Below are positions 1-62,233 of a stretch of 62,233 nucleotides of DNA, piece by piece. The notes beneath the pieces are model-generated. The model did not search any database. It was not told where the DNA came from and saw only the letters and a list, made by a program, of their open reading frames with translations. Positions within the stretch are counted from its first letter, which is position 1; the number at the start of each line of letters is the position of its first letter. This DNA is from Clostridia bacterium (GTDB lineage: Bacteria; Bacillota; Clostridia; Christensenellales; Aristaeellaceae): NCBI GenBank assembly GCA_017396845.1, contig JAFQKQ010000073.1, positions 1-62,233 of the forward strand. The letters are read 5' to 3'. The translations under genes were made by a program, and so were the position numbers.

Positions 1-190
1 ATTAGAGGTCGGCTGAAAGCCGACTAGCGACAGCGATTTGTAAAATCGCCGAGCGTACCCGGCGGCGCTTGCGCTGACGGGCGGAACAAAAAAGGGCGTT
101 AAGAGGCTTGTAAATCATCAAGTTCTTCTTTGGTGCTGCTTTTTGCAACAGCCCCCAAGGGATTTACCGGCAGCAGCTTCCAAAGCTTTG

Positions 191-250
191 CAGTCGGCAG
201 ACGATAAAGCGCACTTCCTGCTTGAAGTGCGCTTTGCTGTCTGCCGACTG
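191..250 (+). terminator. Long hairpin followed by a T-rich tract
   Basis: Two 12-bp perfect arms (191-202 with 239-250, and 206-217 with 224-235) are separated by a small internal loop and close on a 6-nt loop. A T-rich run follows on the plus strand. It reads as an intrinsic terminator for a plus-strand gene left of the window, or as a barrier between convergent units, because the minus-strand gene ending at 265 runs into it. The first 120 bases of the window hold two more small hairpins (8-25 and about 33-50) and no gene I can recognise. Confidence 0.6.
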
Positions 251-264
251 TTTTATTTTTTGAT

Positions 265-1584
265 TTAGGCCGCTTCCACCGGAGTCACCAGCGCGTTTTC
301 CAGCCTGTGTTCTTTTACTTCGGTCACGCGGATGTTTAATTCGCATGCGTTGATTTCGAATTGTTTTCCGTCCTCGGGGATGTATCCGTACTGCGCGAAG
401 ACGAAGCTTCCGAAGGTTTCGAATTCATCGGCGGGAAGAACTACGTTAAGCTCCTGCGCGACCTCCGTCATATCGGCGCTTCCTTTGATTCTCCACGTAT
501 TATCGCCAACCTTTTCGATTTCGGTTTCCTCTTTTCCGTCGATATCCTGATCCTCGTCGAAATCGCCGACCAGCTGCTCAAGAAGGTCGTTCATCGTGAC
601 GATACCGAGCATACCGCCGTATTCGTCCAATACCACCGCAAGGCGGTTGCGCGTCTTTTTCATCTGCCGGAAAAGTACGTTGGCGCACACGCTTTCAGGA
701 ACAAACAACGGCTCTTTCACGGTGTTTTTCATTACGCTTTCGCGGCTTTTATCGCGAAGGCGGAAGTATTCCCTCGCATGGAGTATGCCGATGATGTGAT
801 CGGCGCTCTCTTCGCAGACGGGATACAGCGAATGCATGCTTTCAAAGATGGTCTTTTCCCATTCCTCATCCGTTTCGTCCATCGAAAGAAGGTCTACCTC
901 CTTTCGGTGCGTAACAAATTCACCGGCAGTGAGATCATCAAACTCAAATACGTTATTGATCATCTGCTGTTCTTCCGGATCGATGGCGCCGGTTTCGCTT
1001 CCGACGTCCACCATCATTCGGATTTCTTCCTCGCTGACCTCGTCATCCTTTTCGTTGGGATCGATGCCGAAAAGGCGCAGCATGATATTGGCAGACACCG
1101 TAAGAATGGCGACAAGCGGATAGAACAGTGCGGAAATAAATGCCGCCAGACCGCTCATATTGAGCGCAATGCTCTCCGCATTCTTCATCGCAATCCGCTT
1201 GGGCACCATTTCCCCGAAAACGAGCGTAAAATAGCTAAGCAGAAGCGTAATCAATACGACTGCAATCGCCTCCAGCGCCGAATGCGGAATCTTGTCGCTA
1301 AGCCCTGCCGCCCAGCCGACAAGAATTCCGGAAAAGTTTTTCGCCGCAAAGGCGCTTCCCAGAAAGCCCGCAAGTGTAAGCGCCGACTGAATCGCGGAAA
1401 GAAACCGCGTCGGCTGACCGGTAAGGCGCACAAGCCTTGCCGCGCGCTTATCGCCCGCAGCCGCAAGCTGCTGAAGTTTACTGTCGTTGATCGAAATCAC
1501 TGCGGTTTCAGCGCATGTAAACACTGCGCCAAATACAATCAGCGCAAGCTGCAAAAGAAGCGAGCCACCTATGTGCGCGTCCAA
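265..1584 (-). CDS. HlyC/CorC (CNNM) family membrane protein with CBS pair
   Basis: 439 residues, the usual length for the family. The N-terminal ~150 residues form a DUF21/CNNM membrane domain with about four hydrophobic segments. A CBS-domain pair spans about 200-330 and a CorC_HlyC domain about 345-430. Relatives are linked to Mg2+/Co2+ efflux or divalent-cation homeostasis; the hemolysin name is historical. It starts at TTG (1584) behind a strong AAGGAGG Shine-Dalgarno at good spacing. It is a single-gene unit preceded by its own sigma-A promoter and a structured leader with an intrinsic terminator, so control by transcription attenuation is likely. The substrate cannot be assigned from sequence. 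Confidence 0.9.
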   Translation of the reverse strand: MDAHIGGSLLLQLALIVFGAVFTCAETAVISINDSKLQQLAAAGDKRAARLVRLTGQPTRFLSAIQSALTLAGFLGSAFAAKNFSGILVGWAAGLSDKIPHSALEAIAVVLITLLLSYFTLVFGEMVPKRIAMKNAESIALNMSGLAAFISALFYPLVAILTVSANIMLRLFGIDPNEKDDEVSEEEIRMMVDVGSETGAIDPEEQQMINNVFEFDDLTAGEFVTHRKEVDLLSMDETDEEWEKTIFESMHSLYPVCEESADHIIGILHAREYFRLRDKSRESVMKNTVKEPLFVPESVCANVLFRQMKKTRNRLAVVLDEYGGMLGIVTMNDLLEQLVGDFDEDQDIDGKEETEIEKVGDNTWRIKGSADMTEVAQELNVVLPADEFETFGSFVFAQYGYIPEDGKQFEINACELNIRVTEVKEHRLENALVTPVEAA

Positions 1585-1586
1585 AG

Positions 1587-1788
1587 ATATTCCTCCTTAA
1601 TCATTTCGCATACCGTGTTCCGGCCGACAATTTCAAACAGCACAAAAAGAGCAACGCCTTATTCAATCACACTTGAAAAAGGTTTGCTCTTTACTATAAA
1701 ACTGCTTCCATCGTGATCGGCCGTTACCGCCGTCGCAACTATCTACGTCCATTCGTTTACATAATGCTCCTCTAAAGGTAATCATCTA
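1587..1788 (-). promoter_or_regulatory. Structured 5' leader of the HlyC/CorC gene, candidate riboswitch
   Basis: About 200 nt lie between the predicted transcription start (near 1788) and the TTG start codon. The 5' part can fold into a multi-tier hairpin. It is followed by a strong intrinsic terminator: an outer stem pairs 1647-1654 with 1684-1691, a 10-bp inner stem carries one mismatch, and Us follow. An aptamer-sized segment ahead of a premature terminator and a cation-transporter-like gene is the layout of a metal riboswitch. I compared it from memory with M-box and yybP-ykoY and did not see a convincing match, so the class is unassigned. Confidence 0.45.
1644..1691 (-). terminator. Leader terminator upstream of HlyC/CorC gene
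   Basis: An AAGAGCAA/TTGCTCTT outer stem encloses a second 10-bp stem with one mismatch, and U residues follow on the minus strand. It lies 60 nt ahead of the start codon and inside the transcript, so it should act as an attenuator. Confidence 0.6.
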
Positions 1789-1794
1789 ACGAAA

Positions 1795-1823
1795 ATCATA
1801 CCACAAACCGCACGTGATGTCAA
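1795..1823 (-). promoter_or_regulatory. Sigma-A promoter for HlyC/CorC gene
   Basis: Minus-strand -35 TTGACA (1818-1823), 17-nt spacer, -10 TATGAT (1795-1800). Confidence 0.75.
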
Positions 1824-1827
1824 TAAC

Positions 1828-1873
1828 GCTTTATCTTTTTCCGCCAATTTCGCTTTATCTTTTACGCCAATTT
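1828..1873. repeat. Two tandem 23-bp imperfect repeats just upstream of a promoter
   Basis: Units 1828-1850 and 1851-1873 are nearly identical (core GCTTTATCTTTT then CGCCAATTT). They abut the -35 box of the HlyC/CorC promoter on its upstream side. They could be regulator sites or an UP-like element. The rest of the 1585-1980 gap holds only the leader, this repeat and the terminator hairpins listed here. Confidence 0.55.
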
Positions 1874-1879
1874 CGAAAC

Positions 1880-1977
1880 AAAAAAACAAACCGCCGACCC
1901 CTTCTGCCGACGGTTGCCTGTGCTCGCTATCCCCCGGCGGGCGCGCGGCGGTTTAAGCCGCGCGCCCGGTTAGCGAG
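1880..1977 (-). terminator. Double-hairpin terminator after the solute-binding protein gene
   Basis: On the minus strand the stop codon is followed by a GC-rich hairpin with CTCGCTA/TAGCGAG at its base (1923-1977). A second hairpin (1889-1915) comes next, then a seven-base T run. The second hairpin plus T run is a standard intrinsic terminator for the operon 7288 to 1981. Confidence 0.75.
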
Positions 1978-1980
1978 ATA

Positions 1981-3561
1981 TTATTTTCCGAGATATGCGT
2001 CGTAGTAATCGATGTAGTACTGTACGTACTCTTCATAACCGAGATCGTAGATCGTCTGGAAGTATTCCGCCAGATTCTCTTCGCTCATCTCCTTCTCGCC
2101 GGAGATAAAGGCTACATACTGCTCGTTTACGTACGCATTGATTTCCGTTGCAAGCTCGGAAATGCGGGTGTTGGTATCCGCATCGAAGAATACGATGTTC
2201 GGATAGCAATCTACCAGATACGGCAGAACGTTCTCGTCCACCTTGTTGAGGTAGGTGGGCGGATTGTACTCACGGGTGCCCTCGCCGAACATGTCGATGT
2301 TCAGGCCCAGATATCCGCCGATGATGCCCTGAATGCGGCGGTTCTGATAGTCGCCCCAGGAGGTGTAGGTGCCGTTGTCAACTTCAGCTGCGCTGTAAAC
2401 ATACTTGCCGGTGGCTTCGTCCATGGTCGCGGTGTAGCCGCTCTCAAGGCCAAGCAGCCATTCGGTCTCGTTTACGCTCGGGCCCCAATGGCTCATGGTG
2501 TAGTTGTCATAGTCGTAGAGCCAGTCAACCCACTTCATCAGGCGCTCGATCTTGGCGGGATCGCACTTGGAAGAGATGTTGAAGGACTGGCAGTTTACGG
2601 CGTTGTAGGAACGGGCGATGGAGGGAGTATCCTTCCACTCGCTGGTCAGCGGGATGGCGGCGGTCCACTCGTTGGGATCGATGGCGTTGCTGGTGTTCTG
2701 ATCGAAGCCGGTCAGGTCGTTTGCCTTCTGGGCTGCGGTCTGGTTGCCGGCGTACTGATCATCGAATACGTCTGCAGAGAAGTATCCCAACTCGATGTAC
2801 TCCTTCATAACCTCCATGAAGGCCGGGAAGCGCTCTTCGTCCGCGTAGATGAACATCGGCACATTATCCTTAAGAGCAATCTTGGTCAGGTAGCTGGCGC
2901 TGTCGGTGATCCATCCGAAAGCGTTGGCGATGAATCTGGGCTGGTTTCCAAGGTCGCCGGTCAGCGGTACTACATCCTCGCCGCGCGCCTTGAAGGCAGC
3001 CATAACCTCGGTGAACTCATCGAGCGTGGTGGGCATTTCAAGTCCCGCCTCATCCAGCCAGCGCTGATTGATGTAGAAGGTCATCAGCGGGCTCTCCGCA
3101 TTCTGGAATACGCCCAGAGAATAGATCTTGCCGTCGCCGGCAGAGATCAGACTCCTGTACTCCGGATGCGCTTCAAAGATTCTGGAGAGGTTGGGCATGA
3201 TTTCGGGAGTGATGTACTCGTCCAGCGGAATCAGATAGCCGTTGGTTACGCCCTGCTCTACAACAGCAGACGAATCCATGAACATCTGATAAAATACGTC
3301 GGGCATATCGCCGGACATGAATGCTACGGACTTATAGTCAGAGGCGCTGGTAACCTGGGTTACGTTGAACTTGATTCCGAAATAGGCTTCGCAGAAGTCC
3401 CACCACCAGATGTCTTCAGCCGCGCCCTGATTGGAACGCTGATAGACAACGATGGATGCTTCAATCACATCGTCATAGCCGCCGTAGTAGGTGGAGGCTA
3501 ACGCAGAGGACATGCCCAAGGCAAGCATTAGAGCAAGTACCATGCAAATGAGTTTCTTCAT
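1981..3561 (-). CDS. Extracellular sugar-binding protein (LplA-type)
   Basis: 526 residues with a signal peptide (a KKL start followed by a hydrophobic stretch, predicted cleavage near ALA/S at about 22-24). There is no lipobox cysteine, which is unusual for a substrate-binding protein of a Gram-positive cell; it may be held by the permeases or released. The body is a family-1-type binding protein of the larger LplA-like group that travels with LplB/LplC permeases and binds oligosaccharides of unknown identity. It is the last gene of the operon, 75 nt after the lplC-like gene. A strong AAGGAGAT-type ribosome site precedes the ATG. Confidence 0.88.
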   Translation of the reverse strand: MKKLICMVLALMLALGMSSALASTYYGGYDDVIEASIVVYQRSNQGAAEDIWWWDFCEAYFGIKFNVTQVTSASDYKSVAFMSGDMPDVFYQMFMDSSAVVEQGVTNGYLIPLDEYITPEIMPNLSRIFEAHPEYRSLISAGDGKIYSLGVFQNAESPLMTFYINQRWLDEAGLEMPTTLDEFTEVMAAFKARGEDVVPLTGDLGNQPRFIANAFGWITDSASYLTKIALKDNVPMFIYADEERFPAFMEVMKEYIELGYFSADVFDDQYAGNQTAAQKANDLTGFDQNTSNAIDPNEWTAAIPLTSEWKDTPSIARSYNAVNCQSFNISSKCDPAKIERLMKWVDWLYDYDNYTMSHWGPSVNETEWLLGLESGYTATMDEATGKYVYSAAEVDNGTYTSWGDYQNRRIQGIIGGYLGLNIDMFGEGTREYNPPTYLNKVDENVLPYLVDCYPNIVFFDADTNTRISELATEINAYVNEQYVAFISGEKEMSEENLAEYFQTIYDLGYEEYVQYYIDYYDAYLGK

Positions 3562-3636
3562 GAGGTTATCTCCTTTCCATATCCGTCGGTCGTGCTGTTT
3601 GTCCGTCCTGTTCGCGTGGCCTGTAGCTTTTCAGGC

Positions 3637-4587
3637 TTATCCCTTTACAGACCCGATCATTACGCCCTTGACAAAGTACTTCTGCACGAAGGGATAGAGC
3701 ACAAGCATGGGCAGACAGGCTACGAAGATGATGGCGTATTTCACCGTGTACATCAGGAATGCCTGATGCTGCATCATCTCGATATCTTCCTGTGTCATCT
3801 GCGTAATATCGAGCGACTGCGTTTCGTTCAGTATCAGTATCTGGCGAAGCCGCAGCTGCAATGGCCATTTAGCCTGATCTGTTATGTATATAAACGCCGT
3901 ATACCAGCTGCCCCAGGTTCCGACTGCGGCATACAGCGCCATAACCGCAATGATTGCGCCGGACAAAGGTATGGCGATCTTCGTAAACGTCTGCCATTCC
4001 GACGCGCCGTCGATGTAGGCGGATTCGTAGACTTCGTTGGGTATGGAAGTCTGGTAGAAGGTTCTTGTAATTACAAGGTTTGAATATCCTACGCCCATTC
4101 CCAGAATCATAATCCAGCGGGTGTTTACGATTCCAAGGGATTTATTCAGCATGTAGGAAGGAATAAGACCGCCGGAGATAAACATGGTGGCGAAGAAATA
4201 CCAGGTGATCGCCACGCGTCCGGGCATTTTCTTTTTGGAAAGCGCGTATGCGGACGGAATCGTGAGCGCCAGCACGTACAGCGTATGGCATACGGTGTAT
4301 ATGATCGTGTTCAGATATCCGACCCAGATCGACTTTTCCGAAAATACCTTCTGATAGGCCTCCAGCGTCAGCGTCTTCGGCCAGAAGTACAATTGTCCAA
4401 GCGCCGCTTCTTCGGGCGTTGCGAAGGATACGATGATTACGTACCACATGGGATATATCATAATCAGCGTGATCAGCACGATGATTGCGATATTGATTAC
4501 ATCAAACACCACGTCTCCGCGCGAACGGCGGATGCGTTTTTTGATCTTTACATTCGGCGGGCTCTTTACAGCTGCCTGCGTATTCAT
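3637..4587 (-). CDS. ABC sugar permease, LplC/YtcP type
   Basis: 316 residues with about six membrane segments. The binding-protein-dependent permease EAA loop (ESAYIDGASEWQTFTKIAIP, about 184-203) docks the cytoplasmic ATPase. The C-terminus ends in GSVKG, typical of MalG/LplC-type permeases. It pairs with the LplB-like permease 15 nt upstream. No ATPase gene is present in this operon, so a shared MsmX-like ATPase, such as the one at 50005-51132, is the likely partner. Confidence 0.9.
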   Translation of the reverse strand: MNTQAAVKSPPNVKIKKRIRRSRGDVVFDVINIAIIVLITLIMIYPMWYVIIVSFATPEEAALGQLYFWPKTLTLEAYQKVFSEKSIWVGYLNTIIYTVCHTLYVLALTIPSAYALSKKKMPGRVAITWYFFATMFISGGLIPSYMLNKSLGIVNTRWIMILGMGVGYSNLVITRTFYQTSIPNEVYESAYIDGASEWQTFTKIAIPLSGAIIAVMALYAAVGTWGSWYTAFIYITDQAKWPLQLRLRQILILNETQSLDITQMTQEDIEMMQHQAFLMYTVKYAIIFVACLPMLVLYPFVQKYFVKGVMIGSVKG

Positions 4588-4602
4588 ATCATCCGCTCCC
4601 TT

Positions 4603-5559
4603 CTACCACAGCGTTACATCGGAGAGTCTGCGAGCAATGGAGTTTGTAAATATGATCAGTATAAGGTTGATAATCGAGTTGAAAAGGCCGATGGCCGCCG
4701 AGGTGTCCCAGTATGCGGTGGAGCCGCCCGCGCCGAGCGTAAGCTCGTATACATAGGTGGAAATTACGCGGCTTGCGGAAATATTTCTCTGCGTCTGCAG
4801 AAGGAACACCTTTTCAAAGCCTACGCCCAAGATGCCGCCCACACGAAGAATCAGCATGATGACGATGGTGGGAAGAATGGTTGGAATGTTTACGTGAACC
4901 ACTACATCCCATCTGCTTGCGCCGTCGAGCCTCGCCGCTTCAATCAGATCGGGCGATACGTTGGAAAGATTGGCAAGGTAGATGATCGTGCCCCAGCCAA
5001 GTCCCTGCCATACGCCGGACCACACATAGAGATGGTCAAACAGCTTGGGCTCGTACAGGAATTCCACCGTTTCTCCGCCCAGGGTGCGTATGGCGTGGTT
5101 CACAATGCCGTCTGCGGCGTTAAAGAACATGTGAACCATTGCGCAGACTACAACGGTTGAAATGAAGTGCGGCATGTAGCTGATCATCTGCACCGTCTTT
5201 TTGAACTTCTTGTTCGTAAGCTCGTTGATCATCAGCGCGAATATGATCGAACAGGGAAAGGTTGCAAAGGAATAGAGCGATATTCGAATCGTATTCCACA
5301 GAATCGTCCAGAAGGACGGACGGTTAAAGAACCATTCGAAATGTCCGAAGCCGTACCATGCGCTTCCGATGATACCCACTTTCGATTCGAAATCCTTAAA
5401 GCCGATTATAACGCCGTAGAGCGGTATGTAATGCCAGATAAAGGTGGTAATAATCGGCGGAAGCACCATAAGGTATAATTGCCAGTAGCGTCCGACCAGC
5501 TTCAGCGTTTCATGCCTGTGCTTGCGGCGCAAATCCTTTTCCGCCATGTACAACGACAT
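4603..5559 (-). CDS. ABC sugar permease, LplB type
   Basis: 318 residues with six predicted membrane segments. The N-terminal cytoplasmic stretch is basic (AEKDLRRKHRHETLK). The EAA loop EAARLDGASRWDVVVHVNIP is clear, at about 213-232. It forms the permease heterodimer with the adjacent LplC-like gene. Gene order toroid protein, LplB, LplC, binding protein is common for Clostridia importers of complex glycan fragments, but the substrate is unknown. Confidence 0.9.
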   Translation of the reverse strand: MSLYMAEKDLRRKHRHETLKLVGRYWQLYLMVLPPIITTFIWHYIPLYGVIIGFKDFESKVGIIGSAWYGFGHFEWFFNRPSFWTILWNTIRISLYSFATFPCSIIFALMINELTNKKFKKTVQMISYMPHFISTVVVCAMVHMFFNAADGIVNHAIRTLGGETVEFLYEPKLFDHLYVWSGVWQGLGWGTIIYLANLSNVSPDLIEAARLDGASRWDVVVHVNIPTILPTIVIMLILRVGGILGVGFEKVFLLQTQRNISASRVISTYVYELTLGAGGSTAYWDTSAAIGLFNSIINLILIIFTNSIARRLSDVTLW

Positions 5560-5608
5560 CCTGTTCCCTCCTTTTTTTATTCAGCGCATTCATGCGCATA
5601 TCATACTG

Positions 5609-7288
5609 TCAGATTTTCCGATCCATCGCCCTCGCAGCCATGCGGCGGGTAAAATCGAAGCGGATCGCAGCGTCAATCGGAGAAAAGCCGGTGGAATAAA
5701 CCGTAAAAGCCTCTTTGTTCTGCGGAATACTGCCTCGCATCGTCTGATGATACATATGCTTTGCAAAAAGCCCCCTGACGGTCACCTCATTGGCCGTTTT
5801 TACGTCTTCCAGGCGCATATCTCCGTATTTTACTGCGATTGTTCCGCCCGGATACGTATCCATAATCATGCTTTCGGTTTCCAGACGAGTATCCGGCGGT
5901 ATCACAAATTCCAGCTTGAAGGGGACAAAGGGCGTATTGTCCAAAAGGATATGCATGTCAAATCCGTCTTCTCTGTCCGTAATATCCACCGTATAATCCA
6001 GATCGCAGGAATGGAGAACAGGTCTTAGCGAATGATCCATTTTATCCCACTCGGGCGACGGCGGCGGCTCGGGGAACAAGCCCTTGTATTCGCCGTGCCC
6101 GCTGAACCGGACGCGGTAGCCGGTATCGGTTTTCTCGATTTTTTCGGGTGCAAACTGCGCAACCGCAAAAAAGGAGGAACACATTCTGACCGTCATGGTT
6201 TTGCTTCCGAATTTTATATGCAAAAAATCCGGATTTCTGCATATGAGGGTGTAGGAAAAATCTTCCTTCCGAACGCGGAGGATATTCGAATTCGGATAGA
6301 ATGCGTGATAGGTATCGGGTATGGAAACGCCCGAAAAATCCGGCTCCAGGGTTTTGAGCTGCGGCTTTTCAAGATACAGCCACAATGGCGCCGGTATGCT
6401 TCCGCGGGATAACGCGCTTTCAAACATATCGGAGGCGAATTTCAAATACCGCAAATCGCCGAACTTTTCGCCCGCCCACAGATACAGATAATACCACGCA
6501 TGCGCGGGAAAAAAGTCATTGTATCCGCTGTCAAGCCGCCGGGAATTCTTCGTAAACAGCGTGCCATCGCCGTCCAAATACTTGAATGTAAGATCCAGAT
6601 TCATCTTTGCATAGCGGTAAAGCTCGGTATATCCGCCTTCCTCCGCCATTGTAAGCATGGAATTTACATTGATGGGATTGTAAGAACCCATGCTTCTTTC
6701 GGTAAACTCGCCGTATTCGTCGCAGTCGATTCCCTCGGAAAGGTAGCTTTCCACCTTTTTCACAAGCGCAGGCTTATTTAAAATATTGTGGCTCATCAGC
6801 ATCGCCCCGCATTCCACCCAGCGGTGGTTGGGCGTGTGGAAGCCGCCGTTCAAACAGCCGTCGGACAGAAGATCCAGCGCTTTTTTCATATTTTTCTGCG
6901 CTTCAAGCTCATCTTCCGTGCCCGACATATACTTAATAAACACCTTATAGCCTCGGGCAAAGCCCTGAATTTCAAAGGTGGCGGGCGTATAATAATTTGT
7001 CGCAAGAAAATCAATGGTTCCGTCCGGATGGGAGGAACGCAAAAACATGGAGCATGCGTTATTGATAATAGAAAGGAGCTCTTTGTCCCGATAATAGCGG
7101 CTTTCTTCGCAGGAATACAAAACACAGCAGGCGCTGATCAGTCCCGCGCCGTTTCCGGGCTCGACAAGATATGTCATATCGTCCATCGCACCTGTATAGG
7201 GGGTTCGAGGATCGACAGTGATTCGCCGCTTTGAGCGGTCGAATGCGGCGTCTGAAGCCTTAACAATCGGCAGGTAATGTGCTTTCAT
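5609..7288 (-). CDS. Toroid-type, polysaccharide lyase/heparinase-like protein
   Basis: 559 residues without a signal peptide, so probably cytoplasmic. The N-terminal ~370 residues are rich in the spaced aromatic/helical pattern of an (alpha/alpha)6 barrel. Conserved-looking stretches include HTPNHRWVECGAML, ERSMGSYNPINVNSML and GYNDFFPAHAWYYLY. The C-terminal ~190 residues look like beta-sandwich sequence. That layout is found in polysaccharide lyases and heparinase II/III-like proteins; the exact family and substrate are not identified. An ATG 93 bases further upstream is in frame, but it lies upstream of the predicted transcription start, whereas 7288 has a GGAG site 8-10 nt ahead. First gene of the importer operon, so it probably processes the imported saccharide. 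Confidence 0.6.
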   Translation of the reverse strand: MKAHYLPIVKASDAAFDRSKRRITVDPRTPYTGAMDDMTYLVEPGNGAGLISACCVLYSCEESRYYRDKELLSIINNACSMFLRSSHPDGTIDFLATNYYTPATFEIQGFARGYKVFIKYMSGTEDELEAQKNMKKALDLLSDGCLNGGFHTPNHRWVECGAMLMSHNILNKPALVKKVESYLSEGIDCDEYGEFTERSMGSYNPINVNSMLTMAEEGGYTELYRYAKMNLDLTFKYLDGDGTLFTKNSRRLDSGYNDFFPAHAWYYLYLWAGEKFGDLRYLKFASDMFESALSRGSIPAPLWLYLEKPQLKTLEPDFSGVSIPDTYHAFYPNSNILRVRKEDFSYTLICRNPDFLHIKFGSKTMTVRMCSSFFAVAQFAPEKIEKTDTGYRVRFSGHGEYKGLFPEPPPSPEWDKMDHSLRPVLHSCDLDYTVDITDREDGFDMHILLDNTPFVPFKLEFVIPPDTRLETESMIMDTYPGGTIAVKYGDMRLEDVKTANEVTVRGLFAKHMYHQTMRGSIPQNKEAFTVYSTGFSPIDAAIRFDFTRRMAARAMDRKI

Positions 7289-7369
7289 CGTCGTTTCTCC
7301 AACATACAGTCGGTCGCTCAATATGCACCAAAACCATCGTCGGTCGTATAAGGGATTAACAATATAGGC

Positions 7370-7398
7370 ATTATACTCCATTCATCATATGATGTCAA
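7370..7398 (-). promoter_or_regulatory. Sigma-A promoter for the LplBC importer operon
   Basis: Minus-strand -35 TTGACA (7393-7398), 17-nt spacer, -10 TATAAT (7370-7375), a consensus promoter. It sets the start of the operon at about 7363 and supports 7288 as the first start codon. Confidence 0.8.
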
Positions 7399-7438
7399 TA
7401 ATAATGCATTGAAAAAATACGAATTTTTTAATGTATTA

Positions 7439-7493
7439 TTTACATTGTAAAGAATATATGACAGTCGTTATCGGATTATAACGTATATAATCC
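7439..7493 (+). promoter_or_regulatory. Two operator-like palindromes in the divergent promoter region
   Basis: A perfect inverted repeat GGATTATA-5 nt-TATAATCC lies at 7473-7493. Its right arm contains a TATAAT that could be the -10 box of the ROK-SIS gene, so a bound regulator would block it. A second palindrome, TTTACA-T-TGTAAA, lies at 7439-7451. Both lie between the divergent importer operon and the ROK-SIS gene and could coordinate the two. No regulator gene is adjacent. Confidence 0.5.
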
Positions 7494-7575
7494 GCAATAC
7501 CCGGCAGGATTTTAGAATCTTTGCATCGAATGTAATGAGTATGTATCAGACATTTACAGCATCGGAGGCATATTT

Positions 7576-9189
7576 ATGAATACATTCCTCGGTCTGGATA
7601 TCGGCGGAACCAAATGCGCCGCCGTCATAGCAAACGTAAAAAACGGCATACAGCTGCTCGACCGAATCGCCTTTCCCTCCCATGCGGAAAAAGGGCCGGA
7701 GGATATGATCCGGCGGATTATCGAATCGGGCGACCAGATTCTTGAAAGAAACGGCTTAAACCGCTTAGATATCGCGGCGGTCGGCGTAAGCTGCGGCGGC
7801 CCCCTCGACAGCCGTACCGGGCGCGTGCTCGCGCCGCCGAACCTGCCCGGCTGGAACGATATACCGATCACGGAAATTCTCGAAAAGCATTTCGGCGTTC
7901 CCGCCTTTCTTCAAAATGACGCAAATGCATGCGCGCTGGTGGAGTGGAAATTGGGCGCCGGACGGAATACGGAAAATATGATCTTCTGCACGATGGGCAC
8001 CGGCATGGGCGCGGGCGTGATCGCAGAAAACCGGCTCATGCGAGGCGCAAGCGATATGGGCGGCGAAATCGGACATCTGCGCCTTACGGAAACGGGTCCT
8101 GTGGGCTTTGGAAAAGCGGGCTCCTTTGAAGGCTACGTAAGCGGCGGCGGCATCGCCCGTCAGGCGAAGGAATGGACGGAAAAGGCAATCGCAGGCGGAA
8201 AAACCCCCGCGTGGATTCTGGACGGCCATCCGTTTGAGGAAATCTCCGCAAAACTGATCGCAGAATACGCCTACCGCGGAAACCGCGATGCAATCGCCAT
8301 TTACAGTCACATCGGAAAAATGCTCGGAAAAGGCCTCGCGCTTCTGATCGATTCTTTCAACCCCGAAAAAATCGTCATCGGCAGCATATTCGCCCGCACG
8401 GAAACGCTGCTTCGTCCGTCCATGGAGGAAGTGCTGAAAGAAGAATGCATCCCCTATTCCCTGAGCGCCGTAAAGGTGGTTCCGGCGGAGACCGGCGAAA
8501 AGATCGGCGATTACGCGGGAATCATGACCGCGCTGTACGGCTTGGGCATTGATCCCATGACGGGCGGCGATGAAATGAACCCGGTGGTTCAGGATCATTA
8601 CGACGCGCTGTACATGAAATATCCGCGCCTTCAGGACACAAAGGACGATCTGATGAACGCATACATCGCCCTTCGCGACTCATTCAAAAGCGGAGGGAAG
8701 CTGCTTGTATGCGGAAACGGCGGAAGCTGTGCAGATGCGGAGCACATCGTGGGCGAGCTTATGAAGGGCTTCTACCTGAAGCGCAGGGTTTCCGGAAAAA
8801 CGGAATCCAGCCCCATCAATTGCCTGCAGGGTGCGCTTCCCGCCATCGCGCTTACGGGACACAGCGCCCTCTCTACCGCTTTTGCAAACGATGAAGATCC
8901 CGCCTATGTATACGCCCAGCAAACCTTTGGGTACGGCAGAAAAGGCGATGTACTGATCGGCATATCCACAAGCGGCAATGCGAAAAACGTGTGTCTCGCC
9001 GCTGAAACCGCCAAGGAAATCGGCATGACCGTCATCGCGTTAACCGGCGGAACCGGCGGAAAGCTTTCCAGAATCTCAGATATCGCAATCATCGCCCCGG
9101 GAAGCTGCCCCGCAGATGTTCAGGAGTGCCACCTTCCCATCTATCATGCGCTCTGCGCCATGCTGGAAGCCAAATTCTTCGATCAGTAG
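7576..9189 (+). CDS. ROK-family sugar kinase fused to a SIS (GmhA-like) isomerase domain
   Basis: 537 residues. Residues 1-325 are a ROK kinase: phosphate motif DIGGTK at 8-13, catalytic-type Asp in FLQNDANAC (about 115), glycine-rich ATP loop GTGMGAGV. The normal ROK zinc site keeps the His (GHLRL, about 167) but the CxCGxxGC cysteines are absent (GPVGFGKAGSFEGY), so this is a zinc-less form. Residues 345-537 are a phosphosugar isomerase SIS domain close to GmhA: VCGNGGSCADAEH, ISTSGNAKNV and a C-terminal ECH motif. A sugar would be phosphorylated and then isomerised in one polypeptide; the actual sugar is unknown. It faces away from the importer operon across a shared control region. Confidence 0.85.
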   Translation: MNTFLGLDIGGTKCAAVIANVKNGIQLLDRIAFPSHAEKGPEDMIRRIIESGDQILERNGLNRLDIAAVGVSCGGPLDSRTGRVLAPPNLPGWNDIPITEILEKHFGVPAFLQNDANACALVEWKLGAGRNTENMIFCTMGTGMGAGVIAENRLMRGASDMGGEIGHLRLTETGPVGFGKAGSFEGYVSGGGIARQAKEWTEKAIAGGKTPAWILDGHPFEEISAKLIAEYAYRGNRDAIAIYSHIGKMLGKGLALLIDSFNPEKIVIGSIFARTETLLRPSMEEVLKEECIPYSLSAVKVVPAETGEKIGDYAGIMTALYGLGIDPMTGGDEMNPVVQDHYDALYMKYPRLQDTKDDLMNAYIALRDSFKSGGKLLVCGNGGSCADAEHIVGELMKGFYLKRRVSGKTESSPINCLQGALPAIALTGHSALSTAFANDEDPAYVYAQQTFGYGRKGDVLIGISTSGNAKNVCLAAETAKEIGMTVIALTGGTGGKLSRISDIAIIAPGSCPADVQECHLPIYHALCAMLEAKFFDQ

Positions 9190-9214
9190 TATCTGAAATA
9201 CCGCCGAATTGAAA

Positions 9215-9262
9215 CCCCCTCGCTGTAAAAGCGCTCCGTAAGCGTTTTTACAAGCGAGGGGG
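9215..9262. terminator. Bidirectional terminator between convergent genes
   Basis: A long stem pairs CCCCCTCGCT (9215-9224) with AGCGAGGGGG (9253-9262), continued inward by TGTAAAA/TTTTACA-type pairing. It separates the ROK-SIS gene from rsmG. Confidence 0.8.
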
Positions 9263-9282
9263 TATTTGTCATTATCGTTTCT

Positions 9283-9987
9283 TCACAGCGGTCTTTTCTC
9301 CGCCATGCCGCTTCTTCTCGGAAATCTTTCGGGGGTCGGCGCCGTTTTCTCGATTTCCACAATCCTGTGATCCCAGTCTCTTCCCGGAATTTGGGTTTTG
9401 TGTACGGATATCAGCCTTCCGTTTAAAAGCGTGAGCGCGTTTTCGGCTCTCTTCATTTCATCGTCCGCGTTCGGACCCTTCATGGCGAGCATTCGCCCGC
9501 CCGTCCTTACAAACGGGAGAAGCCATTCCGAAAGCACGTTCATTTCGGCAACCGCACGGGCGGAAGCGATATCAAACGCATCGCGGAATTCCGGTTTTTT
9601 CGCGGCGTCCTCCGCGCGGAAATGAACGGCAGCCGCATTCAGAGAAAGCGCCTCTATTACGCTTTTTAAAAAGCCTACGCGCTTATTGAGCGCGTCCATC
9701 AGCGTCACGCGGATGTGCGGACACACAATGGCAACCGGAAGACCCGGAAAGCCCGCGCCGGTTCCAACATCTATAAACGTTTCCGCATCCCGCAAAAGAG
9801 GCACAATCGTCAGGCAGTCCAGATAATTTCTGTCCGCCGCCTCAACGGGATCATCGGGTACGCGCGTAAGGTTCATTTCCTTATTCGCCGAAACCAGCAT
9901 TTCATGGTATTTCAGAAGCCTTTCGGCCATTTCCTTTGTCACCGAAACGCCCATTTTCTCCGCAGACGACAGGATATGCGCTATCAT
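9283..9987 (-). CDS. rsmG: 16S rRNA (guanine527-N7)-methyltransferase RsmG
   Basis: 234 residues, normal length. Methylates G527 of 16S rRNA using S-adenosylmethionine. The SAM-binding motif is clear (FIDVGTGAGFPGLPVAI, about 90-106) and is followed by the acidic LMDALNKRVGFL strand that contacts the cofactor. The ATG overlaps the mnmG stop by 4 bp (ATGA type), so the two are translationally coupled, the classic gidA-gidB pair. Confidence 0.95.
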   Translation of the reverse strand: MIAHILSSAEKMGVSVTKEMAERLLKYHEMLVSANKEMNLTRVPDDPVEAADRNYLDCLTIVPLLRDAETFIDVGTGAGFPGLPVAIVCPHIRVTLMDALNKRVGFLKSVIEALSLNAAAVHFRAEDAAKKPEFRDAFDIASARAVAEMNVLSEWLLPFVRTGGRMLAMKGPNADDEMKRAENALTLLNGRLISVHKTQIPGRDWDHRIVEIEKTAPTPERFPRRSGMAEKRPL

Positions 9988-11867
9988 GCGTTTTTCGCCT
10001 CCCGTCTTCGCTTTTCCATAAGAATCATGAGTACCGTGATATCGCCCGGCGACACGCCCGGAATGCGCGAGGCTTGCCCCAGCGACTTGGGCTTCACCTT
10101 GTTAAGCTTCTGCCGGGCCTCGATTCTAAGCGTATCGATCGCCATATAGTCGATATCCTCCGGAAGCGCCATCTGCTCTTCGCGCAGGAACTTTCTCGTT
10201 TCCGAATGCTGGCGCTCGATATAGCCCTCGTATTTGATTTCGATTTCCGTCTGCTCCCGGGCGTCGTCCGGAAGATTGGGAAGCGCTTCGTCCGCCACCC
10301 GCAAATCCTCATACGTAAGATTCGGGCGCTTGATCAAATCGCTCAGCCTTGCCGAAGCATTCATCGGCGTTTCGCCCTTTTCCTTAAGCAGCGCGTTCAT
10401 CTTTTCCGTCGGCGGAACCCACTTTCCGCGCAGGTACTCAACACCCTGTTTCAGCCCCTCGATCTTTTTGATGAGCTTGTTATGCCTTTCCTCCGAGATG
10501 AGTCCGGTTCTTATGCCCATCTCCGTCAGGCGTATATCGGCGTTATCCTGCCTTAAGAGCAGGCGGTATTCCGCGCGCGAGGTCATCATGCGGTACGGCT
10601 CATCCGTTCCCTTGGTGGTAAGGTCGTCGATCATTACGCCGATGTAGCTGTTCGCGCGGTTCAGCGTGAGCGGCTCTTCGCCCCTTACGGAAAGCGCGGC
10701 GTTAATGCCGGCGTACAGTCCCTGCGCCGCCGCCTCCTCGTAGCCCGAGGTGCCATTGATCTGACCGGCGCAGTAAAGCCCCCGAATATGCCTCGCTTCA
10801 AAATGGCAGGTCAAAAGCATAGGATCGATGCAGTCGTATTCGATGGCATAGGCCAGGCGCATGAGCTCCGCGTTTTCCATGCCCGGAACCGAATGATACA
10901 TCTCTCTTTGTACTTCCTCGGGAAGCGACGACGACATGCCCTGAACATACCATTCGATCGTATCAAGTCCCTCCGGCTCCAAAAACAGCGGGTGCCTTTC
11001 CTTGTCCGCAAATCTGACCACCTTGTCCTCAATCGACGGGCAGTATCTTGCGCCGGTTCCCTTGATGCTGCCGGAATACATGGGCGAAAGATGCAGATTT
11101 CTTTTGATAATTTCATGCGTCTTTTCCGTGGTATAGGTAAGATAGCAAATGGATTTATTCGTAAGCGCCTTTGCGTCCGTGAGGAATGAAAACGGAACGA
11201 TCGGATCGTCGCCGTACTGGGGCGTCATTTTGGAAAAATCCAGCGTCCGAACATCCACGCGCGCAGGCGTTCCGGTCTTAAAGCGCCTGATTTCAAAGCC
11301 GTTGTCCATCAGGCTTTTGGTAAGCCCTGTCGCCGCGACAAGCCCCTGCGGGCCTCCCTCCCAGGAATGCTGACCGATGATGATGCGGCTTTTTAAGTAT
11401 ACGCCCGTGCAGAGCACTGCCTTTTGGCAGTAAATCGCAGAACCCGTCGCGGTTTTAACGCCTTTCAGGCAGCCGTTTTCTACGATCAGCTCCGTAACCT
11501 CGCCCTGGCGCAGGATCAGATTTTCCTGATTTTCAACGGCGTCCCGCATGCGCTTTTTATAATTGTTCTTGTCCGCCTGCGCGCGCAGCGAATACACCGC
11601 CGGCCCTTTACCGGTGTTCAGCATTCGGGACTGTATGAACGTATCATCAATGGCGCGTCCCATTTCTCCGCCAAGCGCGTCCACCTCGCGAACCAGATGC
11701 CCCTTCGCCGTTCCGCCGATGGCAGGATTGCAGGGCATGAGCGCGACAGCGTCCAGATTCAGCGTAAGAAGCAGCGTCTTAAGCCCCATACGCGCGCCCG
11801 CCAGCGCCGCCTCGCAGCCCGCGTGCCCCGCGCCCACAACAACCAGATCAAAATATTCAAACGCCAC
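9984..11867 (-). CDS. mnmG: tRNA uridine-5-carboxymethylaminomethyl modification enzyme MnmG
   Basis: 627 residues, the standard length. FAD-dependent partner of the MnmE GTPase that modifies wobble uridine 34 of several tRNAs. The N-terminal Rossmann motif VVGAGHAGCEAALAGARMG binds FAD. The GidA signatures MPCNPAIGGTAKGHLVREVDA and GQINGTSGYEEAAAQG are both intact. GTG start behind an AAGGGAAAG site, 21 nt after the ABC exporter gene, so it is probably co-transcribed with the asparaginase/ABC run. Confidence 0.96.
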   Translation of the reverse strand: MAFEYFDLVVVGAGHAGCEAALAGARMGLKTLLLTLNLDAVALMPCNPAIGGTAKGHLVREVDALGGEMGRAIDDTFIQSRMLNTGKGPAVYSLRAQADKNNYKKRMRDAVENQENLILRQGEVTELIVENGCLKGVKTATGSAIYCQKAVLCTGVYLKSRIIIGQHSWEGGPQGLVAATGLTKSLMDNGFEIRRFKTGTPARVDVRTLDFSKMTPQYGDDPIVPFSFLTDAKALTNKSICYLTYTTEKTHEIIKRNLHLSPMYSGSIKGTGARYCPSIEDKVVRFADKERHPLFLEPEGLDTIEWYVQGMSSSLPEEVQREMYHSVPGMENAELMRLAYAIEYDCIDPMLLTCHFEARHIRGLYCAGQINGTSGYEEAAAQGLYAGINAALSVRGEEPLTLNRANSYIGVMIDDLTTKGTDEPYRMMTSRAEYRLLLRQDNADIRLTEMGIRTGLISEERHNKLIKKIEGLKQGVEYLRGKWVPPTEKMNALLKEKGETPMNASARLSDLIKRPNLTYEDLRVADEALPNLPDDAREQTEIEIKYEGYIERQHSETRKFLREEQMALPEDIDYMAIDTLRIEARQKLNKVKPKSLGQASRIPGVSPGDITVLMILMEKRRREAKNA

Positions 11868-11888
11868 GTTTCTTTCCCTTTCCTTCTG

Positions 11889-13637
11889 TCACCGGTACTG
11901 GCTCATATACATGTCGTAATAGAATCCGTTTTTCTTGATTAATTCGTCGTGCGTGCCGATTTCCTCAATTTTTCCGTCCTTCATCGCGATAATCGTATCG
12001 GCGTTGCGGATGGTGGAAAGTCTGTGCGCAACGATAAAGCTGGTTCTGCCCGTCATCAGGCGCGCAAACGCATCCTGAATTTGCTTTTCCGTTCGGGTGT
12101 CGATGGAGCTGGTCGCTTCGTCCAATATCAGAATCTCGGGCGACAGGAGCATTACGCGGGCAATACACAAAAGTTGCTTCTGGCCCTGGGAAAGCCCTCC
12201 GCCATCCTCGGAAAGTACGGTGTTGTAGCCGTCCTTCAAGCGCCTGATAAAGGAATGCGCATGCGCTTTCTTTGCCGCTTCCACAACCATGTCGTCCGTA
12301 GCCTCCGGATTTCCGAAGCGGATATTCTCCATTACGGTTCCGCGCCTCAGATACGTATCCTGAAGCACCATGCCGTAAAGCGAGCGAAGCTTTTTGCGAT
12401 TATACTCCCGGATATCCTTTCCGTTTACGAGAATCCTTCCCTCATCCACATCGTAAAAGCGCATGAGCAGATTGATAATCGTAGTCTTTCCGCAGCCCGT
12501 GGGTCCTACAATTGCGATTCTCTTTCCGGGAAGGGCGTGAAGATTCATATTCTCAATGAGCTTTTTATCCTTGTCATAGGAAAAACACACATTCCGGAAT
12601 TCCACTTCTCCGCCGGACTTCTGCGTTTCCTCAAAGCCTTCGGGATCCTTCTCCATTTCATCTTGATTGATGAAATCAAATACCCTTTCGGCGCACGCAA
12701 GCGCATTCTGAAATTCCGCAACTACGCCGCTGATCTCGTTAAAGGGCTTTGTGTACTGGCTGGCATAGCTTAAAAATACCGTCAGCTGGCCAACCGTTAT
12801 CCCGCCGGTTGCGAAGGATACCAATGAACCGATCACTGCGACAAGCGCGTATACGATCGAGTTTACAAAACGGGTGGAAGGATTGGTGATGGAGGAAAAG
12901 AATATGGCTCTAAGAGAACGCTTCTGAAGCTCGGCATTCGCGTTATCAAACGCTTCCTTCATGTCGTTTTCCTTGGAAAACGCCTGAACCGTCTTAAGCC
13001 CGCCCACGCATTCATCCACCATGCGCGTAACCTCGCCCCGCTGCCTGGACTGAGCGAGAAACATATCATATGTGCGCTTTGCGATAAAGGAGGCCACGAC
13101 CAGCGAAAGCGGCGTTACAACCACCACCGCCAGTGCAATCCACACATTCAGCCATACCATGAATGCAAGCGTTCCGACAATCGTAATCACGCCCGTAAAC
13201 AGCTGGGTAAAGCCCATGAGCACGCCGTCCGAAAGATGATCCACGTCTGTCACGACGCGTGAGAGTATGTCGCCCACCGGATGCGAATCAATATCCCGAA
13301 GCTCCAGCCTTCCGATCTTTTCAAACGCCGCGATTCGGATATCCCTTGCAACGTTAAACGCCATGCGATTGTTGACAATGCTTAAAAGCCACTGAAAAAG
13401 GCCTAACAGAAGCGCGCAGAAGACAATCATCAAGAGTATCCGCCCGATTTCAGGGAAATCCACATTCCCCTTTCCAAGCGCCATATCCACCGCGTCGCCC
13501 GTAAGAACCGGAATGTACAGCGAAAGCGCCACCGTAAAAAGCGCAAACAAAACCGATGCAATAATCAGATATTTCGCCCTTCCCAGATACTTCAGAAGGG
13601 TTTTCAGCGTATTCATTCTCTTATGCATACTCTTCAC
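11889..13637 (-). CDS. ABC exporter half-transporter, catalytic-site subunit
   Basis: 582 residues: six-helix exporter membrane domain (about 1-320) plus a nucleotide-binding domain. Walker A GPTGCGKTT, Walker B ILILDEATSSID with the catalytic Glu, and switch His in VAHRLS are all present. The signature is LSQGQ instead of LSGGQ. Together with the degenerate site in the upstream partner this is the pattern of a heterodimeric multidrug/lipid exporter of the TM287/288 or BmrCD kind. The 17-bp overlap with the partner gene supports a 1:1 complex. Substrate unknown. Confidence 0.93.
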   Translation of the reverse strand: MKSMHKRMNTLKTLLKYLGRAKYLIIASVLFALFTVALSLYIPVLTGDAVDMALGKGNVDFPEIGRILLMIVFCALLLGLFQWLLSIVNNRMAFNVARDIRIAAFEKIGRLELRDIDSHPVGDILSRVVTDVDHLSDGVLMGFTQLFTGVITIVGTLAFMVWLNVWIALAVVVVTPLSLVVASFIAKRTYDMFLAQSRQRGEVTRMVDECVGGLKTVQAFSKENDMKEAFDNANAELQKRSLRAIFFSSITNPSTRFVNSIVYALVAVIGSLVSFATGGITVGQLTVFLSYASQYTKPFNEISGVVAEFQNALACAERVFDFINQDEMEKDPEGFEETQKSGGEVEFRNVCFSYDKDKKLIENMNLHALPGKRIAIVGPTGCGKTTIINLLMRFYDVDEGRILVNGKDIREYNRKKLRSLYGMVLQDTYLRRGTVMENIRFGNPEATDDMVVEAAKKAHAHSFIRRLKDGYNTVLSEDGGGLSQGQKQLLCIARVMLLSPEILILDEATSSIDTRTEKQIQDAFARLMTGRTSFIVAHRLSTIRNADTIIAMKDGKIEEIGTHDELIKKNGFYYDMYMSQYR

Positions 13638-15357
13638 CCTCCGGGAACTGGCTGAAATAGATTTCTCTGTACATTTCGCCTTTTTTCATGAGCTCGTCAT
13701 GCGTGCCCATTTCCGCAATCTGTCCGTCCTCCATGACCAGTATTCTGTTAGCATGGCGAACGCTGGAAGCGCGCTGGGATACGATGAACACCGTGCGCTG
13801 CCCCTTAATATCGCGGATTGCCGCGCGAAGGCGGGCGTCGGTTGCGAAGTCAAGCGCGGAGGCGGAATCGTCCAGAATCAGTATATCGCTGTTTCTGATC
13901 AGAGAACGGGCGATGGATACTCTCTGCCTCTGTCCGCCGGAAAGCGCGCGCCCCGCCTGACCGACGGGCGACGAAAGCCCGTCCGCTTTCTTTTTTATAA
14001 TGTCCATACCCTGCGCCTTTTGAAGCGCGTTTACTACCTCTTCATCGCTTGCGTCCTTTTTGCCCCAGCGAATGTTGTCCGCAATGCTTCCGAAAAAGAG
14101 CATCGTGCGCTGCTCGACGATGGCAATCTTGCTTCGCAATTCATCGATCGACGCATTTTTTACATCCTCTCCGAAAACGGATACCATTCCCTCCGTTGCA
14201 TCGTACAAACGCGGAATCAGGCTGACAAGCGACGATTTTCCCGAGCCCGTAGGCCCTACGATTCCGATCGTCTCGCCGCGCATCGCCGAGAACGATATAT
14301 TTTTCAAGGATTCCTCTCCCGCGCCCTCGTACGTCAAAGACACGTTATCAAAGCGAACCGCAGTATGAAACGCTTTGTCAAGCGCCTTCGTCTCTTCGCG
14401 CTCGCTCATACCGTCCTCAATCTCAATAACCGCCTGCACGCGCTTAAAGCACGCCAGCGCCTTGGTAACGGAGACGATCAGATTGGCAAGCTTGATAAGC
14501 TCTACGAGGATCTGCGACATGTAGTTTACAAGCGCCACCAGCTGCCCCTGCGTAATCGCGCCCGAATCCACATTCAAAGCGCCCTTATGAATCAGAAGCA
14601 CAAGCGCAAGGTTTATCACAATGCTGGTAAGCGGCGCAGTGAGCGCGCTCACATTTCCTGCTTCGCGCTTTCTTGCGTTCAGCTCGTTCGCCTGTTTTTT
14701 AAAGCGCTCGTTTTCGCTCTCTTCGCGCCCGAATGCGCGTATGACGCGAGCGCCCACAAGGTTTTCGCGCGTGGCACCCATCACCTTGTCCATCATTGCC
14801 TGCGCCTTTGTAAAGCGGGGAAGCGAAAGCGCCATAACGCCAAACACGAGAACGGACAACACGGGAATGGTAACCGCAAACACCCATGCGCTTTTTACAT
14901 CCACAAAAAATGCCATGATCATCGCGCCGAACACCACAAAAGGCGAACGGAGCATGAGCCTGAGCGCAAGGTTCAAGCCGTTTTGCACCTGATCCACATC
15001 GCCCGTCAGATGCTGCGTAAGCTTCGCCGTTCCAAACTTGTCCTGCTGAGAAGCGGATAAGCGAAGAACCCTTGCAAACAGGGCGCTTCTTAATGAGCCC
15101 GCAAAGCCCACCGAAGCGCGGGCGGCGAAATACTGCGCGGTGATTGAAAACGCAAGGCCGACCACGGCGAGCAGAAGCAGGATACCGCCCATCTTCCATA
15201 TATGCAGGCTATCGCCGTTTGTAATGCCGTTATCGATCATACTTGCGATTACGAGCGGCACAAACAATTCGAACGTCGCTTCCAAGAGCTTAAAAAGCGG
15301 CCCCAGCACGCTTTCGCGCCCATAACCCTTTAAATAAATCCAAAGCTTTTTCCGCAT
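13621..15357 (-). CDS. ABC exporter half-transporter, degenerate-site subunit
   Basis: 578 residues with exporter membrane domain and ATPase domain. Walker A GPTGSGKSS and signature LSGGQRQRV are canonical. The catalytic Glu after Walker B is Asp (ILILDDSASALD) and the switch His is Gln (VSQRAS). One of the two ATP sites in the heterodimer, this subunit's Walker motifs against the partner's LSQGQ signature, is therefore expected to hydrolyse poorly, as in TM287/288. It follows the asparaginase by 20 nt and overlaps the next gene by 17 bp. Confidence 0.93.
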   Translation of the reverse strand: MRKKLWIYLKGYGRESVLGPLFKLLEATFELFVPLVIASMIDNGITNGDSLHIWKMGGILLLLAVVGLAFSITAQYFAARASVGFAGSLRSALFARVLRLSASQQDKFGTAKLTQHLTGDVDQVQNGLNLALRLMLRSPFVVFGAMIMAFFVDVKSAWVFAVTIPVLSVLVFGVMALSLPRFTKAQAMMDKVMGATRENLVGARVIRAFGREESENERFKKQANELNARKREAGNVSALTAPLTSIVINLALVLLIHKGALNVDSGAITQGQLVALVNYMSQILVELIKLANLIVSVTKALACFKRVQAVIEIEDGMSEREETKALDKAFHTAVRFDNVSLTYEGAGEESLKNISFSAMRGETIGIVGPTGSGKSSLVSLIPRLYDATEGMVSVFGEDVKNASIDELRSKIAIVEQRTMLFFGSIADNIRWGKKDASDEEVVNALQKAQGMDIIKKKADGLSSPVGQAGRALSGGQRQRVSIARSLIRNSDILILDDSASALDFATDARLRAAIRDIKGQRTVFIVSQRASSVRHANRILVMEDGQIAEMGTHDELMKKGEMYREIYFSQFPEGEEYA

Positions 15358-15377
15358 GAATCCGTTTTCCCTTCACA

Positions 15378-16388
15378 TTATTCTTCGGGATCCGAAAGCG
15401 AAAGAAGATCGTGCGCGACGGGCTGATAGAACAGGCGGCGGATTTCGTCCGCATCCCTCGTCTGTCCAAGTATCCACATCAGCTTTACCACCGCTGTCTC
15501 CGGCGTCATTGTGTACGCTTCCAATACGCCGCCTTCGTTGAGCGCGCGCCTTCCCACCTCATACACCGCCATATCGCTGCCTTCGTAGGGTACCTGCGTC
15601 GTAACGGCTACCGTCTTTCCTTCTCTTTTCCAAAGGCCGATTTCCTTAAGAAGCTCGCCGCCGTCCGCACTCGGCACGCCGCCCACGCCGAAGCTTTCAA
15701 CGACCAATCCCTCCAGAGATCCCCTCAGCGCCTTCAGCGCGTTTGCGCCAAGCCCGGGCGTGAGCTTCATCGCGGCGACGTTTCCCTCAATCCTGTCATA
15801 AAACACTGGCGCGGACGGCTTTTTTTCGGGAATATACCTGAGGATCTTTCCCTCCCGAACCAACGCGAGATTCGGATAATCCACGCTTTCAAACGCATTC
15901 CGGCTCTTGGTGCGAACCTTTCTCGCGCGCGTTCCCGTGATCACGCGTCCGTCAAACACGATCGACACGCCGTGCGAAGCGCCGTCGGACACATAGGCAA
16001 ACGCGTCGTACAGATTCGTTCTCGCGTCCGTGTCCTCCGTGGTGATCGACTTTTGCGCGCCGGTCAAAGCGATGGGCTTTGGAGACGACTGAACGAGATA
16101 GCTGATGGCGGAGGCCGTGTAATGCATGGTGTCGGTTCCGTGGGAAATTACAAAGCCGTCGTAATGATTGTAATTCTCTTTTATGCATGCGGAAATCGTA
16201 AGCCAGTTTTCCGGGCGCATATTCGTAGAATCCAGATTGAGCGGCGAAATCGCATCTACGCTGTACATTCTGGAAAGCCTCGGCGCATACCTGAGCAGCG
16301 CGTTCGGGCTCAGTTTCGGCGTAAGTCCCGCGCCCTCGTTCTCACTGGCAATCGTGCCGCCGGTAGCAATCAGCAAAAGTTTTTTCAT
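15378..16388 (-). CDS. L-asparaginase (type I-like, cytoplasmic)
   Basis: 336 residues. Hydrolyses asparagine to aspartate and ammonia. The N-terminal catalytic motif LLIATGGTIAS holds the nucleophilic Thr and a second motif, SHGTDTM, holds the Thr-Asp pair. There is no signal peptide, which favours the cytoplasmic type. I chose 16388 because a GGAG site sits about 10 nt upstream; the 27 upstream in-frame codons run through a promoter-like TATAAT (16437-16442) and are not expected to be translated. First gene of the run leading to rsmG. Confidence 0.92.
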   Translation of the reverse strand: MKKLLLIATGGTIASENEGAGLTPKLSPNALLRYAPRLSRMYSVDAISPLNLDSTNMRPENWLTISACIKENYNHYDGFVISHGTDTMHYTASAISYLVQSSPKPIALTGAQKSITTEDTDARTNLYDAFAYVSDGASHGVSIVFDGRVITGTRARKVRTKSRNAFESVDYPNLALVREGKILRYIPEKKPSAPVFYDRIEGNVAAMKLTPGLGANALKALRGSLEGLVVESFGVGGVPSADGGELLKEIGLWKREGKTVAVTTQVPYEGSDMAVYEVGRRALNEGGVLEAYTMTPETAVVKLMWILGQTRDADEIRRLFYQPVAHDLLSLSDPEE

Positions 16389-16534
16389 ATGCTCATCTCC
16401 ACATTCGTATAAAAGCGTAAGAGTATGCTTCTCTATATTATACACATACCGCATGAAGAAAAAAGGCATTTCCGGGAAAATGTCGCGTTATCGCATGCTT
16501 ATAGCGAATATTTTATAGAAATAAAGCTCCCTCA

Positions 16535-16563
16535 TTGAAGGCAGGCGCATTCTGTGATATGAT
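16535..16563 (+). promoter_or_regulatory. Sigma-A promoter for the polytopic glycosyltransferase-like gene
   Basis: -35 TTGAAG (16535-16540), 17-nt spacer, -10 TATGAT (16558-16563), 33 nt ahead of the start codon. Confidence 0.65.
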
Positions 16564-16595
16564 ATGAATCAAAATGATCTAAAGGCGGTAAAAGC

Positions 16596-18458
16596 ATGTC
16601 AGCGGTTTATGACTTTCTGAAAATCATCGGCGGTTTTTTCTCCTTTACGGGGCTTTGCTTTGCGCTGTCCCGCGCATTTCGAATCAGGTCGGAATTCTCG
16701 CCGCTGCTTTCGTCATCCTGCGTGATTGTTCTGCTGACGCTTTCCGGAATTCTTGGAATTCTCCATATCGCCTTTACCGCGCTATATGTTTTCGGCTGGG
16801 CCGCTTTTCTGATCGGGGCATATTCCGTACTGACAAAAAGGGCGAAGCTCCGTAAAGAAACGCTCGCCTCCATAGTTTTTATCACATTCTGGGCGATATA
16901 CCTGATACTTCGCTTGCGCAGCTACGTTCCGTATGAAAACGACGACATGTCCCACTGGGCGCTTACCGCCCGGCGGCTGATATCGACGGATTCCCTGCCG
17001 GACGCCTCCATGACGACCATTAAATTTCAGGCTTACCCCGTGGGCTCAGCGGCATTTATATACTACCTTACGCGTTTTTCCATACACGACGAATGGATGT
17101 ACGCCTTTGCGCAGGGTATGCTCAGGGCTTTTTGTTATCTCCCGCTCCTGTCGTTCATAAGGAAAAACCGCCTCTTCGGCTATGTCACATTCTTTTTTAC
17201 CTTTATGTTCATAACCATCACCAACGGCTTTGTCACGTCCCTTCGCGTGGATTCTCTGCTTTCGGTGATGGGGATCGGCGCAATCGCAGTCGTATACGGA
17301 CACAGAGATACGCCCGTAAAGGCTGCCTTCCTTACTATACCGATCGCCGCGTCGCTCGTATACATAAAATACAGCGGCCTGTTCTTCAGCGTTCTGGCGG
17401 CAATTGCATCGAGCTTTTATATCTATAAGCTTCAGGGCAGAAAACGCGCCGCAATATATGCTTCATCCATACTTTTTATATCCCTCGCATTTCTCGCCAT
17501 ATGGCTTCTTCACGTAAAATGCGCCTTCCCCGCCGGGTTTGAAAGCAAACATGCGCCGTCATTTTCAAGATACGCGCAGGAGGCCTCGTCAAAGGGCGCA
17601 AAAAACGTGCTCCTCATTCTTAAAGCCTTCCTCTACGCGCTCATCCATCCGAAAAACGGCGATATCGCAATATACATTCTTCTCATCGCCGCATTTTTTG
17701 CAATCGTCATTACCGCATTGCTGTTTAAGCGCGCATTCATCATCCGTCCTCTTCTGAAAGTGCTTCTCGTTCTCACAATCGTATACATTCTGTGGCTTAT
17801 ATCGCTGTTATTTATGTATATTTTTTCCATGCCGCTTGATGAAGCGCTGAGCGCCGCATCCTTCCCTCGCTATATTCGCTGCATTACCCACTTTATTTCG
17901 GGAATCGCCGTTATATTTTCTCTGAACGCATTCTGCCATGAAAACTTTGCCGTCACAAATGCAAGGCGCGTCTGGATGCTTCTTTACTATATTGCTCTTT
18001 CCGGCATGCTTGTTGTATTCCTCAAAACAGACGGGCGTTTTTCCGTAGTCATTGACCCGTCGCTCGACCGGACGGACAGGCGCGAATACCTGACGGAAAT
18101 TAAAACCGGCGTCGATATCAAACCCGAAAGCCGGATGCTGCTTTTATGCGCCCCGAATGAAAATGAAAACGAAAACACGGTTACATCCCTTTATTACCTT
18201 GTGAAATACGAATTCCTGACTCCCGACGTCACGCTGATCTATCGACCTCAAGATAATAAGAGCGCCGTATGCACGCACAGACCGGGTGAACCGTACGAAA
18301 TTTTGGATAATCCGGATGCATGGTTTGAAGAAAATATCCCGGATTACGACTGTGTAATCATATACCATCCCGATGAAGAAATCGAAAACCTCCTTTTTAA
18401 ACATACAAGCGGCGCGCAGATTCCCCTGTTAAAGGGCGAAAGTTTCCCTGTCCGGTAA
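16596..18458 (+). CDS. Polytopic membrane protein, GT-C glycosyltransferase-like
   Basis: 620 residues, about 12 hydrophobic segments over the first ~490, then a soluble C-terminal ~130 residues. After the third or fourth segment an extracytoplasmic-type loop holds acidic residues (YENDDMSHWALTARRL), the position where GT-C enzymes of the PMT/ArnT kind carry their catalytic acidic residue. That suggests a lipid-linked sugar transferase acting on wall or membrane polymers, but the overall match is weak and the acceptor is unknown. It stands alone behind its own promoter with an AAAGGCGG ribosome site. Confidence 0.5.
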   Translation: MSAVYDFLKIIGGFFSFTGLCFALSRAFRIRSEFSPLLSSSCVIVLLTLSGILGILHIAFTALYVFGWAAFLIGAYSVLTKRAKLRKETLASIVFITFWAIYLILRLRSYVPYENDDMSHWALTARRLISTDSLPDASMTTIKFQAYPVGSAAFIYYLTRFSIHDEWMYAFAQGMLRAFCYLPLLSFIRKNRLFGYVTFFFTFMFITITNGFVTSLRVDSLLSVMGIGAIAVVYGHRDTPVKAAFLTIPIAASLVYIKYSGLFFSVLAAIASSFYIYKLQGRKRAAIYASSILFISLAFLAIWLLHVKCAFPAGFESKHAPSFSRYAQEASSKGAKNVLLILKAFLYALIHPKNGDIAIYILLIAAFFAIVITALLFKRAFIIRPLLKVLLVLTIVYILWLISLLFMYIFSMPLDEALSAASFPRYIRCITHFISGIAVIFSLNAFCHENFAVTNARRVWMLLYYIALSGMLVVFLKTDGRFSVVIDPSLDRTDRREYLTEIKTGVDIKPESRMLLLCAPNENENENTVTSLYYLVKYEFLTPDVTLIYRPQDNKSAVCTHRPGEPYEILDNPDAWFEENIPDYDCVIIYHPDEEIENLLFKHTSGAQIPLLKGESFPVR

Positions 18459-18557
18459 CTTAGTGAAAATGTTTACAAATAGACCGCTGTAAATTCCAAA
18501 AAGTGTGTTAGAATATCCAATGAATGAATTCTACGAATATCAAAGAAGGTGCTTTCC

Positions 18558-19754
18558 ATGACAAATGTAACGATTATTTCCGGCTTTCTGGGCGCAGGAA
18601 AAACCACTCTGATTCAGAAGCTTCTCAAGGAAGCCTATACAAACGAAAAATGCGTGCTGCTTGAAAACGAATACGGCGAGGTCGGCATCGACGGTGGCTT
18701 CATGAAGGACAGCGGCATCGAAATTACCGAGCTCAACTCCGGCTGCATCTGCTGCACGCTCGCAGGCGATTTTGCCGACGCCATCGGCGAAATCGTAGAA
18801 AAATTCCATCCCGACCGCCTGATCATCGAGCCCAGCGGCGTAGGCAAGCTTTCCGATATCCGCCGCGTTGTGGAAGAGCATGAGGAAAAGACAGGCGAAA
18901 TCCATCTGACCGGCTGCGCAACCGTAGTAGACGCCGCCAAGTGCAGAATGTATATGAAAAACTTCGGCGAGTTCTTTACCGATCAGGTAAAGTGCGCCGA
19001 GACCGTAATCTTCAGCCGCTCTCAGAATGTATCCGGCGAAAAGCTGGAAGCCGCCGCAGCGCTTATCAAAAACGAAAACGGCGAAGCAAGGCTGATCACC
19101 ACGCCCTGGAGCGACATCACCGGCTCCGTGATCGCAGATACCATCGAGCATCCCGCAGCCCTGATCGACGTAAACGAGCTGTTCCCCGAGCATCACCACC
19201 ACCATCATCACCACCACGACCACGAGCATGAGCATCATGATCACGAGCACGAGCATCATGATCACGACCACGAGCATCATGACCACGAGCATGAGCATCA
19301 TGATCACGAGCATGAGCATCATGAGCACGACCACGAGCATCATGATCACGACCACGAGCATCATGATCACAACCACGAGCACGAGTGCGGATGCGGGCAC
19401 CATCATGAGCATCATCACCATGAGCATCACTACGATGAGCACGGCAATTGCAGCTGCGGCCATCATCACCACGATGCGGACGAAGTATTTGAGAACATCG
19501 GTCTTGAAACCGCGCGCAAATTCGACCGCGAAAAGCTTACCGAGGCGCTCAAGGCCATCGACGAGGATGAATCCCTCGGAACGATTCTGCGCATGAAGGG
19601 CATTCTCCCCGCAGCGGACGGCAGCTGGATTCACTTTGACTATGTACCCGGCGAAATCAACGTAAGAAGCGGAAGCGCGGATTACACCGGCCGCCTGTGC
19701 ATTATCGGCGTAGCGCTTGACAAGGAGAAGATCACGAATCTTCTCGGCATGTGA
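18558..19754 (+). CDS. CobW/COG0523 GTPase with a very His-rich metal-binding arm
   Basis: 398 residues. The G domain has Walker A GFLGAGKTT (9-17) and the family metal-binding CxCC (CICC, 63-66) with its switch-region Glu/Gly neighbours. A CobW C-terminal domain follows the arm. Between them, about residues 211-308 hold roughly 54 His plus many Asp/Glu and two Cys pairs (CGCG, CSCG), built from eight heptapeptide units. It is probably a GTP-driven metal chaperone or buffer for Zn, Ni or Co. The ATG at 18558 has AAGAAGG at good spacing; a GTG three codons earlier lacks that. The next gene is a second CobW protein. Confidence 0.9.
   Translation: MTNVTIISGFLGAGKTTLIQKLLKEAYTNEKCVLLENEYGEVGIDGGFMKDSGIEITELNSGCICCTLAGDFADAIGEIVEKFHPDRLIIEPSGVGKLSDIRRVVEEHEEKTGEIHLTGCATVVDAAKCRMYMKNFGEFFTDQVKCAETVIFSRSQNVSGEKLEAAAALIKNENGEARLITTPWSDITGSVIADTIEHPAALIDVNELFPEHHHHHHHHHDHEHEHHDHEHEHHDHDHEHHDHEHEHHDHEHEHHEHDHEHHDHDHEHHDHNHEHECGCGHHHEHHHHEHHYDEHGNCSCGHHHHDADEVFENIGLETARKFDREKLTEALKAIDEDESLGTILRMKGILPAADGSWIHFDYVPGEINVRSGSADYTGRLCIIGVALDKEKITNLLGM
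19218..19385 (+). repeat. Eight 21-bp tandem repeats encoding DHEHEHH-type heptads
   Basis: In-frame 21-bp units encode variants of DHEHEHH, DHDHEHH, EHDHEHH and a final DHNHEHE. They follow a run of nine His codons (19191-19217). The units are close enough for slippage or unequal crossing over to change the copy number between strains. The same DNA produces long antisense open frames that are not genes. Confidence 0.85.
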
Positions 19755-19764
19755 GGATAGAGAT

Positions 19765-20727
19765 ATGTCTGAGTATTCCGAAGAGTACAAAACCCCGATA
19801 TACCTGATCACAGGTTTTTTAGAGAGCGGCAAGACCAGCCTGATTAAGAACATGCTGGACGACGAAGGCTTTTCCTCCGGCGAAAGAACGCTGGTCATCG
19901 TATGCGAAGAGGGCATTGAAGAATACGAGAAAGAGCTACTCATCAAGGCAAACGCCGTGATTGAAACGGTGGATTCCTTTGAAGACCTCACCGAAACGTT
20001 CTTTAAGTCCGTAAACGCCAAATATATGCCCGAGCGCATCATCATTGAGTACAACAGCGTTTGGGGCATTGAAAACCTGTTCCGCGTCAAAAAGCCCGGC
20101 GACTGGGAGCTTGCCCAGATGGTTGCCATGATCGACGCAACCACGTTTGAAAACTACATGACCAACATGCGAAACCTGATGACCGAAGCGCCGAAGCTTG
20201 CGGATCTGATCATATTCAACCGCTGCGACGAGAACACTAAAAAGAGCCAGTACCGCCGCACGGTAAAGGCGCTCAACCCCACCTGCAATGTGATCTTCGA
20301 AAACACCGACGGCACCAGCGACGACGGCGTAGGAGAAGAGGATCTGCCCTACGACATGAAAGCGGAGGTGATCGAAATCTCCGACACCGATTTCGGCACC
20401 TGGTATCTGGACGCGATGGAACACCCCAAGCGTTACGACGGCCGCACAATCCATGTAAAGGGTCAGGCCTTCCGCCTGGAAAACCTCCCCAAGAAGACCT
20501 ACGTCTTCGGCCGCTACGCCATGACCTGCTGCGTAGACGACATCGGCGGCATCGGCTTTATCTGCCAGTATGCCGGCAGACGCCCGAAGGAAGAGGACTG
20601 GATTTATTTGACCGCCAAAATAGAGGCCTCCTTCAGTCCCATCCACGGAAGAGACGCCATCATACTGATCGAACAGAAATACGATGTAACAGAAAAGCCC
20701 GAAGAGGAGCTTGTATACTTTAACTAA
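19765..20727 (+). CDS. CobW-like GTPase fused to a DUF1980/YcgQ-like C-terminal domain
   Basis: 320 residues. The G domain (about 8-200) has Walker A GFLESGKTS, but the CxCC metal motif of the family is absent. From about 215 the sequence resembles the C-terminal DUF1980 domain of YcgQ/TIGR03943 proteins: HPKRYDGRTIHVKGQAFR, a YAMTCCVDDIGGIGF cysteine pair, and a WIYLTAKIEA end. YcgQ proteins work with YcgR permeases next to CobW GTPases; here the two halves are joined and no permease gene is nearby. It starts 10 nt after the first CobW gene behind GAGGATAG, so the pair is co-transcribed and probably shares a metal pathway. Confidence 0.72.
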   Translation: MSEYSEEYKTPIYLITGFLESGKTSLIKNMLDDEGFSSGERTLVIVCEEGIEEYEKELLIKANAVIETVDSFEDLTETFFKSVNAKYMPERIIIEYNSVWGIENLFRVKKPGDWELAQMVAMIDATTFENYMTNMRNLMTEAPKLADLIIFNRCDENTKKSQYRRTVKALNPTCNVIFENTDGTSDDGVGEEDLPYDMKAEVIEISDTDFGTWYLDAMEHPKRYDGRTIHVKGQAFRLENLPKKTYVFGRYAMTCCVDDIGGIGFICQYAGRRPKEEDWIYLTAKIEASFSPIHGRDAIILIEQKYDVTEKPEEELVYFN

Positions 20728-20734
20728 GCATCTG

Positions 20735-20779
20735 AAAACAGGCGCTTCGGCAGACGGAAAATGCCGGGCGCTTGTTTTA
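20735..20779 (+). terminator. Terminator after the two CobW genes
   Basis: AAAACAGGCGC pairs with GCGCTTGTTTT, with an inner CGGCA/TGCCG stem. It ends in a T-rich arm just before the TTG start of the MFS gene. Confidence 0.55.
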
Positions 20780-20808
20780 TAGTAAAATAAAGATCGTGAG
20801 GGATCGCA

Positions 20809-22029
20809 TTGCAGAAAATATACCGGCAAAACGAGATCAAATGGTACCTCCAAACCATGCTCACCAGCACCGCCATGCTGGCCGGAAGCGGCACCATAAT
20901 TCAGGGCTTTCTTCTGCACTACGCGGTATCCGCCGAAAACGTCGGCATATATTCCACCTTTGCGCAGGGCGCGCAGGCACTGATCATGTTTTCAGCCGCC
21001 GCCTTTATCGACCGCGTCCGCTCCATCAAGCGCCTTTTCTCACTGTCAACACTCGTTCAATCGCTGTTTTTCATCCTCATGCTGTTTTTTGTACATCCGG
21101 ACGCGGGCGCAAACGCGTTTTTCTTTCCGGTCATGATGTGTCTGTCCGTGTTTTATAATCTTGCGCTCGGCATTCGCGCCATCATCACCTATAAAATCCC
21201 GTATCTGATCATTGATATGAAGGAATACGGGCGCGTTTCGGTGATGGAATGCATTGTTCTTGCCGTATTCTCGGTGTTCTTCAGCTCCCTCGCGTCAAAG
21301 CTTCTGACCGATATGCCGTTTGAAAGCGCCATGCGGCTTTTGTTCATTCTGGCGGCGTTTATGGTCGTATTGTCCGCGTTCATCATCACCCGCTTCCGTC
21401 TGCAGCCCGCAAAGGAGGAAGAAAAGCCTTCCAAGGGCTTTGACGCGTCTCTATTTACAGACAGGCGTTTTTATCTGTACATACTTCCGAACCTGCTTCG
21501 CGGAATCGCCTCCGGAATCCTTTCGATGGCAGCGGTGTTCGCCGCAAAGGAATTGCTAGCAGACGACGTATTCATCTCCCGCCTGGTGATCGCTGCGCAG
21601 GCTGCGTCCCTGATATCCTTTACCATCTATTTGATACTGATTAAAAATATATCCTCGCGCATGATGACCATGATCGGAAGCCTCCTTTTCTGTTTATCGC
21701 CGCTTCTCGGCCTGATCGGAAATGAGACGGGCTATTTAGCGGTTTACTTTATCGTATTTGTCGGCGTAAACTTTTTCAGCGTAGGCATTCCCGTAGTCGT
21801 CGCCGATCATATCCCCTACCGGATCATCGGCGGCTACACCGCCTTCCGAATGCTGCTCACTACCGGCGGAACGGCGCTCGGAAGCCTGATCAGCGGTTAT
21901 GCCATTCAATCGGCCAGCAGCCTTACGCTGTATGTTATCGCTTCGGCAATGCAGCTGTTCACAGGCGTTTGTTATCTGTTTTTCCACAAAATAAAAAACG
22001 CGCCCCGCGTTAGGAAGGACGTATTATGA
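20809..22029 (+). CDS. MFS transporter
   Basis: 406 residues, about 12 membrane segments, a generic major facilitator. TTG start behind a GAGGGAT site. Its stop codon overlaps the ATG of the fucosidase by 4 bp, so it may carry a fucosylated saccharide or a product of that enzyme. No family-specific motif lets me name the substrate. Confidence 0.78.
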   Translation: MQKIYRQNEIKWYLQTMLTSTAMLAGSGTIIQGFLLHYAVSAENVGIYSTFAQGAQALIMFSAAAFIDRVRSIKRLFSLSTLVQSLFFILMLFFVHPDAGANAFFFPVMMCLSVFYNLALGIRAIITYKIPYLIIDMKEYGRVSVMECIVLAVFSVFFSSLASKLLTDMPFESAMRLLFILAAFMVVLSAFIITRFRLQPAKEEEKPSKGFDASLFTDRRFYLYILPNLLRGIASGILSMAAVFAAKELLADDVFISRLVIAAQAASLISFTIYLILIKNISSRMMTMIGSLLFCLSPLLGLIGNETGYLAVYFIVFVGVNFFSVGIPVVVADHIPYRIIGGYTAFRMLLTTGGTALGSLISGYAIQSASSLTLYVIASAMQLFTGVCYLFFHKIKNAPRVRKDVL

Positions 22030-23243
22030 AACCGGCTAACTTCACATCCAACAAATTCGGCATGTTCATCCACTGGGGATTTTATTCCATGACGGGGCTT
22101 CAGGAGCAGGCGCTGGCGCGGTTCAATCTCGACAGCAAGGAATACGAACTTCTGATGCATTCGTTTGACCCCGTGAATTTTGACCCGGATAAAATTGTGA
22201 TGCTTGCCAAAAACGCAGGGATGAAATACATCTGCTTTACCGCAAAGCATCACGACGGCTTTTGCATGTGGGATACGAAACAGACCGATTACAATATCAT
22301 GCACACGCCCTACAGGAAAGATATTCTCAAAATGCTGGCGGACGCATGCCATCGGCACGGTATGCTTTTGTCCGTTTACTATTCCAATCCCGACTGGCAT
22401 GAAAAGAGCGCATACAATCCCCTTTCCAGCCACCAGTGGAAATCTCCCTGCCCGGAGGAAGGAAACAGAGAAAAATACATTGCCTTCGTGAAAGCGCAGA
22501 TTACGGAGCTTTTGACCGGCTACGGCAAAATATACACGCTCTTTTGGGACATACCGCCGCGTTTTGAGGACAGGAACATAAACGAGCTTGCAAGAAAGCT
22601 GATGCCCGGAATCCTCATCAACAACCGCGGCTATGACGAGGGGGATTTTGCAACGCCCGAGCGCGAGGTACCCTGCGGAAACCGATTCGACCGCATGACG
22701 GAGGCCTGTCAATCGGTGGGCAGACACAGCTGGGGCTATCGAGCGAATGAAGACTATTATTCCGCGCGCTTTCTCATGTCATCCGTAAGCAAAATCATGG
22801 CGATGGGCGGAAGCTATCTTTTAAACATCGGCCCAAAGGGCGACGGATCGATACCCGAAAAAGCGGAAAAGCTGATTGAGCGAATCGGCAGATGGTATAT
22901 GTCGCTAAACGGCGCGCTCGAAAGCACCGAACCGGATTCCTACCCATATGCCCTGTTGGACGCCGATCCTTTTATCGCCGTTAAAAAGGAAGGAAAAACC
23001 TTTTTCCATTTCCACAACGGTCTTTCCGTATCCGCCGTAACGTTTACAAACGCCCCGTCGGTTCCGGTATGCGCCCGACTCGTAAATAAAAGCCTTCCCC
23101 TGTCCATACGATATGAAAAGCTGCCCGGCGTTCACGACGGCAAAACAGGCCTCGCCATGGGCCCGTATGTAAGCCTTACAGGCTTTGACGCGGACGATTA
23201 CGCAGATGAGCCTGTAACAATCGAGGTTGCGTGGCAGGAATAG
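22026..23243 (+). CDS. Alpha-L-fucosidase, GH29, intracellular
   Basis: 405 residues, a short GH29 protein: catalytic barrel plus a small C-terminal domain. The family opening KFGMFIHWGFYS and the motif YICFTAKHHDGFCMWDT are intact. The nucleophile position corresponds to the Asp of LFWDIPPRF (about 176-184), which differs from the common WFDG context. No signal peptide, so it hydrolyses imported fucosides inside the cell. Translationally coupled to the MFS transporter upstream. Confidence 0.9.
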   Translation: MKPANFTSNKFGMFIHWGFYSMTGLQEQALARFNLDSKEYELLMHSFDPVNFDPDKIVMLAKNAGMKYICFTAKHHDGFCMWDTKQTDYNIMHTPYRKDILKMLADACHRHGMLLSVYYSNPDWHEKSAYNPLSSHQWKSPCPEEGNREKYIAFVKAQITELLTGYGKIYTLFWDIPPRFEDRNINELARKLMPGILINNRGYDEGDFATPEREVPCGNRFDRMTEACQSVGRHSWGYRANEDYYSARFLMSSVSKIMAMGGSYLLNIGPKGDGSIPEKAEKLIERIGRWYMSLNGALESTEPDSYPYALLDADPFIAVKKEGKTFFHFHNGLSVSAVTFTNAPSVPVCARLVNKSLPLSIRYEKLPGVHDGKTGLAMGPYVSLTGFDADDYADEPVTIEVAWQE

Positions 23244-23258
23244 TACAAAAGCATATAA

Positions 23259-23299
23259 GAGAAGCACGCCCGCCAAGCCCGGCGGACGCGCTCCTTTTT
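23259..23299. terminator. Terminator between the fucosidase and the 1781-residue protein
   Basis: A GC-rich stem (GCACGCCCGCC against GGCGGACGCGC) is followed by TTTTTATTT on the plus strand. The genes are convergent, so it can serve both. Confidence 0.7.
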
Positions 23300-23328
23300 A
23301 TTTGCGTTTCAGGGGTTTATAAAACAAT

Positions 23329-26300
23329 TCAATTGCTCCACGAATTGCGGTTTATGTAGCTGCTTCCCATGATCTTCTCGATTCGCGTCTCCGAATATCC
23401 GATAGCCGCCAGATAGCTGTATGCCGTCGTTCGATCTATCACCATGATGCCAACCGCATCGCCTAATGCGCTTCCGGTGTAAACGCCGGTAATTGACTGA
23501 TTCAGATCGATCTCATCCGCAGGCATAGCGTTTACGGCATGGAGGAACTGAATGTAGTCCTTATAATCCGCCGGTGCAGAAGCATACTTCTTCTTCTGTG
23601 CATCGCTGCAGCTGGAATGATTGGTATGAACCAATTGTGTGCAGTTGTAGCGGGATGCTGCATAGAAGTTCTGCGTAATCGTAATGCACCCTTCGCTGTT
23701 TCCGGCGCCGTTTCCCGTACCGTTCCATAAGCCGTCCCAATATCTGTGATGTATATTGATCTGATCGCCGCAGCAAAACTTCTGCGTATCTGTTCCGTCC
23801 GGCTTGAATCTGTAGACATACGGATCGATATGCAGCGCCGCATATCCATGCCAGCTGGTACTGGAATGCATGATTTTATACGCGGTATACGTTCCGTCAA
23901 CCGAATGGAGCATGCCGCCGTCTCTGGATTTCGTCATTGCATCGGGCAGCGTGGAGGAACCTGCGTTCTGGAAAACGATTGTCGGTTTGCCGTTTACATT
24001 CCTAATGACAATACATGCGGCATTGGAACGTTTATTGGCGGCGGCATTGCTTCCGCAGCCTTCAAACATCAATATGACCGCGCGTCCTCCGGCAAGCTCC
24101 GTCTGCCACCGGTTGGAATTGATATTGTCGGCGATAAACTTATTCATATATCCCCGGTTTTTACCCACGGTGACATTCAGATTTCCTTCGGTGTATTTAT
24201 AGTGATAATCGGAAAGTTCCTCCTCGGAAAGCGCGAACAGATTGATGTACGCGGGAGCCGGCGCGATCGCCTCTCCGCCCTCACCATAGGCTCGAACGTT
24301 TATTTTGTATTCGCCGTCGGGCGTTCCGGAAACAGGATAGAAATATGCGGTATACGTCGTACTGTTATAATCATAATTCTCTCCGATCGACGGCCCGTCA
24401 TACTCCCAAACCGATCTTGCGCCGAGCGCGGCATTCTGCGTTTCTTTATCCCATTTCTCATAAACCTCAAGGCCTTCAAACTCGAATACAATCAAATGCG
24501 CATTTTTCGATGTAAACGTGACGCCGAAATATGCGTTTCCGCTGTTTCTCACCCACGCCTTCGTCATGGAGTTAATAACGATCTCAGGCGGCGGCGCCTG
24601 GGTTACATCGATGATCGTAAACGACCAGACCGCCGACTGTCCGACTATGCGGTCATATGCATTATACGCGCCCACCCATACCTTGTACGAGCATCCCTCT
24701 CTCAGCTTTCCTTCGAGCGAATACGCGCTTATATTCCCCACGTTCGTGCTTGAAAGGGAATCTACGTAGACGCCGGCGGTATCATTTTTTACGGTCAGCT
24801 TGTAGTAAGCTGCGCTGTCGACCGTCGTCCACGAAACAGAAGGAATATCTTCCATGTACGCCCTGCCGCCGTTTCCGACCGCGCCGACTGCGCCCGTAAA
24901 GGAGAGCACCGCTTCCGCCGGCGTTACAGCGGAGGCAAGACTGCTGTAAGCGCTCATATTTCCGTCCTTAACCGCCCTCACGCGGTAGGTATATGAAATG
25001 CGGGACCATATTTCAAAAGCATCGGTATAGGAAGTAACGCCTTCGGACACGGATGCAATTTTGAAAAAGCTCGCGCCGCCGTCATCCGAGCGCTCCAGGA
25101 TATAGCTCGCGCCGGCCACCGGGCTCCACGAAACCGTAACCGCGTGCGGCTCGTTCGGACTTGCCTTCACATTCTCAGGTGCATTCACCTTTATACCGGA
25201 AACGCCGTCCGTTTCCACAATAACCGTACGAACGCCTCCGCAGTCGGAGCATGTAATCGTGAGCGCACCCGAATTCGCGCTTTCAAGGGCAGCAGCCGAA
25301 ACGGATGCTTTCACGGAGCCGTTTATCACCGTATAGGTAAGCCATGCCTTATTGCTGCTTACCGTAAAGTCCGCGTCGTTGGTAACGACGATCTCGCGGG
25401 AGGGGCATTCCGCTGTCGCTTGCCAGTAATTAGGATTTACCTCAAGTGCGCAAACCTTTGACGAAAACGCATTCTGCGAAACCGAAAGCTGCGCCGCCGC
25501 TTCGCCGCAGGTAAACCATACTTCCGCATAGCGCACCTGCCCGGTTTTGTTTTCATCCGCCGTGAGCATGATCTCGGCGCCGTTTGTACCGGAAACCGCG
25601 CTGAGTTTGAGCCAAGTGCTGTCTGAAGCCGCCGTCCAGTTATTGGTGCTGAACACTTTTACAATGGCTTCCGCCGAGTCGGAATATGCGATATCCCAGA
25701 ATGTACGGGAAAGCTGAATATTGTCCGATACCACCTGCACGCCGTGCGCCTCGTGGGAAATCATATTGGAAATCGCATACGACTCGGCAAACGAGCCCGC
25801 AATCACGTGCAGTTTTATATTCCCGCACCCTTCAAACGCATCCGGCGCAATATCGTAAACGCTTTCGGGAAGATACACGCTCGTAAGATTCGTGCAGTTC
25901 AAAAACGCGCGCGCGCCGATGGTTTCAAGCTTGCTTCCGCTTGCATCGAAGGTCCTTAAAAGTTCGTTCCCAAGGTACGCTTCCTCGCTTATGCAGATAA
26001 CTTTATCCCCAAGAACGTAATGAATCCAGTCCTCATTCTCCGGGATATAGATGGATACATACTCCGACCAGCCGCTTTCATAGCCCTCGGCCTTCGCCTC
26101 CACGAAGAATCGATACCACGTGCACTCCTTCACGTTTTCGCCTTCGAGCGTAAACATGCGATTTGCTGCGCCCGTCGTATCGGACCATTCGAAAACGACA
26201 TCCTCGCTGCCGCTTAGCGACGGCTGACCGGCCAGCTGTTGTACATAAAATGTGTAGTTTACTGCGTTTTCCACCTTGCTCCAGATGAACTGAATGCTCT

Positions 26301-28674
26301 CGCCCGCCCGGTAATCGGTTTTTTCGGAAGGAGAAGTAATAATGGGCGATGAAAGCCTTCCTTTTTCCTGAACGTACACATACACATAATCCGACCAGCC
26401 CGAAACCGCTTGGGAGGATTTTGCTTCCACGACGAACTTATACCAGTAGCCCGCCTTGACCAGCGAAGCGTCAAAGGTGTGTTCCGTATCGGTACCCATC
26501 TTATATACCCATCCGTTTACCGCGGGCTCGTTGTCGCTCCCGGAATCCGGCTTCCCCGAAAGCTGCTTTACGTGAAGCGCGTACTCCTCCGCGCCGCCGG
26601 CATCATTCCACGAAACATATATGTTCGTTCCTTCTTTTGCATCGTCCCAGCATACCGGAGTAAGGATCTCGGGTTTTTCCACATATGCATCCTCCGCATA
26701 GCAGTACACCCACTCGCTCCAGCCGCTCTTCATACCCTCAGCCTTCGACGCAACGACAAACTTATACCAATAGCCCGGAATGAAATCCTCCGCGTTCAAT
26801 GTATAGGATGTAACGGACGAAGGCAGATCATCCTCCCAATATACGTGATACGGCTCGCTGTTGTCGTTTCTGTCGGGCATATTGATAAGGCGCAGGATTC
26901 GATAGTGGTACTCTTCCGCGCCCGTCACGTTCTCCCAGTCGAACTCGATATCCCTGTAGCCCTTGTACCTTACGGTGTTGACGGGGAAAGAAACAACGGG
27001 CGAATCCAAAGTACCTTCCTTTGCATATACATACACGGGCTCAGAGTATACGTCGTCCGTTCCTTCCGCAAACGCCTTCACGGAAAACCTGTACCAATGC
27101 CCGCCGACAACATAGCTTCCGTCGAGCGTAAACTCCGTTTCGCCCTGCGAAAGCGTATCCGACCAGCTGTCAAGCGCCTCTCCATCATCAAAAGGCGGGC
27201 TGTCGGTTCCCGGAAACTTCTCGACCGTACACCGATACCCCTCGGCGTCGCCCACCATGTTCCACGTCATTTCGATCGTTTCGCCGTTTTCCGCTTCACC
27301 GTTTGCTGCAGATACATAAACGACGGGCGCCGCCAGCGTAAATTCATCCAAATAGCAGTACACATAGTCCGACCAGCCGGATTTCATACCCTCGGCATAT
27401 GCCTCAACCGCGAATTTATACCAATATCCGCTTAAAGCATCCTCAGCCGGAAGCGTAAATGATGTTTTGCCGTCCGTATAATCTCCCGGCCACGTTTGAT
27501 ATGCGTCTTCCATGTCACTGGCTGGATTGGGTTCTCCCTTCAAGCGTTTTAACCAAAAACGATAGCCTTCTGCACCGGAGACGCTGTTCCAATCAAAGGG
27601 AATATCCTGATACCCTCGGATATGATCGTAATTCCCGGGATACCCGATCGTGGGATTTGCAAGCGTTCCCTCTTCAACATACACATACAAATGCTCCGAC
27701 CAGCCGGAATCCATGTCGTCGGCATACGCCTCAACGGAAAACTTATACCAGTACCCGCCGATTACTTCATCTGCGCTCAAATCAAAATACAATCTGGAAG
27801 AAGAAACGCTTTTCTTCCATTCATTGACAAAGTCTTCTTCGGTACTGCCGTACACGGGATCTCCGGAAAGCTGTTTCACATGATATGTATACCCTTCTGC
27901 GCCGGAAACGCTCGTCCACTTAAGCCGTATGCTGTCGCCGGTAAAATAGCTGCCGCTTTGAGACGGGCTTGTAATCACAGGATCTGCAAGCTTTCCCTTT
28001 TCCGTCGTGAAGGATTTGTAGCCGGTGTACTTTTCTCCCGCGGCATTTTCCGCATATGCTCTGTAATAATACTTCGTACCGGGTTCAAGACCCGTAACCG
28101 TCATATATTTTGTTCCCTTTGTCGTCGGATTGTAGGAAGTGCTGTAATCGAAAAAGGAATACTGATCCATATAGCTTTTGCTGGATCGGGTTCCGATGTA
28201 GAAACCCGAATCCAGAATCTTCTGACCGTAGTCGCTATCCACGCTCATTTCCAAAACCACGCTGGTTTGGGTAATATTTTCGGCAAAACCGTTGGTAACG
28301 TCCGGCGCATGCGATATATTGATAAATATGTAATCCTCCGTAAAAATCGAAGGCGGACTCATTTCCGGCTTTTTCGTTGCGCCTACCCAGATTTTCAGAA
28401 GCGCGATTTCATTTTCTATATATGAATCTGCCTCTAAATACGTATCTTCTGTGTAGTAATTCCTGACATAAGCCGTATTGGTATCCACATTCAGAATCGT
28501 AACGTAGTACCCGGTCGCACCCGTGACGTCATTCCATTCAATCACAATGTCCTCCGTCCACGAATACACATCCGGTTCGGGCGAAATGATGGTGAGCGTA
28601 GACGCGGCATGCGACGTCAACCCCCAGAGCATCAAAACCGACAGCAGAATCAGTATTCCGGCGAGCTTTTTCAT
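23329..28674 (-). CDS. Large secreted multidomain surface protein, possible transpeptidase-like C-terminus
   Basis: 1781 residues. Signal peptide at 1-23; a module at 24-122; an FN3-like domain at 123-226. Six repeats of about 110 residues follow at 227-880, each with a GYWYKFxVEAxAEG...GWSxYVYxY core. Then a BspA-like leucine-rich segment (about 890-975), two BACON-like modules (about 990-1155), an FN3 domain (1160-1252) and further beta modules to about 1480. The C-terminal 280 residues differ: about 1640-1666 read INIHHRYWDGLW ... NSEGCITI, recalling the His...S-x-G-C motif of L,D-transpeptidase (YkuD) folds. There is no LPxTG motif or membrane anchor. Probably a cell-surface adhesion or wall-associated protein; the enzymatic role is inference. 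Single gene with its own promoter. Confidence 0.7.
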   Translation of the reverse strand: MKKLAGILILLSVLMLWGLTSHAASTLTIISPEPDVYSWTEDIVIEWNDVTGATGYYVTILNVDTNTAYVRNYYTEDTYLEADSYIENEIALLKIWVGATKKPEMSPPSIFTEDYIFINISHAPDVTNGFAENITQTSVVLEMSVDSDYGQKILDSGFYIGTRSSKSYMDQYSFFDYSTSYNPTTKGTKYMTVTGLEPGTKYYYRAYAENAAGEKYTGYKSFTTEKGKLADPVITSPSQSGSYFTGDSIRLKWTSVSGAEGYTYHVKQLSGDPVYGSTEEDFVNEWKKSVSSSRLYFDLSADEVIGGYWYKFSVEAYADDMDSGWSEHLYVYVEEGTLANPTIGYPGNYDHIRGYQDIPFDWNSVSGAEGYRFWLKRLKGEPNPASDMEDAYQTWPGDYTDGKTSFTLPAEDALSGYWYKFAVEAYAEGMKSGWSDYVYCYLDEFTLAAPVVYVSAANGEAENGETIEMTWNMVGDAEGYRCTVEKFPGTDSPPFDDGEALDSWSDTLSQGETEFTLDGSYVVGGHWYRFSVKAFAEGTDDVYSEPVYVYAKEGTLDSPVVSFPVNTVRYKGYRDIEFDWENVTGAEEYHYRILRLINMPDRNDNSEPYHVYWEDDLPSSVTSYTLNAEDFIPGYWYKFVVASKAEGMKSGWSEWVYCYAEDAYVEKPEILTPVCWDDAKEGTNIYVSWNDAGGAEEYALHVKQLSGKPDSGSDNEPAVNGWVYKMGTDTEHTFDASLVKAGYWYKFVVEAKSSQAVSGWSDYVYVYVQEKGRLSSPIITSPSEKTDYRAGESIQFIWSKVENAVNYTFYVQQLAGQPSLSGSEDVVFEWSDTTGAANRMFTLEGENVKECTWYRFFVEAKAEGYESGWSEYVSIYIPENEDWIHYVLGDKVICISEEAYLGNELLRTFDASGSKLETIGARAFLNCTNLTSVYLPESVYDIAPDAFEGCGNIKLHVIAGSFAESYAISNMISHEAHGVQVVSDNIQLSRTFWDIAYSDSAEAIVKVFSTNNWTAASDSTWLKLSAVSGTNGAEIMLTADENKTGQVRYAEVWFTCGEAAAQLSVSQNAFSSKVCALEVNPNYWQATAECPSREIVVTNDADFTVSSNKAWLTYTVINGSVKASVSAAALESANSGALTITCSDCGGVRTVIVETDGVSGIKVNAPENVKASPNEPHAVTVSWSPVAGASYILERSDDGGASFFKIASVSEGVTSYTDAFEIWSRISYTYRVRAVKDGNMSAYSSLASAVTPAEAVLSFTGAVGAVGNGGRAYMEDIPSVSWTTVDSAAYYKLTVKNDTAGVYVDSLSSTNVGNISAYSLEGKLREGCSYKVWVGAYNAYDRIVGQSAVWSFTIIDVTQAPPPEIVINSMTKAWVRNSGNAYFGVTFTSKNAHLIVFEFEGLEVYEKWDKETQNAALGARSVWEYDGPSIGENYDYNSTTYTAYFYPVSGTPDGEYKINVRAYGEGGEAIAPAPAYINLFALSEEELSDYHYKYTEGNLNVTVGKNRGYMNKFIADNINSNRWQTELAGGRAVILMFEGCGSNAAANKRSNAACIVIRNVNGKPTIVFQNAGSSTLPDAMTKSRDGGMLHSVDGTYTAYKIMHSSTSWHGYAALHIDPYVYRFKPDGTDTQKFCCGDQINIHHRYWDGLWNGTGNGAGNSEGCITITQNFYAASRYNCTQLVHTNHSSCSDAQKKKYASAPADYKDYIQFLHAVNAMPADEIDLNQSITGVYTGSALGDAVGIMVIDRTTAYSYLAAIGYSETRIEKIMGSSYINRNSWSN

Positions 28675-28713
28675 ATGTGCACACTCCGTTTCATTACACC
28701 TTCAATTCTAACC

Positions 28714-28742
28714 ATTATACCAAACAAAATCAAATAAGTAAA
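28714..28742 (-). promoter_or_regulatory. Sigma-A promoter for the 1781-residue protein
   Basis: Minus-strand -35 TTTACT (28737-28742), 17-nt spacer, -10 TATAAT (28714-28719), about 40 nt ahead of the start codon. Confidence 0.72.
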
Positions 28743-28779
28743 GATATTGAATGAATTCGGTATTCGTATCCGTTTCGAA

Positions 28780-29344
28780 AACGTAAACAGACCGCCGACA
28801 ACTCGTCGGCGGCCAGGAGGTATACCTATGAAATTATAATTTTGTTTGCGGGTCCGAACGCTGAGGTTTACCGCTTTCCTGTCTGAATGATTCCCCATCC
28901 ATCATGTTCATAACGTTACAAATTCCGTTTGCTGTATGGATTGCGATTTTTCCGATTGACGGGTTCAAGCGCAGATGCTTTTTCAGCCATCCTTCGCGAC
29001 CTCAGCGTCATGATTTCGGTTCGCTTTGGGTTCAACATTGGTTCGGTACTGCTATCCTCTGCCTACGGGGTTCCCGTTTCCGCTTCGCCCATCCGTTTTT
29101 GTTCACCACGTTATCATTGTCCGACTACCGGATGAGTTCTGATTTATTTCGCCGTTTCCCAATATATTTTCAATACTTTCGGGTTTCGGCCAATCTCATT
29201 TATTCTTCAGTGGCCGTTACGGGCGAAGCAGAAAGAATGATGTGTGAGGTTATGGTCCAACGGCATCGCCCCCTTTCGGTAATTTGATGAGCTTTTCGAA
29301 TCGAAGCGCTTGCTTCTGTTATTCTGCGTCTTCTTCCTTGGCTC
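28780..29344 (-). ncRNA. Candidate large structured noncoding RNA (about 565 nt)
   Basis: A gene-free stretch with a consensus promoter at one end and a GC-rich terminator-type hairpin (28791-28813) at the other. No open frame with a ribosome site fits either strand. Perfect long-range pairings are visible: 28858-28867 with 28999-29008 (10 bp) and 29082-29090 with 29221-29229 (9 bp, GGGCGAAGC/GCTTCGCCC). Local hairpins include 29187-29192/29211-29216, 29065-29069/29073-29077 and 29303-29307/29312-29316. On the RNA strand the unpaired parts are rich in GAAA-type and A-rich runs, as in ornate large RNAs. Length and setting recall the ROOL class, less so OLE. It does not look like RNase P RNA or tmRNA. 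Class unproven. Confidence 0.6.
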
Positions 29345-29350
29345 AACTGT

Positions 29351-29379
29351 ATAATAGCACATATCGCCCTTTATGTCAA
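29351..29379 (-). promoter_or_regulatory. Consensus sigma-A promoter of the candidate large RNA
   Basis: Minus-strand -35 TTGACA (29374-29379), exactly 17 nt, -10 TATTAT (29351-29356). It directs transcription away from iorB into the gene-free region; the start is expected near 29344. Confidence 0.82.
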
Positions 29380-29470
29380 TGCCTTTTTAACAAATTCAGC
29401 AAAAATATTTTTTACCGGCGTATTTTGTGCATCATTCATCAAATCGTAAATATATTTATCAGTTCTTATG

Positions 29471-29510
29471 TAAAAATAAGAGGAATATTCAACAAAACGA
29501 ATATCCCTCT
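29471..29510 (-). terminator. Terminator of the ior operon
   Basis: A 12-bp stem with one G-T pair (29479-29490 against 29499-29510) is followed on the minus strand by TATTTTTA. It closes the T-box operon before the promoter of the noncoding RNA. Confidence 0.75.
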
Positions 29511-29519
29511 TTCCAATCG

Positions 29520-30092
29520 TTATGCGTCTCTTCCCATCATAAACGCTTTTTTATTCAGTTCCACAAACTGCGGCTTCACGATGCTTTCAATGGCTTCCAT
29601 CCAGGCTTCCGTTTCGATTTCGGGCATATACCTGGAAAGAACTCCCAGAAGCACTGTATTGGCGGCCTTGGTGCTTCCGGCGCTTTTCGCCATTTCCAAA
29701 GCGTCTACGCTTATGGTATCGCTCATGCCCTTCAGCTTCTCAACCGCATCCTTCGGATACTCCATAGCGCCGGTGATTACGGGCATGGGGTACATTTTCT
29801 GGGTGTTGGTGATCAATTTGCCGTTTGGCGCAAGGCAGGCGATCCAGCGCGCGCCTTCAATCGCCTCAAAGGAAAGTATGAAATCGGCCTCGCCGGGATC
29901 GACGATGGGCGAAAACACCTTCTCGCCGTATTTCACATACGTTACCACGGAGCCGCCGCGCTGGGACATGCCGTGAACCTCGCTCAGCTTCACGTCATAG
30001 CCCTTTTCAATCAAAACGTGTCCGATCAGGCGGGAGGCCAGAAGCGTACCCTGTCCGCCGACGCCAACGATCATAATGGAAGTAGTCTTCAT
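29520..30092 (-). CDS. iorB: Indolepyruvate ferredoxin oxidoreductase, beta subunit
   Basis: 190 residues, the usual size. Carries the gamma-type domain of 2-oxoacid:ferredoxin oxidoreductases (IMIVGVGGQGTLLASRLIGH near the start). It works with IorA to interconvert arylpyruvates and aryl-acetyl-CoA with ferredoxin. The ATG at 30092 overlaps the iorA stop (ATGA), so the subunits are made together; longer in-frame upstream sequence lies inside iorA and is not used. Last gene of the T-box operon. Confidence 0.93.
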   Translation of the reverse strand: MKTTSIMIVGVGGQGTLLASRLIGHVLIEKGYDVKLSEVHGMSQRGGSVVTYVKYGEKVFSPIVDPGEADFILSFEAIEGARWIACLAPNGKLITNTQKMYPMPVITGAMEYPKDAVEKLKGMSDTISVDALEMAKSAGSTKAANTVLLGVLSRYMPEIETEAWMEAIESIVKPQFVELNKKAFMMGRDA

Positions 30093-31825
30093 GCCTGCTT
30101 TCCCTCCCCTATCGCATGGAACGCGCACAGCTGCTCGCAAAGGCCGCAGCCTACGCACTGCGTATTGTCGATAACAGCTTTCTTGTTTTCAAAGCGGATG
30201 GCGGGGCAGCCCAGCCTCATGCAGGCGCGGCAGCCCTTGCACGTATCGGGATCAATCGAAAGCGCCGGCTTGGGCTTTACATTTTTCAAAAGCATGCAGG
30301 GCTTTCTTACGATGATCACGGAGGGTTCGTTTGCTTCCAGCTCTTCCCGAATCGCCGATTCCAGCGCCTTCAGATCGGAAGGATCCGCAACTCTTACGCG
30401 GCGGATGCCCACCGCTTCGCATACCTTTTCAAGGCTGACCGGCGGCACGGGCTGCATCTTCAGCGTATAGCCCGTTGCGGGATTCTGCTGGTGACCGGTC
30501 ATGCCGGTGATGGAGTTATCGAGAATCAGAACGGTTGCGATGCTCTGATTGTAGGCGATATCGGTCAGCGATGTAATGCCGGAGTGCAGGAACGTGGAAT
30601 CGCCGATGACGGCGACCGCTTTTGCGGCGTTCTCCGGACGCGCCTTCAAAAAGCCGTGCAGCATGGAAACGCTCGCGCCCATGCATACCGTGGAATCCAC
30701 AGCCGAAAGCGGCGCTGCGGCGCCCAGCGTGTAGCAGCCGATGTCCCCAATAACCGTGAGCTTCATTTTGCTCAGCGTATAGAAAACGCCTCTGTGCGGG
30801 CAGCCCGCGCACATGACCGGCGGGCGCGGCGGAACGGGCTCGCCGAAGCTTCTGGCGTCGTTCGTATCGATTCCGAACGCTTTGGCAATCTTCGTCTGGG
30901 AGAGCTCTCCGATCAGGCCGAAAAGCTCCTTGCCGCCGTCCACGCGGATACCGTTTACTTTCATATCGGTTTCGATCACGGGATCGAGCTCCTCGACCAC
31001 GTAAACCTTCTCAACCTTTTCGGCAAACGCGCGCATTTTCTCAATGGGCGAGGGATAGGTGAAGCCGAGCTTCAGAACGCTCGCATCCGGGAATACTTCG
31101 CGTATATACTGATAGCATGCGCCGCTGGTCACAAAGCCGATCTTTGTATCGCGGATTTCTTCCGCATTCAGGGGCGACTCGTTGGCGTACGCTTCCAGCG
31201 CCTTCAGTCTGTCTTCCACCACCACATGGCGCTTAAAGCCGTTTGCGGGATTCATTACATACTTCGAAGGATTCTTTTCGTATGCCTTCAGCTCCTTTTC
31301 GCTCCTCTCATGAAGCTCAACCAGGCTCTGAGAGTGCGCAACGCGCGTGCAGGTTCTAAGGAGTACAGGCGTATCGAATTTCTCGGAAATTTCATAGGCG
31401 ACAGACACAAAATCGCGGCACTCCGCACTGTCGGAAGGCTCCAGCATGGGCAGCTTCGCCGCGCGGGCATAATGCCGGGAATCCTGCTCGTTCTGCGAGG
31501 AATGCATCGCAGGATCGTCCGCCACGCAGATTACAAATCCGCCGTTTACGCCCGTGTATGCTGATGTAAACAGGGGATCCGCCGCTACGTTCAGACCCAC
31601 GTGCTTCATAGCCGTAAAGCTTCTCGCGCCGGCCATCGACGCGCCCAGCGCCGCTTCGCAGGCTACCTTCTCATTGGGCGCCCATTCGGCATAAACCTCG
31701 CCATATTTTGCGGCAAACTCCGTAATTTCAGTACTCGGTGTTCCGGGATAAGAGGAAACAAATTTTACGCCCGCCTCATAAAGACCGCGCGCAATCGCTT
31801 CGTTTCCAAGCAAAAGTTTTTTCAT
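30089..31825 (-). CDS. iorA: Indolepyruvate ferredoxin oxidoreductase, alpha subunit
   Basis: 578 residues. The N-terminal pyrimidine-binding part is KLLLGNEAIARGLYEAGV; the thiamine-diphosphate region includes GDIGCYTLGA and LDNSITGMTGHQQNP. The C-terminus carries two 4Fe-4S ferredoxin motifs, CKGCRACMRLGCP and CVGCGLCEQLC. It converts indole-, phenyl- or 4-hydroxyphenylpyruvate to the arylacetyl-CoA, or runs in reverse with reduced ferredoxin. Start 31825 chosen for an AAAGGAG site 12 nt upstream. A 112-nt gap to the ligase holds a hairpin without a T run and a weak promoter-like sequence, so partial internal initiation is possible. Confidence 0.95.
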   Translation of the reverse strand: MKKLLLGNEAIARGLYEAGVKFVSSYPGTPSTEITEFAAKYGEVYAEWAPNEKVACEAALGASMAGARSFTAMKHVGLNVAADPLFTSAYTGVNGGFVICVADDPAMHSSQNEQDSRHYARAAKLPMLEPSDSAECRDFVSVAYEISEKFDTPVLLRTCTRVAHSQSLVELHERSEKELKAYEKNPSKYVMNPANGFKRHVVVEDRLKALEAYANESPLNAEEIRDTKIGFVTSGACYQYIREVFPDASVLKLGFTYPSPIEKMRAFAEKVEKVYVVEELDPVIETDMKVNGIRVDGGKELFGLIGELSQTKIAKAFGIDTNDARSFGEPVPPRPPVMCAGCPHRGVFYTLSKMKLTVIGDIGCYTLGAAAPLSAVDSTVCMGASVSMLHGFLKARPENAAKAVAVIGDSTFLHSGITSLTDIAYNQSIATVLILDNSITGMTGHQQNPATGYTLKMQPVPPVSLEKVCEAVGIRRVRVADPSDLKALESAIREELEANEPSVIIVRKPCMLLKNVKPKPALSIDPDTCKGCRACMRLGCPAIRFENKKAVIDNTQCVGCGLCEQLCAFHAIGEGKQA

Positions 31826-31937
31826 AATATCAGGGACTCCTTTATCGTGGTACAACTTTATAATAATACCATAATTCCATGAAAACTTCCATATAGATTT
31901 CACCGGCAGACAAAATTTTGCCTACCGGAAACTTTTA

Positions 31938-33572
31938 TCAGCCCGTGATCTGTGTTTTTACGAGGCTCTCGCCGCAATACATCTTTCTGAGCTTCGGCTT
32001 CTCGATCTTGCCGGTGGGATTTCTGGGAACGACCGCAAAAATCACCTTTCTGGGTCTCTTATAGCGCGGAAGCTCCTTGCAGAATTCCTGTACTTCCGCT
32101 TCGGTCATCTGTTCGCCTTCCTTGACCTCAATAATCGCAGCCGCGATTTCGCCCAAACGCGCGTCCGGAAGGCCGATGACCGCTACATCCTTGACCTTCT
32201 GATTGGCGCGAAGGTAATCCTCGATCTGTACGGGATACAGGTTTTCGCCGCCCGTGATGATTACATCCTTCTTGCGGTCGACCAGGAAAATAAAGCCGTC
32301 CTCATCCGTCATAGCCATATCGCCCGTATGCAGCCAGCCGTCCTTTAAAACATCGTTCGTCGCCTTATCATCGTGATAGTAGCACGTCATAACGCCGGGA
32401 CCCTTTACCGCGAGCTCGCCCACGTCACCCTTTTTAACGATATTTCCGTTCTCATCCACAATCTTGACCTCCCAGCCGTATCCGGGAATGCCGATTGCGC
32501 CGACCTTGTGAATGTTCTCAATGCCCAGATGCACGCAGCCCGGACCGATGGATTCGGAAAGGCCGTAATTGGTATCGTAGTCATGGTTCGGGAAAACCTG
32601 CTTCCAGCGGCGAATGAGGCTGGGCGGCACGGGCTGAGCGCCGATATGCATAAGCCTCCACTTGGAAAGGTCGTAGTTTTCAAGATTGATTCTTCCGGAA
32701 TCGATGGCGTCCAGAATATCCTGCGCCCACGGCACGAGCAGCCAGACGATCGAGCATTTCTCGTCCGACGCCGCCTTCACAATCGTCTCCGGCTTTACGC
32801 CCGTCAGCAAAACAGACTTGCCGCCTGATACAAGAGAGCCGAACCAGTGCATTTTCGCGCCCGTATGATACAGAGGCGGTATGCACAAAAATACGTCGTC
32901 ATGCATCTGTCCGTGATGCTTCTGCTCCACTATCGCCGCATGCATAAGACTTCTGTGCTTATGAAGGATGGCCTTCGGGAAGCCCGTCGTTCCGGAGGAA
33001 AAATAAATCGCCGCGTCGTCGTCGTCCGTAAGCTCGATTTCCGTCTTCTCGCTGGACTCGTTGGCGACCAGATGCAGATAATTTTCCGCAAATACCGGGC
33101 AGCTGTCGCCCACATAGAACAGAAGCTTCACCTTCGGAATCTTATCCGCGATTTCCTCCACGCGTCCGATAAACTCAGAGCCAAACAAAAGCGCGTCGGA
33201 ATCGGAAAGATCAAGGCAATACCGGATCTCATCCGCAGTATATCTGAAATTGAGCGGCACGGCCAGCGCGCCTGCCTTGAGCGCGCCAAAGTAGATCGGC
33301 AGCCATTCGATGCCGTTCATCATGAGAATCGCTACCTTGTCGCCCTTCTTGATTCCGCGGTTTCTCAAAAGATTTGCGCAGCGGTTCGCCTTCTCGTCGA
33401 ACACGCGCCAGGTAATCTCGCGCCTGTAGGAACGGCCGCGCGGCTGTTCGATCAGCTCGTATTCCTTCCAAGTGGTTCTTCTGATTTCCTTGACCTCGGG
33501 ATTCAATTCCACAAGCGCCGTTTCATACGGGAATTTCTTCGCATTTTCTTCAAGATACTGAATAATCGGCAT
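31938..33572 (-). CDS. AMP-forming acyl-CoA ligase, probably for aryl acids
   Basis: 544 residues of the ANL superfamily. Core motifs in order: YFSSGTTGFPKAI (P-loop), NYGLSESIG, GWLHTGDMA, ITGGENLYPVQIE, and the C-terminal catalytic Lys in PTGKIEKPKLRK. It activates a carboxylic acid as acyl-AMP and then the CoA thioester. Sequence alone does not tell medium-chain from aryl substrates. Its place between an OFA-type transporter and iorAB under a tyrosine-type T-box suggests 4-hydroxyphenylacetate or similar arylacetates. It starts 30 nt after the transporter with a GGAAAGGAACC site. Confidence 0.85.
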   Translation of the reverse strand: MPIIQYLEENAKKFPYETALVELNPEVKEIRRTTWKEYELIEQPRGRSYRREITWRVFDEKANRCANLLRNRGIKKGDKVAILMMNGIEWLPIYFGALKAGALAVPLNFRYTADEIRYCLDLSDSDALLFGSEFIGRVEEIADKIPKVKLLFYVGDSCPVFAENYLHLVANESSEKTEIELTDDDDAAIYFSSGTTGFPKAILHKHRSLMHAAIVEQKHHGQMHDDVFLCIPPLYHTGAKMHWFGSLVSGGKSVLLTGVKPETIVKAASDEKCSIVWLLVPWAQDILDAIDSGRINLENYDLSKWRLMHIGAQPVPPSLIRRWKQVFPNHDYDTNYGLSESIGPGCVHLGIENIHKVGAIGIPGYGWEVKIVDENGNIVKKGDVGELAVKGPGVMTCYYHDDKATNDVLKDGWLHTGDMAMTDEDGFIFLVDRKKDVIITGGENLYPVQIEDYLRANQKVKDVAVIGLPDARLGEIAAAIIEVKEGEQMTEAEVQEFCKELPRYKRPRKVIFAVVPRNPTGKIEKPKLRKMYCGESLVKTQITG

Positions 33573-33602
33573 GATATCGGTTCCTTTCCTAGCAAATGCT
33601 TT

Positions 33603-34790
33603 TTATGCTTTTTTAATGGAGATATTTACGATAAGACCCACGGCGGACAATGCCGCAAGCACGATAAACGTTGAAACATAACCGCCCGAAGCCTCTACCA
33701 GTTTTCCGGCAAGGGTGGATGCAAACGACGCCGGAATCAGAACCAGGTTCAGAACGGAGAAATTAAGCGCAAAATTCCTGGTTCCGTAAAAAGCGGAGGC
33801 AAACGCCGAGGAAACGGTCGGCGAAAAGCCGTACAGAAACGCACAGAGTATAAGTCCCGCAACGCCGATTGCAGGCACGCCCAGAAGGAGCGCAATAAGC
33901 GCGGTGAGGGGCGCAAGAATCGCCACAAGGCTGGTGATATATTGGGTCTTTCTAAGGCCCGCCTTGTCAAACAAAGCGCCAGAGAACAAGCGGCCGAGGC
34001 CGTTGAATATCGAGAGAAGTCCCGCTACCGTAACGGCGCTTTCAGCAGACAGGCCGGTCGCCACAAAGAAATCCTTGCCGAAGCCAATCGCAGTGGAGCC
34101 TACGGCCGCAAGAAGCGTGAAGAACACAAACAGCTTCCAGAAGCTGACTCTTCTGATCATGTCCTTCGTTTCAACGTCGTTTTCATCCGCTGCCTTAGCG
34201 GCGCTTGCGCCCTTCTTCTGATCGGGCGCCTGAATCAGAAATGCCGCGAGAATCATCACGCAGCCGATCACCGCGCCGTAAAGCAGATATGTACTGCGCC
34301 AGCCTATGCCCGGCATGCCGAAAAGCTTGTCCGCAAGCTTTCCGAGCACCAAAGCAGAAAAGCCGAAGCTCATCATCATAGCGCCGCTGGCAAGGCCCTT
34401 TTTATCCGGGAACCAGGCATTGGTGGCAGAAATTACTACATTGTACACAATTCCGATACCGCCGGCTGCAAGAACGCCATAGGCTATGTCCATAAGCGCG
34501 ATGCTCCCCTTCAGCGTTCCCGCGATCGTAAAGCCCGCGATAATGAGAACCGCTGCAATCAGCATGCGAACGCGCGATGAAAGCTTCTTGGAAAGCAGTC
34601 CCGAGGCAAGCCCGCCAAGGCAGAAAAAGCACAAAGTAAGCGTAAAGCAGAACTGCGTCTGGCTGAGCGTCCAGCCGAATTCCTCCGCAAGAGGCGATTT
34701 TAGAATGCTCCACGCGTAGATTACGCCGGCCATCAGAAGCGTTACGCACGCCATGACCAGCCTTCCCCATCTTCCAATCCCTTTGTTCAT
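33603..34790 (-). CDS. MFS transporter, OFA (oxalate/formate antiporter-like) family
   Basis: 395 residues with 12 membrane segments. The opening MACVTLLMAGVIYAWSILKSPLAEEFGW is the OFA-family signature of monocarboxylate transporters; here it continues with LSQTQFCFTLTLCFF. First gene of the operon, immediately behind the T-box. An AGGAGGAAAAAGGT ribosome site precedes the ATG at 34790; an in-frame upstream extension would run through the T-box terminator and is rejected. Likely role: uptake of the carboxylate used by the next gene. Confidence 0.85.
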   Translation of the reverse strand: MNKGIGRWGRLVMACVTLLMAGVIYAWSILKSPLAEEFGWTLSQTQFCFTLTLCFFCLGGLASGLLSKKLSSRVRMLIAAVLIIAGFTIAGTLKGSIALMDIAYGVLAAGGIGIVYNVVISATNAWFPDKKGLASGAMMMSFGFSALVLGKLADKLFGMPGIGWRSTYLLYGAVIGCVMILAAFLIQAPDQKKGASAAKAADENDVETKDMIRRVSFWKLFVFFTLLAAVGSTAIGFGKDFFVATGLSAESAVTVAGLLSIFNGLGRLFSGALFDKAGLRKTQYITSLVAILAPLTALIALLLGVPAIGVAGLILCAFLYGFSPTVSSAFASAFYGTRNFALNFSVLNLVLIPASFASTLAGKLVEASGGYVSTFIVLAALSAVGLIVNISIKKA

Positions 34791-34827
34791 ACCTTTTTCC
34801 TCCTTACAGGCACGGCGGATATGAATG

Positions 34828-35117
34828 AAAAACGCCCTCTTGCCTTCATAAGACAAGAGGGCGGAACATACCTTCCGCGGTACCACCTCATTTACCGACG
34901 CATGGAATCTGCGGTCGGTCTCGGCGCGCGCGCATCATGATGCGTACGCTACTGCTATAACGGGCATACACCGTCGCAGCCTACTGAATTCATTCGTTCG
35001 GTGCGCCGCTCGCGGACTGTATTCAAGCCTGCCCGCCTGCTGTCTCACACCATCCGACAGCTCTCTGAAAGGCCCAGACACACTCTACTTGCTTCCGGTC
35101 ATTGCGTTTAAAGATTG
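34828..35117 (-). promoter_or_regulatory. T-box leader with apparent tyrosine (UAC) specifier
   Basis: The T-box core AATGAGGTGGTACCGCGG lies at 34875-34892 (minus strand). It is followed by a 10-bp terminator stem CGCCCTCTTG/CAAGAGGGCG and a T run (34828-34863). Stem I contains the typical AGAGAG and GGTGTGAG elements. On its 3' side the specifier loop reads TTGAA-UAC-AGU, with UAC at 35019-35021, the tyrosine codon. Uncharged tRNA-Tyr would stabilise the antiterminator and switch on the transporter, ligase and iorAB genes. The specifier is assigned by eye from the GAA-NNN-A context. Confidence 0.88.
34833..34863 (-). terminator. T-box intrinsic terminator
   Basis: CGCCCTCTTG pairs with CAAGAGGGCG, followed by TTTTT on the minus strand. 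It competes with the antiterminator formed by the T-box bulge at 34875-34892. Confidence 0.9.
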
Positions 35118-35122
35118 CATCA

Positions 35123-35151
35123 ATGATATCATTCTTCCGGGCCGATGTCAA
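35123..35151 (-). promoter_or_regulatory. Sigma-A promoter of the T-box operon
   Basis: Minus-strand -35 TTGACA (35146-35151), 17-nt spacer, -10 TATCAT (35123-35128); transcription start near 35116. Confidence 0.8.
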
Positions 35152-35227
35152 GTATTTTATCACCGCAAACGCATTTTTTTGCAGGATAGCTTTTTTATAC
35201 ATTCATTTCCCGCATCTCCGGTCATCA

Positions 35228-35941
35228 TCAGCGGTTTTTGTTGATGATTCGGCTCATGCCCTTGTGGCTCTTTAGATCAATCATGCGGACCCAAAGCGAC
35301 ACCTTGTTTTCCGCATTCAGATTCTCCCATATATCGGCTACGATGTCGAAGATCGATCCGTTTACGGAAACCTGTATCGGCTCGCCCGTATAGGCGGGCA
35401 GCGGATTGGCATCGCAGGCATAGGTATGCATGTAATAGCCGGTGCCGTTGGGGATATTGTCATAATCGAATATAAATCTGCCCGTGCCCGCGCCTACATG
35501 ATCCATCGACTTTACGATACTGATTTTGAGCTTGAAGCTCTCTCCGTCCATCGAAGCGAGCGCGGTGATTCTGGGCGTAAAGTTCGGCGCATCCGGCGTA
35601 TACCCGAATACGGCGACGGCTTCCTCCATGCTCTTTCCGGCAAGCATCGCTTCATACAAGTATTCCGTCTGCAGACCGTTTCCGATCAGAACCTTGTTTT
35701 CAAATGCAATCACCGGCGAATACACGAGCAGCGACTCGTTTCTCATGGCTTCTTTGATGTGCGGAACAATGCGGACGCCGCCGCCGTCTTCTACAATCAG
35801 GCGGTTTTTCGTAATCGGCGAACGGCCCATGATGAAGTATGCCAAAATAGCGCTCTGCCCGTCGGCGCTCTTTCCCGCAATCACGCCGCTGCCGGGGTAG
35901 CTTACGCGCCCCACCGCGCTTCCCAAGGTAATAGCTTTCAT
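35228..35941 (-). CDS. PurO-like IMP cyclohydrolase family protein
   Basis: 237 residues. The sequence YPGSGVIAGKSADGQSAILAYFIMGRS matches the start of the PurO-like fold (IMP cyclohydrolase, last step of IMP synthesis); RLIVEDGGGVR and LIGNGLQTEYLYEAM follow. The family uses an Ntn-hydrolase-like fold. There are no purine genes nearby, so it may replace the PurH cyclohydrolase domain or do something related. Start 35941 chosen for a GGAGGGG site; 13 further codons upstream lack one. Confidence 0.8.
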   Translation of the reverse strand: MKAITLGSAVGRVSYPGSGVIAGKSADGQSAILAYFIMGRSPITKNRLIVEDGGGVRIVPHIKEAMRNESLLVYSPVIAFENKVLIGNGLQTEYLYEAMLAGKSMEEAVAVFGYTPDAPNFTPRITALASMDGESFKLKISIVKSMDHVGAGTGRFIFDYDNIPNGTGYYMHTYACDANPLPAYTGEPIQVSVNGSIFDIVADIWENLNAENKVSLWVRMIDLKSHKGMSRIINKNR

Positions 35942-36047
35942 AATCCTACCCCTCCAATACAGTATTTGGCAACAATACATGTATTATATCACAAATGCGT
36001 TTGTTTTTCCATGCCGTTTCCAGAAATGATTGCGTTCATTTTCTGCA

Positions 36048-36857
36048 TTAATTGCGAATATCGCTTAGTGCATCCAGCTTTAAAAATGCAAGAAATTTTT
36101 GAATATGGTCGTCCCAGAACTCCCAGGTATGCGCGCCCGGATCCTCGTCATAGGTATAATCGAAGGGATTTCCCTCAAACACATTAAAGAAATCGCGGGT
36201 TTCGTGCGCACGGTCCAGAAGGAAATCATCGCTTCCGCAGGCGTGATAGATGCGCGGCGGCGTCTTTCCCTCTTTTATGATCCTTTCCGCGTTTCCGAAC
36301 ACGTCCTCCTCCGTGCCCTTTAAATCCCGGTCTCCGTAATACATGGCAAGCCGTTTTCTGAGCGCTTCGGAAATGTTCTCGTCATCCTGCCTGCGGTTAA
36401 ATGCGCCGGCGGACAGACATCCGATCGCACCGTAATTTTCGCTTCTTGCAAGGCCGATTTTCAAAGCGCCCGCGCCGCCCATGGAAAGACCGCAGATGAA
36501 GTTATCCTCCCTTTTGTCGCTGAACGGGAAAAAGGAATGCATAATGCGGGGCAGCTCGTCCGCAATATAGGTGAAATACTTATTGCCGTGCGCCATATCC
36601 GCATAACTGGAAATGTGCGCGTTCGGCATGACCACGGCCAATCCGAGCGGAGCAGCATATCTTTCAATACTGGTTCTCCGCTGCCAGATGGTGTGGTTAT
36701 CGCTCATGCCGTGCAGCAGCCATAAAACCGGCATCTTGCCCTCTTTTACATCCGTCTTCATGCCAATCAGGCTCGAAGATTTCTGAGGAAGGATCACATC
36801 GCACGCGACGCACATGCCAAGAGCGTTTGAGAAAAAGCCCGCGTGAATCAGCGCCAT
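36048..36857 (-). CDS. Alpha/beta-hydrolase esterase (esterase D/CE1-like), copy 2
   Basis: 269 residues, cytoplasmic. Nucleophile motif FICGLSMGGAG, catalytic Asp in ACGSDDFLLD and His in DPGAHTWEFW. The family includes feruloyl/acetyl-xylan esterases, tributyrin-type esterases and S-formylglutathione hydrolase, so it probably removes acyl groups from sugars or small esters. It starts 1 nt after the stop of a close paralogue, with an AAAGGAGGG site. Strong similarity through the length marks a tandem duplication. Confidence 0.87.
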   Translation of the reverse strand: MALIHAGFFSNALGMCVACDVILPQKSSSLIGMKTDVKEGKMPVLWLLHGMSDNHTIWQRRTSIERYAAPLGLAVVMPNAHISSYADMAHGNKYFTYIADELPRIMHSFFPFSDKREDNFICGLSMGGAGALKIGLARSENYGAIGCLSAGAFNRRQDDENISEALRKRLAMYYGDRDLKGTEEDVFGNAERIIKEGKTPPRIYHACGSDDFLLDRAHETRDFFNVFEGNPFDYTYDEDPGAHTWEFWDDHIQKFLAFLKLDALSDIRN

Positions 36858-36858
36858 A

Positions 36859-37653
36859 TCAGTTTCCCTCCTTTGAAATCGGAAGCCATTCAAGCACCGT
36901 CTGTATTTTTTCATCCCAGTATTTCCAGCTGTGAATACCGGGGGACTCCTCATAGGTAAGATCATAGGAAAGCGCATTCAGATGATCGCGCATTTTTACA
37001 TTCTGATGATAGAGGAAGTCCTGCTCGCCGCACCACATATAGAGCTTGGGAAGCGGCCTCCCGGACGCCTTCAAATCGCAGGCCGCTTGAAACAGATCGT
37101 TGAACGAGCCCTTCACCTCATCCTTCGGCCCGAATACGTCCGTCCAGTAGCCTTCGTTTCCAAGGCTCAGGTTGCATACGGTGTCCTCTACGTCCAGTCC
37201 GCCCGAAAGCGACGCGCCGTAGCCGAATGTTTCCGGATCTCTGAGCGCCAGCTTCATTGCGCCGTAGCCGCCCATTGAAAGCCCGCAGACAAACGTATCC
37301 TCGCGCTTATCACTCATATTCGGGAAAAACGAGCGGCAGATGGCCGGAAGCTCCTTCGCGATATATGTATACCACTTATGTCCCATATACATATCCGTAT
37401 ACCAGCCCAGCTGCGTCGACGGCATGACCACCGCAATCCCCTTATCGGAGACATAGCGTTCAATGCTCGTTCTTCTCTGCCAGATGGTATGATCGTCGCT
37501 CATGCCGTGAAGCAGATACATCGTTTTCCACTTCCCGCCGTCATTCTTTCCTTCCATACCGATCTGACCCGAGGTATTCTCCGGCAGTATTACATCCATC
37601 TCCACGCACATGCCGAGAACGTCCGAAAAAAAGTCCACATGTAAAAGCGCCAA
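36859..37653 (-). CDS. Alpha/beta-hydrolase esterase (esterase D/CE1-like), copy 1
   Basis: 264 residues. Same layout as its neighbour: MALLHVDFFSDVLGMCVEMDVILPE opening region, nucleophile motif FVCGLSMGGYG, Asp in CGEQDFLYH and His in SPGIHSWKYWD. TTG start with a GGGAGGG site. It begins 15 nt after the MATE transporter gene, so the two esterases end an operon that also carries a transporter and a YlbJ-like protein. Confidence 0.87.
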   Translation of the reverse strand: MALLHVDFFSDVLGMCVEMDVILPENTSGQIGMEGKNDGGKWKTMYLLHGMSDDHTIWQRRTSIERYVSDKGIAVVMPSTQLGWYTDMYMGHKWYTYIAKELPAICRSFFPNMSDKREDTFVCGLSMGGYGAMKLALRDPETFGYGASLSGGLDVEDTVCNLSLGNEGYWTDVFGPKDEVKGSFNDLFQAACDLKASGRPLPKLYMWCGEQDFLYHQNVKMRDHLNALSYDLTYEESPGIHSWKYWDEKIQTVLEWLPISKEGN

Positions 37654-37668
37654 TTTTCTTCCCTCCCA

Positions 37669-39042
37669 TTACGCCCTTTGCTTCTCGCGCGAAAGAACGG
37701 TGGATTTACTCTCCCAATCCGCGCGGTAATAGTAAATCAGCATCAGAATCGAACACAATATCCAGCCCATCGGATACGCAAGCGCAACCACGCGGAACGA
37801 ATCGAACAGGCGTGAACACACAAACAGATACAATTGTCTGAAGGCAACAAAAGATGCCAGCATAATGACGGTCGGCGGCGTTGAAACCCCCGCGCCCCTC
37901 AAAACGCCCGCATAGATCTGGTTCAGCGCACAGAGCGTGTAGAACGGGCTCATCATCCGAAGGAAAATGGAGCCGTAGCGCAGAACCTCCGGGTCGGAAT
38001 TGAATATGCCGATCAGATTCGGCGCAAACAGCATCATGGGAATCGCCATAACGACGCATATGACCGCGCACATCAAAAGCGCTACATTGCAGCCCTTTTT
38101 CGCCCTCTCCATGTTTCCCGCGCCCAGATTCTGCCCGACAAACGTAGTGGACGAAAGCGCAAGACTGCTGACAGGCAGAAGTGCAAACTGGTCAATCCTG
38201 CCGTATGCTGTCCAGCCTGCCATGCAGTCCGCCTTGAAAGCATTGATATAGCCCTGAACAAACACGTTGGAAATGCTGGTAATCGCGCTCTGAACGGCGG
38301 TCGGAAGACCGATTTTCAGAATTCCCGAAAGAATCTGCCGGTCGATCGCAAGCTTTTTCCACTTTATCGCATACGGCGTATGAGAACGGGTGAGCACGAT
38401 CAGAACGAGGCATGCGGAAACCGCCTGAGAAATTACCGTCGCATACGCTACGCCCTTTACCTCCATTTTGAAGCCCATTACAAACAGCAGATCCAAGCCT
38501 ACGTTTAAAAGCGCGGATACGCACAAAAAATATAAAGGCCTTTTTGAATCGCCCACCGCGCGCAGTATGCCCGCGCCGATATTGTATATCAGCATGCCGC
38601 AGATGCCGGTAAAGTAAATCCGCAGATAATCCACGGCATACGGATACACGTCGTCTCCCGGATGAATTTTCAGCATCTTAAGCAGCAGCGGGATGGCGAG
38701 GTTTCCGGCAATTGTACAGAACACACATGCAATCAGCGAAAGCGCAACCGTCGTCTGCACGGAATCCGAAAGCCTTTTATCGTTATGCGCCCCGCGGTAC
38801 TGCGATATGATTACGCTTGCGCCGGTAGCAAGACCCATAAAAAATCCGATCAGCGCGTTGATTGCGTTTCCCATCGAGCCGACCGCCGCCAGTTGCACCT
38901 TTCCGACATACCGCCCCACCACAATGGTATCCACTGTATTGTACAGCTGCTGGAAAAGATTTCCAACAAGCAGCGGCAGCGCAAACCTGGCAATCTGCTT
39001 CCAGATCGTTCCCTGACTTAAATCAATCGTATGCCTTTCCAT
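37669..39042 (-). CDS. MATE family efflux transporter
   Basis: 457 residues, 12 membrane segments, MatE repeats. The opening GTIWKQIARFALPLLVGNLFQQLYNTVD is typical of the NorM/DinF-like Firmicutes branch. It exports cationic compounds or metabolites against Na+ or H+; substrate not predictable. The start codon lies 20 bp inside the end of the YlbJ-like gene. Confidence 0.92.
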   Translation of the reverse strand: MERHTIDLSQGTIWKQIARFALPLLVGNLFQQLYNTVDTIVVGRYVGKVQLAAVGSMGNAINALIGFFMGLATGASVIISQYRGAHNDKRLSDSVQTTVALSLIACVFCTIAGNLAIPLLLKMLKIHPGDDVYPYAVDYLRIYFTGICGMLIYNIGAGILRAVGDSKRPLYFLCVSALLNVGLDLLFVMGFKMEVKGVAYATVISQAVSACLVLIVLTRSHTPYAIKWKKLAIDRQILSGILKIGLPTAVQSAITSISNVFVQGYINAFKADCMAGWTAYGRIDQFALLPVSSLALSSTTFVGQNLGAGNMERAKKGCNVALLMCAVICVVMAIPMMLFAPNLIGIFNSDPEVLRYGSIFLRMMSPFYTLCALNQIYAGVLRGAGVSTPPTVIMLASFVAFRQLYLFVCSRLFDSFRVVALAYPMGWILCSILMLIYYYRADWESKSTVLSREKQRA

Positions 39043-40036
39043 TTTTCGCCTTTCTTAGGTAATAAGCACCCTTTGCAATCGAAATCAGCATATATCCGCA
39101 TATCATGGCAGCCAATCCAAGCGCGAGACACGTGCCTAAATACAGCGTATCTTTTGAAACGGCTTCCTTCCAATTAATGGGAATGCGGCAAAACGCGCTG
39201 TACAGCCCCGCAGCCAATAATGCCGAAGCCGCCTTCAGGAGCACAAACATCAGCGCCGCGCGGGCTTTAAAGCGGTAATACGCGAGATTCTGCGTCATCG
39301 CGCATGCGCCCGTGAACCCGCACGCAAACGCACACAGCCATTCCCGCCCGTTTTCCGCAGCAAATGCACAGCCGGAGGAAATCTCCGAAAACAGGCGCGT
39401 CCATTCGGGAAGCCAACCGGTAAATACCCGAAACAGCACCATATAGCCGCATACATTCAATACCGCGCTTACGGAATTGAAAATACCGCTTCCTTCATGG
39501 ACGTTCTTCCCTTTCACCGTCACTCGTTCATAGTTTTCCGGAAACACGGGAAGCCTTGCTGTTATGAAAGCGGCTATGCACGCGCTCAGCCATAAACAAA
39601 TCAGCATGCACAAGCCCTTTTGCGCGCTTTCCAGCATCCCGTTTCCCACAGAGCATACCAAAAACACGGGCGACGCACCCGAAGCGAGCAGGGAAAGCGC
39701 AAGCACCTTTCGCACCGGAACACGCATATCCGTATCGGATAACGCCCGCTGCGCCGCCATCGCGCCCGCAGGCGTACCTGCCATGAAGCCAATGGCAACC
39801 GCGGCGGAAAAATCGGACGGAAGATTAAAAACCCTTTCCATCCCCCTGCCGAAAAGCCTTTTATAGGCTCTCAGCGCTTCCTCGCCCGTCAAAACCGGAA
39901 ACAGCGCCATAAACGGAAACAGCGCCGGCGCTACCTTTTCCGCCCAAAGCGCCATCGCTTCCCGCGCATGCGCCATCGCCTGCGCCGGAAAAATAAGCGT
40001 GTATCCGCACATAAAAAGCGCCCAAAGGAGTTTCAT
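39023..40036 (-). CDS. YlbJ-like (nucleoside-recognition fold) membrane protein
   Basis: 337 residues with about eight hydrophobic segments. The stretch FSAAVAIGFMAGTPAGA recalls the gating repeat of the YlbJ/SpmA/SpmB group (YlbJ is a sporulation membrane protein). The second half is divergent. Start 40036 is preferred because GGAGG lies 8 nt ahead; an ATG six bases upstream is too close to it. It sits in an operon with MATE and esterase genes rather than in the usual ylbJ setting, so a sporulation role is not assured. Confidence 0.6.
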   Translation of the reverse strand: MKLLWALFMCGYTLIFPAQAMAHAREAMALWAEKVAPALFPFMALFPVLTGEEALRAYKRLFGRGMERVFNLPSDFSAAVAIGFMAGTPAGAMAAQRALSDTDMRVPVRKVLALSLLASGASPVFLVCSVGNGMLESAQKGLCMLICLWLSACIAAFITARLPVFPENYERVTVKGKNVHEGSGIFNSVSAVLNVCGYMVLFRVFTGWLPEWTRLFSEISSGCAFAAENGREWLCAFACGFTGACAMTQNLAYYRFKARAALMFVLLKAASALLAAGLYSAFCRIPINWKEAVSKDTLYLGTCLALGLAAMICGYMLISIAKGAYYLRKAKNGKAYD

Positions 40037-40140
40037 ATCCATCGCCTCCGTTTCGGAAGCATATGCATATGACGGCCGTTCTTTTCCAAAAGCGCCGGCG
40101 GGCGACGCAGGAAAACCCGCTTCGTCCGCCGACATATTTA

Positions 40141-41505
40141 TTATTTCAGCATCATATCAAATTCATCCGCGCCGATCTGAATCGTAAGCTTCCATTCGCC
40201 CTCTTCCTCTGACAGGTACTCGGGCACCTCCGAAACGATCACAAGCCGCGTCCTTGACAGCATACCCAGCGTCTGCGAAAACGCTTTTCCGTTCTGAGCC
40301 TCGGCATAAATCGCCGCAGGGAACACCCAGGCGCCGTTATAGGTGAGCTTTGCTTCTGCTTCCCAGGAAAGCGCAATCGCCTGAAGCGCCGCGGATTCGA
40401 TTCTTCCGTCGGCAATCAGGAAGATATTTCCCTCGTCCGATACGCTGATTCTGCTCTGAGGCACCGTCGCGGCGACGCTTTTTGCCGTCCACCAGCGGTC
40501 AACGGAAAGCTTCGCATCCTTTGAAACAAAGTCGTATTCGGTTTCAGCCTCGCCCATTTCTTCATTGGTCACGGTTTCACCGTTTAAAAAGGCGATCAGT
40601 CTCACGTCGCCAAAGCCGGTGGGCAGAAGACCCGCTTCCATTTGCGCACATTTGACGGCTTCGATCATAAGCGCATTGACAGCCGTGGTAAGCGCCGCCT
40701 GATAATAGCCCTTATCCTTGAGCAGCGTCTGCATTTCCTTAATCGACGCACCTTTTGCGCCCTTTCCGATCACGGCAAAGTCCTCATCCGGCTCAATTGC
40801 GGCTTCCATGTTCATATGTACGCTTTCAAAGGCGATTTTCGCGCCGGATGCATACATAAACATCTCTTCCGCTTCCGTCCAGAATGCATAATCGCCGAAA
40901 TCAGGGCTTCCTTCGGGAAGCTTCAGCGCCGAAAGCGATTCGCCCAGCAATTCCGATTTGGGATTTGCGTATGTATCCCGCTTTTCCGCTTCAAAAACCA
41001 CCATATCGCTTCCGTACAGGGCGATTGCAGCCATGTCCGACGCGCCGAGCTTTTCGATAAAGCGCATGCCGTCGCTTCCGAGGAAAACCGTAAGCTCCTC
41101 TACAGTAAACCTTCCGGCCTTAGCCTTTTGTGCGGCGCAGGAAAAATCGTACCTTACGCCGTCAAGCGCGAAGCTGACATATCTCGTATCGTTTCCCTTG
41201 GCGGATGCATGCATAACCTTCAATACCGGATAGCAGATCCCACTTTCGGCGCTTCCTTCCAGCGCAGTATAAAATGCAGCCAGTCCGTTTCCGCCGATTG
41301 CTGCTGCGCGGTCGTAAAAGAATGCTTCAACCGCGTTTGCTTTGGCGCTCATTACGGTATAATCGCCCGTTTCCGAAATTTCAAAACCATAGTGCGCCGA
41401 AAGACCGTCAAAATCCGGCGAAGGATATGCGCGCAGCGCTTCTTCCGCCAATGCGCAATTCAGGCACATGATCAAAACAAATAAAACCGCTATAAACTTC
41501 TTCAC
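40141..41505 (-). CDS. Secreted protein with a peptidoglycan-binding-like domain
   Basis: 454 residues. Signal peptide at 1-20 (cleavage after CALA). About 240-310 resemble a PG_binding_1 helix bundle: GAKGASIKEMQTLLKDKGYY, then a partner helix pair. The N-terminal ~230 residues and C-terminal ~140 residues match nothing I recognise. It is probably exported and wall-associated. Convincing wall-hydrolase catalytic residues are not visible. Followed by the YlbJ-like gene after 104 nt. Confidence 0.55.
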   Translation of the reverse strand: MKKFIAVLFVLIMCLNCALAEEALRAYPSPDFDGLSAHYGFEISETGDYTVMSAKANAVEAFFYDRAAAIGGNGLAAFYTALEGSAESGICYPVLKVMHASAKGNDTRYVSFALDGVRYDFSCAAQKAKAGRFTVEELTVFLGSDGMRFIEKLGASDMAAIALYGSDMVVFEAEKRDTYANPKSELLGESLSALKLPEGSPDFGDYAFWTEAEEMFMYASGAKIAFESVHMNMEAAIEPDEDFAVIGKGAKGASIKEMQTLLKDKGYYQAALTTAVNALMIEAVKCAQMEAGLLPTGFGDVRLIAFLNGETVTNEEMGEAETEYDFVSKDAKLSVDRWWTAKSVAATVPQSRISVSDEGNIFLIADGRIESAALQAIALSWEAEAKLTYNGAWVFPAAIYAEAQNGKAFSQTLGMLSRTRLVIVSEVPEYLSEEEGEWKLTIQIGADEFDMMLK

Positions 41506-41571
41506 TCAGAACCCCCCATTTTCAGCCGGAATTATAAAAATTATACCACTTCCGCTGCTCGGCAACACTTA

Positions 41572-42945
41572 TCAGCAGTCGGATTTTACGCGCTTGGAAA
41601 TCAGGTGAATGCCGAAAACCGCAAAGCACATGAGGCATGCTGTCAAAACCACGATCAGCTGCTTGTTTCCAAAGGCGAGTCCCAGAATTTCAAAGTGAAT
41701 TTCTTCGGTGGAGAGTATGAAATACTTGCCCAGCGTTACGCCCAGAAGCGCCGCAAAGTTCGCGACGGTGGAGTAAAAGCCGATAAACACCGTCTGGTTC
41801 TTCTCCGGCATATTTACATACGGAATACCCGTAAAGGACAGGTTGATGCCGACGGCAAATATGAATCCCAGAAGCTGCGAGAAGGGATAAATCCACGAGG
41901 TCTGCTTCGTAACCAGCGCAAGCACCAGATAATGAACCAGATACACGGTCATGGATGTATAGAGCGTTCTGAACCATCCGAACTTCGTGAGCACCTTTCG
42001 CCATATGGGCGTAAGGAACAGCACGATCGGCACGTTGATCATACTGATCAGTGTCAGCATCGAATACGACATTCCTACATCTCTTAAAAGGTACACCGAG
42101 TAATACGAGCCGGGAATGTTCGCAGTGAAGTTCCACAGGAACGTTACGCAGACGGTCAGAAGATACGTCTTCTCCTTAAAGGGCTTCGTCACCAGATCCT
42201 TTACCTTAAAGCCCGCGTCCGAACCCTCGTAGGGGTATTCCCTGATATGGAAATACATCCAGATTTCAAATCCGCACAGCACCGCCGCCACAATTCTTAA
42301 GGTGAGCAGGCCGTAATACTGCATGTCGTGGGCGGTAAACGCGTCGACCACCCAGCCGCCCAGAAGATTGCAGATCGCAACCACGGCGCCGACCGTCATG
42401 GTAATCAATGAAAAATAGCTTCTTCGAACCTTATGCGGAAGGCTCTGCACATGCCAGATGCTCAAACCCGGCGCAATGAAAGCGTTTATGATGTTTACAA
42501 GCAGCACGCCGATTCCGGTAAAGTACAGCTTTGTCTGCCTTGCAACCGGGAACAACGGGATAAGGCCGATCATGAGAACGTTGATAAAATACAAAACCGC
42601 GCGCAGTATGGAAAGCAGCGTTCTGCGCTTGGGAAACCTTTCAAGAAGCAGGGGTGAGAGACACTGAAGCATGTTGGCAGCGGTCGATATCATGCTCATG
42701 GTACCGATAAAGCTGTCGTCTGCGTTGAGTACGATGAGAAGGCCCGTCCAGAACGTTCCGCCGATCAGGTTGGCGATGACATTCGAGGTGTAGTTGCACA
42801 TTATGAGGCGCTTTCTGTCTTCGCTGGCAGGGTCGCCCTTGAGGTACCAGCCTTCCAGCATGCCGTCCTTGATTATTCGTGCCGTGCGCTTTAGGCTGAA
42901 GCCCTTCAGTTCCTGAAGATTTACATTTAATCTCCCTAATTTCAT
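41572..42945 (-). CDS. MFS transporter
   Basis: 457 residues, about 12 membrane segments after an unusually long soluble N-terminus of ~45 residues. Loops such as ERFPKRRTLLS (between helices 2 and 3) fit an MFS fold. Substrate unknown. It starts 19 nt after the upstream MATE gene, so the two transporters are co-transcribed. Confidence 0.75.
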   Translation of the reverse strand: MKLGRLNVNLQELKGFSLKRTARIIKDGMLEGWYLKGDPASEDRKRLIMCNYTSNVIANLIGGTFWTGLLIVLNADDSFIGTMSMISTAANMLQCLSPLLLERFPKRRTLLSILRAVLYFINVLMIGLIPLFPVARQTKLYFTGIGVLLVNIINAFIAPGLSIWHVQSLPHKVRRSYFSLITMTVGAVVAICNLLGGWVVDAFTAHDMQYYGLLTLRIVAAVLCGFEIWMYFHIREYPYEGSDAGFKVKDLVTKPFKEKTYLLTVCVTFLWNFTANIPGSYYSVYLLRDVGMSYSMLTLISMINVPIVLFLTPIWRKVLTKFGWFRTLYTSMTVYLVHYLVLALVTKQTSWIYPFSQLLGFIFAVGINLSFTGIPYVNMPEKNQTVFIGFYSTVANFAALLGVTLGKYFILSTEEIHFEILGLAFGNKQLIVVLTACLMCFAVFGIHLISKRVKSDC

Positions 42946-42964
42946 CTCTGTCCTCCAAGTTTAA

Positions 42965-44407
42965 TCAGGATACGATATTGCGTATCCAAACGCCCTTCTT
43001 AAGCAGTATGTATCCAAGCGCCACCTTCAGAAGATCGAGCGCATGGCACATTGCGTAAATAGGTACCACGGAAATATCCGAAAGCGTGACAAGCGCCAGT
43101 ACGAAGGGAATCGGCACGAGCCAGGTATAGGCGCTGTCAAACAGGAACGTGATCACGGTCCTGCCGCCGGATCTCAAAATAAAGTAGGAGCAGTGCGCAA
43201 AACCGTTAATCGGCATGGCAATGGCGCATATTTTTATCATGCCGGAGGCAATCCTTCGGATATCCGCGTCCGCCTCCTTAAAGCAGTAGGGAAGCAGCGG
43301 CGAAAGGGCGAAGAGTATCGCGCCGATCGTTACGCAGATCAGCATCTGGAAAAAGATAATCTGCCTTACGTTTCTCTTTGCGCCGACCGTATCGTTCATA
43401 CCCAGCGACTGACCCACCAGAACCGAAGCAGCCGTGCCCATCGAAATAAAGAACACGTTGAAAAGGTTGGTGAGCGTGGAGGTAATGGTATTGGCGGCGA
43501 CCACGTCGGAGCCCAGGCGGGAATACAGCTGCGCCAGCATCGCCATGCCCATCGACCATGCGGCTTCGTTTGCAAGCAGCGGAAGACCTTTGAACGTGAT
43601 CTTCTTAGTCAGCGCCAACGGAATCGAAAACCCTCTGTACGCGCCGTCCAGGAATCGGTAGGACATGTTGGTCGGGTATTTTTTCACACGCTCATGCGAG
43701 AGGAGTACAATGATGAACAATTCCACATAGCGGCTGATGACGGTGGCAACCGCCGCGCCGCGCGCCTTCATCTCGGGGAAGCCGAAAAGACCGAAAATCA
43801 GCACGGCGTTCAGCACAAGATTCACAAGCACGCTTGCGACCGCAGCCAGCATCGGAAGCTTCGTCTCACCCGTAACCCTCAGTATGCCGGCGTACGCCTG
43901 AGAAATACCGAAGGGAATCAGACCCGCCATCATGATCAGTATGTACTCCCTGCCGACAGACAGCATTTCTGCGGCGTCCGACGCGTTATCCGTCGTAATG
44001 TACATGCCGATCAGAGAGTCGTGAAAGATTGCTACGATCAACCCGGCCAGCACGCTTACGCCGAGCGCAACCAGAAGGCTGTATCTAAAGGAATGCTTTA
44101 CGCCCTCCTGATCGCCCGCGCCGAAGAACTGCGCGCCGAATATGGATGAAGCCGAAACGCCGCCGAACACACACAGGTTAAACACAAACACCAGCTGGTT
44201 TGCAATTGATACGCCGTTCATCTGATTGATGCTGACGGCGCCCACCATGATGTTGTCAAGAAGGCTTACAAAGTTCGTGATGCTGTTCTGTATGATGATG
44301 GGAACGATCAGCCCCAGCACCGTCATATAGAAGGCTTTATCGCCGATGTACTTTTTCCCGAACCGCGTTTCTCTGATGCGCCCAAGCGCCTGCATTGTTT
44401 TTGACAT
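42965..44407 (-). CDS. MATE family efflux transporter
   Basis: 480 residues, 12 membrane segments; a second MATE protein not closely similar to the one at 37669. The opening segment FYMTVLGLIVPIIIQNSITNFVSLLDN is a typical MatE helix 1. Start 44407 follows GAGGG at good spacing; an ATG four codons upstream lacks a site. It diverges from the alpha-amylase gene. Confidence 0.9.
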   Translation of the reverse strand: MSKTMQALGRIRETRFGKKYIGDKAFYMTVLGLIVPIIIQNSITNFVSLLDNIMVGAVSINQMNGVSIANQLVFVFNLCVFGGVSASSIFGAQFFGAGDQEGVKHSFRYSLLVALGVSVLAGLIVAIFHDSLIGMYITTDNASDAAEMLSVGREYILIMMAGLIPFGISQAYAGILRVTGETKLPMLAAVASVLVNLVLNAVLIFGLFGFPEMKARGAAVATVISRYVELFIIVLLSHERVKKYPTNMSYRFLDGAYRGFSIPLALTKKITFKGLPLLANEAAWSMGMAMLAQLYSRLGSDVVAANTITSTLTNLFNVFFISMGTAASVLVGQSLGMNDTVGAKRNVRQIIFFQMLICVTIGAILFALSPLLPYCFKEADADIRRIASGMIKICAIAMPINGFAHCSYFILRSGGRTVITFLFDSAYTWLVPIPFVLALVTLSDISVVPIYAMCHALDLLKVALGYILLKKGVWIRNIVS

Positions 44408-44525
44408 ACCAACCCTCATTATAACTTTATATCGTAAGTATATATCATCCCAAGACGCATGTCCACATATAGAGCGGGTTAAATTCTAAGGATTATGCGA
44501 GCGCAAAAATCAATATCGATTTTGA

Positions 44526-44554
44526 TTGCATTTTTCTCCTTCATAGATTATACT
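44526..44554 (+). promoter_or_regulatory. Sigma-A promoter for the alpha-amylase
   Basis: -35 TTGCAT (44526-44531), 17-nt spacer, -10 TATACT (44549-44554). The amylase ATG follows about 38 nt later behind AAAGGAGG. Confidence 0.7.
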
Positions 44555-44591
44555 GAAAAATGAACTGCCGCATACAAAGGAGGTTTTTTTC

Positions 44592-46109
44592 ATGAAGCGA
44601 ATCCTTACTATTTTATTGATTGCCGTTTTCATTTCTATGCCCGCTTCCATCGCCGCATCCGAGGAGTGGCACTATGCCAACTGGTATGAGATCTTCGTTA
44701 GCTCCTACCGCGACTCCGACGGCGACGGAATCGGCGACCTTCGGGGCGTAATTGATTCCCTCGATTACATCGAAGATATGGGCTATACGGGTATATGGCT
44801 CATGCCCGTCATGCCCTCCCCCAGCTATCACAAATACGATGTTACCGATTATAAGAATATCGCTCCCGAGTACGGAACGCTTGAAGACATGAAGGCGTTG
44901 GTGAATGCCTGTCACGAAAGAAACATCCGAATCATCATCGATATGCCCGTAAACCACACCTCCACCCGCCACCCATGGTTTTTAAGCGCCGCGGAAGCCC
45001 TTCAAAGGCGCAATACCGAAAGCCCCTATATCGAATATTACAACTTTACCGAAAAAGAGGGCATGAATAAGGTAAAGGTAAGCGGTACAGGCTGGTATTA
45101 TGAAGAACAGTTCGCCGGCGGGAATATGCCGGATCTGAACCTTGAAAACGAAAAAGTGCTTCAGGAAATCGAAGATATCTTCCGCTTCTGGCTAACAGAT
45201 ATAGACGCAGACGGCTTCCGATTTGATGCGGTAACGAGTTATTTTACAAACAATACACAGAAGAATACCGCCCTTCTGAAAAAGCTTAAGGATATGGCCG
45301 AACGTATCAAGCCCGGAAGCTACATCGTCGCGGAAGCGTGGACGAGTCTTACGGACATCTCCGCCTATTATGAAAGCGGAATCGACAGCTTTTTCCTGTT
45401 CCCCGCCTCCCAGGCAGAGGGCTATATCGCGCGCACCATCCGCGCAAGAAGCCCGGGAAGCACCTATGTAAAATACCTTGAGCAGGTGTACGAAGCAATT
45501 CCAAACGGAATCATCGCACCCTTTATCGGAAATCACGATACCGGCCGCGCCGTGGGCAGCCTTCAGGCGCGTTCCTCCCCCGAACGTGCAAAATTTGCCG
45601 AGGCGCTTGTAAACCTGATGGGCGGCGCGACCTTCACCTACTACGGTGAAGAAATCGGCATGGTCGGCTCGGGCGAAGACCCCAATAAGCGCCTGGCCAT
45701 GTACTGGAATGACGAAGATATGACGCTTCAGCCGCCGGGCGTTACAAGTATCGAATACGCCTATCCTTCGGTCGACGAACAGATACGGGATGAAAATTCG
45801 CTTCTTAATTATTGTAAGCGCCTGAACCATATCAAGATCGCTGTTCCCTCCATCGCAAGGGGCAAAACCGAGATTCTGGACTCCGGTTCATCGCATGCGG
45901 TATTAAAGCGCGTATGGGAAGAGGAAACCAGCGTCATCGTAATCAACCTGTCCGCCAAAAACGCGCTTGAATACGAGCTGAACACGAAGCATCTCTCGCT
46001 TTATGATGTACTGAGTGCGTCGGGCGGCGAATCGTATTGCGAAGTCAGCGAAAACGGCGCATCCCTTTCTCTGGCTCCATATACCTTTGCCGTACTTGTT
46101 AAAAAGTAA
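44592..46109 (+). CDS. Secreted alpha-amylase, GH13
   Basis: 505 residues with a signal peptide (about 1-22). GH13 regions in order: DMPVNHTS (region I), GFRFDAV with nucleophile Asp (region II), YIVAEAW with acid/base Glu (region III) and FIGNHDTGR with the third Asp (region IV). The GDGIGDLRGVIDSLDYI stretch includes the DxDGDGxGD calcium-type loop. No carbohydrate-binding module, so it cuts soluble starch or maltodextrins outside the cell. The products fit the MalEFG-like importer downstream. Confidence 0.95.
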   Translation: MKRILTILLIAVFISMPASIAASEEWHYANWYEIFVSSYRDSDGDGIGDLRGVIDSLDYIEDMGYTGIWLMPVMPSPSYHKYDVTDYKNIAPEYGTLEDMKALVNACHERNIRIIIDMPVNHTSTRHPWFLSAAEALQRRNTESPYIEYYNFTEKEGMNKVKVSGTGWYYEEQFAGGNMPDLNLENEKVLQEIEDIFRFWLTDIDADGFRFDAVTSYFTNNTQKNTALLKKLKDMAERIKPGSYIVAEAWTSLTDISAYYESGIDSFFLFPASQAEGYIARTIRARSPGSTYVKYLEQVYEAIPNGIIAPFIGNHDTGRAVGSLQARSSPERAKFAEALVNLMGGATFTYYGEEIGMVGSGEDPNKRLAMYWNDEDMTLQPPGVTSIEYAYPSVDEQIRDENSLLNYCKRLNHIKIAVPSIARGKTEILDSGSSHAVLKRVWEEETSVIVINLSAKNALEYELNTKHLSLYDVLSASGGESYCEVSENGASLSLAPYTFAVLVKK

Positions 46110-46178
46110 CATCCGGTGCAAATGCTTAGAAAAACAGCATAAAACACAGTTTTTTTACACAAATTACACAATCATGTT

Positions 46179-46207
46179 ATGACTCTTTTATCGTATTATG
46201 TTATACT
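46179..46207 (+). promoter_or_regulatory. Probable promoter of the maltodextrin importer
   Basis: -10 TATACT (46202-46207) with a weak -35 ATGACT (46179-46184) at 17 nt, in an AT-rich 177-nt gap after the amylase gene. The ribosome site AAGGAGG is strong. Confidence 0.4.
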
Positions 46208-46286
46208 ATACGCATGTGATACAGGTATGCTTACCATTATCACTATTATGTGCGCATAGCGCAAAAATTTTAAGGAGGAACCCCTA

Positions 46287-47495
46287 ATGAAAAAGCTGCT
46301 TGCAGTGGTACTGTGCCTCATGCTTGCTCTGTCCGTTTGCGGCGTAGCAGGCGCTGAAGCCGGCTTCGACGGCGAACTCAAGATCTGGGTTGCGGAAGCT
46401 GTAGTCGATTTCACGAACGCTCAGGTTGAAGCCTTCAAAGCCGCCAATCCCGAGTACGCGAACATGACCGTTGTCATCGAAGCTGTTGGCGAAGGCGACG
46501 CCGCCACCAACATGATCACCGACGTTGAAGCCGGTGCCGATATCTATGGTTTCGCTCAGGATCAGCTGGCCCGCCTCGTAGCCGCCGGCGCTCTGATCGA
46601 GTTGTCTGAAGAGAACGCTGCTATCGTATCCGCTGAAAACGACGGCGGTTCCGTAGCCGCCGCTACCCTCGGCGACCTCGTATACGCTTATCCGCTCACC
46701 TCTGACAACGGCTACTTCCTCTACTACGACAAGAGCGTTGTCACCGATCCCACCAACGTCGAAGCCATCCTCGCCGATTGCGAGAAGGCCGGCAAGAACT
46801 TCTATATGGAAATCAACTCCGGTTGGTATCAGACTGCGTTCTTCTTCGGCGCAGGCTGCACCATCGAGTACGGCGTAGATAACGAGGGCAATCTCGTTTC
46901 CTGCACCTGCGATTACGCTTCCGAAAACGGCGTGAAGGCTCTCAAGTCCATGATCGAGCTTTCCAAGAGCCCCGCTTTCGTAAACGGCTCCTCCGCTTCC
47001 AATGCCACCAACATCGGCGCGATCGTTGACGGCACTTGGGACGCAGTTGCCATGCAGGAGATCCTCGGCGAGAACTATGCTGCAACCAAGCTCCCCACCA
47101 TCTCCGGCTATCAGATGGGCGGCTTCGGCGGCTTCAAGCTCCTCGGCGTAAAGCCCCAGGTTGACGATGCGAAGCTCGCAGCCTGCGACGCTCTGGCTCT
47201 CTTCCTCGCTTCCGGCGACGCCCAGAAGGCTCGTTACGAAGCCGTACAGTGGGGTCCCTCCAACCTCGAAGCCCAGAAGCTTGAGGCGATCCAGGACAAC
47301 GCTGCTCTCGCCGCTCTCGCCGCTCAGCTCGAGTTCTGCGTAGGCCAGGGCCAGTATCCCAACGACTATTGGTCTCTCGCCACCACCCTGGGCGATCAGA
47401 TCATCGCCGACGCTTATGACAATGCTACCGACGACGAGCTCCTCGCAGTTCTCCAGAACTTCCAGGATACCGCCGCTTCCTACATTGTAAAGTAA
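46287..47495 (+). CDS. Maltose/maltodextrin-binding protein (MalE-like)
   Basis: 402 residues with a signal peptide (about 1-23, cleavage near AGA). No lipobox cysteine at the cleavage site. Family-1-type binding protein; FDGELKIWVAE opening and a WGPSN hinge-side motif. The codons are strongly biased (GCT, GAA, AAG, TCC), as expected for a very highly expressed gene and unlike its permease partners. Set between an amylase and MalF/MalG-like permeases, so malto-oligosaccharides are the likely ligand. Confidence 0.9.
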   Translation: MKKLLAVVLCLMLALSVCGVAGAEAGFDGELKIWVAEAVVDFTNAQVEAFKAANPEYANMTVVIEAVGEGDAATNMITDVEAGADIYGFAQDQLARLVAAGALIELSEENAAIVSAENDGGSVAAATLGDLVYAYPLTSDNGYFLYYDKSVVTDPTNVEAILADCEKAGKNFYMEINSGWYQTAFFFGAGCTIEYGVDNEGNLVSCTCDYASENGVKALKSMIELSKSPAFVNGSSASNATNIGAIVDGTWDAVAMQEILGENYAATKLPTISGYQMGGFGGFKLLGVKPQVDDAKLAACDALALFLASGDAQKARYEAVQWGPSNLEAQKLEAIQDNAALAALAAQLEFCVGQGQYPNDYWSLATTLGDQIIADAYDNATDDELLAVLQNFQDTAASYIVK

Positions 47496-47506
47496 GCTTC
47501 CCTTGA

Positions 47507-47541
47507 ACGGGCTGGAGGCTTCGGTCTCCGGCCCGTATTTT
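47507..47541 (+). terminator. Intercistronic hairpin after the MalE-like gene
   Basis: ACGGGCTGGAG pairs with CTCCGGCCCGT (47507-47517/47526-47536), then ATTTTT. It lies in the 83-nt gap before the permease and can stop most transcripts, so binding protein is made in excess over permease. Confidence 0.7.
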
Positions 47542-47578
47542 TACGCTTCCTAACAACAAGCATGAGGTTGGTGTTATC

Positions 47579-49054
47579 ATGACGGATTTGGATTACTTGA
47601 AAATGAGCAAAGGCGAAAAGCTCGTTCACAACGCAGGCAAGTGGATCGCATCCCTTCCCAAGAAGCTTCTGAACAGCATTTGCGCCATCGCCATGTTTTT
47701 CGTAAACCTGGTCAAGAAGTTCATTGCAGAAATCAAAGACATCGTAATGACCTTCGTTCACGGCGACTGGAAAACCCGCGTTTCCTTCTTCATCATGGGC
47801 TTCGGCTCCTTCGCGCGCGGACAGTGGCTGCGCGGCCTGCTGTTCTTATTGTTCCAGACGGTATTTAATATGTACATTCTCTTCTTTGGCGGCGCGTATC
47901 TTGCCAAATTCGCTACCCTCGGCACCATCGCGACCACCAAGGTAAACCGCAAAACCGTATACGGAGACAACTCGTTCATGATCCTCCTTTACGGCATACT
48001 CACCATCTTCTTCATCATCGCCTTCATTTATACCTGGCGCGCAAACGTACGTCAGAACAAAATCTCGCAGGAAATTCTGAAATCCGGCAAAAAGCTGAAG
48101 TATGCAAAAGACGACATCGCTTCCCTTGCAGACAGTCAGTTCCATAAAACCCTGCTCGCTCTTCCGACGCTGGGCATATTCACCTTCACCGTTCTTCCCA
48201 TCATTTTCATGATTCTGGTTGCTTTTACCAACTACGACGCGACCCATCAGCCTCCGGGCAAGCTGTTCACATGGGTGGGCTTTGACAACTTCAAAACCCT
48301 CTTTTCCTCCGGAAGCGCCAACTACGGCGACGCGTTCGGACAGGTGCTTCTGTGGACGCTGATCTGGGCGTTCTTTGCCACGTTCTTAAACTACTTCCTC
48401 GGCATGCTGGTCGCCATCATGATCAACAAAAAGGGCATCAAACTTAAGAAAATGTGGCGCACGATCCTCGTTATGACGATCGCCATTCCGCAGTTCGTAT
48501 CTCTTCTTTATGTATCCAAGCTCTTTGCGGCGGACGGCCTGATCAATTCGCTGCTCTTAAAGTGGGGCTGGATCAAAGAAGCGCTTCCCTTCTGGACGAA
48601 GCCCAGCTGGGCGCGCGTGACCGTTATTGCCGTAAACATCTGGATCGGCATTCCGTATCTTATGCTGATTGCCACCGGTATCCTTATGAACATCCCGGCG
48701 GATCTGTACGAGAGCGCGCGCATCGACGGCGCGAACGCCGTTCAGACCTACGGCAAGATCACGCTGCCCTACATGCTGTTCGTTACCGGCCCTTACCTGC
48801 TCACTTCCTTTATCGGGAACATCAATAACTTCAACGTAATCTACCTGCTCACGCAGGGCAAGCCCGATACGCTCGGCAATGCCGCCGGCGCTACCGACCT
48901 TCTGATCACCTGGCTGTACTCGCTCACCGTAGACAATTCGAACTTCAAAATCGCCGCCTGTATCGGTATTATCGTGTTCGTCGTCTGCGCAATCATCAAC
49001 CTCGTCGTGTACAACCTGATCCCGTCGGTCAAGAATGAGGAGGATTTCCAGTAA
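47579..49054 (+). CDS. ABC maltodextrin permease (MalF-like)
   Basis: 491 residues. Two extra hydrophobic segments (about 75-105 and 130-150) precede the six-helix permease core, and the first 70 residues form an amphipathic Lys-rich N-terminus. EAA loop ESARIDGANAVQTYGKITLP at about 377-396. It pairs with the MalG-like permease, whose start overlaps its stop by 1 bp. Confidence 0.92.
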   Translation: MTDLDYLKMSKGEKLVHNAGKWIASLPKKLLNSICAIAMFFVNLVKKFIAEIKDIVMTFVHGDWKTRVSFFIMGFGSFARGQWLRGLLFLLFQTVFNMYILFFGGAYLAKFATLGTIATTKVNRKTVYGDNSFMILLYGILTIFFIIAFIYTWRANVRQNKISQEILKSGKKLKYAKDDIASLADSQFHKTLLALPTLGIFTFTVLPIIFMILVAFTNYDATHQPPGKLFTWVGFDNFKTLFSSGSANYGDAFGQVLLWTLIWAFFATFLNYFLGMLVAIMINKKGIKLKKMWRTILVMTIAIPQFVSLLYVSKLFAADGLINSLLLKWGWIKEALPFWTKPSWARVTVIAVNIWIGIPYLMLIATGILMNIPADLYESARIDGANAVQTYGKITLPYMLFVTGPYLLTSFIGNINNFNVIYLLTQGKPDTLGNAAGATDLLITWLYSLTVDNSNFKIAACIGIIVFVVCAIINLVVYNLIPSVKNEEDFQ

Positions 49055-49989
49055 TGGCTAAAGAGAATCTGATCCCCGAAGTCGATATCGTTATCGATCA
49101 GGAAGCCGGCGTAATCCGCGAGATTAAGCCCGAGCCGAAGCTTCGCAGCAAAAAGGCGCACGAGAAGCGCGTAAACGGCGCAATCTATGCGATTCTGATC
49201 GCGATGAGCGTCATTTGGTTGCTCCCCTTCATACTCCTTGTGCTTCAGTCCTTCCGCGTAGAATACGGCGGACAGGTGGCATACGTCATCCCCAAGCAGT
49301 TCGGCCTTGACAATTTCAAGTTCATCCTCACCGAGACCAACTTCCCGCGCTGGTACGGAAACACCCTCATCATTGCGCTTTTCAACTCCGTACTCCAGAC
49401 GGTGATCGTTTTGTCCGTGAGCTACGCCCTCTCCCGCATGCGCTTTCGCGGCAGAAAGCTGTTCATGAAGAGCGTGCTGGTACTGGGCATGTTCCCCGGC
49501 TTCCTTACCATGATCGCGCTTTACACCCTTCTTAAGAATCTGGGACTTACCCAGGAAGGCGCAATCCCCGGCCTCATCCTGATCTACTGCGCCTCCTCCG
49601 GTATGGGCTACTATATCTCGAAGGGCTTCTTTGACACGATCCCGAAATCGCTGGACGAATCCGCTCGAATCGACGGCGCGACGCGCTTCCAGGTATTTCT
49701 CAAAATCATCATGCCGCTTTCAAAGCCCATCGTCATTTACACCATCCTTATGGCGTTCATGGCTCCCTGGGGTGATTACGTATTCGCGTCCTACGTCGCC
49801 TTCGGAAAGAGCGACAGCTACAACGTAGCGGTAGGTCTTTACGACTGGGTAAACACCAACGACTTCCAGGGCTACTTCACCAGATTCTGCGCCGGCGGCG
49901 TACTGGTCGCAATTCCGATCACCGCGCTGTTCCTTATGCTGCAGAAGTATTATGTTGAGGGCGTCACCGGCGGCGCCGTAAAGGGTTAA
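49054..49989 (+). CDS. ABC maltodextrin permease (MalG-like)
   Basis: 311 residues with six membrane segments after a ~45-residue cytoplasmic N-terminus. EAA loop ESARIDGATRFQVFLKIIMP at about 205-224; C-terminus GGAVKG. It partners the MalF-like protein in the same operon, and the ATPase follows 15 nt later. Confidence 0.94.
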   Translation: MAKENLIPEVDIVIDQEAGVIREIKPEPKLRSKKAHEKRVNGAIYAILIAMSVIWLLPFILLVLQSFRVEYGGQVAYVIPKQFGLDNFKFILTETNFPRWYGNTLIIALFNSVLQTVIVLSVSYALSRMRFRGRKLFMKSVLVLGMFPGFLTMIALYTLLKNLGLTQEGAIPGLILIYCASSGMGYYISKGFFDTIPKSLDESARIDGATRFQVFLKIIMPLSKPIVIYTILMAFMAPWGDYVFASYVAFGKSDSYNVAVGLYDWVNTNDFQGYFTRFCAGGVLVAIPITALFLMLQKYYVEGVTGGAVKG

Positions 49990-50004
49990 GGAGGATTACT
50001 GAAT

Positions 50005-51132
50005 ATGGCAAGCGTAACACTTGAGCATGTAAAAAAGATATATGACAACCACGTCGTCGCGGTACAGGACTTCAATCTGAATATCAAGGACAAGGAATTC
50101 GTCGTATTCGTAGGCCCCTCCGGCTGCGGAAAGTCCACCACGCTTCGAATGATCGCAGGCCTTGAGGACATCTCCGAAGGCACGCTCAAAATCGGCGAGC
50201 GCGTCGTAAACGACGTGGAGCCCAAGGACAGGGATATCGCAATGGTTTTCCAGAACTACGCCCTGTATCCCCACATCACCGTATACGAAAACCTCGCCTT
50301 CTCCCTGCGCATCCGCAAGATGGACAAAAATGAAATCCATCGCCGCGTGTGCCAGGCTGCCGAAATCCTCGGCATCACCGAATACCTCGCCAGAAAGCCC
50401 AAGGCACTCTCCGGCGGTCAGCGCCAGCGCGTCGCCATCGGCCGCGCCATCGTTCGCGAGCCGCAGGTATTCCTGATGGACGAGCCGCTTTCCAACCTCG
50501 ACGCCAAGCTCAGAAACCAGATGCGCGCCGAAATCATCCTCTTAAGAAAGCGCCTCGATACCACCTTCATCTATGTAACCCATGACCAGACCGAAGCCAT
50601 GACGCTGGGCGACAGAATCGTTATCATGAAGGACGGCTTCATCCAGCAGGTCGGCACGCCCCAGGAGGTATTTGAGACCCCGCACAATCTGTTTGTCGCA
50701 TGCTTTATCGGCTCTCCTCAGATGAACATTTTCAACGGAAAGCTTGTAAAGGAAGCAAACGGCTACAGCGTAAACTTACTCGGCATGAAGCTGAACCTGG
50801 ACGAAGAAAAGTGCGCTCTTCTCAGAAAGAACAACGTATCCTCCATGGACGTACTCGTAGGCGCGCGCCCCGAGCATATGACGGTATGCTTTGATAATAA
50901 GGCTTCCGCCATCAACGGCATGATCACCGTAAACGAAATGATGGGCAGCGAGCTTCACCTGCACGTAGCCGCGGGCGACAGCAAAAACACCATCCTGCGC
51001 ATCCCCACCATCGACCTTACGCCCGCCCAGCGCGCCTCCCTCGACGCCGGCAACTCCATTGCCTTCACCTTCCCCACCAAGGTCATCCAGCTGTTTGATC
51101 CCGCAACGGAAGAGAGCCTTCTGTACAGATAA
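50005..51132 (+). CDS. MsmX/UgpC-type sugar ABC transporter ATPase
   Basis: 375 residues. Walker A GPSGCGKST, Q-loop FQNYALYPH, signature LSGGQRQRVAIGRAI, Walker B VFLMDEPLSNLD and switch His in THDQTEAMTLGDR. The C-terminal ~130 residues are the TOBE/OB regulatory domain of the MalK group. Family members energise several sugar importers each. It is the only sugar-importer ATPase in the window, while three sets of sugar permeases are present, so it is the prime candidate to serve all of them. Confidence 0.95.
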   Translation: MASVTLEHVKKIYDNHVVAVQDFNLNIKDKEFVVFVGPSGCGKSTTLRMIAGLEDISEGTLKIGERVVNDVEPKDRDIAMVFQNYALYPHITVYENLAFSLRIRKMDKNEIHRRVCQAAEILGITEYLARKPKALSGGQRQRVAIGRAIVREPQVFLMDEPLSNLDAKLRNQMRAEIILLRKRLDTTFIYVTHDQTEAMTLGDRIVIMKDGFIQQVGTPQEVFETPHNLFVACFIGSPQMNIFNGKLVKEANGYSVNLLGMKLNLDEEKCALLRKNNVSSMDVLVGARPEHMTVCFDNKASAINGMITVNEMMGSELHLHVAAGDSKNTILRIPTIDLTPAQRASLDAGNSIAFTFPTKVIQLFDPATEESLLYR

Positions 51133-51176
51133 ACAGCGCTTGAGCAAGGGAACCCAACCTCATAAAAACCAAAAAA

Positions 51177-51214
51177 CGGGCTGTATCCGGCGCATTCCGC
51201 CGCCATACAGCCCG
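51177..51214 (+). terminator. Terminator of the maltodextrin importer operon
   Basis: CGGGCTGTAT (51177-51186) pairs with ATACAGCCCG (51205-51214), followed by CTGTTTATATT. Confidence 0.75.
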
Positions 51215-51367
51215 CTGTTTATATTCAACATCCCACGCAAAAGCCGAACATCACGCTTTCAAAGCGAGCTTCACGGGGTTTGCGATAACGATAAGTCGTA
51301 AAAAACTAAATTTAAGAATTACCCGGCTTCCCCGAGAGCTGCCGCAAAAAGTGAAATCGTAAAAACG

Positions 51368-51399
51368 GAAGAATCTGCCTGTTAACCGGCAGATTCTTC
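51368..51399 (-). terminator. Terminator of the pyroglutamyl-peptidase gene
   Basis: GAAGAATCTGCC pairs perfectly with GGCAGATTCTTC (12 bp), followed on the minus strand by CGTTTTT. The 51215-51367 stretch shows nothing else. Confidence 0.8.
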
Positions 51400-51415
51400 T
51401 ATTAAACGCTTCTTT

Positions 51416-52021
51416 TTATCGCAGCAGCGCCGCTTCATCAATCGCTTCAACCGCGCACATCAGCGCCTTCACCATATCCTTCAATTCCATCTCCGGCTGC
51501 CCCGGCTTCTGCCCTTTCACAAAAGGCACATGAATAAAGCATACCTTCACGCTTGTTCCATGAAAATGATTCAAAAGCGAAAACAGCGTATCATTGCACA
51601 CATATGCCCCTGCGGAATAGGAAACCTTCGCGCTGATTCCGTGATTGGAAATCCGCTTCGCCATCTTCCTTACCGGAAGCGTTGAAAAATATGCGTCCGG
51701 CGCGTTTTCATCGATCCTTTCATCCGACATCTGATTGCCTTCATTGTCCGGAATCGACGCATGCCTGAGATTAATTCCAACCATCTCGGGCGTAACCGCA
51801 TCCCGCCCCCCGGCCTGACCGACCAGGATCACGCAGTCCGCCTTGATCTCCTCCGCCTTTTCAATTGCAAGCCAGGACGCCTTTGAAAACACAACCGGGA
51901 GCTCCGCCTTCTCAATTTCAAAAAGTCCGATTTTAAAGGGAAGCGCCTTTACCGCTTCCCACGACGGATTCACACGCTCTCCGCCAAACGGTTCAAAACC
52001 GGTTATCAGCATTTTCTTCAT
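51416..52021 (-). CDS. pcp: Pyroglutamyl-peptidase I
   Basis: 201 residues, near the family size of ~215. Removes N-terminal pyroglutamate from peptides. Opening LITGFEPFGGERVNPSWEAV is the family signature. Catalytic Cys lies in SAGAYVCNDTLF and the catalytic His in CFIHVPF. Cytoplasmic, single gene with its own terminator; start ATG 52021. Confidence 0.93.
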   Translation of the reverse strand: MKKMLITGFEPFGGERVNPSWEAVKALPFKIGLFEIEKAELPVVFSKASWLAIEKAEEIKADCVILVGQAGGRDAVTPEMVGINLRHASIPDNEGNQMSDERIDENAPDAYFSTLPVRKMAKRISNHGISAKVSYSAGAYVCNDTLFSLLNHFHGTSVKVCFIHVPFVKGQKPGQPEMELKDMVKALMCAVEAIDEAALLR

Positions 52022-52080
52022 ATTTTCTGCCTCCGTTCAAAAAACTGGCGTTCATGCTGCAATTTCATGTATAAAGCAAA

Positions 52081-52110
52081 AAGCCTGAAAACATACTGTT
52101 TTCAAGGCTT
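52081..52110 (-). terminator. Terminator downstream of tRNA-Ser
   Basis: AAGCCTTGAAAAC pairs with GTTTTCAGGCTT on the minus strand with one bulge, followed by TTTTTGC. It lies 7 nt beyond the tRNA 3' end. Confidence 0.7.
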
Positions 52111-52117
52111 TTTTCAG

Positions 52118-52207
52118 CGGAGGAGGAGGGATTCGAACCCTCGAGACGCTTTTGACGCCTACACGATTTCCAGTCGTGCGCCCTCGACCAAGCTAGGCGA
52201 CTCCTCC
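52118..52207 (-). tRNA. tRNA-Ser, anticodon GGA
   Basis: 90 nt. Acceptor GGAGGAG/CTCCTCC with discriminator G, D arm GCCTAGCTTGGTC, anticodon stem-loop CGACTGGAAATCG (anticodon GGA), a long variable arm (GCGTCAAAAGCG-type, serine class II) and T arm GAGGGTTCGAATCCCTC. The 3' CCA is not encoded. Confidence 0.97.
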
Positions 52208-52260
52208 ACACTGATCGAATTTGATTATGAAGTTTTCATTCTCTCTACCCGACGCGAAAT

Positions 52261-52289
52261 ATTATATCACGTCCTGCGACCAATTGCAA
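52261..52289 (-). promoter_or_regulatory. Promoter of tRNA-Ser
   Basis: Minus-strand -35 TTGCAA (52284-52289), 17-nt spacer, -10 TATAAT (52261-52266), about 48 nt ahead of the tRNA. The stretch 52290-52440 holds nothing I recognise. Confidence 0.78.
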
Positions 52290-52444
52290 TAGCTATTTTA
52301 TATTATTTATCTGTAAATCCAAATCATCCGATGCGGATTCGCCCGCCTTTGATCTCTTCCTCGCATTCATCCGCCGGAAAACCTTCGCTTAAAACGCATC
52401 CCTTAATTTCCCGTGCAAATTGTCATAAATATCGTAATTTCCCC

Positions 52445-52473
52445 TTGACAAATCCGCATTAAAGGATTATTAT
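52445..52473 (+). promoter_or_regulatory. Sigma-A promoter of the second sugar importer
   Basis: -35 TTGACA (52445-52450), 17-nt spacer, -10 TATTAT (52468-52473). It leaves a ~195-nt leader before the binding protein. Confidence 0.82.
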
Positions 52474-52505
52474 TAATTATAATAATTCACTGAGTACTAT
52501 TTAGT

Positions 52506-52515
52506 AAAACGTTTT
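52506..52515 (+). promoter_or_regulatory. LacI-family operator-like palindrome
   Basis: AAAACGTTTT is a perfect 10-bp palindrome with the central CG and flanking A/T typical of LacI/GalR-type operators. It lies about 30 nt after the predicted transcription start, a good position for repression of the importer. No LacI-type gene is in the window. Confidence 0.45.
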
Positions 52516-52673
52516 CGCTCGTAATAGCTTAGTAGGTTTGGTTCATCCGCATTTGTACGCTTGTTTGTCATCCGTCAGGCGAAATCCCTTCGCCGCTTTG
52601 GTTTATCGATAACAGCTTCGCGCTGTTTGAGAAATATCGGCAAATGCCGATAAATAAAAAGGAGGACTCAGGT

Positions 52674-54032
52674 ATGAAAAAGGTTGTATCCCTGCTCATG
52701 GTTCTGATGCTGCTGGTTGGCTGCGCAAGCTTCGCCGCTGCTGAAGAAGAAATCGTCCTGAACGTTTGGTCTTTCACCAACGAGCTCGAAGGCATGATCG
52801 CAAAGTATTATGCTCCCTCCCATCCCAATGTAAAGATCAACTACGTAATCTACCCCACCGACGGTGGCGAGTACACCTCCAAGGTAGACAACATCATGGC
52901 TTCCGCTGCTGCTTCCGATGAAGCTCCCGACATCTTCACCCTCGAAGCTGCTTTCGTAAAGAAGTATGTCAACTCCTCCGTAACTGCAGATCTCGCCAAG
53001 GTCGGCATCACCGAGGCTGACACTGCCTCCGCTATCCCCGTAATGAAGCAGATCGGCACCAACACCGCCACCGGCGAGCTGAAGGGCCTTTCCTGGCAGG
53101 CAACTCCCGGCGCTCTGATGTATCGTGCATCCCTCGCCGAGAAGTATCTGGGCGTTAAGACTCCCGAAGAGTTCCAGGCTCTCGTAGCTGACTGGGATCT
53201 GTTCATGGAGACCGCCGCTCTCGTTAACGAGGCTTCCGAAGGCGCTACCAAGATGGTAGTAGGCGCCGGCGACATCTGGAACGCTTTCAACTTCGGCCGC
53301 GAACAGGGCTGGGTTGTTGACGGCAAGCTCGTCATCGACGACATCCTGTACGATTACCTCGACCTGGCTGTAGAGCTCGAGCAGGACGATCTGTCCAACA
53401 AGGGCAACGCTTGGTCCGAAGCATGGTTCCTCGGCATGAAGACCGACACCACCCTGTGCTTCTTCCTCCCCACCTGGGGTCTCCACTACACCCTGAAGCC
53501 CAACTGCGGCCTCACCACCAATGACACCATGAGCGACGAAGAGATGAAGGCTGCCTGCGAAGCAGACGGCGGCACCTACGGCGACTGGCGCATGGTAGCC
53601 GGCCCCGTTGGCTACAGCTGGGGCGGAACCTGGATCGGCGCGAACGCCGCGAAGGTTGAAGCTGCTTCCGATGCCAAGAAGGCTGCTATCAAGGACTTCA
53701 TCCTGTTCTTCACCATGAGCGAAGAATTCCTCTATCAGTACGCGCTCGACTCCGGCGACTTCGTTGGCAACAATGCTATCGTTGACAAGATCATCGCTGA
53801 AGGCGGCACTCCCAACCCCTTCCTCGGCGGACAGGATCACTACTCCATCTTCGCAGAGGCTGCTAACCTCGCCAACGGCGCTATCATGACCGACTATGAC
53901 GAGAAGATGAACTCCCTGTGGAGCGACTATGTAACCACCCCCTACTCCAAGATGGAGAAGGATCTGGATACCTGCATCGCCGACTTCAAGGCCCAGGTAA
54001 CCGCTCAGTTCCCCGAGCTGGTTGTAGAATAA
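52674..54032 (+). CDS. Extracellular sugar-binding lipoprotein
   Basis: 452 residues. Signal peptide ending in LMLLVGCASF, with a plausible lipobox LVGC, so it is probably lipid-anchored. Family-1-type solute-binding body opening IVLNVWSFTNELEGM. The codons are strongly biased (GCT, TCC, AAG, GTA), as for a very highly expressed gene. Start 52674 has AAAGGAGG upstream; ten extra in-frame codons upstream do not. Its permeases follow after a strong hairpin. Ligand unknown. Confidence 0.9.
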   Translation: MKKVVSLLMVLMLLVGCASFAAAEEEIVLNVWSFTNELEGMIAKYYAPSHPNVKINYVIYPTDGGEYTSKVDNIMASAAASDEAPDIFTLEAAFVKKYVNSSVTADLAKVGITEADTASAIPVMKQIGTNTATGELKGLSWQATPGALMYRASLAEKYLGVKTPEEFQALVADWDLFMETAALVNEASEGATKMVVGAGDIWNAFNFGREQGWVVDGKLVIDDILYDYLDLAVELEQDDLSNKGNAWSEAWFLGMKTDTTLCFFLPTWGLHYTLKPNCGLTTNDTMSDEEMKAACEADGGTYGDWRMVAGPVGYSWGGTWIGANAAKVEAASDAKKAAIKDFILFFTMSEEFLYQYALDSGDFVGNNAIVDKIIAEGGTPNPFLGGQDHYSIFAEAANLANGAIMTDYDEKMNSLWSDYVTTPYSKMEKDLDTCIADFKAQVTAQFPELVVE

Positions 54033-54076
54033 TCAATCGCTGCTTGAAGGCTTCTGCCGATAAGTAAACAAACGTG

Positions 54077-54118
54077 GGGGCTGCCTCATGCTACTTCAGT
54101 GGGGCGTGAGGCAGCCCC
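54077..54118 (+). terminator. Strong intercistronic hairpin after the binding-protein gene
   Basis: GGGGCTGCCTCATGC pairs with GCGTGAGGCAGCCCC, followed by TTCTCGTTGTTTC. It is probably a partial terminator or 3'-end stabiliser that lets the binding protein outnumber the permeases. The rest of the 190-nt gap shows no gene. Confidence 0.65.
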
Positions 54119-54223
54119 TTCTCGTTGTTTCTCCCGCCGGGTTCTTCATTTCGGCGGAGAATCCGGAAAAGCGTTTCCTTGCCCCCCTGCGCGGGGTAGA
54201 AATTATGGTTTAGGGGTGGTTAT

Positions 54224-55201
54224 GTGCAATTGACAAAGAAAACTTCCGCGATTTCGCCCAAGCGAAAGAGGAAATCCATCAGCTACGATAAATACGGCTA
54301 CTTTTTCGTAGCGCCATTTTTCATTGTGTTCCTTATCTTCCAGCTGTATCCCATCTTCTTCACCTTCCGTACTTCGCTGACGGACGCAGCCGGCTGGGAA
54401 AAGATACTTGACAACAAAATCATCGGCTTCGGCAACTTTGCAAAGCTCTTTGATTTCGGAACCGAGATCTCGAATTTCTTCTGGCGTTCCCTCGGAAACA
54501 CCGTCATCATGTGGGTGTTTAACTTCATTCCGCAGATCGGAATGGCATTGATACTGGCCAGCTGGTTCACCGATACCCGCATGCGCCTCAAGTTCCAGGG
54601 CGGCTTCAAGGTCATGATCTTCATGCCCAACATCATCACCGCCGCCACCATTGGTATTCTCTTCATGTCCCTGTTTAACTACCCGGTTGCTCCGGTCAAT
54701 ACGCTGCTTCAGCAGTTCGGCCTTTCAAACGCTCCGATCGAATTCATGCGCTCAACGCCCATTGCCCGGGGCCTTGTCTCCTTCATCCAGTTCTGGATGT
54801 GGTACGGCAATACCATGATCATCATGATCGCCGGTATTCTGGGCATCAGCCCCTCGCTGTTTGAGGCGGCGCTGGTAGACGGCTGCTCTTCCAGGCAGAC
54901 CTTCTGGAAGATCACCCTCCCGCTGATTAAGCCTATACTGCTTTATAACCTTGTAACTTCTCTGGTCGGCGGTCTTACGATGTTCGATATCCCGCATCTG
55001 ATGACCCAGGGCCAGCCCGATTATACCACCAACACCGTTGCCCGTTTCATTTACCAGCAGGGCTTTGAAACGCCCAACAACTTCAACATCGCATCCGCAG
55101 CATCCGTTATACTGTTCGGCATCATCGTAGTCTGCTCTTTGATCCTCTCCAGCATTATGAAGGATCGCAGTGATAAGAAAGTAAGGAGGATGGGCAAATG
55201 A
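54224..55201 (+). CDS. ABC sugar permease (MalF/UgpA-like)
   Basis: 325 residues with six membrane segments after a basic N-terminus (KRKRKSISYDKYG). EAA loop EAALVDGCSSRQTFWKITLP at about 213-232. Probable GTG start at 54224, since an overlapping ATG is out of frame; the ribosome site GGGGTGG is fair. Its stop overlaps the next ATG (ATGA), so the two permeases are translationally coupled. Confidence 0.9.
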   Translation: MQLTKKTSAISPKRKRKSISYDKYGYFFVAPFFIVFLIFQLYPIFFTFRTSLTDAAGWEKILDNKIIGFGNFAKLFDFGTEISNFFWRSLGNTVIMWVFNFIPQIGMALILASWFTDTRMRLKFQGGFKVMIFMPNIITAATIGILFMSLFNYPVAPVNTLLQQFGLSNAPIEFMRSTPIARGLVSFIQFWMWYGNTMIIMIAGILGISPSLFEAALVDGCSSRQTFWKITLPLIKPILLYNLVTSLVGGLTMFDIPHLMTQGQPDYTTNTVARFIYQQGFETPNNFNIASAASVILFGIIVVCSLILSSIMKDRSDKKVRRMGK

Positions 55202-58116
55202 AATCCAGGATCAAGTCGATCTATTCCATTTTGATTATTTTGTCCATCGTGATGATGTTCCTGCCGATCGGTGAATCCGTTGATAACTCAGTAGTTGTCA
55301 TGCAGCAGGAAATACGTTCCGAAGAAGCAGGTATGGAACGTGCGGTGGATAAGCTTACCCGCGAAAACGATAAAGTTCAAAAGGCTGCGGATAAAGAAAT
55401 CACCATACAGATAGACGAAGAACTGTCAGCAGCCATTGACGCCAAAGCCGCTGAAGTTCAGGCGCTCAGCGCTAAAGTCACTCTGCTTGATACGCTTTTA
55501 TCCCGTGCCAGCACCGTAAGAAGTCTTGAAGCACACGACGCTACGCTGGCGGAGGACGTCTCTGATCTCATCGCTGCAATCGAAACGCAAAATGCAGTTT
55601 TAAAAGAAGCCCTTAATATGGCCGCATCGGAAAAAGCTGCTTTAGACAAACAGCAGTCCGATTACTTAGCATCGCAGGCATTCATCCCTGCCGTCGAAAC
55701 CATCGATGAAGCCGGCAATGTCATATCCCTAAAGGACCTTCTTCAGTCCGAAACGGAACAGTTTTCAGGCGTATTCGATTCCCGTCCGGAAAACGGCGAA
55801 GCGTACATGAGCTGGAAGCTGGCATTGGACAACAAGCGCAGCGAGCTTGACGCAAGCAAAGCCGAAGGCGGACTTTCCGCTGAGGAAGAAGCCTTTATCG
55901 AAGCATCGATCGCCGATTCTGATGAGCGATACATCGTTATGATCAAAATCTTGCGTCAGCAGGTAGCTATTGATGAAATGGCTGCCGATCCTACCGTGGA
56001 TGCCGACGTAGTCGCCGCTCTTCAGAAAACGCAGGACGATGTTTACAAGCAGATCGGTAAAGTAAACAAAGAGCAGTCCAGCGTAAATAAGCTTATTGCA
56101 GAAATGGAAGCGCTGAAAAACAGCGAAGCCCTGCCTTCCGTCGAATATGCACTGCTGCCCAAAAAACTTCCCCTTCTGGATAATCTTGTGAATTCCTTTA
56201 CCGCAGATATCGAAGCCAAGGATAAGGAAATCCAGAATATTACAAACAGCATTGCTGCTACAGAAGAGATTATCGCCTCTGCTACGGATGAGATTATCTC
56301 GGCTGCAAAAGCGGAAAAAGCCGGACTGGAAGAGCAGCTGCATGCAGCAACCGCATCCAAGAAAGAGCTTGAAAGCCAGCTTGAAGCGGCAAAATCCGAG
56401 ACGGCAGCGTATAAGAAGACAAAGCCTTCCTATAATTCCGAGGAGAACAAAGCCCTTGAAAATCTCACCGGCAATGAGCAGGAGATCATCGTTATTACCG
56501 GCGATGTGAAAAAGCTGGATGAATTTATTGACGCAGCAGTCCAGGTATCTGCCTCAGAAATTCATTTAGATTATGACCTGTCCGCAATTGTCGCGTCAGC
56601 TGAAGCTTTAAAGAATCAATTCAATGCGAATACGGAAGCTATTCAGTCTGAAATATCGGAATTGAATGCCGTTCTGGAAGACCCCAAAGCAGCTGAAGCT
56701 GACTTTAACAAGCATCTTTCTTCCTTGACGGATGCCGAAGTTTCCCTTCAGACGGCAATCGATGAAAAGGCCGCTGAAATTGCCTCTATCGAAGCGCTCA
56801 TTAAAGAAAAAGCCGACTTCATCGATGCGGCAGACGAGAATCTTGATAAGACCAAGCAAAAGAAAATCGATTTGGAAAAAGACCTGGCAGCTGCCAATGC
56901 GGCAAAAGCCGATCTTGAGACGGCGCTTGAAGCCCACAAAGCAGAGATCAATCAGTCAGTCGTCAAGATTGATATGAGCGTTGCCAATGCTTCGCCCGGA
57001 CAGGCTTATCCCACAATCCTCAATGATTACTATATCGCCGCATGGACAGCCGTTGTAATGCTGGCTCTCGCGTTGATACTTGTATGGATTCCCCGCAAGC
57101 GGCTTGTCAGCAAATTCTATACGCTTGCTTCCGCTGCAAATCTGATTGCTATACTCTGCATTGCTTTCTCCATCCTTCGCTTGAAGGCTATCCCGATTGC
57201 ACTGCCGTACAGCAATCCCTCAATAAACGGCGCGATTGCAATTCCCATGATCGCAATGCCTCTGATCGCCTTATTGATCCACTGCAGCAACACGCTCAAC
57301 ACCAAGCGCACAATGATCTATGTTCTGTGCATTTCCCTGTGTGTACTGAGCTTGATTCCCTTCTGGCTGATGATTGTAAACGCAACCCGCAACTCTCAGC
57401 AGATTCAGGGCGGCGTATCGCTTATCCCCTCCACCTTCCTGTCGCACAACTGGCAGGTACTTCAGCGCAAGAACTTCGACGTGCTTGTAGGCTTTAAGAA
57501 CAGTGCTATCATCGCCTTTGGTTCCACGCTCCTGAGCGTATACTTCTCTGCACTGACTGCCTATGGTCTTACCGTTTATAAGTTCAAGGGCGCAAAATTC
57601 CTCTATGCTGTAATCCTCGCCATCATCATGGTTCCCGGACAGGTTACCGCTACCGGTTTCTACATGTTCATGTACCGCCTCGGATGGACGAACAGCTACC
57701 TCCCCCTGATCATCCCCTCCATCGCAGCCGCTTCTACGGTATTCTTCTTCAAGCAGTACCTTGCCGCGAACTTCCAGGTATCCCTGGTAGAGGCGGCGCG
57801 CATCGACGGCGCAGGCGAGTTCTACACCTATAACAAGATTGTCATGCCCATCATGGTCCCCGCAATGGCGACCATGGGTATCATGGCTGTAATCGGCAGC
57901 TGGAACAACTACCTGACCCCCTTGATGCTGCTTTCAAAAACCGAAATGAAGACCCTGCCGATGATGGTAAAAGAGCTGCGCGGCGACATCTACCGCACGG
58001 AATACGGCTCCATCTATCTGGGCCTCACGCTGACCGCCCTCCCGCTTCTGATCGTGTACTTCTCCCTCAGTAAGTACATCATCGCAGGCGTTGCCGTCGG
58101 CGGCGTAAAGGAATAA
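55198..58116 (+). CDS. MalG-type ABC permease carrying a ~575-residue coiled-coil insert
   Basis: 972 residues, over three times a normal MalG. Residues 7-25 are a first membrane helix. About 26-600 form a long Ala/Glu/Lys-rich coiled coil with almost no aromatics and no Cys, split by short breaks (about 160-205, 305-330, 405-425). Helices at about 611-631, 641-662, 676-696 and 705-729 follow. Then comes the canonical permease core with the EAA loop EAARIDGAGEFYTYNKIVMP (865-884) and a GGVKE end. Positive-inside reasoning puts the coiled coil outside the cell. One continuous frame with no stop, ATG coupled to the upstream permease. The insert region looks more A/T-rich at third positions than the core, which may mean a separate origin. 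No ATPase in this operon. Confidence 0.85.
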   Translation: MKSRIKSIYSILIILSIVMMFLPIGESVDNSVVVMQQEIRSEEAGMERAVDKLTRENDKVQKAADKEITIQIDEELSAAIDAKAAEVQALSAKVTLLDTLLSRASTVRSLEAHDATLAEDVSDLIAAIETQNAVLKEALNMAASEKAALDKQQSDYLASQAFIPAVETIDEAGNVISLKDLLQSETEQFSGVFDSRPENGEAYMSWKLALDNKRSELDASKAEGGLSAEEEAFIEASIADSDERYIVMIKILRQQVAIDEMAADPTVDADVVAALQKTQDDVYKQIGKVNKEQSSVNKLIAEMEALKNSEALPSVEYALLPKKLPLLDNLVNSFTADIEAKDKEIQNITNSIAATEEIIASATDEIISAAKAEKAGLEEQLHAATASKKELESQLEAAKSETAAYKKTKPSYNSEENKALENLTGNEQEIIVITGDVKKLDEFIDAAVQVSASEIHLDYDLSAIVASAEALKNQFNANTEAIQSEISELNAVLEDPKAAEADFNKHLSSLTDAEVSLQTAIDEKAAEIASIEALIKEKADFIDAADENLDKTKQKKIDLEKDLAAANAAKADLETALEAHKAEINQSVVKIDMSVANASPGQAYPTILNDYYIAAWTAVVMLALALILVWIPRKRLVSKFYTLASAANLIAILCIAFSILRLKAIPIALPYSNPSINGAIAIPMIAMPLIALLIHCSNTLNTKRTMIYVLCISLCVLSLIPFWLMIVNATRNSQQIQGGVSLIPSTFLSHNWQVLQRKNFDVLVGFKNSAIIAFGSTLLSVYFSALTAYGLTVYKFKGAKFLYAVILAIIMVPGQVTATGFYMFMYRLGWTNSYLPLIIPSIAAASTVFFFKQYLAANFQVSLVEAARIDGAGEFYTYNKIVMPIMVPAMATMGIMAVIGSWNNYLTPLMLLSKTEMKTLPMMVKELRGDIYRTEYGSIYLGLTLTALPLLIVYFSLSKYIIAGVAVGGVKE

Positions 58117-58161
58117 GCATAGACATTTGCGTTTCCTTTAATCAATCCGCAAACTGCCAGG

Positions 58162-58215
58162 AAAAGGCGCTGTCTCGTCCGGAATGCATACCGGCGAGGC
58201 GGCGCCTTTTTTCAC
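58162..58215 (+). terminator. Terminator of the second sugar importer operon
   Basis: AAAAGGCGC (58162-58170) pairs with GCGCCTTTT (58202-58210); an inner TCCGG/CCGG(C)GA-type stem and a TTTTTT tail complete it. Confidence 0.75.
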
Positions 58216-58219
58216 TTCG

Positions 58220-58830
58220 CTATCCCATAGACAGACACAGGGTTTATACCGTGTACAGGTGCAATTGCCGAAGCTTGGAAGGGGCTTACACCTGCTCCTT
58301 CTGTTTTCATCCATGTCATTGTCCGAATTCGATGAACCGATATTGAGCGGCCCCAAATCGCGCTAAAGCGTTGTCGCAAAGGCTTCCTGCGGCGGCAATC
58401 AATCGGTCTTTATGTTTCTTGACAGCATGAACGACGAATTCAAGCTCCCTTAAGAATGCGACGCCTATTCGGTCACACCTCCGCTTCCCTTTTTCCCAAC
58501 GCATATCCGGAAATGATGACCGGCGCGCGGGAATACGGAAACATCCGCCGGTTTTTCCATGATCAAAAGCAGCGACGGGATGATTACGGAATTTGCAGCT
58601 GGCGGAATGCAGACCGGTGAAATTCGCCATGTACCCTTCTGTCGCCCGATCTGTGTACGCTCGCTATGCTTATTGCGCTTTAAAAGGACCGTAAGCCTGC
58701 AGCGCTTCCCAAGGATCTTATTGAAAAGCTTGATCAGGAAGCTCCCATAGCTTCGGAAAAAGCCCGCATTATATTCGTAAATACAAACATTTCGCTGATT
58801 CGTACCGGAAGCCGGATTGCCTGAGCGAAT
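58220..58830 (+). pseudogene. Gene-poor stretch with possible decayed coding fragments
   Basis: No complete gene fits on either strand. On the plus strand a 45-codon stretch (58687-58824) reads like protein (DRKPAALPKDLIEKLDQE ... IIFVNTNISLIRTGSRIA, then stop). It lacks a start and follows an in-frame stop. Nearby plus-strand pieces, YPEMMTGAREYGNIRRFFHD at about 58504-58563 and KFAMYPSVARSVYARYAY at about 58620-58673, are in different frames. This could be a frameshifted relic. The parent family is not recognised. Confidence 0.3.
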
Positions 58831-58844
58831 CTCTTCATAAAAAA

Positions 58845-58880
58845 CAGACGCTTCCGTCATTTCGGGAAGCGTCTGTTTTT
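58845..58880. terminator. Bidirectional terminator downstream of yajC
   Basis: CAGACGCTTCC (58845-58855) pairs with GGGAAGCGTCTG (58864-58875), with A runs on one side and T runs on the other. It ends the minus-strand yajC transcript and anything coming from the left. Confidence 0.75.
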
Positions 58881-58921
58881 ATTGATTATCTCAGCAGAAT
58901 ACCTGCAGATCTATCCGTCTA

Positions 58922-59296
58922 TTACACCTCGGGCGCGGCGTCGTTCTCCAGGGGAGCATCCTCAACGGACTTGATCGCCCAGCGAGCCATGTGCATCGGG
59001 GTCTTCTGTGCGCCGATTGCGATCACTACCTGATCCTCGCGAATCTGGGTGATGGTGCCGTAGATGCCGCCGATGGTCAGAATTCTGTCGCCAACCTTGA
59101 GTGCGGCGAGCATGTCCTTAACAGCCTTGTCCTTTTTCTTCTGGGGGCGGATCATGATGAAGTACAGCGCCACAAACATGAGCACCATGATCAGAAGCGA
59201 GGAAATCATGCTTGCGCCGCCGCCTGCCTGCTGCGCAGCGCCGGTATTGGTTACGCCGGTTTCAAGAAGGGAAGTAAGAGCATTCAGGTTCAGCAT
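58922..59296 (-). CDS. yajC: YajC, SecDF-associated preprotein translocase subunit
   Basis: 124 residues. One N-terminal membrane helix (about 32-50, MISSLLIMVLMFVALYFIMI) followed by the family motif RPQKKKDKAVKDMLAALKVGDRI and a small SH3-like domain with ILTIGGIYGTI. It assists SecDF in protein export. It follows tgt, the usual neighbour, but secD/secF do not follow here because a terminator comes next. Confidence 0.93.
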   Translation of the reverse strand: MLNLNALTSLLETGVTNTGAAQQAGGGASMISSLLIMVLMFVALYFIMIRPQKKKDKAVKDMLAALKVGDRILTIGGIYGTITQIREDQVVIAIGAQKTPMHMARWAIKSVEDAPLENDAAPEV

Positions 59297-59335
59297 TTTG
59301 GTTTCTCCTTTGACATCATATTCTTACAAGTCATT

Positions 59336-59364
59336 ATTATACATGATTTTCCGGTTTGAAACAA
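59336..59364 (-). promoter_or_regulatory. Promoter of yajC
   Basis: Minus-strand -35 TTGTTT (59359-59364), 17-nt spacer, -10 TATAAT (59336-59341), in the 112-nt gap between tgt and yajC. Confidence 0.65.
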
Positions 59365-59408
59365 CGACTAATTACGTTTCGAACGTAAAGATTGACGAAA
59401 TTCCCAAT

Positions 59409-60599
<1,191 letters not shown>

Positions 60600-60606
60600 T
60601 CAATCT

Positions 60607-61083
60607 CTACGCGCTCTGACGCCGCCTGAACGCAAGAACAGCCATAAGGGATGCAATTCCCAATGCGATGAACGCCCCGTAAACCGGGAAGGAATCATCA
60701 CCGGAGGCAGGAATGAACGTAGTGTCGATTACGCGAACATTTACGTCCACCTTCAAAACCATCTTGTCGCCCTGATAGGCCTGCATGGTGTAAAGACCCG
60801 CATCCTCCATCTGCGCGTTTACAATATTGTATATGCGCTCGTCTGCGTTGTTTTCAATCTTCTCACCTTCGAAATACCACTGCCAAGCGGTCGGCTCTAC
60901 TCCGTCCACACCCACTTCAATCTGAAGATCCTCGCCCACATTGGCAATTGCGCTCTGCGTGCGGTTGGTTACGCGGAAAGTGAGATATGTGCGAATCGCT
61001 CCGCCTTCTGCAAGCGCAGCGCCTGAAATAAGCCCAACAATGAGAATCGCGATCATCAGCCGGATCCCCGCGCGTTTCGGCAT
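60607..61083 (-). CDS. Small Ig-like surface protein with a sorting-signal-like C-terminus
   Basis: 158 residues. Signal peptide (about 1-25, cleavage near ALA/E). One Ig-like domain (about 40-118: ...AWQWYFEGEKI...MEDAGLYTMQAYQGD) without the usual disulfide. The C-terminus reads FIPASGDDSFPVYGAF, a hydrophobic helix, then RRRQSA: the layout of an LPxTG sorting signal with a variant motif IPASG. If a matching sortase exists it would be wall-linked; otherwise it is a membrane protein facing outward. Strong GGAGG site and its own promoter. Function unknown. Confidence 0.65.
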   Translation of the reverse strand: MPKRAGIRLMIAILIVGLISGAALAEGGAIRTYLTFRVTNRTQSAIANVGEDLQIEVGVDGVEPTAWQWYFEGEKIENNADERIYNIVNAQMEDAGLYTMQAYQGDKMVLKVDVNVRVIDTTFIPASGDDSFPVYGAFIALGIASLMAVLAFRRRQSA

Positions 61084-61134
61084 GGATATTCCTCCTCACA
61101 CAGGACATACTTCCATCCTGCACAATATACATCA

Positions 61135-61163
61135 ATTCTACGCCTGTCGCAGCGCGAATTCAA
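61135..61163 (-). promoter_or_regulatory. Sigma-A promoter of the Ig-like protein gene
   Basis: Minus-strand -35 TTGAAT (61158-61163), 17-nt spacer, -10 TAGAAT (61135-61140). The rest of the 61084-61264 gap is AT-rich without other features I can name. Confidence 0.68.
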
Positions 61164-61264
61164 GTTTTGGATGTAAGTGATTTATTTTTGTAATATTTGC
61201 GCAATATTTGTCATATTTCATAAATATTGTCGATCCGTGACGAATGCCGAAACGCCGAAAATGC

Positions 61265-62233
61265 TCATCCGAAAATCCTGATATCAACATCCGCCTCATC
61301 GCGCGAAGAAAGTATCTTTATGAAAAACTCGGTTATACCCTCCTCCCGGACCGGGCAGATTTTCTGAAAGCCAATGGTGGTTCCTTCATAGAAACACTTC
61401 TTTTTGCCAAAATCATCCTTTTTTAAAAGCTGAAATCTTTCAACGCGCTGTCCGCAGGAAATATTTTCCTTAAGAACAACCATGCGAACATCCTTTTTTT
61501 CATTAAACGCAGCGCGGTACTGCGCCTGGCTTGACGAAGACTCGATCTTCTCGATCACAGCCTCATTCGTGATATCCTTTTCAAACGCGCTTCTCAGCGC
61601 GTCTCCCATTTCCTTCAGACGCTTTACATCCCTCGGATCAAATTTTCCGTTCGGCATGGGCGGAATATTCAAATTGAAGCTTGCATTGCCGCCGACGGAT
61701 GTGTAGTACGTATTCAGAAGCCTTTCCAGCGAATGCGGCGCCTCCTCCGGATGATAGAACCAGCCGTTTCTTATGGACATGTCCGTCTCCGCCGGACAGA
61801 ACGAAAGCCCGCGGCTGTGGCGCAGAATAGCATCGCTCCCGAGATCCTGCCACGTATTATAAATATCTTCAAGATTTCCCTCAGGCGTAAGCTCCTTTTG
61901 CATTTCGCACCTGTGGATCAGTTCAATCGGAAGCACGCACCACTCCGCATATCTCGCCTTTCCGCTTTCGTTTCCGATCCAGCGGATATCGGGCCCGCCG
62001 TCGTTGAATATGCATGCATTCGGCTGGTACTTTCGAATCAGCTCGATGTAGCCCGGAAAATCGTATTCCTGCTTTTTTCCGTTCGGCCCTTCGCCGCATG
62101 CGCCGTCAAACCATACGTAGAATATCTCGCCGTACTCCGTGAGAAGCTCTGTAAGCTGCTTTTTGTAATAGTCATTATATGCATCCGTTCCGTAGAGCTT
62201 GCTGTTTCTATCCCACGGTGAAAGGTAAAATCC
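61265..62233 (-). CDS. Alpha-L-fucosidase, GH29 (5' end beyond the window)
   Basis: 322 codons are visible; the frame stays open to the window edge, so the N-terminus is missing. The visible part begins GFYLSPWDRNSKLYGTDAYN, a GH29 barrel strand. The nucleophile Asp lies in the canonical context FYVWFDGACGEG. ASFNLNIPPMPNGKFDPRDV closes the barrel, and a C-terminal beta domain ends at 61265. It differs clearly from the short fucosidase at 22026-23243 and looks like the classical, longer type. Whether it is secreted cannot be seen. Confidence 0.92.
   Translation of the reverse strand, partial: GFYLSPWDRNSKLYGTDAYNDYYKKQLTELLTEYGEIFYVWFDGACGEGPNGKKQEYDFPGYIELIRKYQPNACIFNDGGPDIRWIGNESGKARYAEWCVLPIELIHRCEMQKELTPEGNLEDIYNTWQDLGSDAILRHSRGLSFCPAETDMSIRNGWFYHPEEAPHSLERLLNTYYTSVGGNASFNLNIPPMPNGKFDPRDVKRLKEMGDALRSAFEKDITNEAVIEKIESSSSQAQYRAAFNEKKDVRMVVLKENISCGQRVERFQLLKKDDFGKKKCFYEGTTIGFQKICPVREEGITEFFIKILSSRDEADVDIRIFG

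Follow-up and report, generated by a model that had tools for sequence, protein, structure and literature searches.

The window, which is the whole 62,233-nucleotide stretch of Clostridia bacterium contig JAFQKQ010000073.1 that was analysed, encodes a MalG-type permease extended at its N-terminus by a four-helix membrane module, the first outer loop of which is modelled as two long coiled-coil hairpins. The protein is genuine; it represents a variant, confined in the genomes sampled to one family, of a known type of importer, and the form in the window is extreme. Permeases of the sugar-importer type are usually pictured as compact pores that work with a binding protein; in one bacterial family, an importer permease was found to carry a further membrane module, which is conserved and bears a coiled-coil hairpin on its outer side. 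With confidence slightly short of even, it is proposed that the protein serves as the MalG-side permease in a sugar importer that depends on a binding protein, and that the module, its loop grown into two hairpins, works at the outer face of this complex.

The first-pass annotation had described a single uninterrupted 972-codon frame encoding the true partner of the upstream permease, and both statements were borne out. The frame runs from ATG to stop without interruption (Table 1), the product is of the MalG type, its ATG overlaps the stop codon of the MalF-type gene as ATGA, and a binding-protein gene lies nearby. Over residues 28-588 there were 0 stop codons in the gene frame, 20 and 45 in the other two forward frames, and 13 in one reverse frame. 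The SBP_bac_1 match in the binding-protein gene scored 27.2 bits (cut-off 26), and hmmscan of the 452-aa protein by itself listed no family. No ATPase gene directly adjoins the importer operon; one with ABC_tran and OB_MalK is located at 50005-51132 of the window. The MalF-type permease of a neighbouring system (47579-49054, forward strand, 491 aa) has its permease domain from residue 273 onward and a long N-terminal extension with helices of its own. On the reverse strand, 60607-61083 encodes a membrane-anchored protein of 158 aa in which an immunoglobulin-like domain was matched weakly (PF13927, E 3.4e-6, below the cut-off; PF07679, 23.6 bits vs 23.7), and a frame at 61265-61936, near the contig end, matches the C-terminal end of the alpha-L-fucosidase family (PF01120, E 1.2e-8).

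Table 1. Features of the importer operon and of the extended permease (window coordinates; residues are those of the 972-aa protein)
Feature	Residues or length	Position	Strand	Basis
Substrate-binding protein	452 aa	52674..54032	+	SBP_bac_1 match at 52773-53414
MalF-type permease	325 aa	54224..55201	+	BPD_transp_1, E 2.8e-13
Likely ribosome-binding site, AAGGAGG		55183..55189	+	Sequence; 8 nt 5' of ATG 55198
Extended MalG-type permease	972 aa	55198..58116	+	ORF
TM1 of extra module	7-25	55216..55272	+	Hydropathy; helix 3-19 in model
Base strand	23-29	55264..55284	+	Model
Hairpin A, tip-grown	31-307	55288..56118	+	Alignment, model
Base strand and conserved LLPxKLP	314-325	56137..56172	+	Model, alignment
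Hairpin B, second growth site, tip poorly predicted	327-587	56176..56958	+	Alignment, model
TM2-TM4 of extra module	613-694	57034..57279	+	Hydropathy, model
Permease core	705-972 (last 268)	57310..58113	+	BPD_transp_1, solved relatives, homologues
EAA loop, EAARIDGAGEFYTYNKIVMP	865-884	57790..57849	+	Sequence motif

The permease core was matched by BPD_transp_1 at residues 783-964 (E 8.8e-13; 48.8 bits, cut-off 26.4), and its nearest solved relatives were SugB, AlgM2, and MalG. The EAA loop, through which such permeases contact the ATPase, was intact as previously reported, and its pattern was present in 70 of 72 aligned rows. The domain, the loop, and the adjoining MalF and binding-protein genes together assign the protein to the MalG type; sugar transport itself is predicted from sequence.

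Hydropathy placed three helices after the insert (residues 613-631, 649-667, and 676-694) and the first core helix at 709-727, so that the four extra helices of the first-pass annotation are obtained when TM1 is counted and not, as had been stated, after the coil. Helical hydrophobic periodicity (3.4-3.65 residues) was compared with shuffles in 21 segments of 42 residues over residues 21-622, and reached p <= 0.01 in 4 and p <= 0.05 in 8 of them. The insert was modelled as long helices, with block pLDDT mostly 70-91, 55 at residues 161-170, and 40-69 at 401-500; since the pTM of the full-length model was 0.49, the placement of the stalk relative to the core is uncertain. A modelled strand at 314-318 and bridge residues 589 and 591 split the insert in two, so that there is no single continuous coil. 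The one giant stalk originally described was therefore not upheld: it is better read as two hairpins, given a helix pairing deduced from helix order, the one-hairpin module having been extended at each of two sites. A single continuous rod was set aside, since growth occurs at two sites and strands lie at the base. Net charge averaged over the 72 rows was -7.6 for the insert loop (-56 in the window), +3.0 for the N-terminus, +1.3 for TM2-TM3, +0.6 for TM3-TM4, and +2.1 for TM4-core, which fits an N-terminus on the inside and supports the earlier suggestion that the insert lies outside. Coiled-coil proteins matched by the stalk, SMC and Tc-toxin among them, were rejected as relatives, the matches reflecting composition or shape; those to SMC fit an antiparallel hairpin B, though with rmsd above 20. 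The viral fold library yielded no specific match.

Searching the genomes of 60 relatives gave some match in 50, mostly to the core only. Five of the 60 encode 492-497-aa permeases of the same architecture (51-61% identity over the aligned part), each adjoining relatives of the window's binding protein (50-66%) and MalF (57-72%). The nine nearest unextended MalGs, counting those whose frame does not run on, are 277-297 aa in length, and in the longer frames L033 and L035 the upstream sequence is unrelated to the window's module. At L033:5826-7223, a MalG core 45% identical to that of the window is in one frame with the start of a LacI-type regulator, as a fusion or run-on. Residues 35-752 were matched in 105 of 308 family genomes, many of them just at the core start, and in neither of the two other genomes of the window's genus.

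The arrangement of TM1, coiled-coil insert, three helices, and permease core was present in all 72 other family loci that were retrieved (five from the first search; two truncated at a contig end), with MalF at 70 and the binding protein at 66, some partial or at contig ends. Homologues of the same architecture thus exist, and in each of these loci the coil is inside the permease frame, which answers the separate-gene coil named in the first-pass annotation as the case against a single protein. The basic design is not unique to the window, and its short-hairpin form is usual in the family. A second set of 76 named loci, overlapping the first, came for the most part from bins of gut, rumen, or digester origin that carry the label Clostridia or Clostridiales; some are titled Christensenellaceae or Bacillota, and one Lachnospiraceae. 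The 72-row alignment consisted of the window and 71 of these relatives, the five that were cut off within the permease being left out. One named contig (L202:1-654) starts inside the closest core found (91% identical, residues 755-972). With a profile of the extension, 17 of 396 genomes of the order were matched, 12 over the extension, all in the window's family and including the window, and 5 only over the last 20-27 positions, at the core start. In a sample of the phylum, 3 of 398 genomes were matched, two besides the window and these over the coil only. Across the 396 order and 398 phylum genomes sampled, matches spanning the extension were confined to the window's family. Among the open-access papers listed, none dealt by its title with such a permease, or with an ABC transporter that has a claudin fold.

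The outer loop (residues 28-608 in window numbering) was 101-117 residues long in 64 of the 72 aligned proteins, which argues for a constrained working length; it measured 207 residues in five, and 220, 308, and 581 (the window) in one each. Its common part is a two-helix hairpin followed by (Y/F)-x-L-L-P-x-x-L-P and then by conserved D, N, and Y before TM2. Growth site A, used by five 598-aa proteins and the window, is the hairpin tip, and growth site B, used by L141, L181, and the window, follows LLPxKLP. The site-A growth has one exact length in all five 598-aa proteins (the 207-residue loop), and window residues 176-325 are about 50% identical to them. A six-row alignment that put the short hairpins at residues 500-590 was dropped; with the 598-aa rows they fall at about 28-60 and 276-326. 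In a quick tree, a single clade was rejected for the three site-B rows (p 1.4e-7) and not rejected for the six site-A rows (p 0.27), and the window joined L141 with an unstarred support of 83.9. The binding protein encoded in the window shares 92.7% identity with the one that goes with a 598-aa permease, and 89-90% with those that go with two 494-aa permeases. Closely related transporters thus offer a natural length series (about 102, 207, 220, 308, and 581 residues), which makes the role of the outer element in binding-protein docking directly testable. In each of the 15 pairs compared, conservation of the stalk and of TM2-4 fell below that of the core. Stalk dN/dS was 0.09-0.30 in 12 of these pairs, indicating purifying selection on the stalk; one pair gave 0.74, and in the other two, each of which included the window, saturation prevented an estimate.

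The first outer loop of the added N-terminal module carries a coiled-coil hairpin, and in the window this loop has grown at two places into two long hairpins. In the proposed mechanism, the module would sit beside the permease pair. Its outer part would work on the outside of the complex, close to MalF and to the binding protein once docked, where it might help to capture, orient, or gate the binding protein, and the long form would extend this reach outward. Distances were compared among 53 of the 72 loci with complete genes, using 300 permutations. Loop distances followed those of MalF (0.43, 0/300), and module-helix distances followed those of the binding protein (partial r 0.23-0.26, 0/300) and not those of MalF (0.025, 107/300). 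Outer-loop distances followed the binding protein weakly (0.11, 27/300), and with the helices controlled for there was no association between the two (0.008, 147/300). This covariation fits a role at the outer face and lends no weight to a direct link of the stalk to the binding protein. Weighing against an outer-face role, such a module is dispensed with by many importers of the window's own genome and by the closest unextended MalGs; the departures of the window protein from nearly invariant base residues, the one dN/dS value of 0.74, and the saturation of both pairs with the window also count against it.

The genes near the 76 named loci included a LacI regulator at 13, a GH3 enzyme at 11 (seven of which are just 28-31% alike to the query), and a GH94 phosphorylase at 8, and L209 has a CBM48/alpha-amylase gene instead. 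The nearest solved relative of the binding protein is an arabino-oligosaccharide-binding protein (weak similarity, E 6.1e-7), and the window operon has no adjoining neighbour of these kinds. Taken together, these observations point to an oligosaccharide of uncertain kind as the substrate, probably plant-type and perhaps beta-linked.

The manner in which the binding protein is held at the membrane was also considered. A search for Omp85 that was positive in 7 of 14 controls had 0 hits in 60 family genomes, so a single-membrane envelope is likely; Lgt was present in 58 and LspA in 50 of the 60. The window genome has 19 SBP_bac_1 loci (L225-L243), 16 with a readable signal peptide, and by our own reading a lipobox-like cysteine is present in two of these 16, including the window's binding protein; in the family's binding proteins, the pattern occurs in 30 of 53, a few of them doubtful. 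Gram-positive binding proteins are described as commonly lipoproteins (PMC7530257). A role of the stalk as a substitute for the lipid anchor was dropped, because most binding proteins of the window genome lack a lipobox and are served by no such stalk.

Among the other explanations, the one that fares best, although we think it unlikely, is that the short hairpin is functional and the extra length has arisen by drift, a low-complexity coil having been lengthened without consequence. Long forms are few (8/72), the stalk has a small 24-bp tandem repeat, beyond which self-comparison revealed no internal repeats, and third-position GC in the stalk was below that of the core in all 14 genes compared, with a marked gap in the window (0.49 vs 0.74), the protein of which also departs from the nearly invariant base residues A25, F27, and K41. 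Drift is harder to reconcile with the identical length of the site-A growth in the five 598-aa proteins and its similarity to part of the window's, or with a frame kept open over 581 residues that are crossed by stops in the other forward frames. Somewhat less probable still, the long hairpins may be a spacer or anchor that reaches into the wall and holds the importer there by binding peptidoglycan or an extracellular glycan-degrading partner. With a predicted leg length of at most 130 residues (31-160), the hairpins would extend about 19 nm at 1.5 angstrom per residue, and the likely single-membrane envelope would suit such an anchor, but the usual short hairpin, with about 30 residues a leg, is too short and no wall-binding domain was matched in the insert. 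The further suggestions of the first-pass annotation, a coil that might span or sense the wall or keep the binding protein near the pore, are likewise conjecture. MacB and FtsX transporters are built as TM1, outer domain, and three helices, and the same helix order in the window's module, with long helices that could serve as levers, would allow ATP-driven helix motion to be passed to the outer coil and then to a partner; this is very improbable. No FtsX-type match was among the Pfam, NCBIfam, or fold matches listed, which says little either way, and the ATPase contact loop lies in the core. An assembly or binning artefact joining two genes, to which a 123-contig bin that is 73% complete and the lack of a close counterpart for residues 61-175 and most of 330-588 might point, is the least credible and, like a chance fusion, was set aside, because the architecture is common to 72 loci, a short-hairpin module is present in members of the family, segments from each growth site also occur in relatives, and both junctions are in frame.

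For the preferred reading, an added module acting at the outer face, the predicted fold of that module provides a possible parallel. Modelled alone (pLDDT 86.2), it is predicted to comprise four helices and a small outer sheet in a claudin/TARP-like arrangement, and 33 of the first 34 Foldseek rows were claudin-fold subunits (TARP, Cav-gamma, LHFPL), none of them significant singly (best E 0.07); unrelated helix bundles score similar Z. The claudin/PMP22/TARP signature W-LW-C-C lies in the first outer loop, and it was present in 0 of 72 rows, none of which has two cysteines in the loop. No claudin family was among the best 25 of 154 Pfam families and no claudin among 23 PDB sequence matches up to E 10; PF13903 gave no match either, and, as it also matched 0 of 14 control genomes, this says nothing on claudin similarity. 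In AMPA receptors, claudin-type helpers influence the ligand-binding domain via their first outer loop, and the effect depends on how long this loop is (PMC10603098); the domain descends from bacterial binding proteins (PMC12551409). By analogy, bacteria might possess their own version of TARP/GSG1L in the window protein, in which a module of claudin shape is joined to an import permease; its variable first outer loop would reach the clamshell binding protein and tune its docking or release, much as TARP loops act on the likewise clamshell-shaped receptor domain, and the length of the loop, which ranges from a single short hairpin to two long ones, would be the evolutionary dial. We consider this doubtful, the weak covariation of loop and binding protein having lowered its chances a little; the parallel is one of analogy. 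If confirmed, a claudin-like fold would sit on a binding-protein-dependent machine in bacteria.

Compared with known systems, the claudin-fold helpers (TARP gamma, Cav gamma-1, LHFPL, GSG1L) are separate animal proteins and not fused, unlike the window module, for which the matches listed showed no sequence similarity to them and in which their signature is absent. MacB and FtsX have their own ATPase-coupled domain and were not among the matches listed for the window protein. The P2 loop of E. coli MalF, an outer insertion of about 180 residues that meets the binding protein, resembles the window insert as a large outer insertion in a maltose-type permease, but it belongs to the other subunit and is not a coiled coil. 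MalG, SugB, and AlgM2 have neither the four-helix N-terminal module nor the coiled-coil insert, and share with the window protein the core domain, the EAA loop, the MalF partner, and the binding protein.
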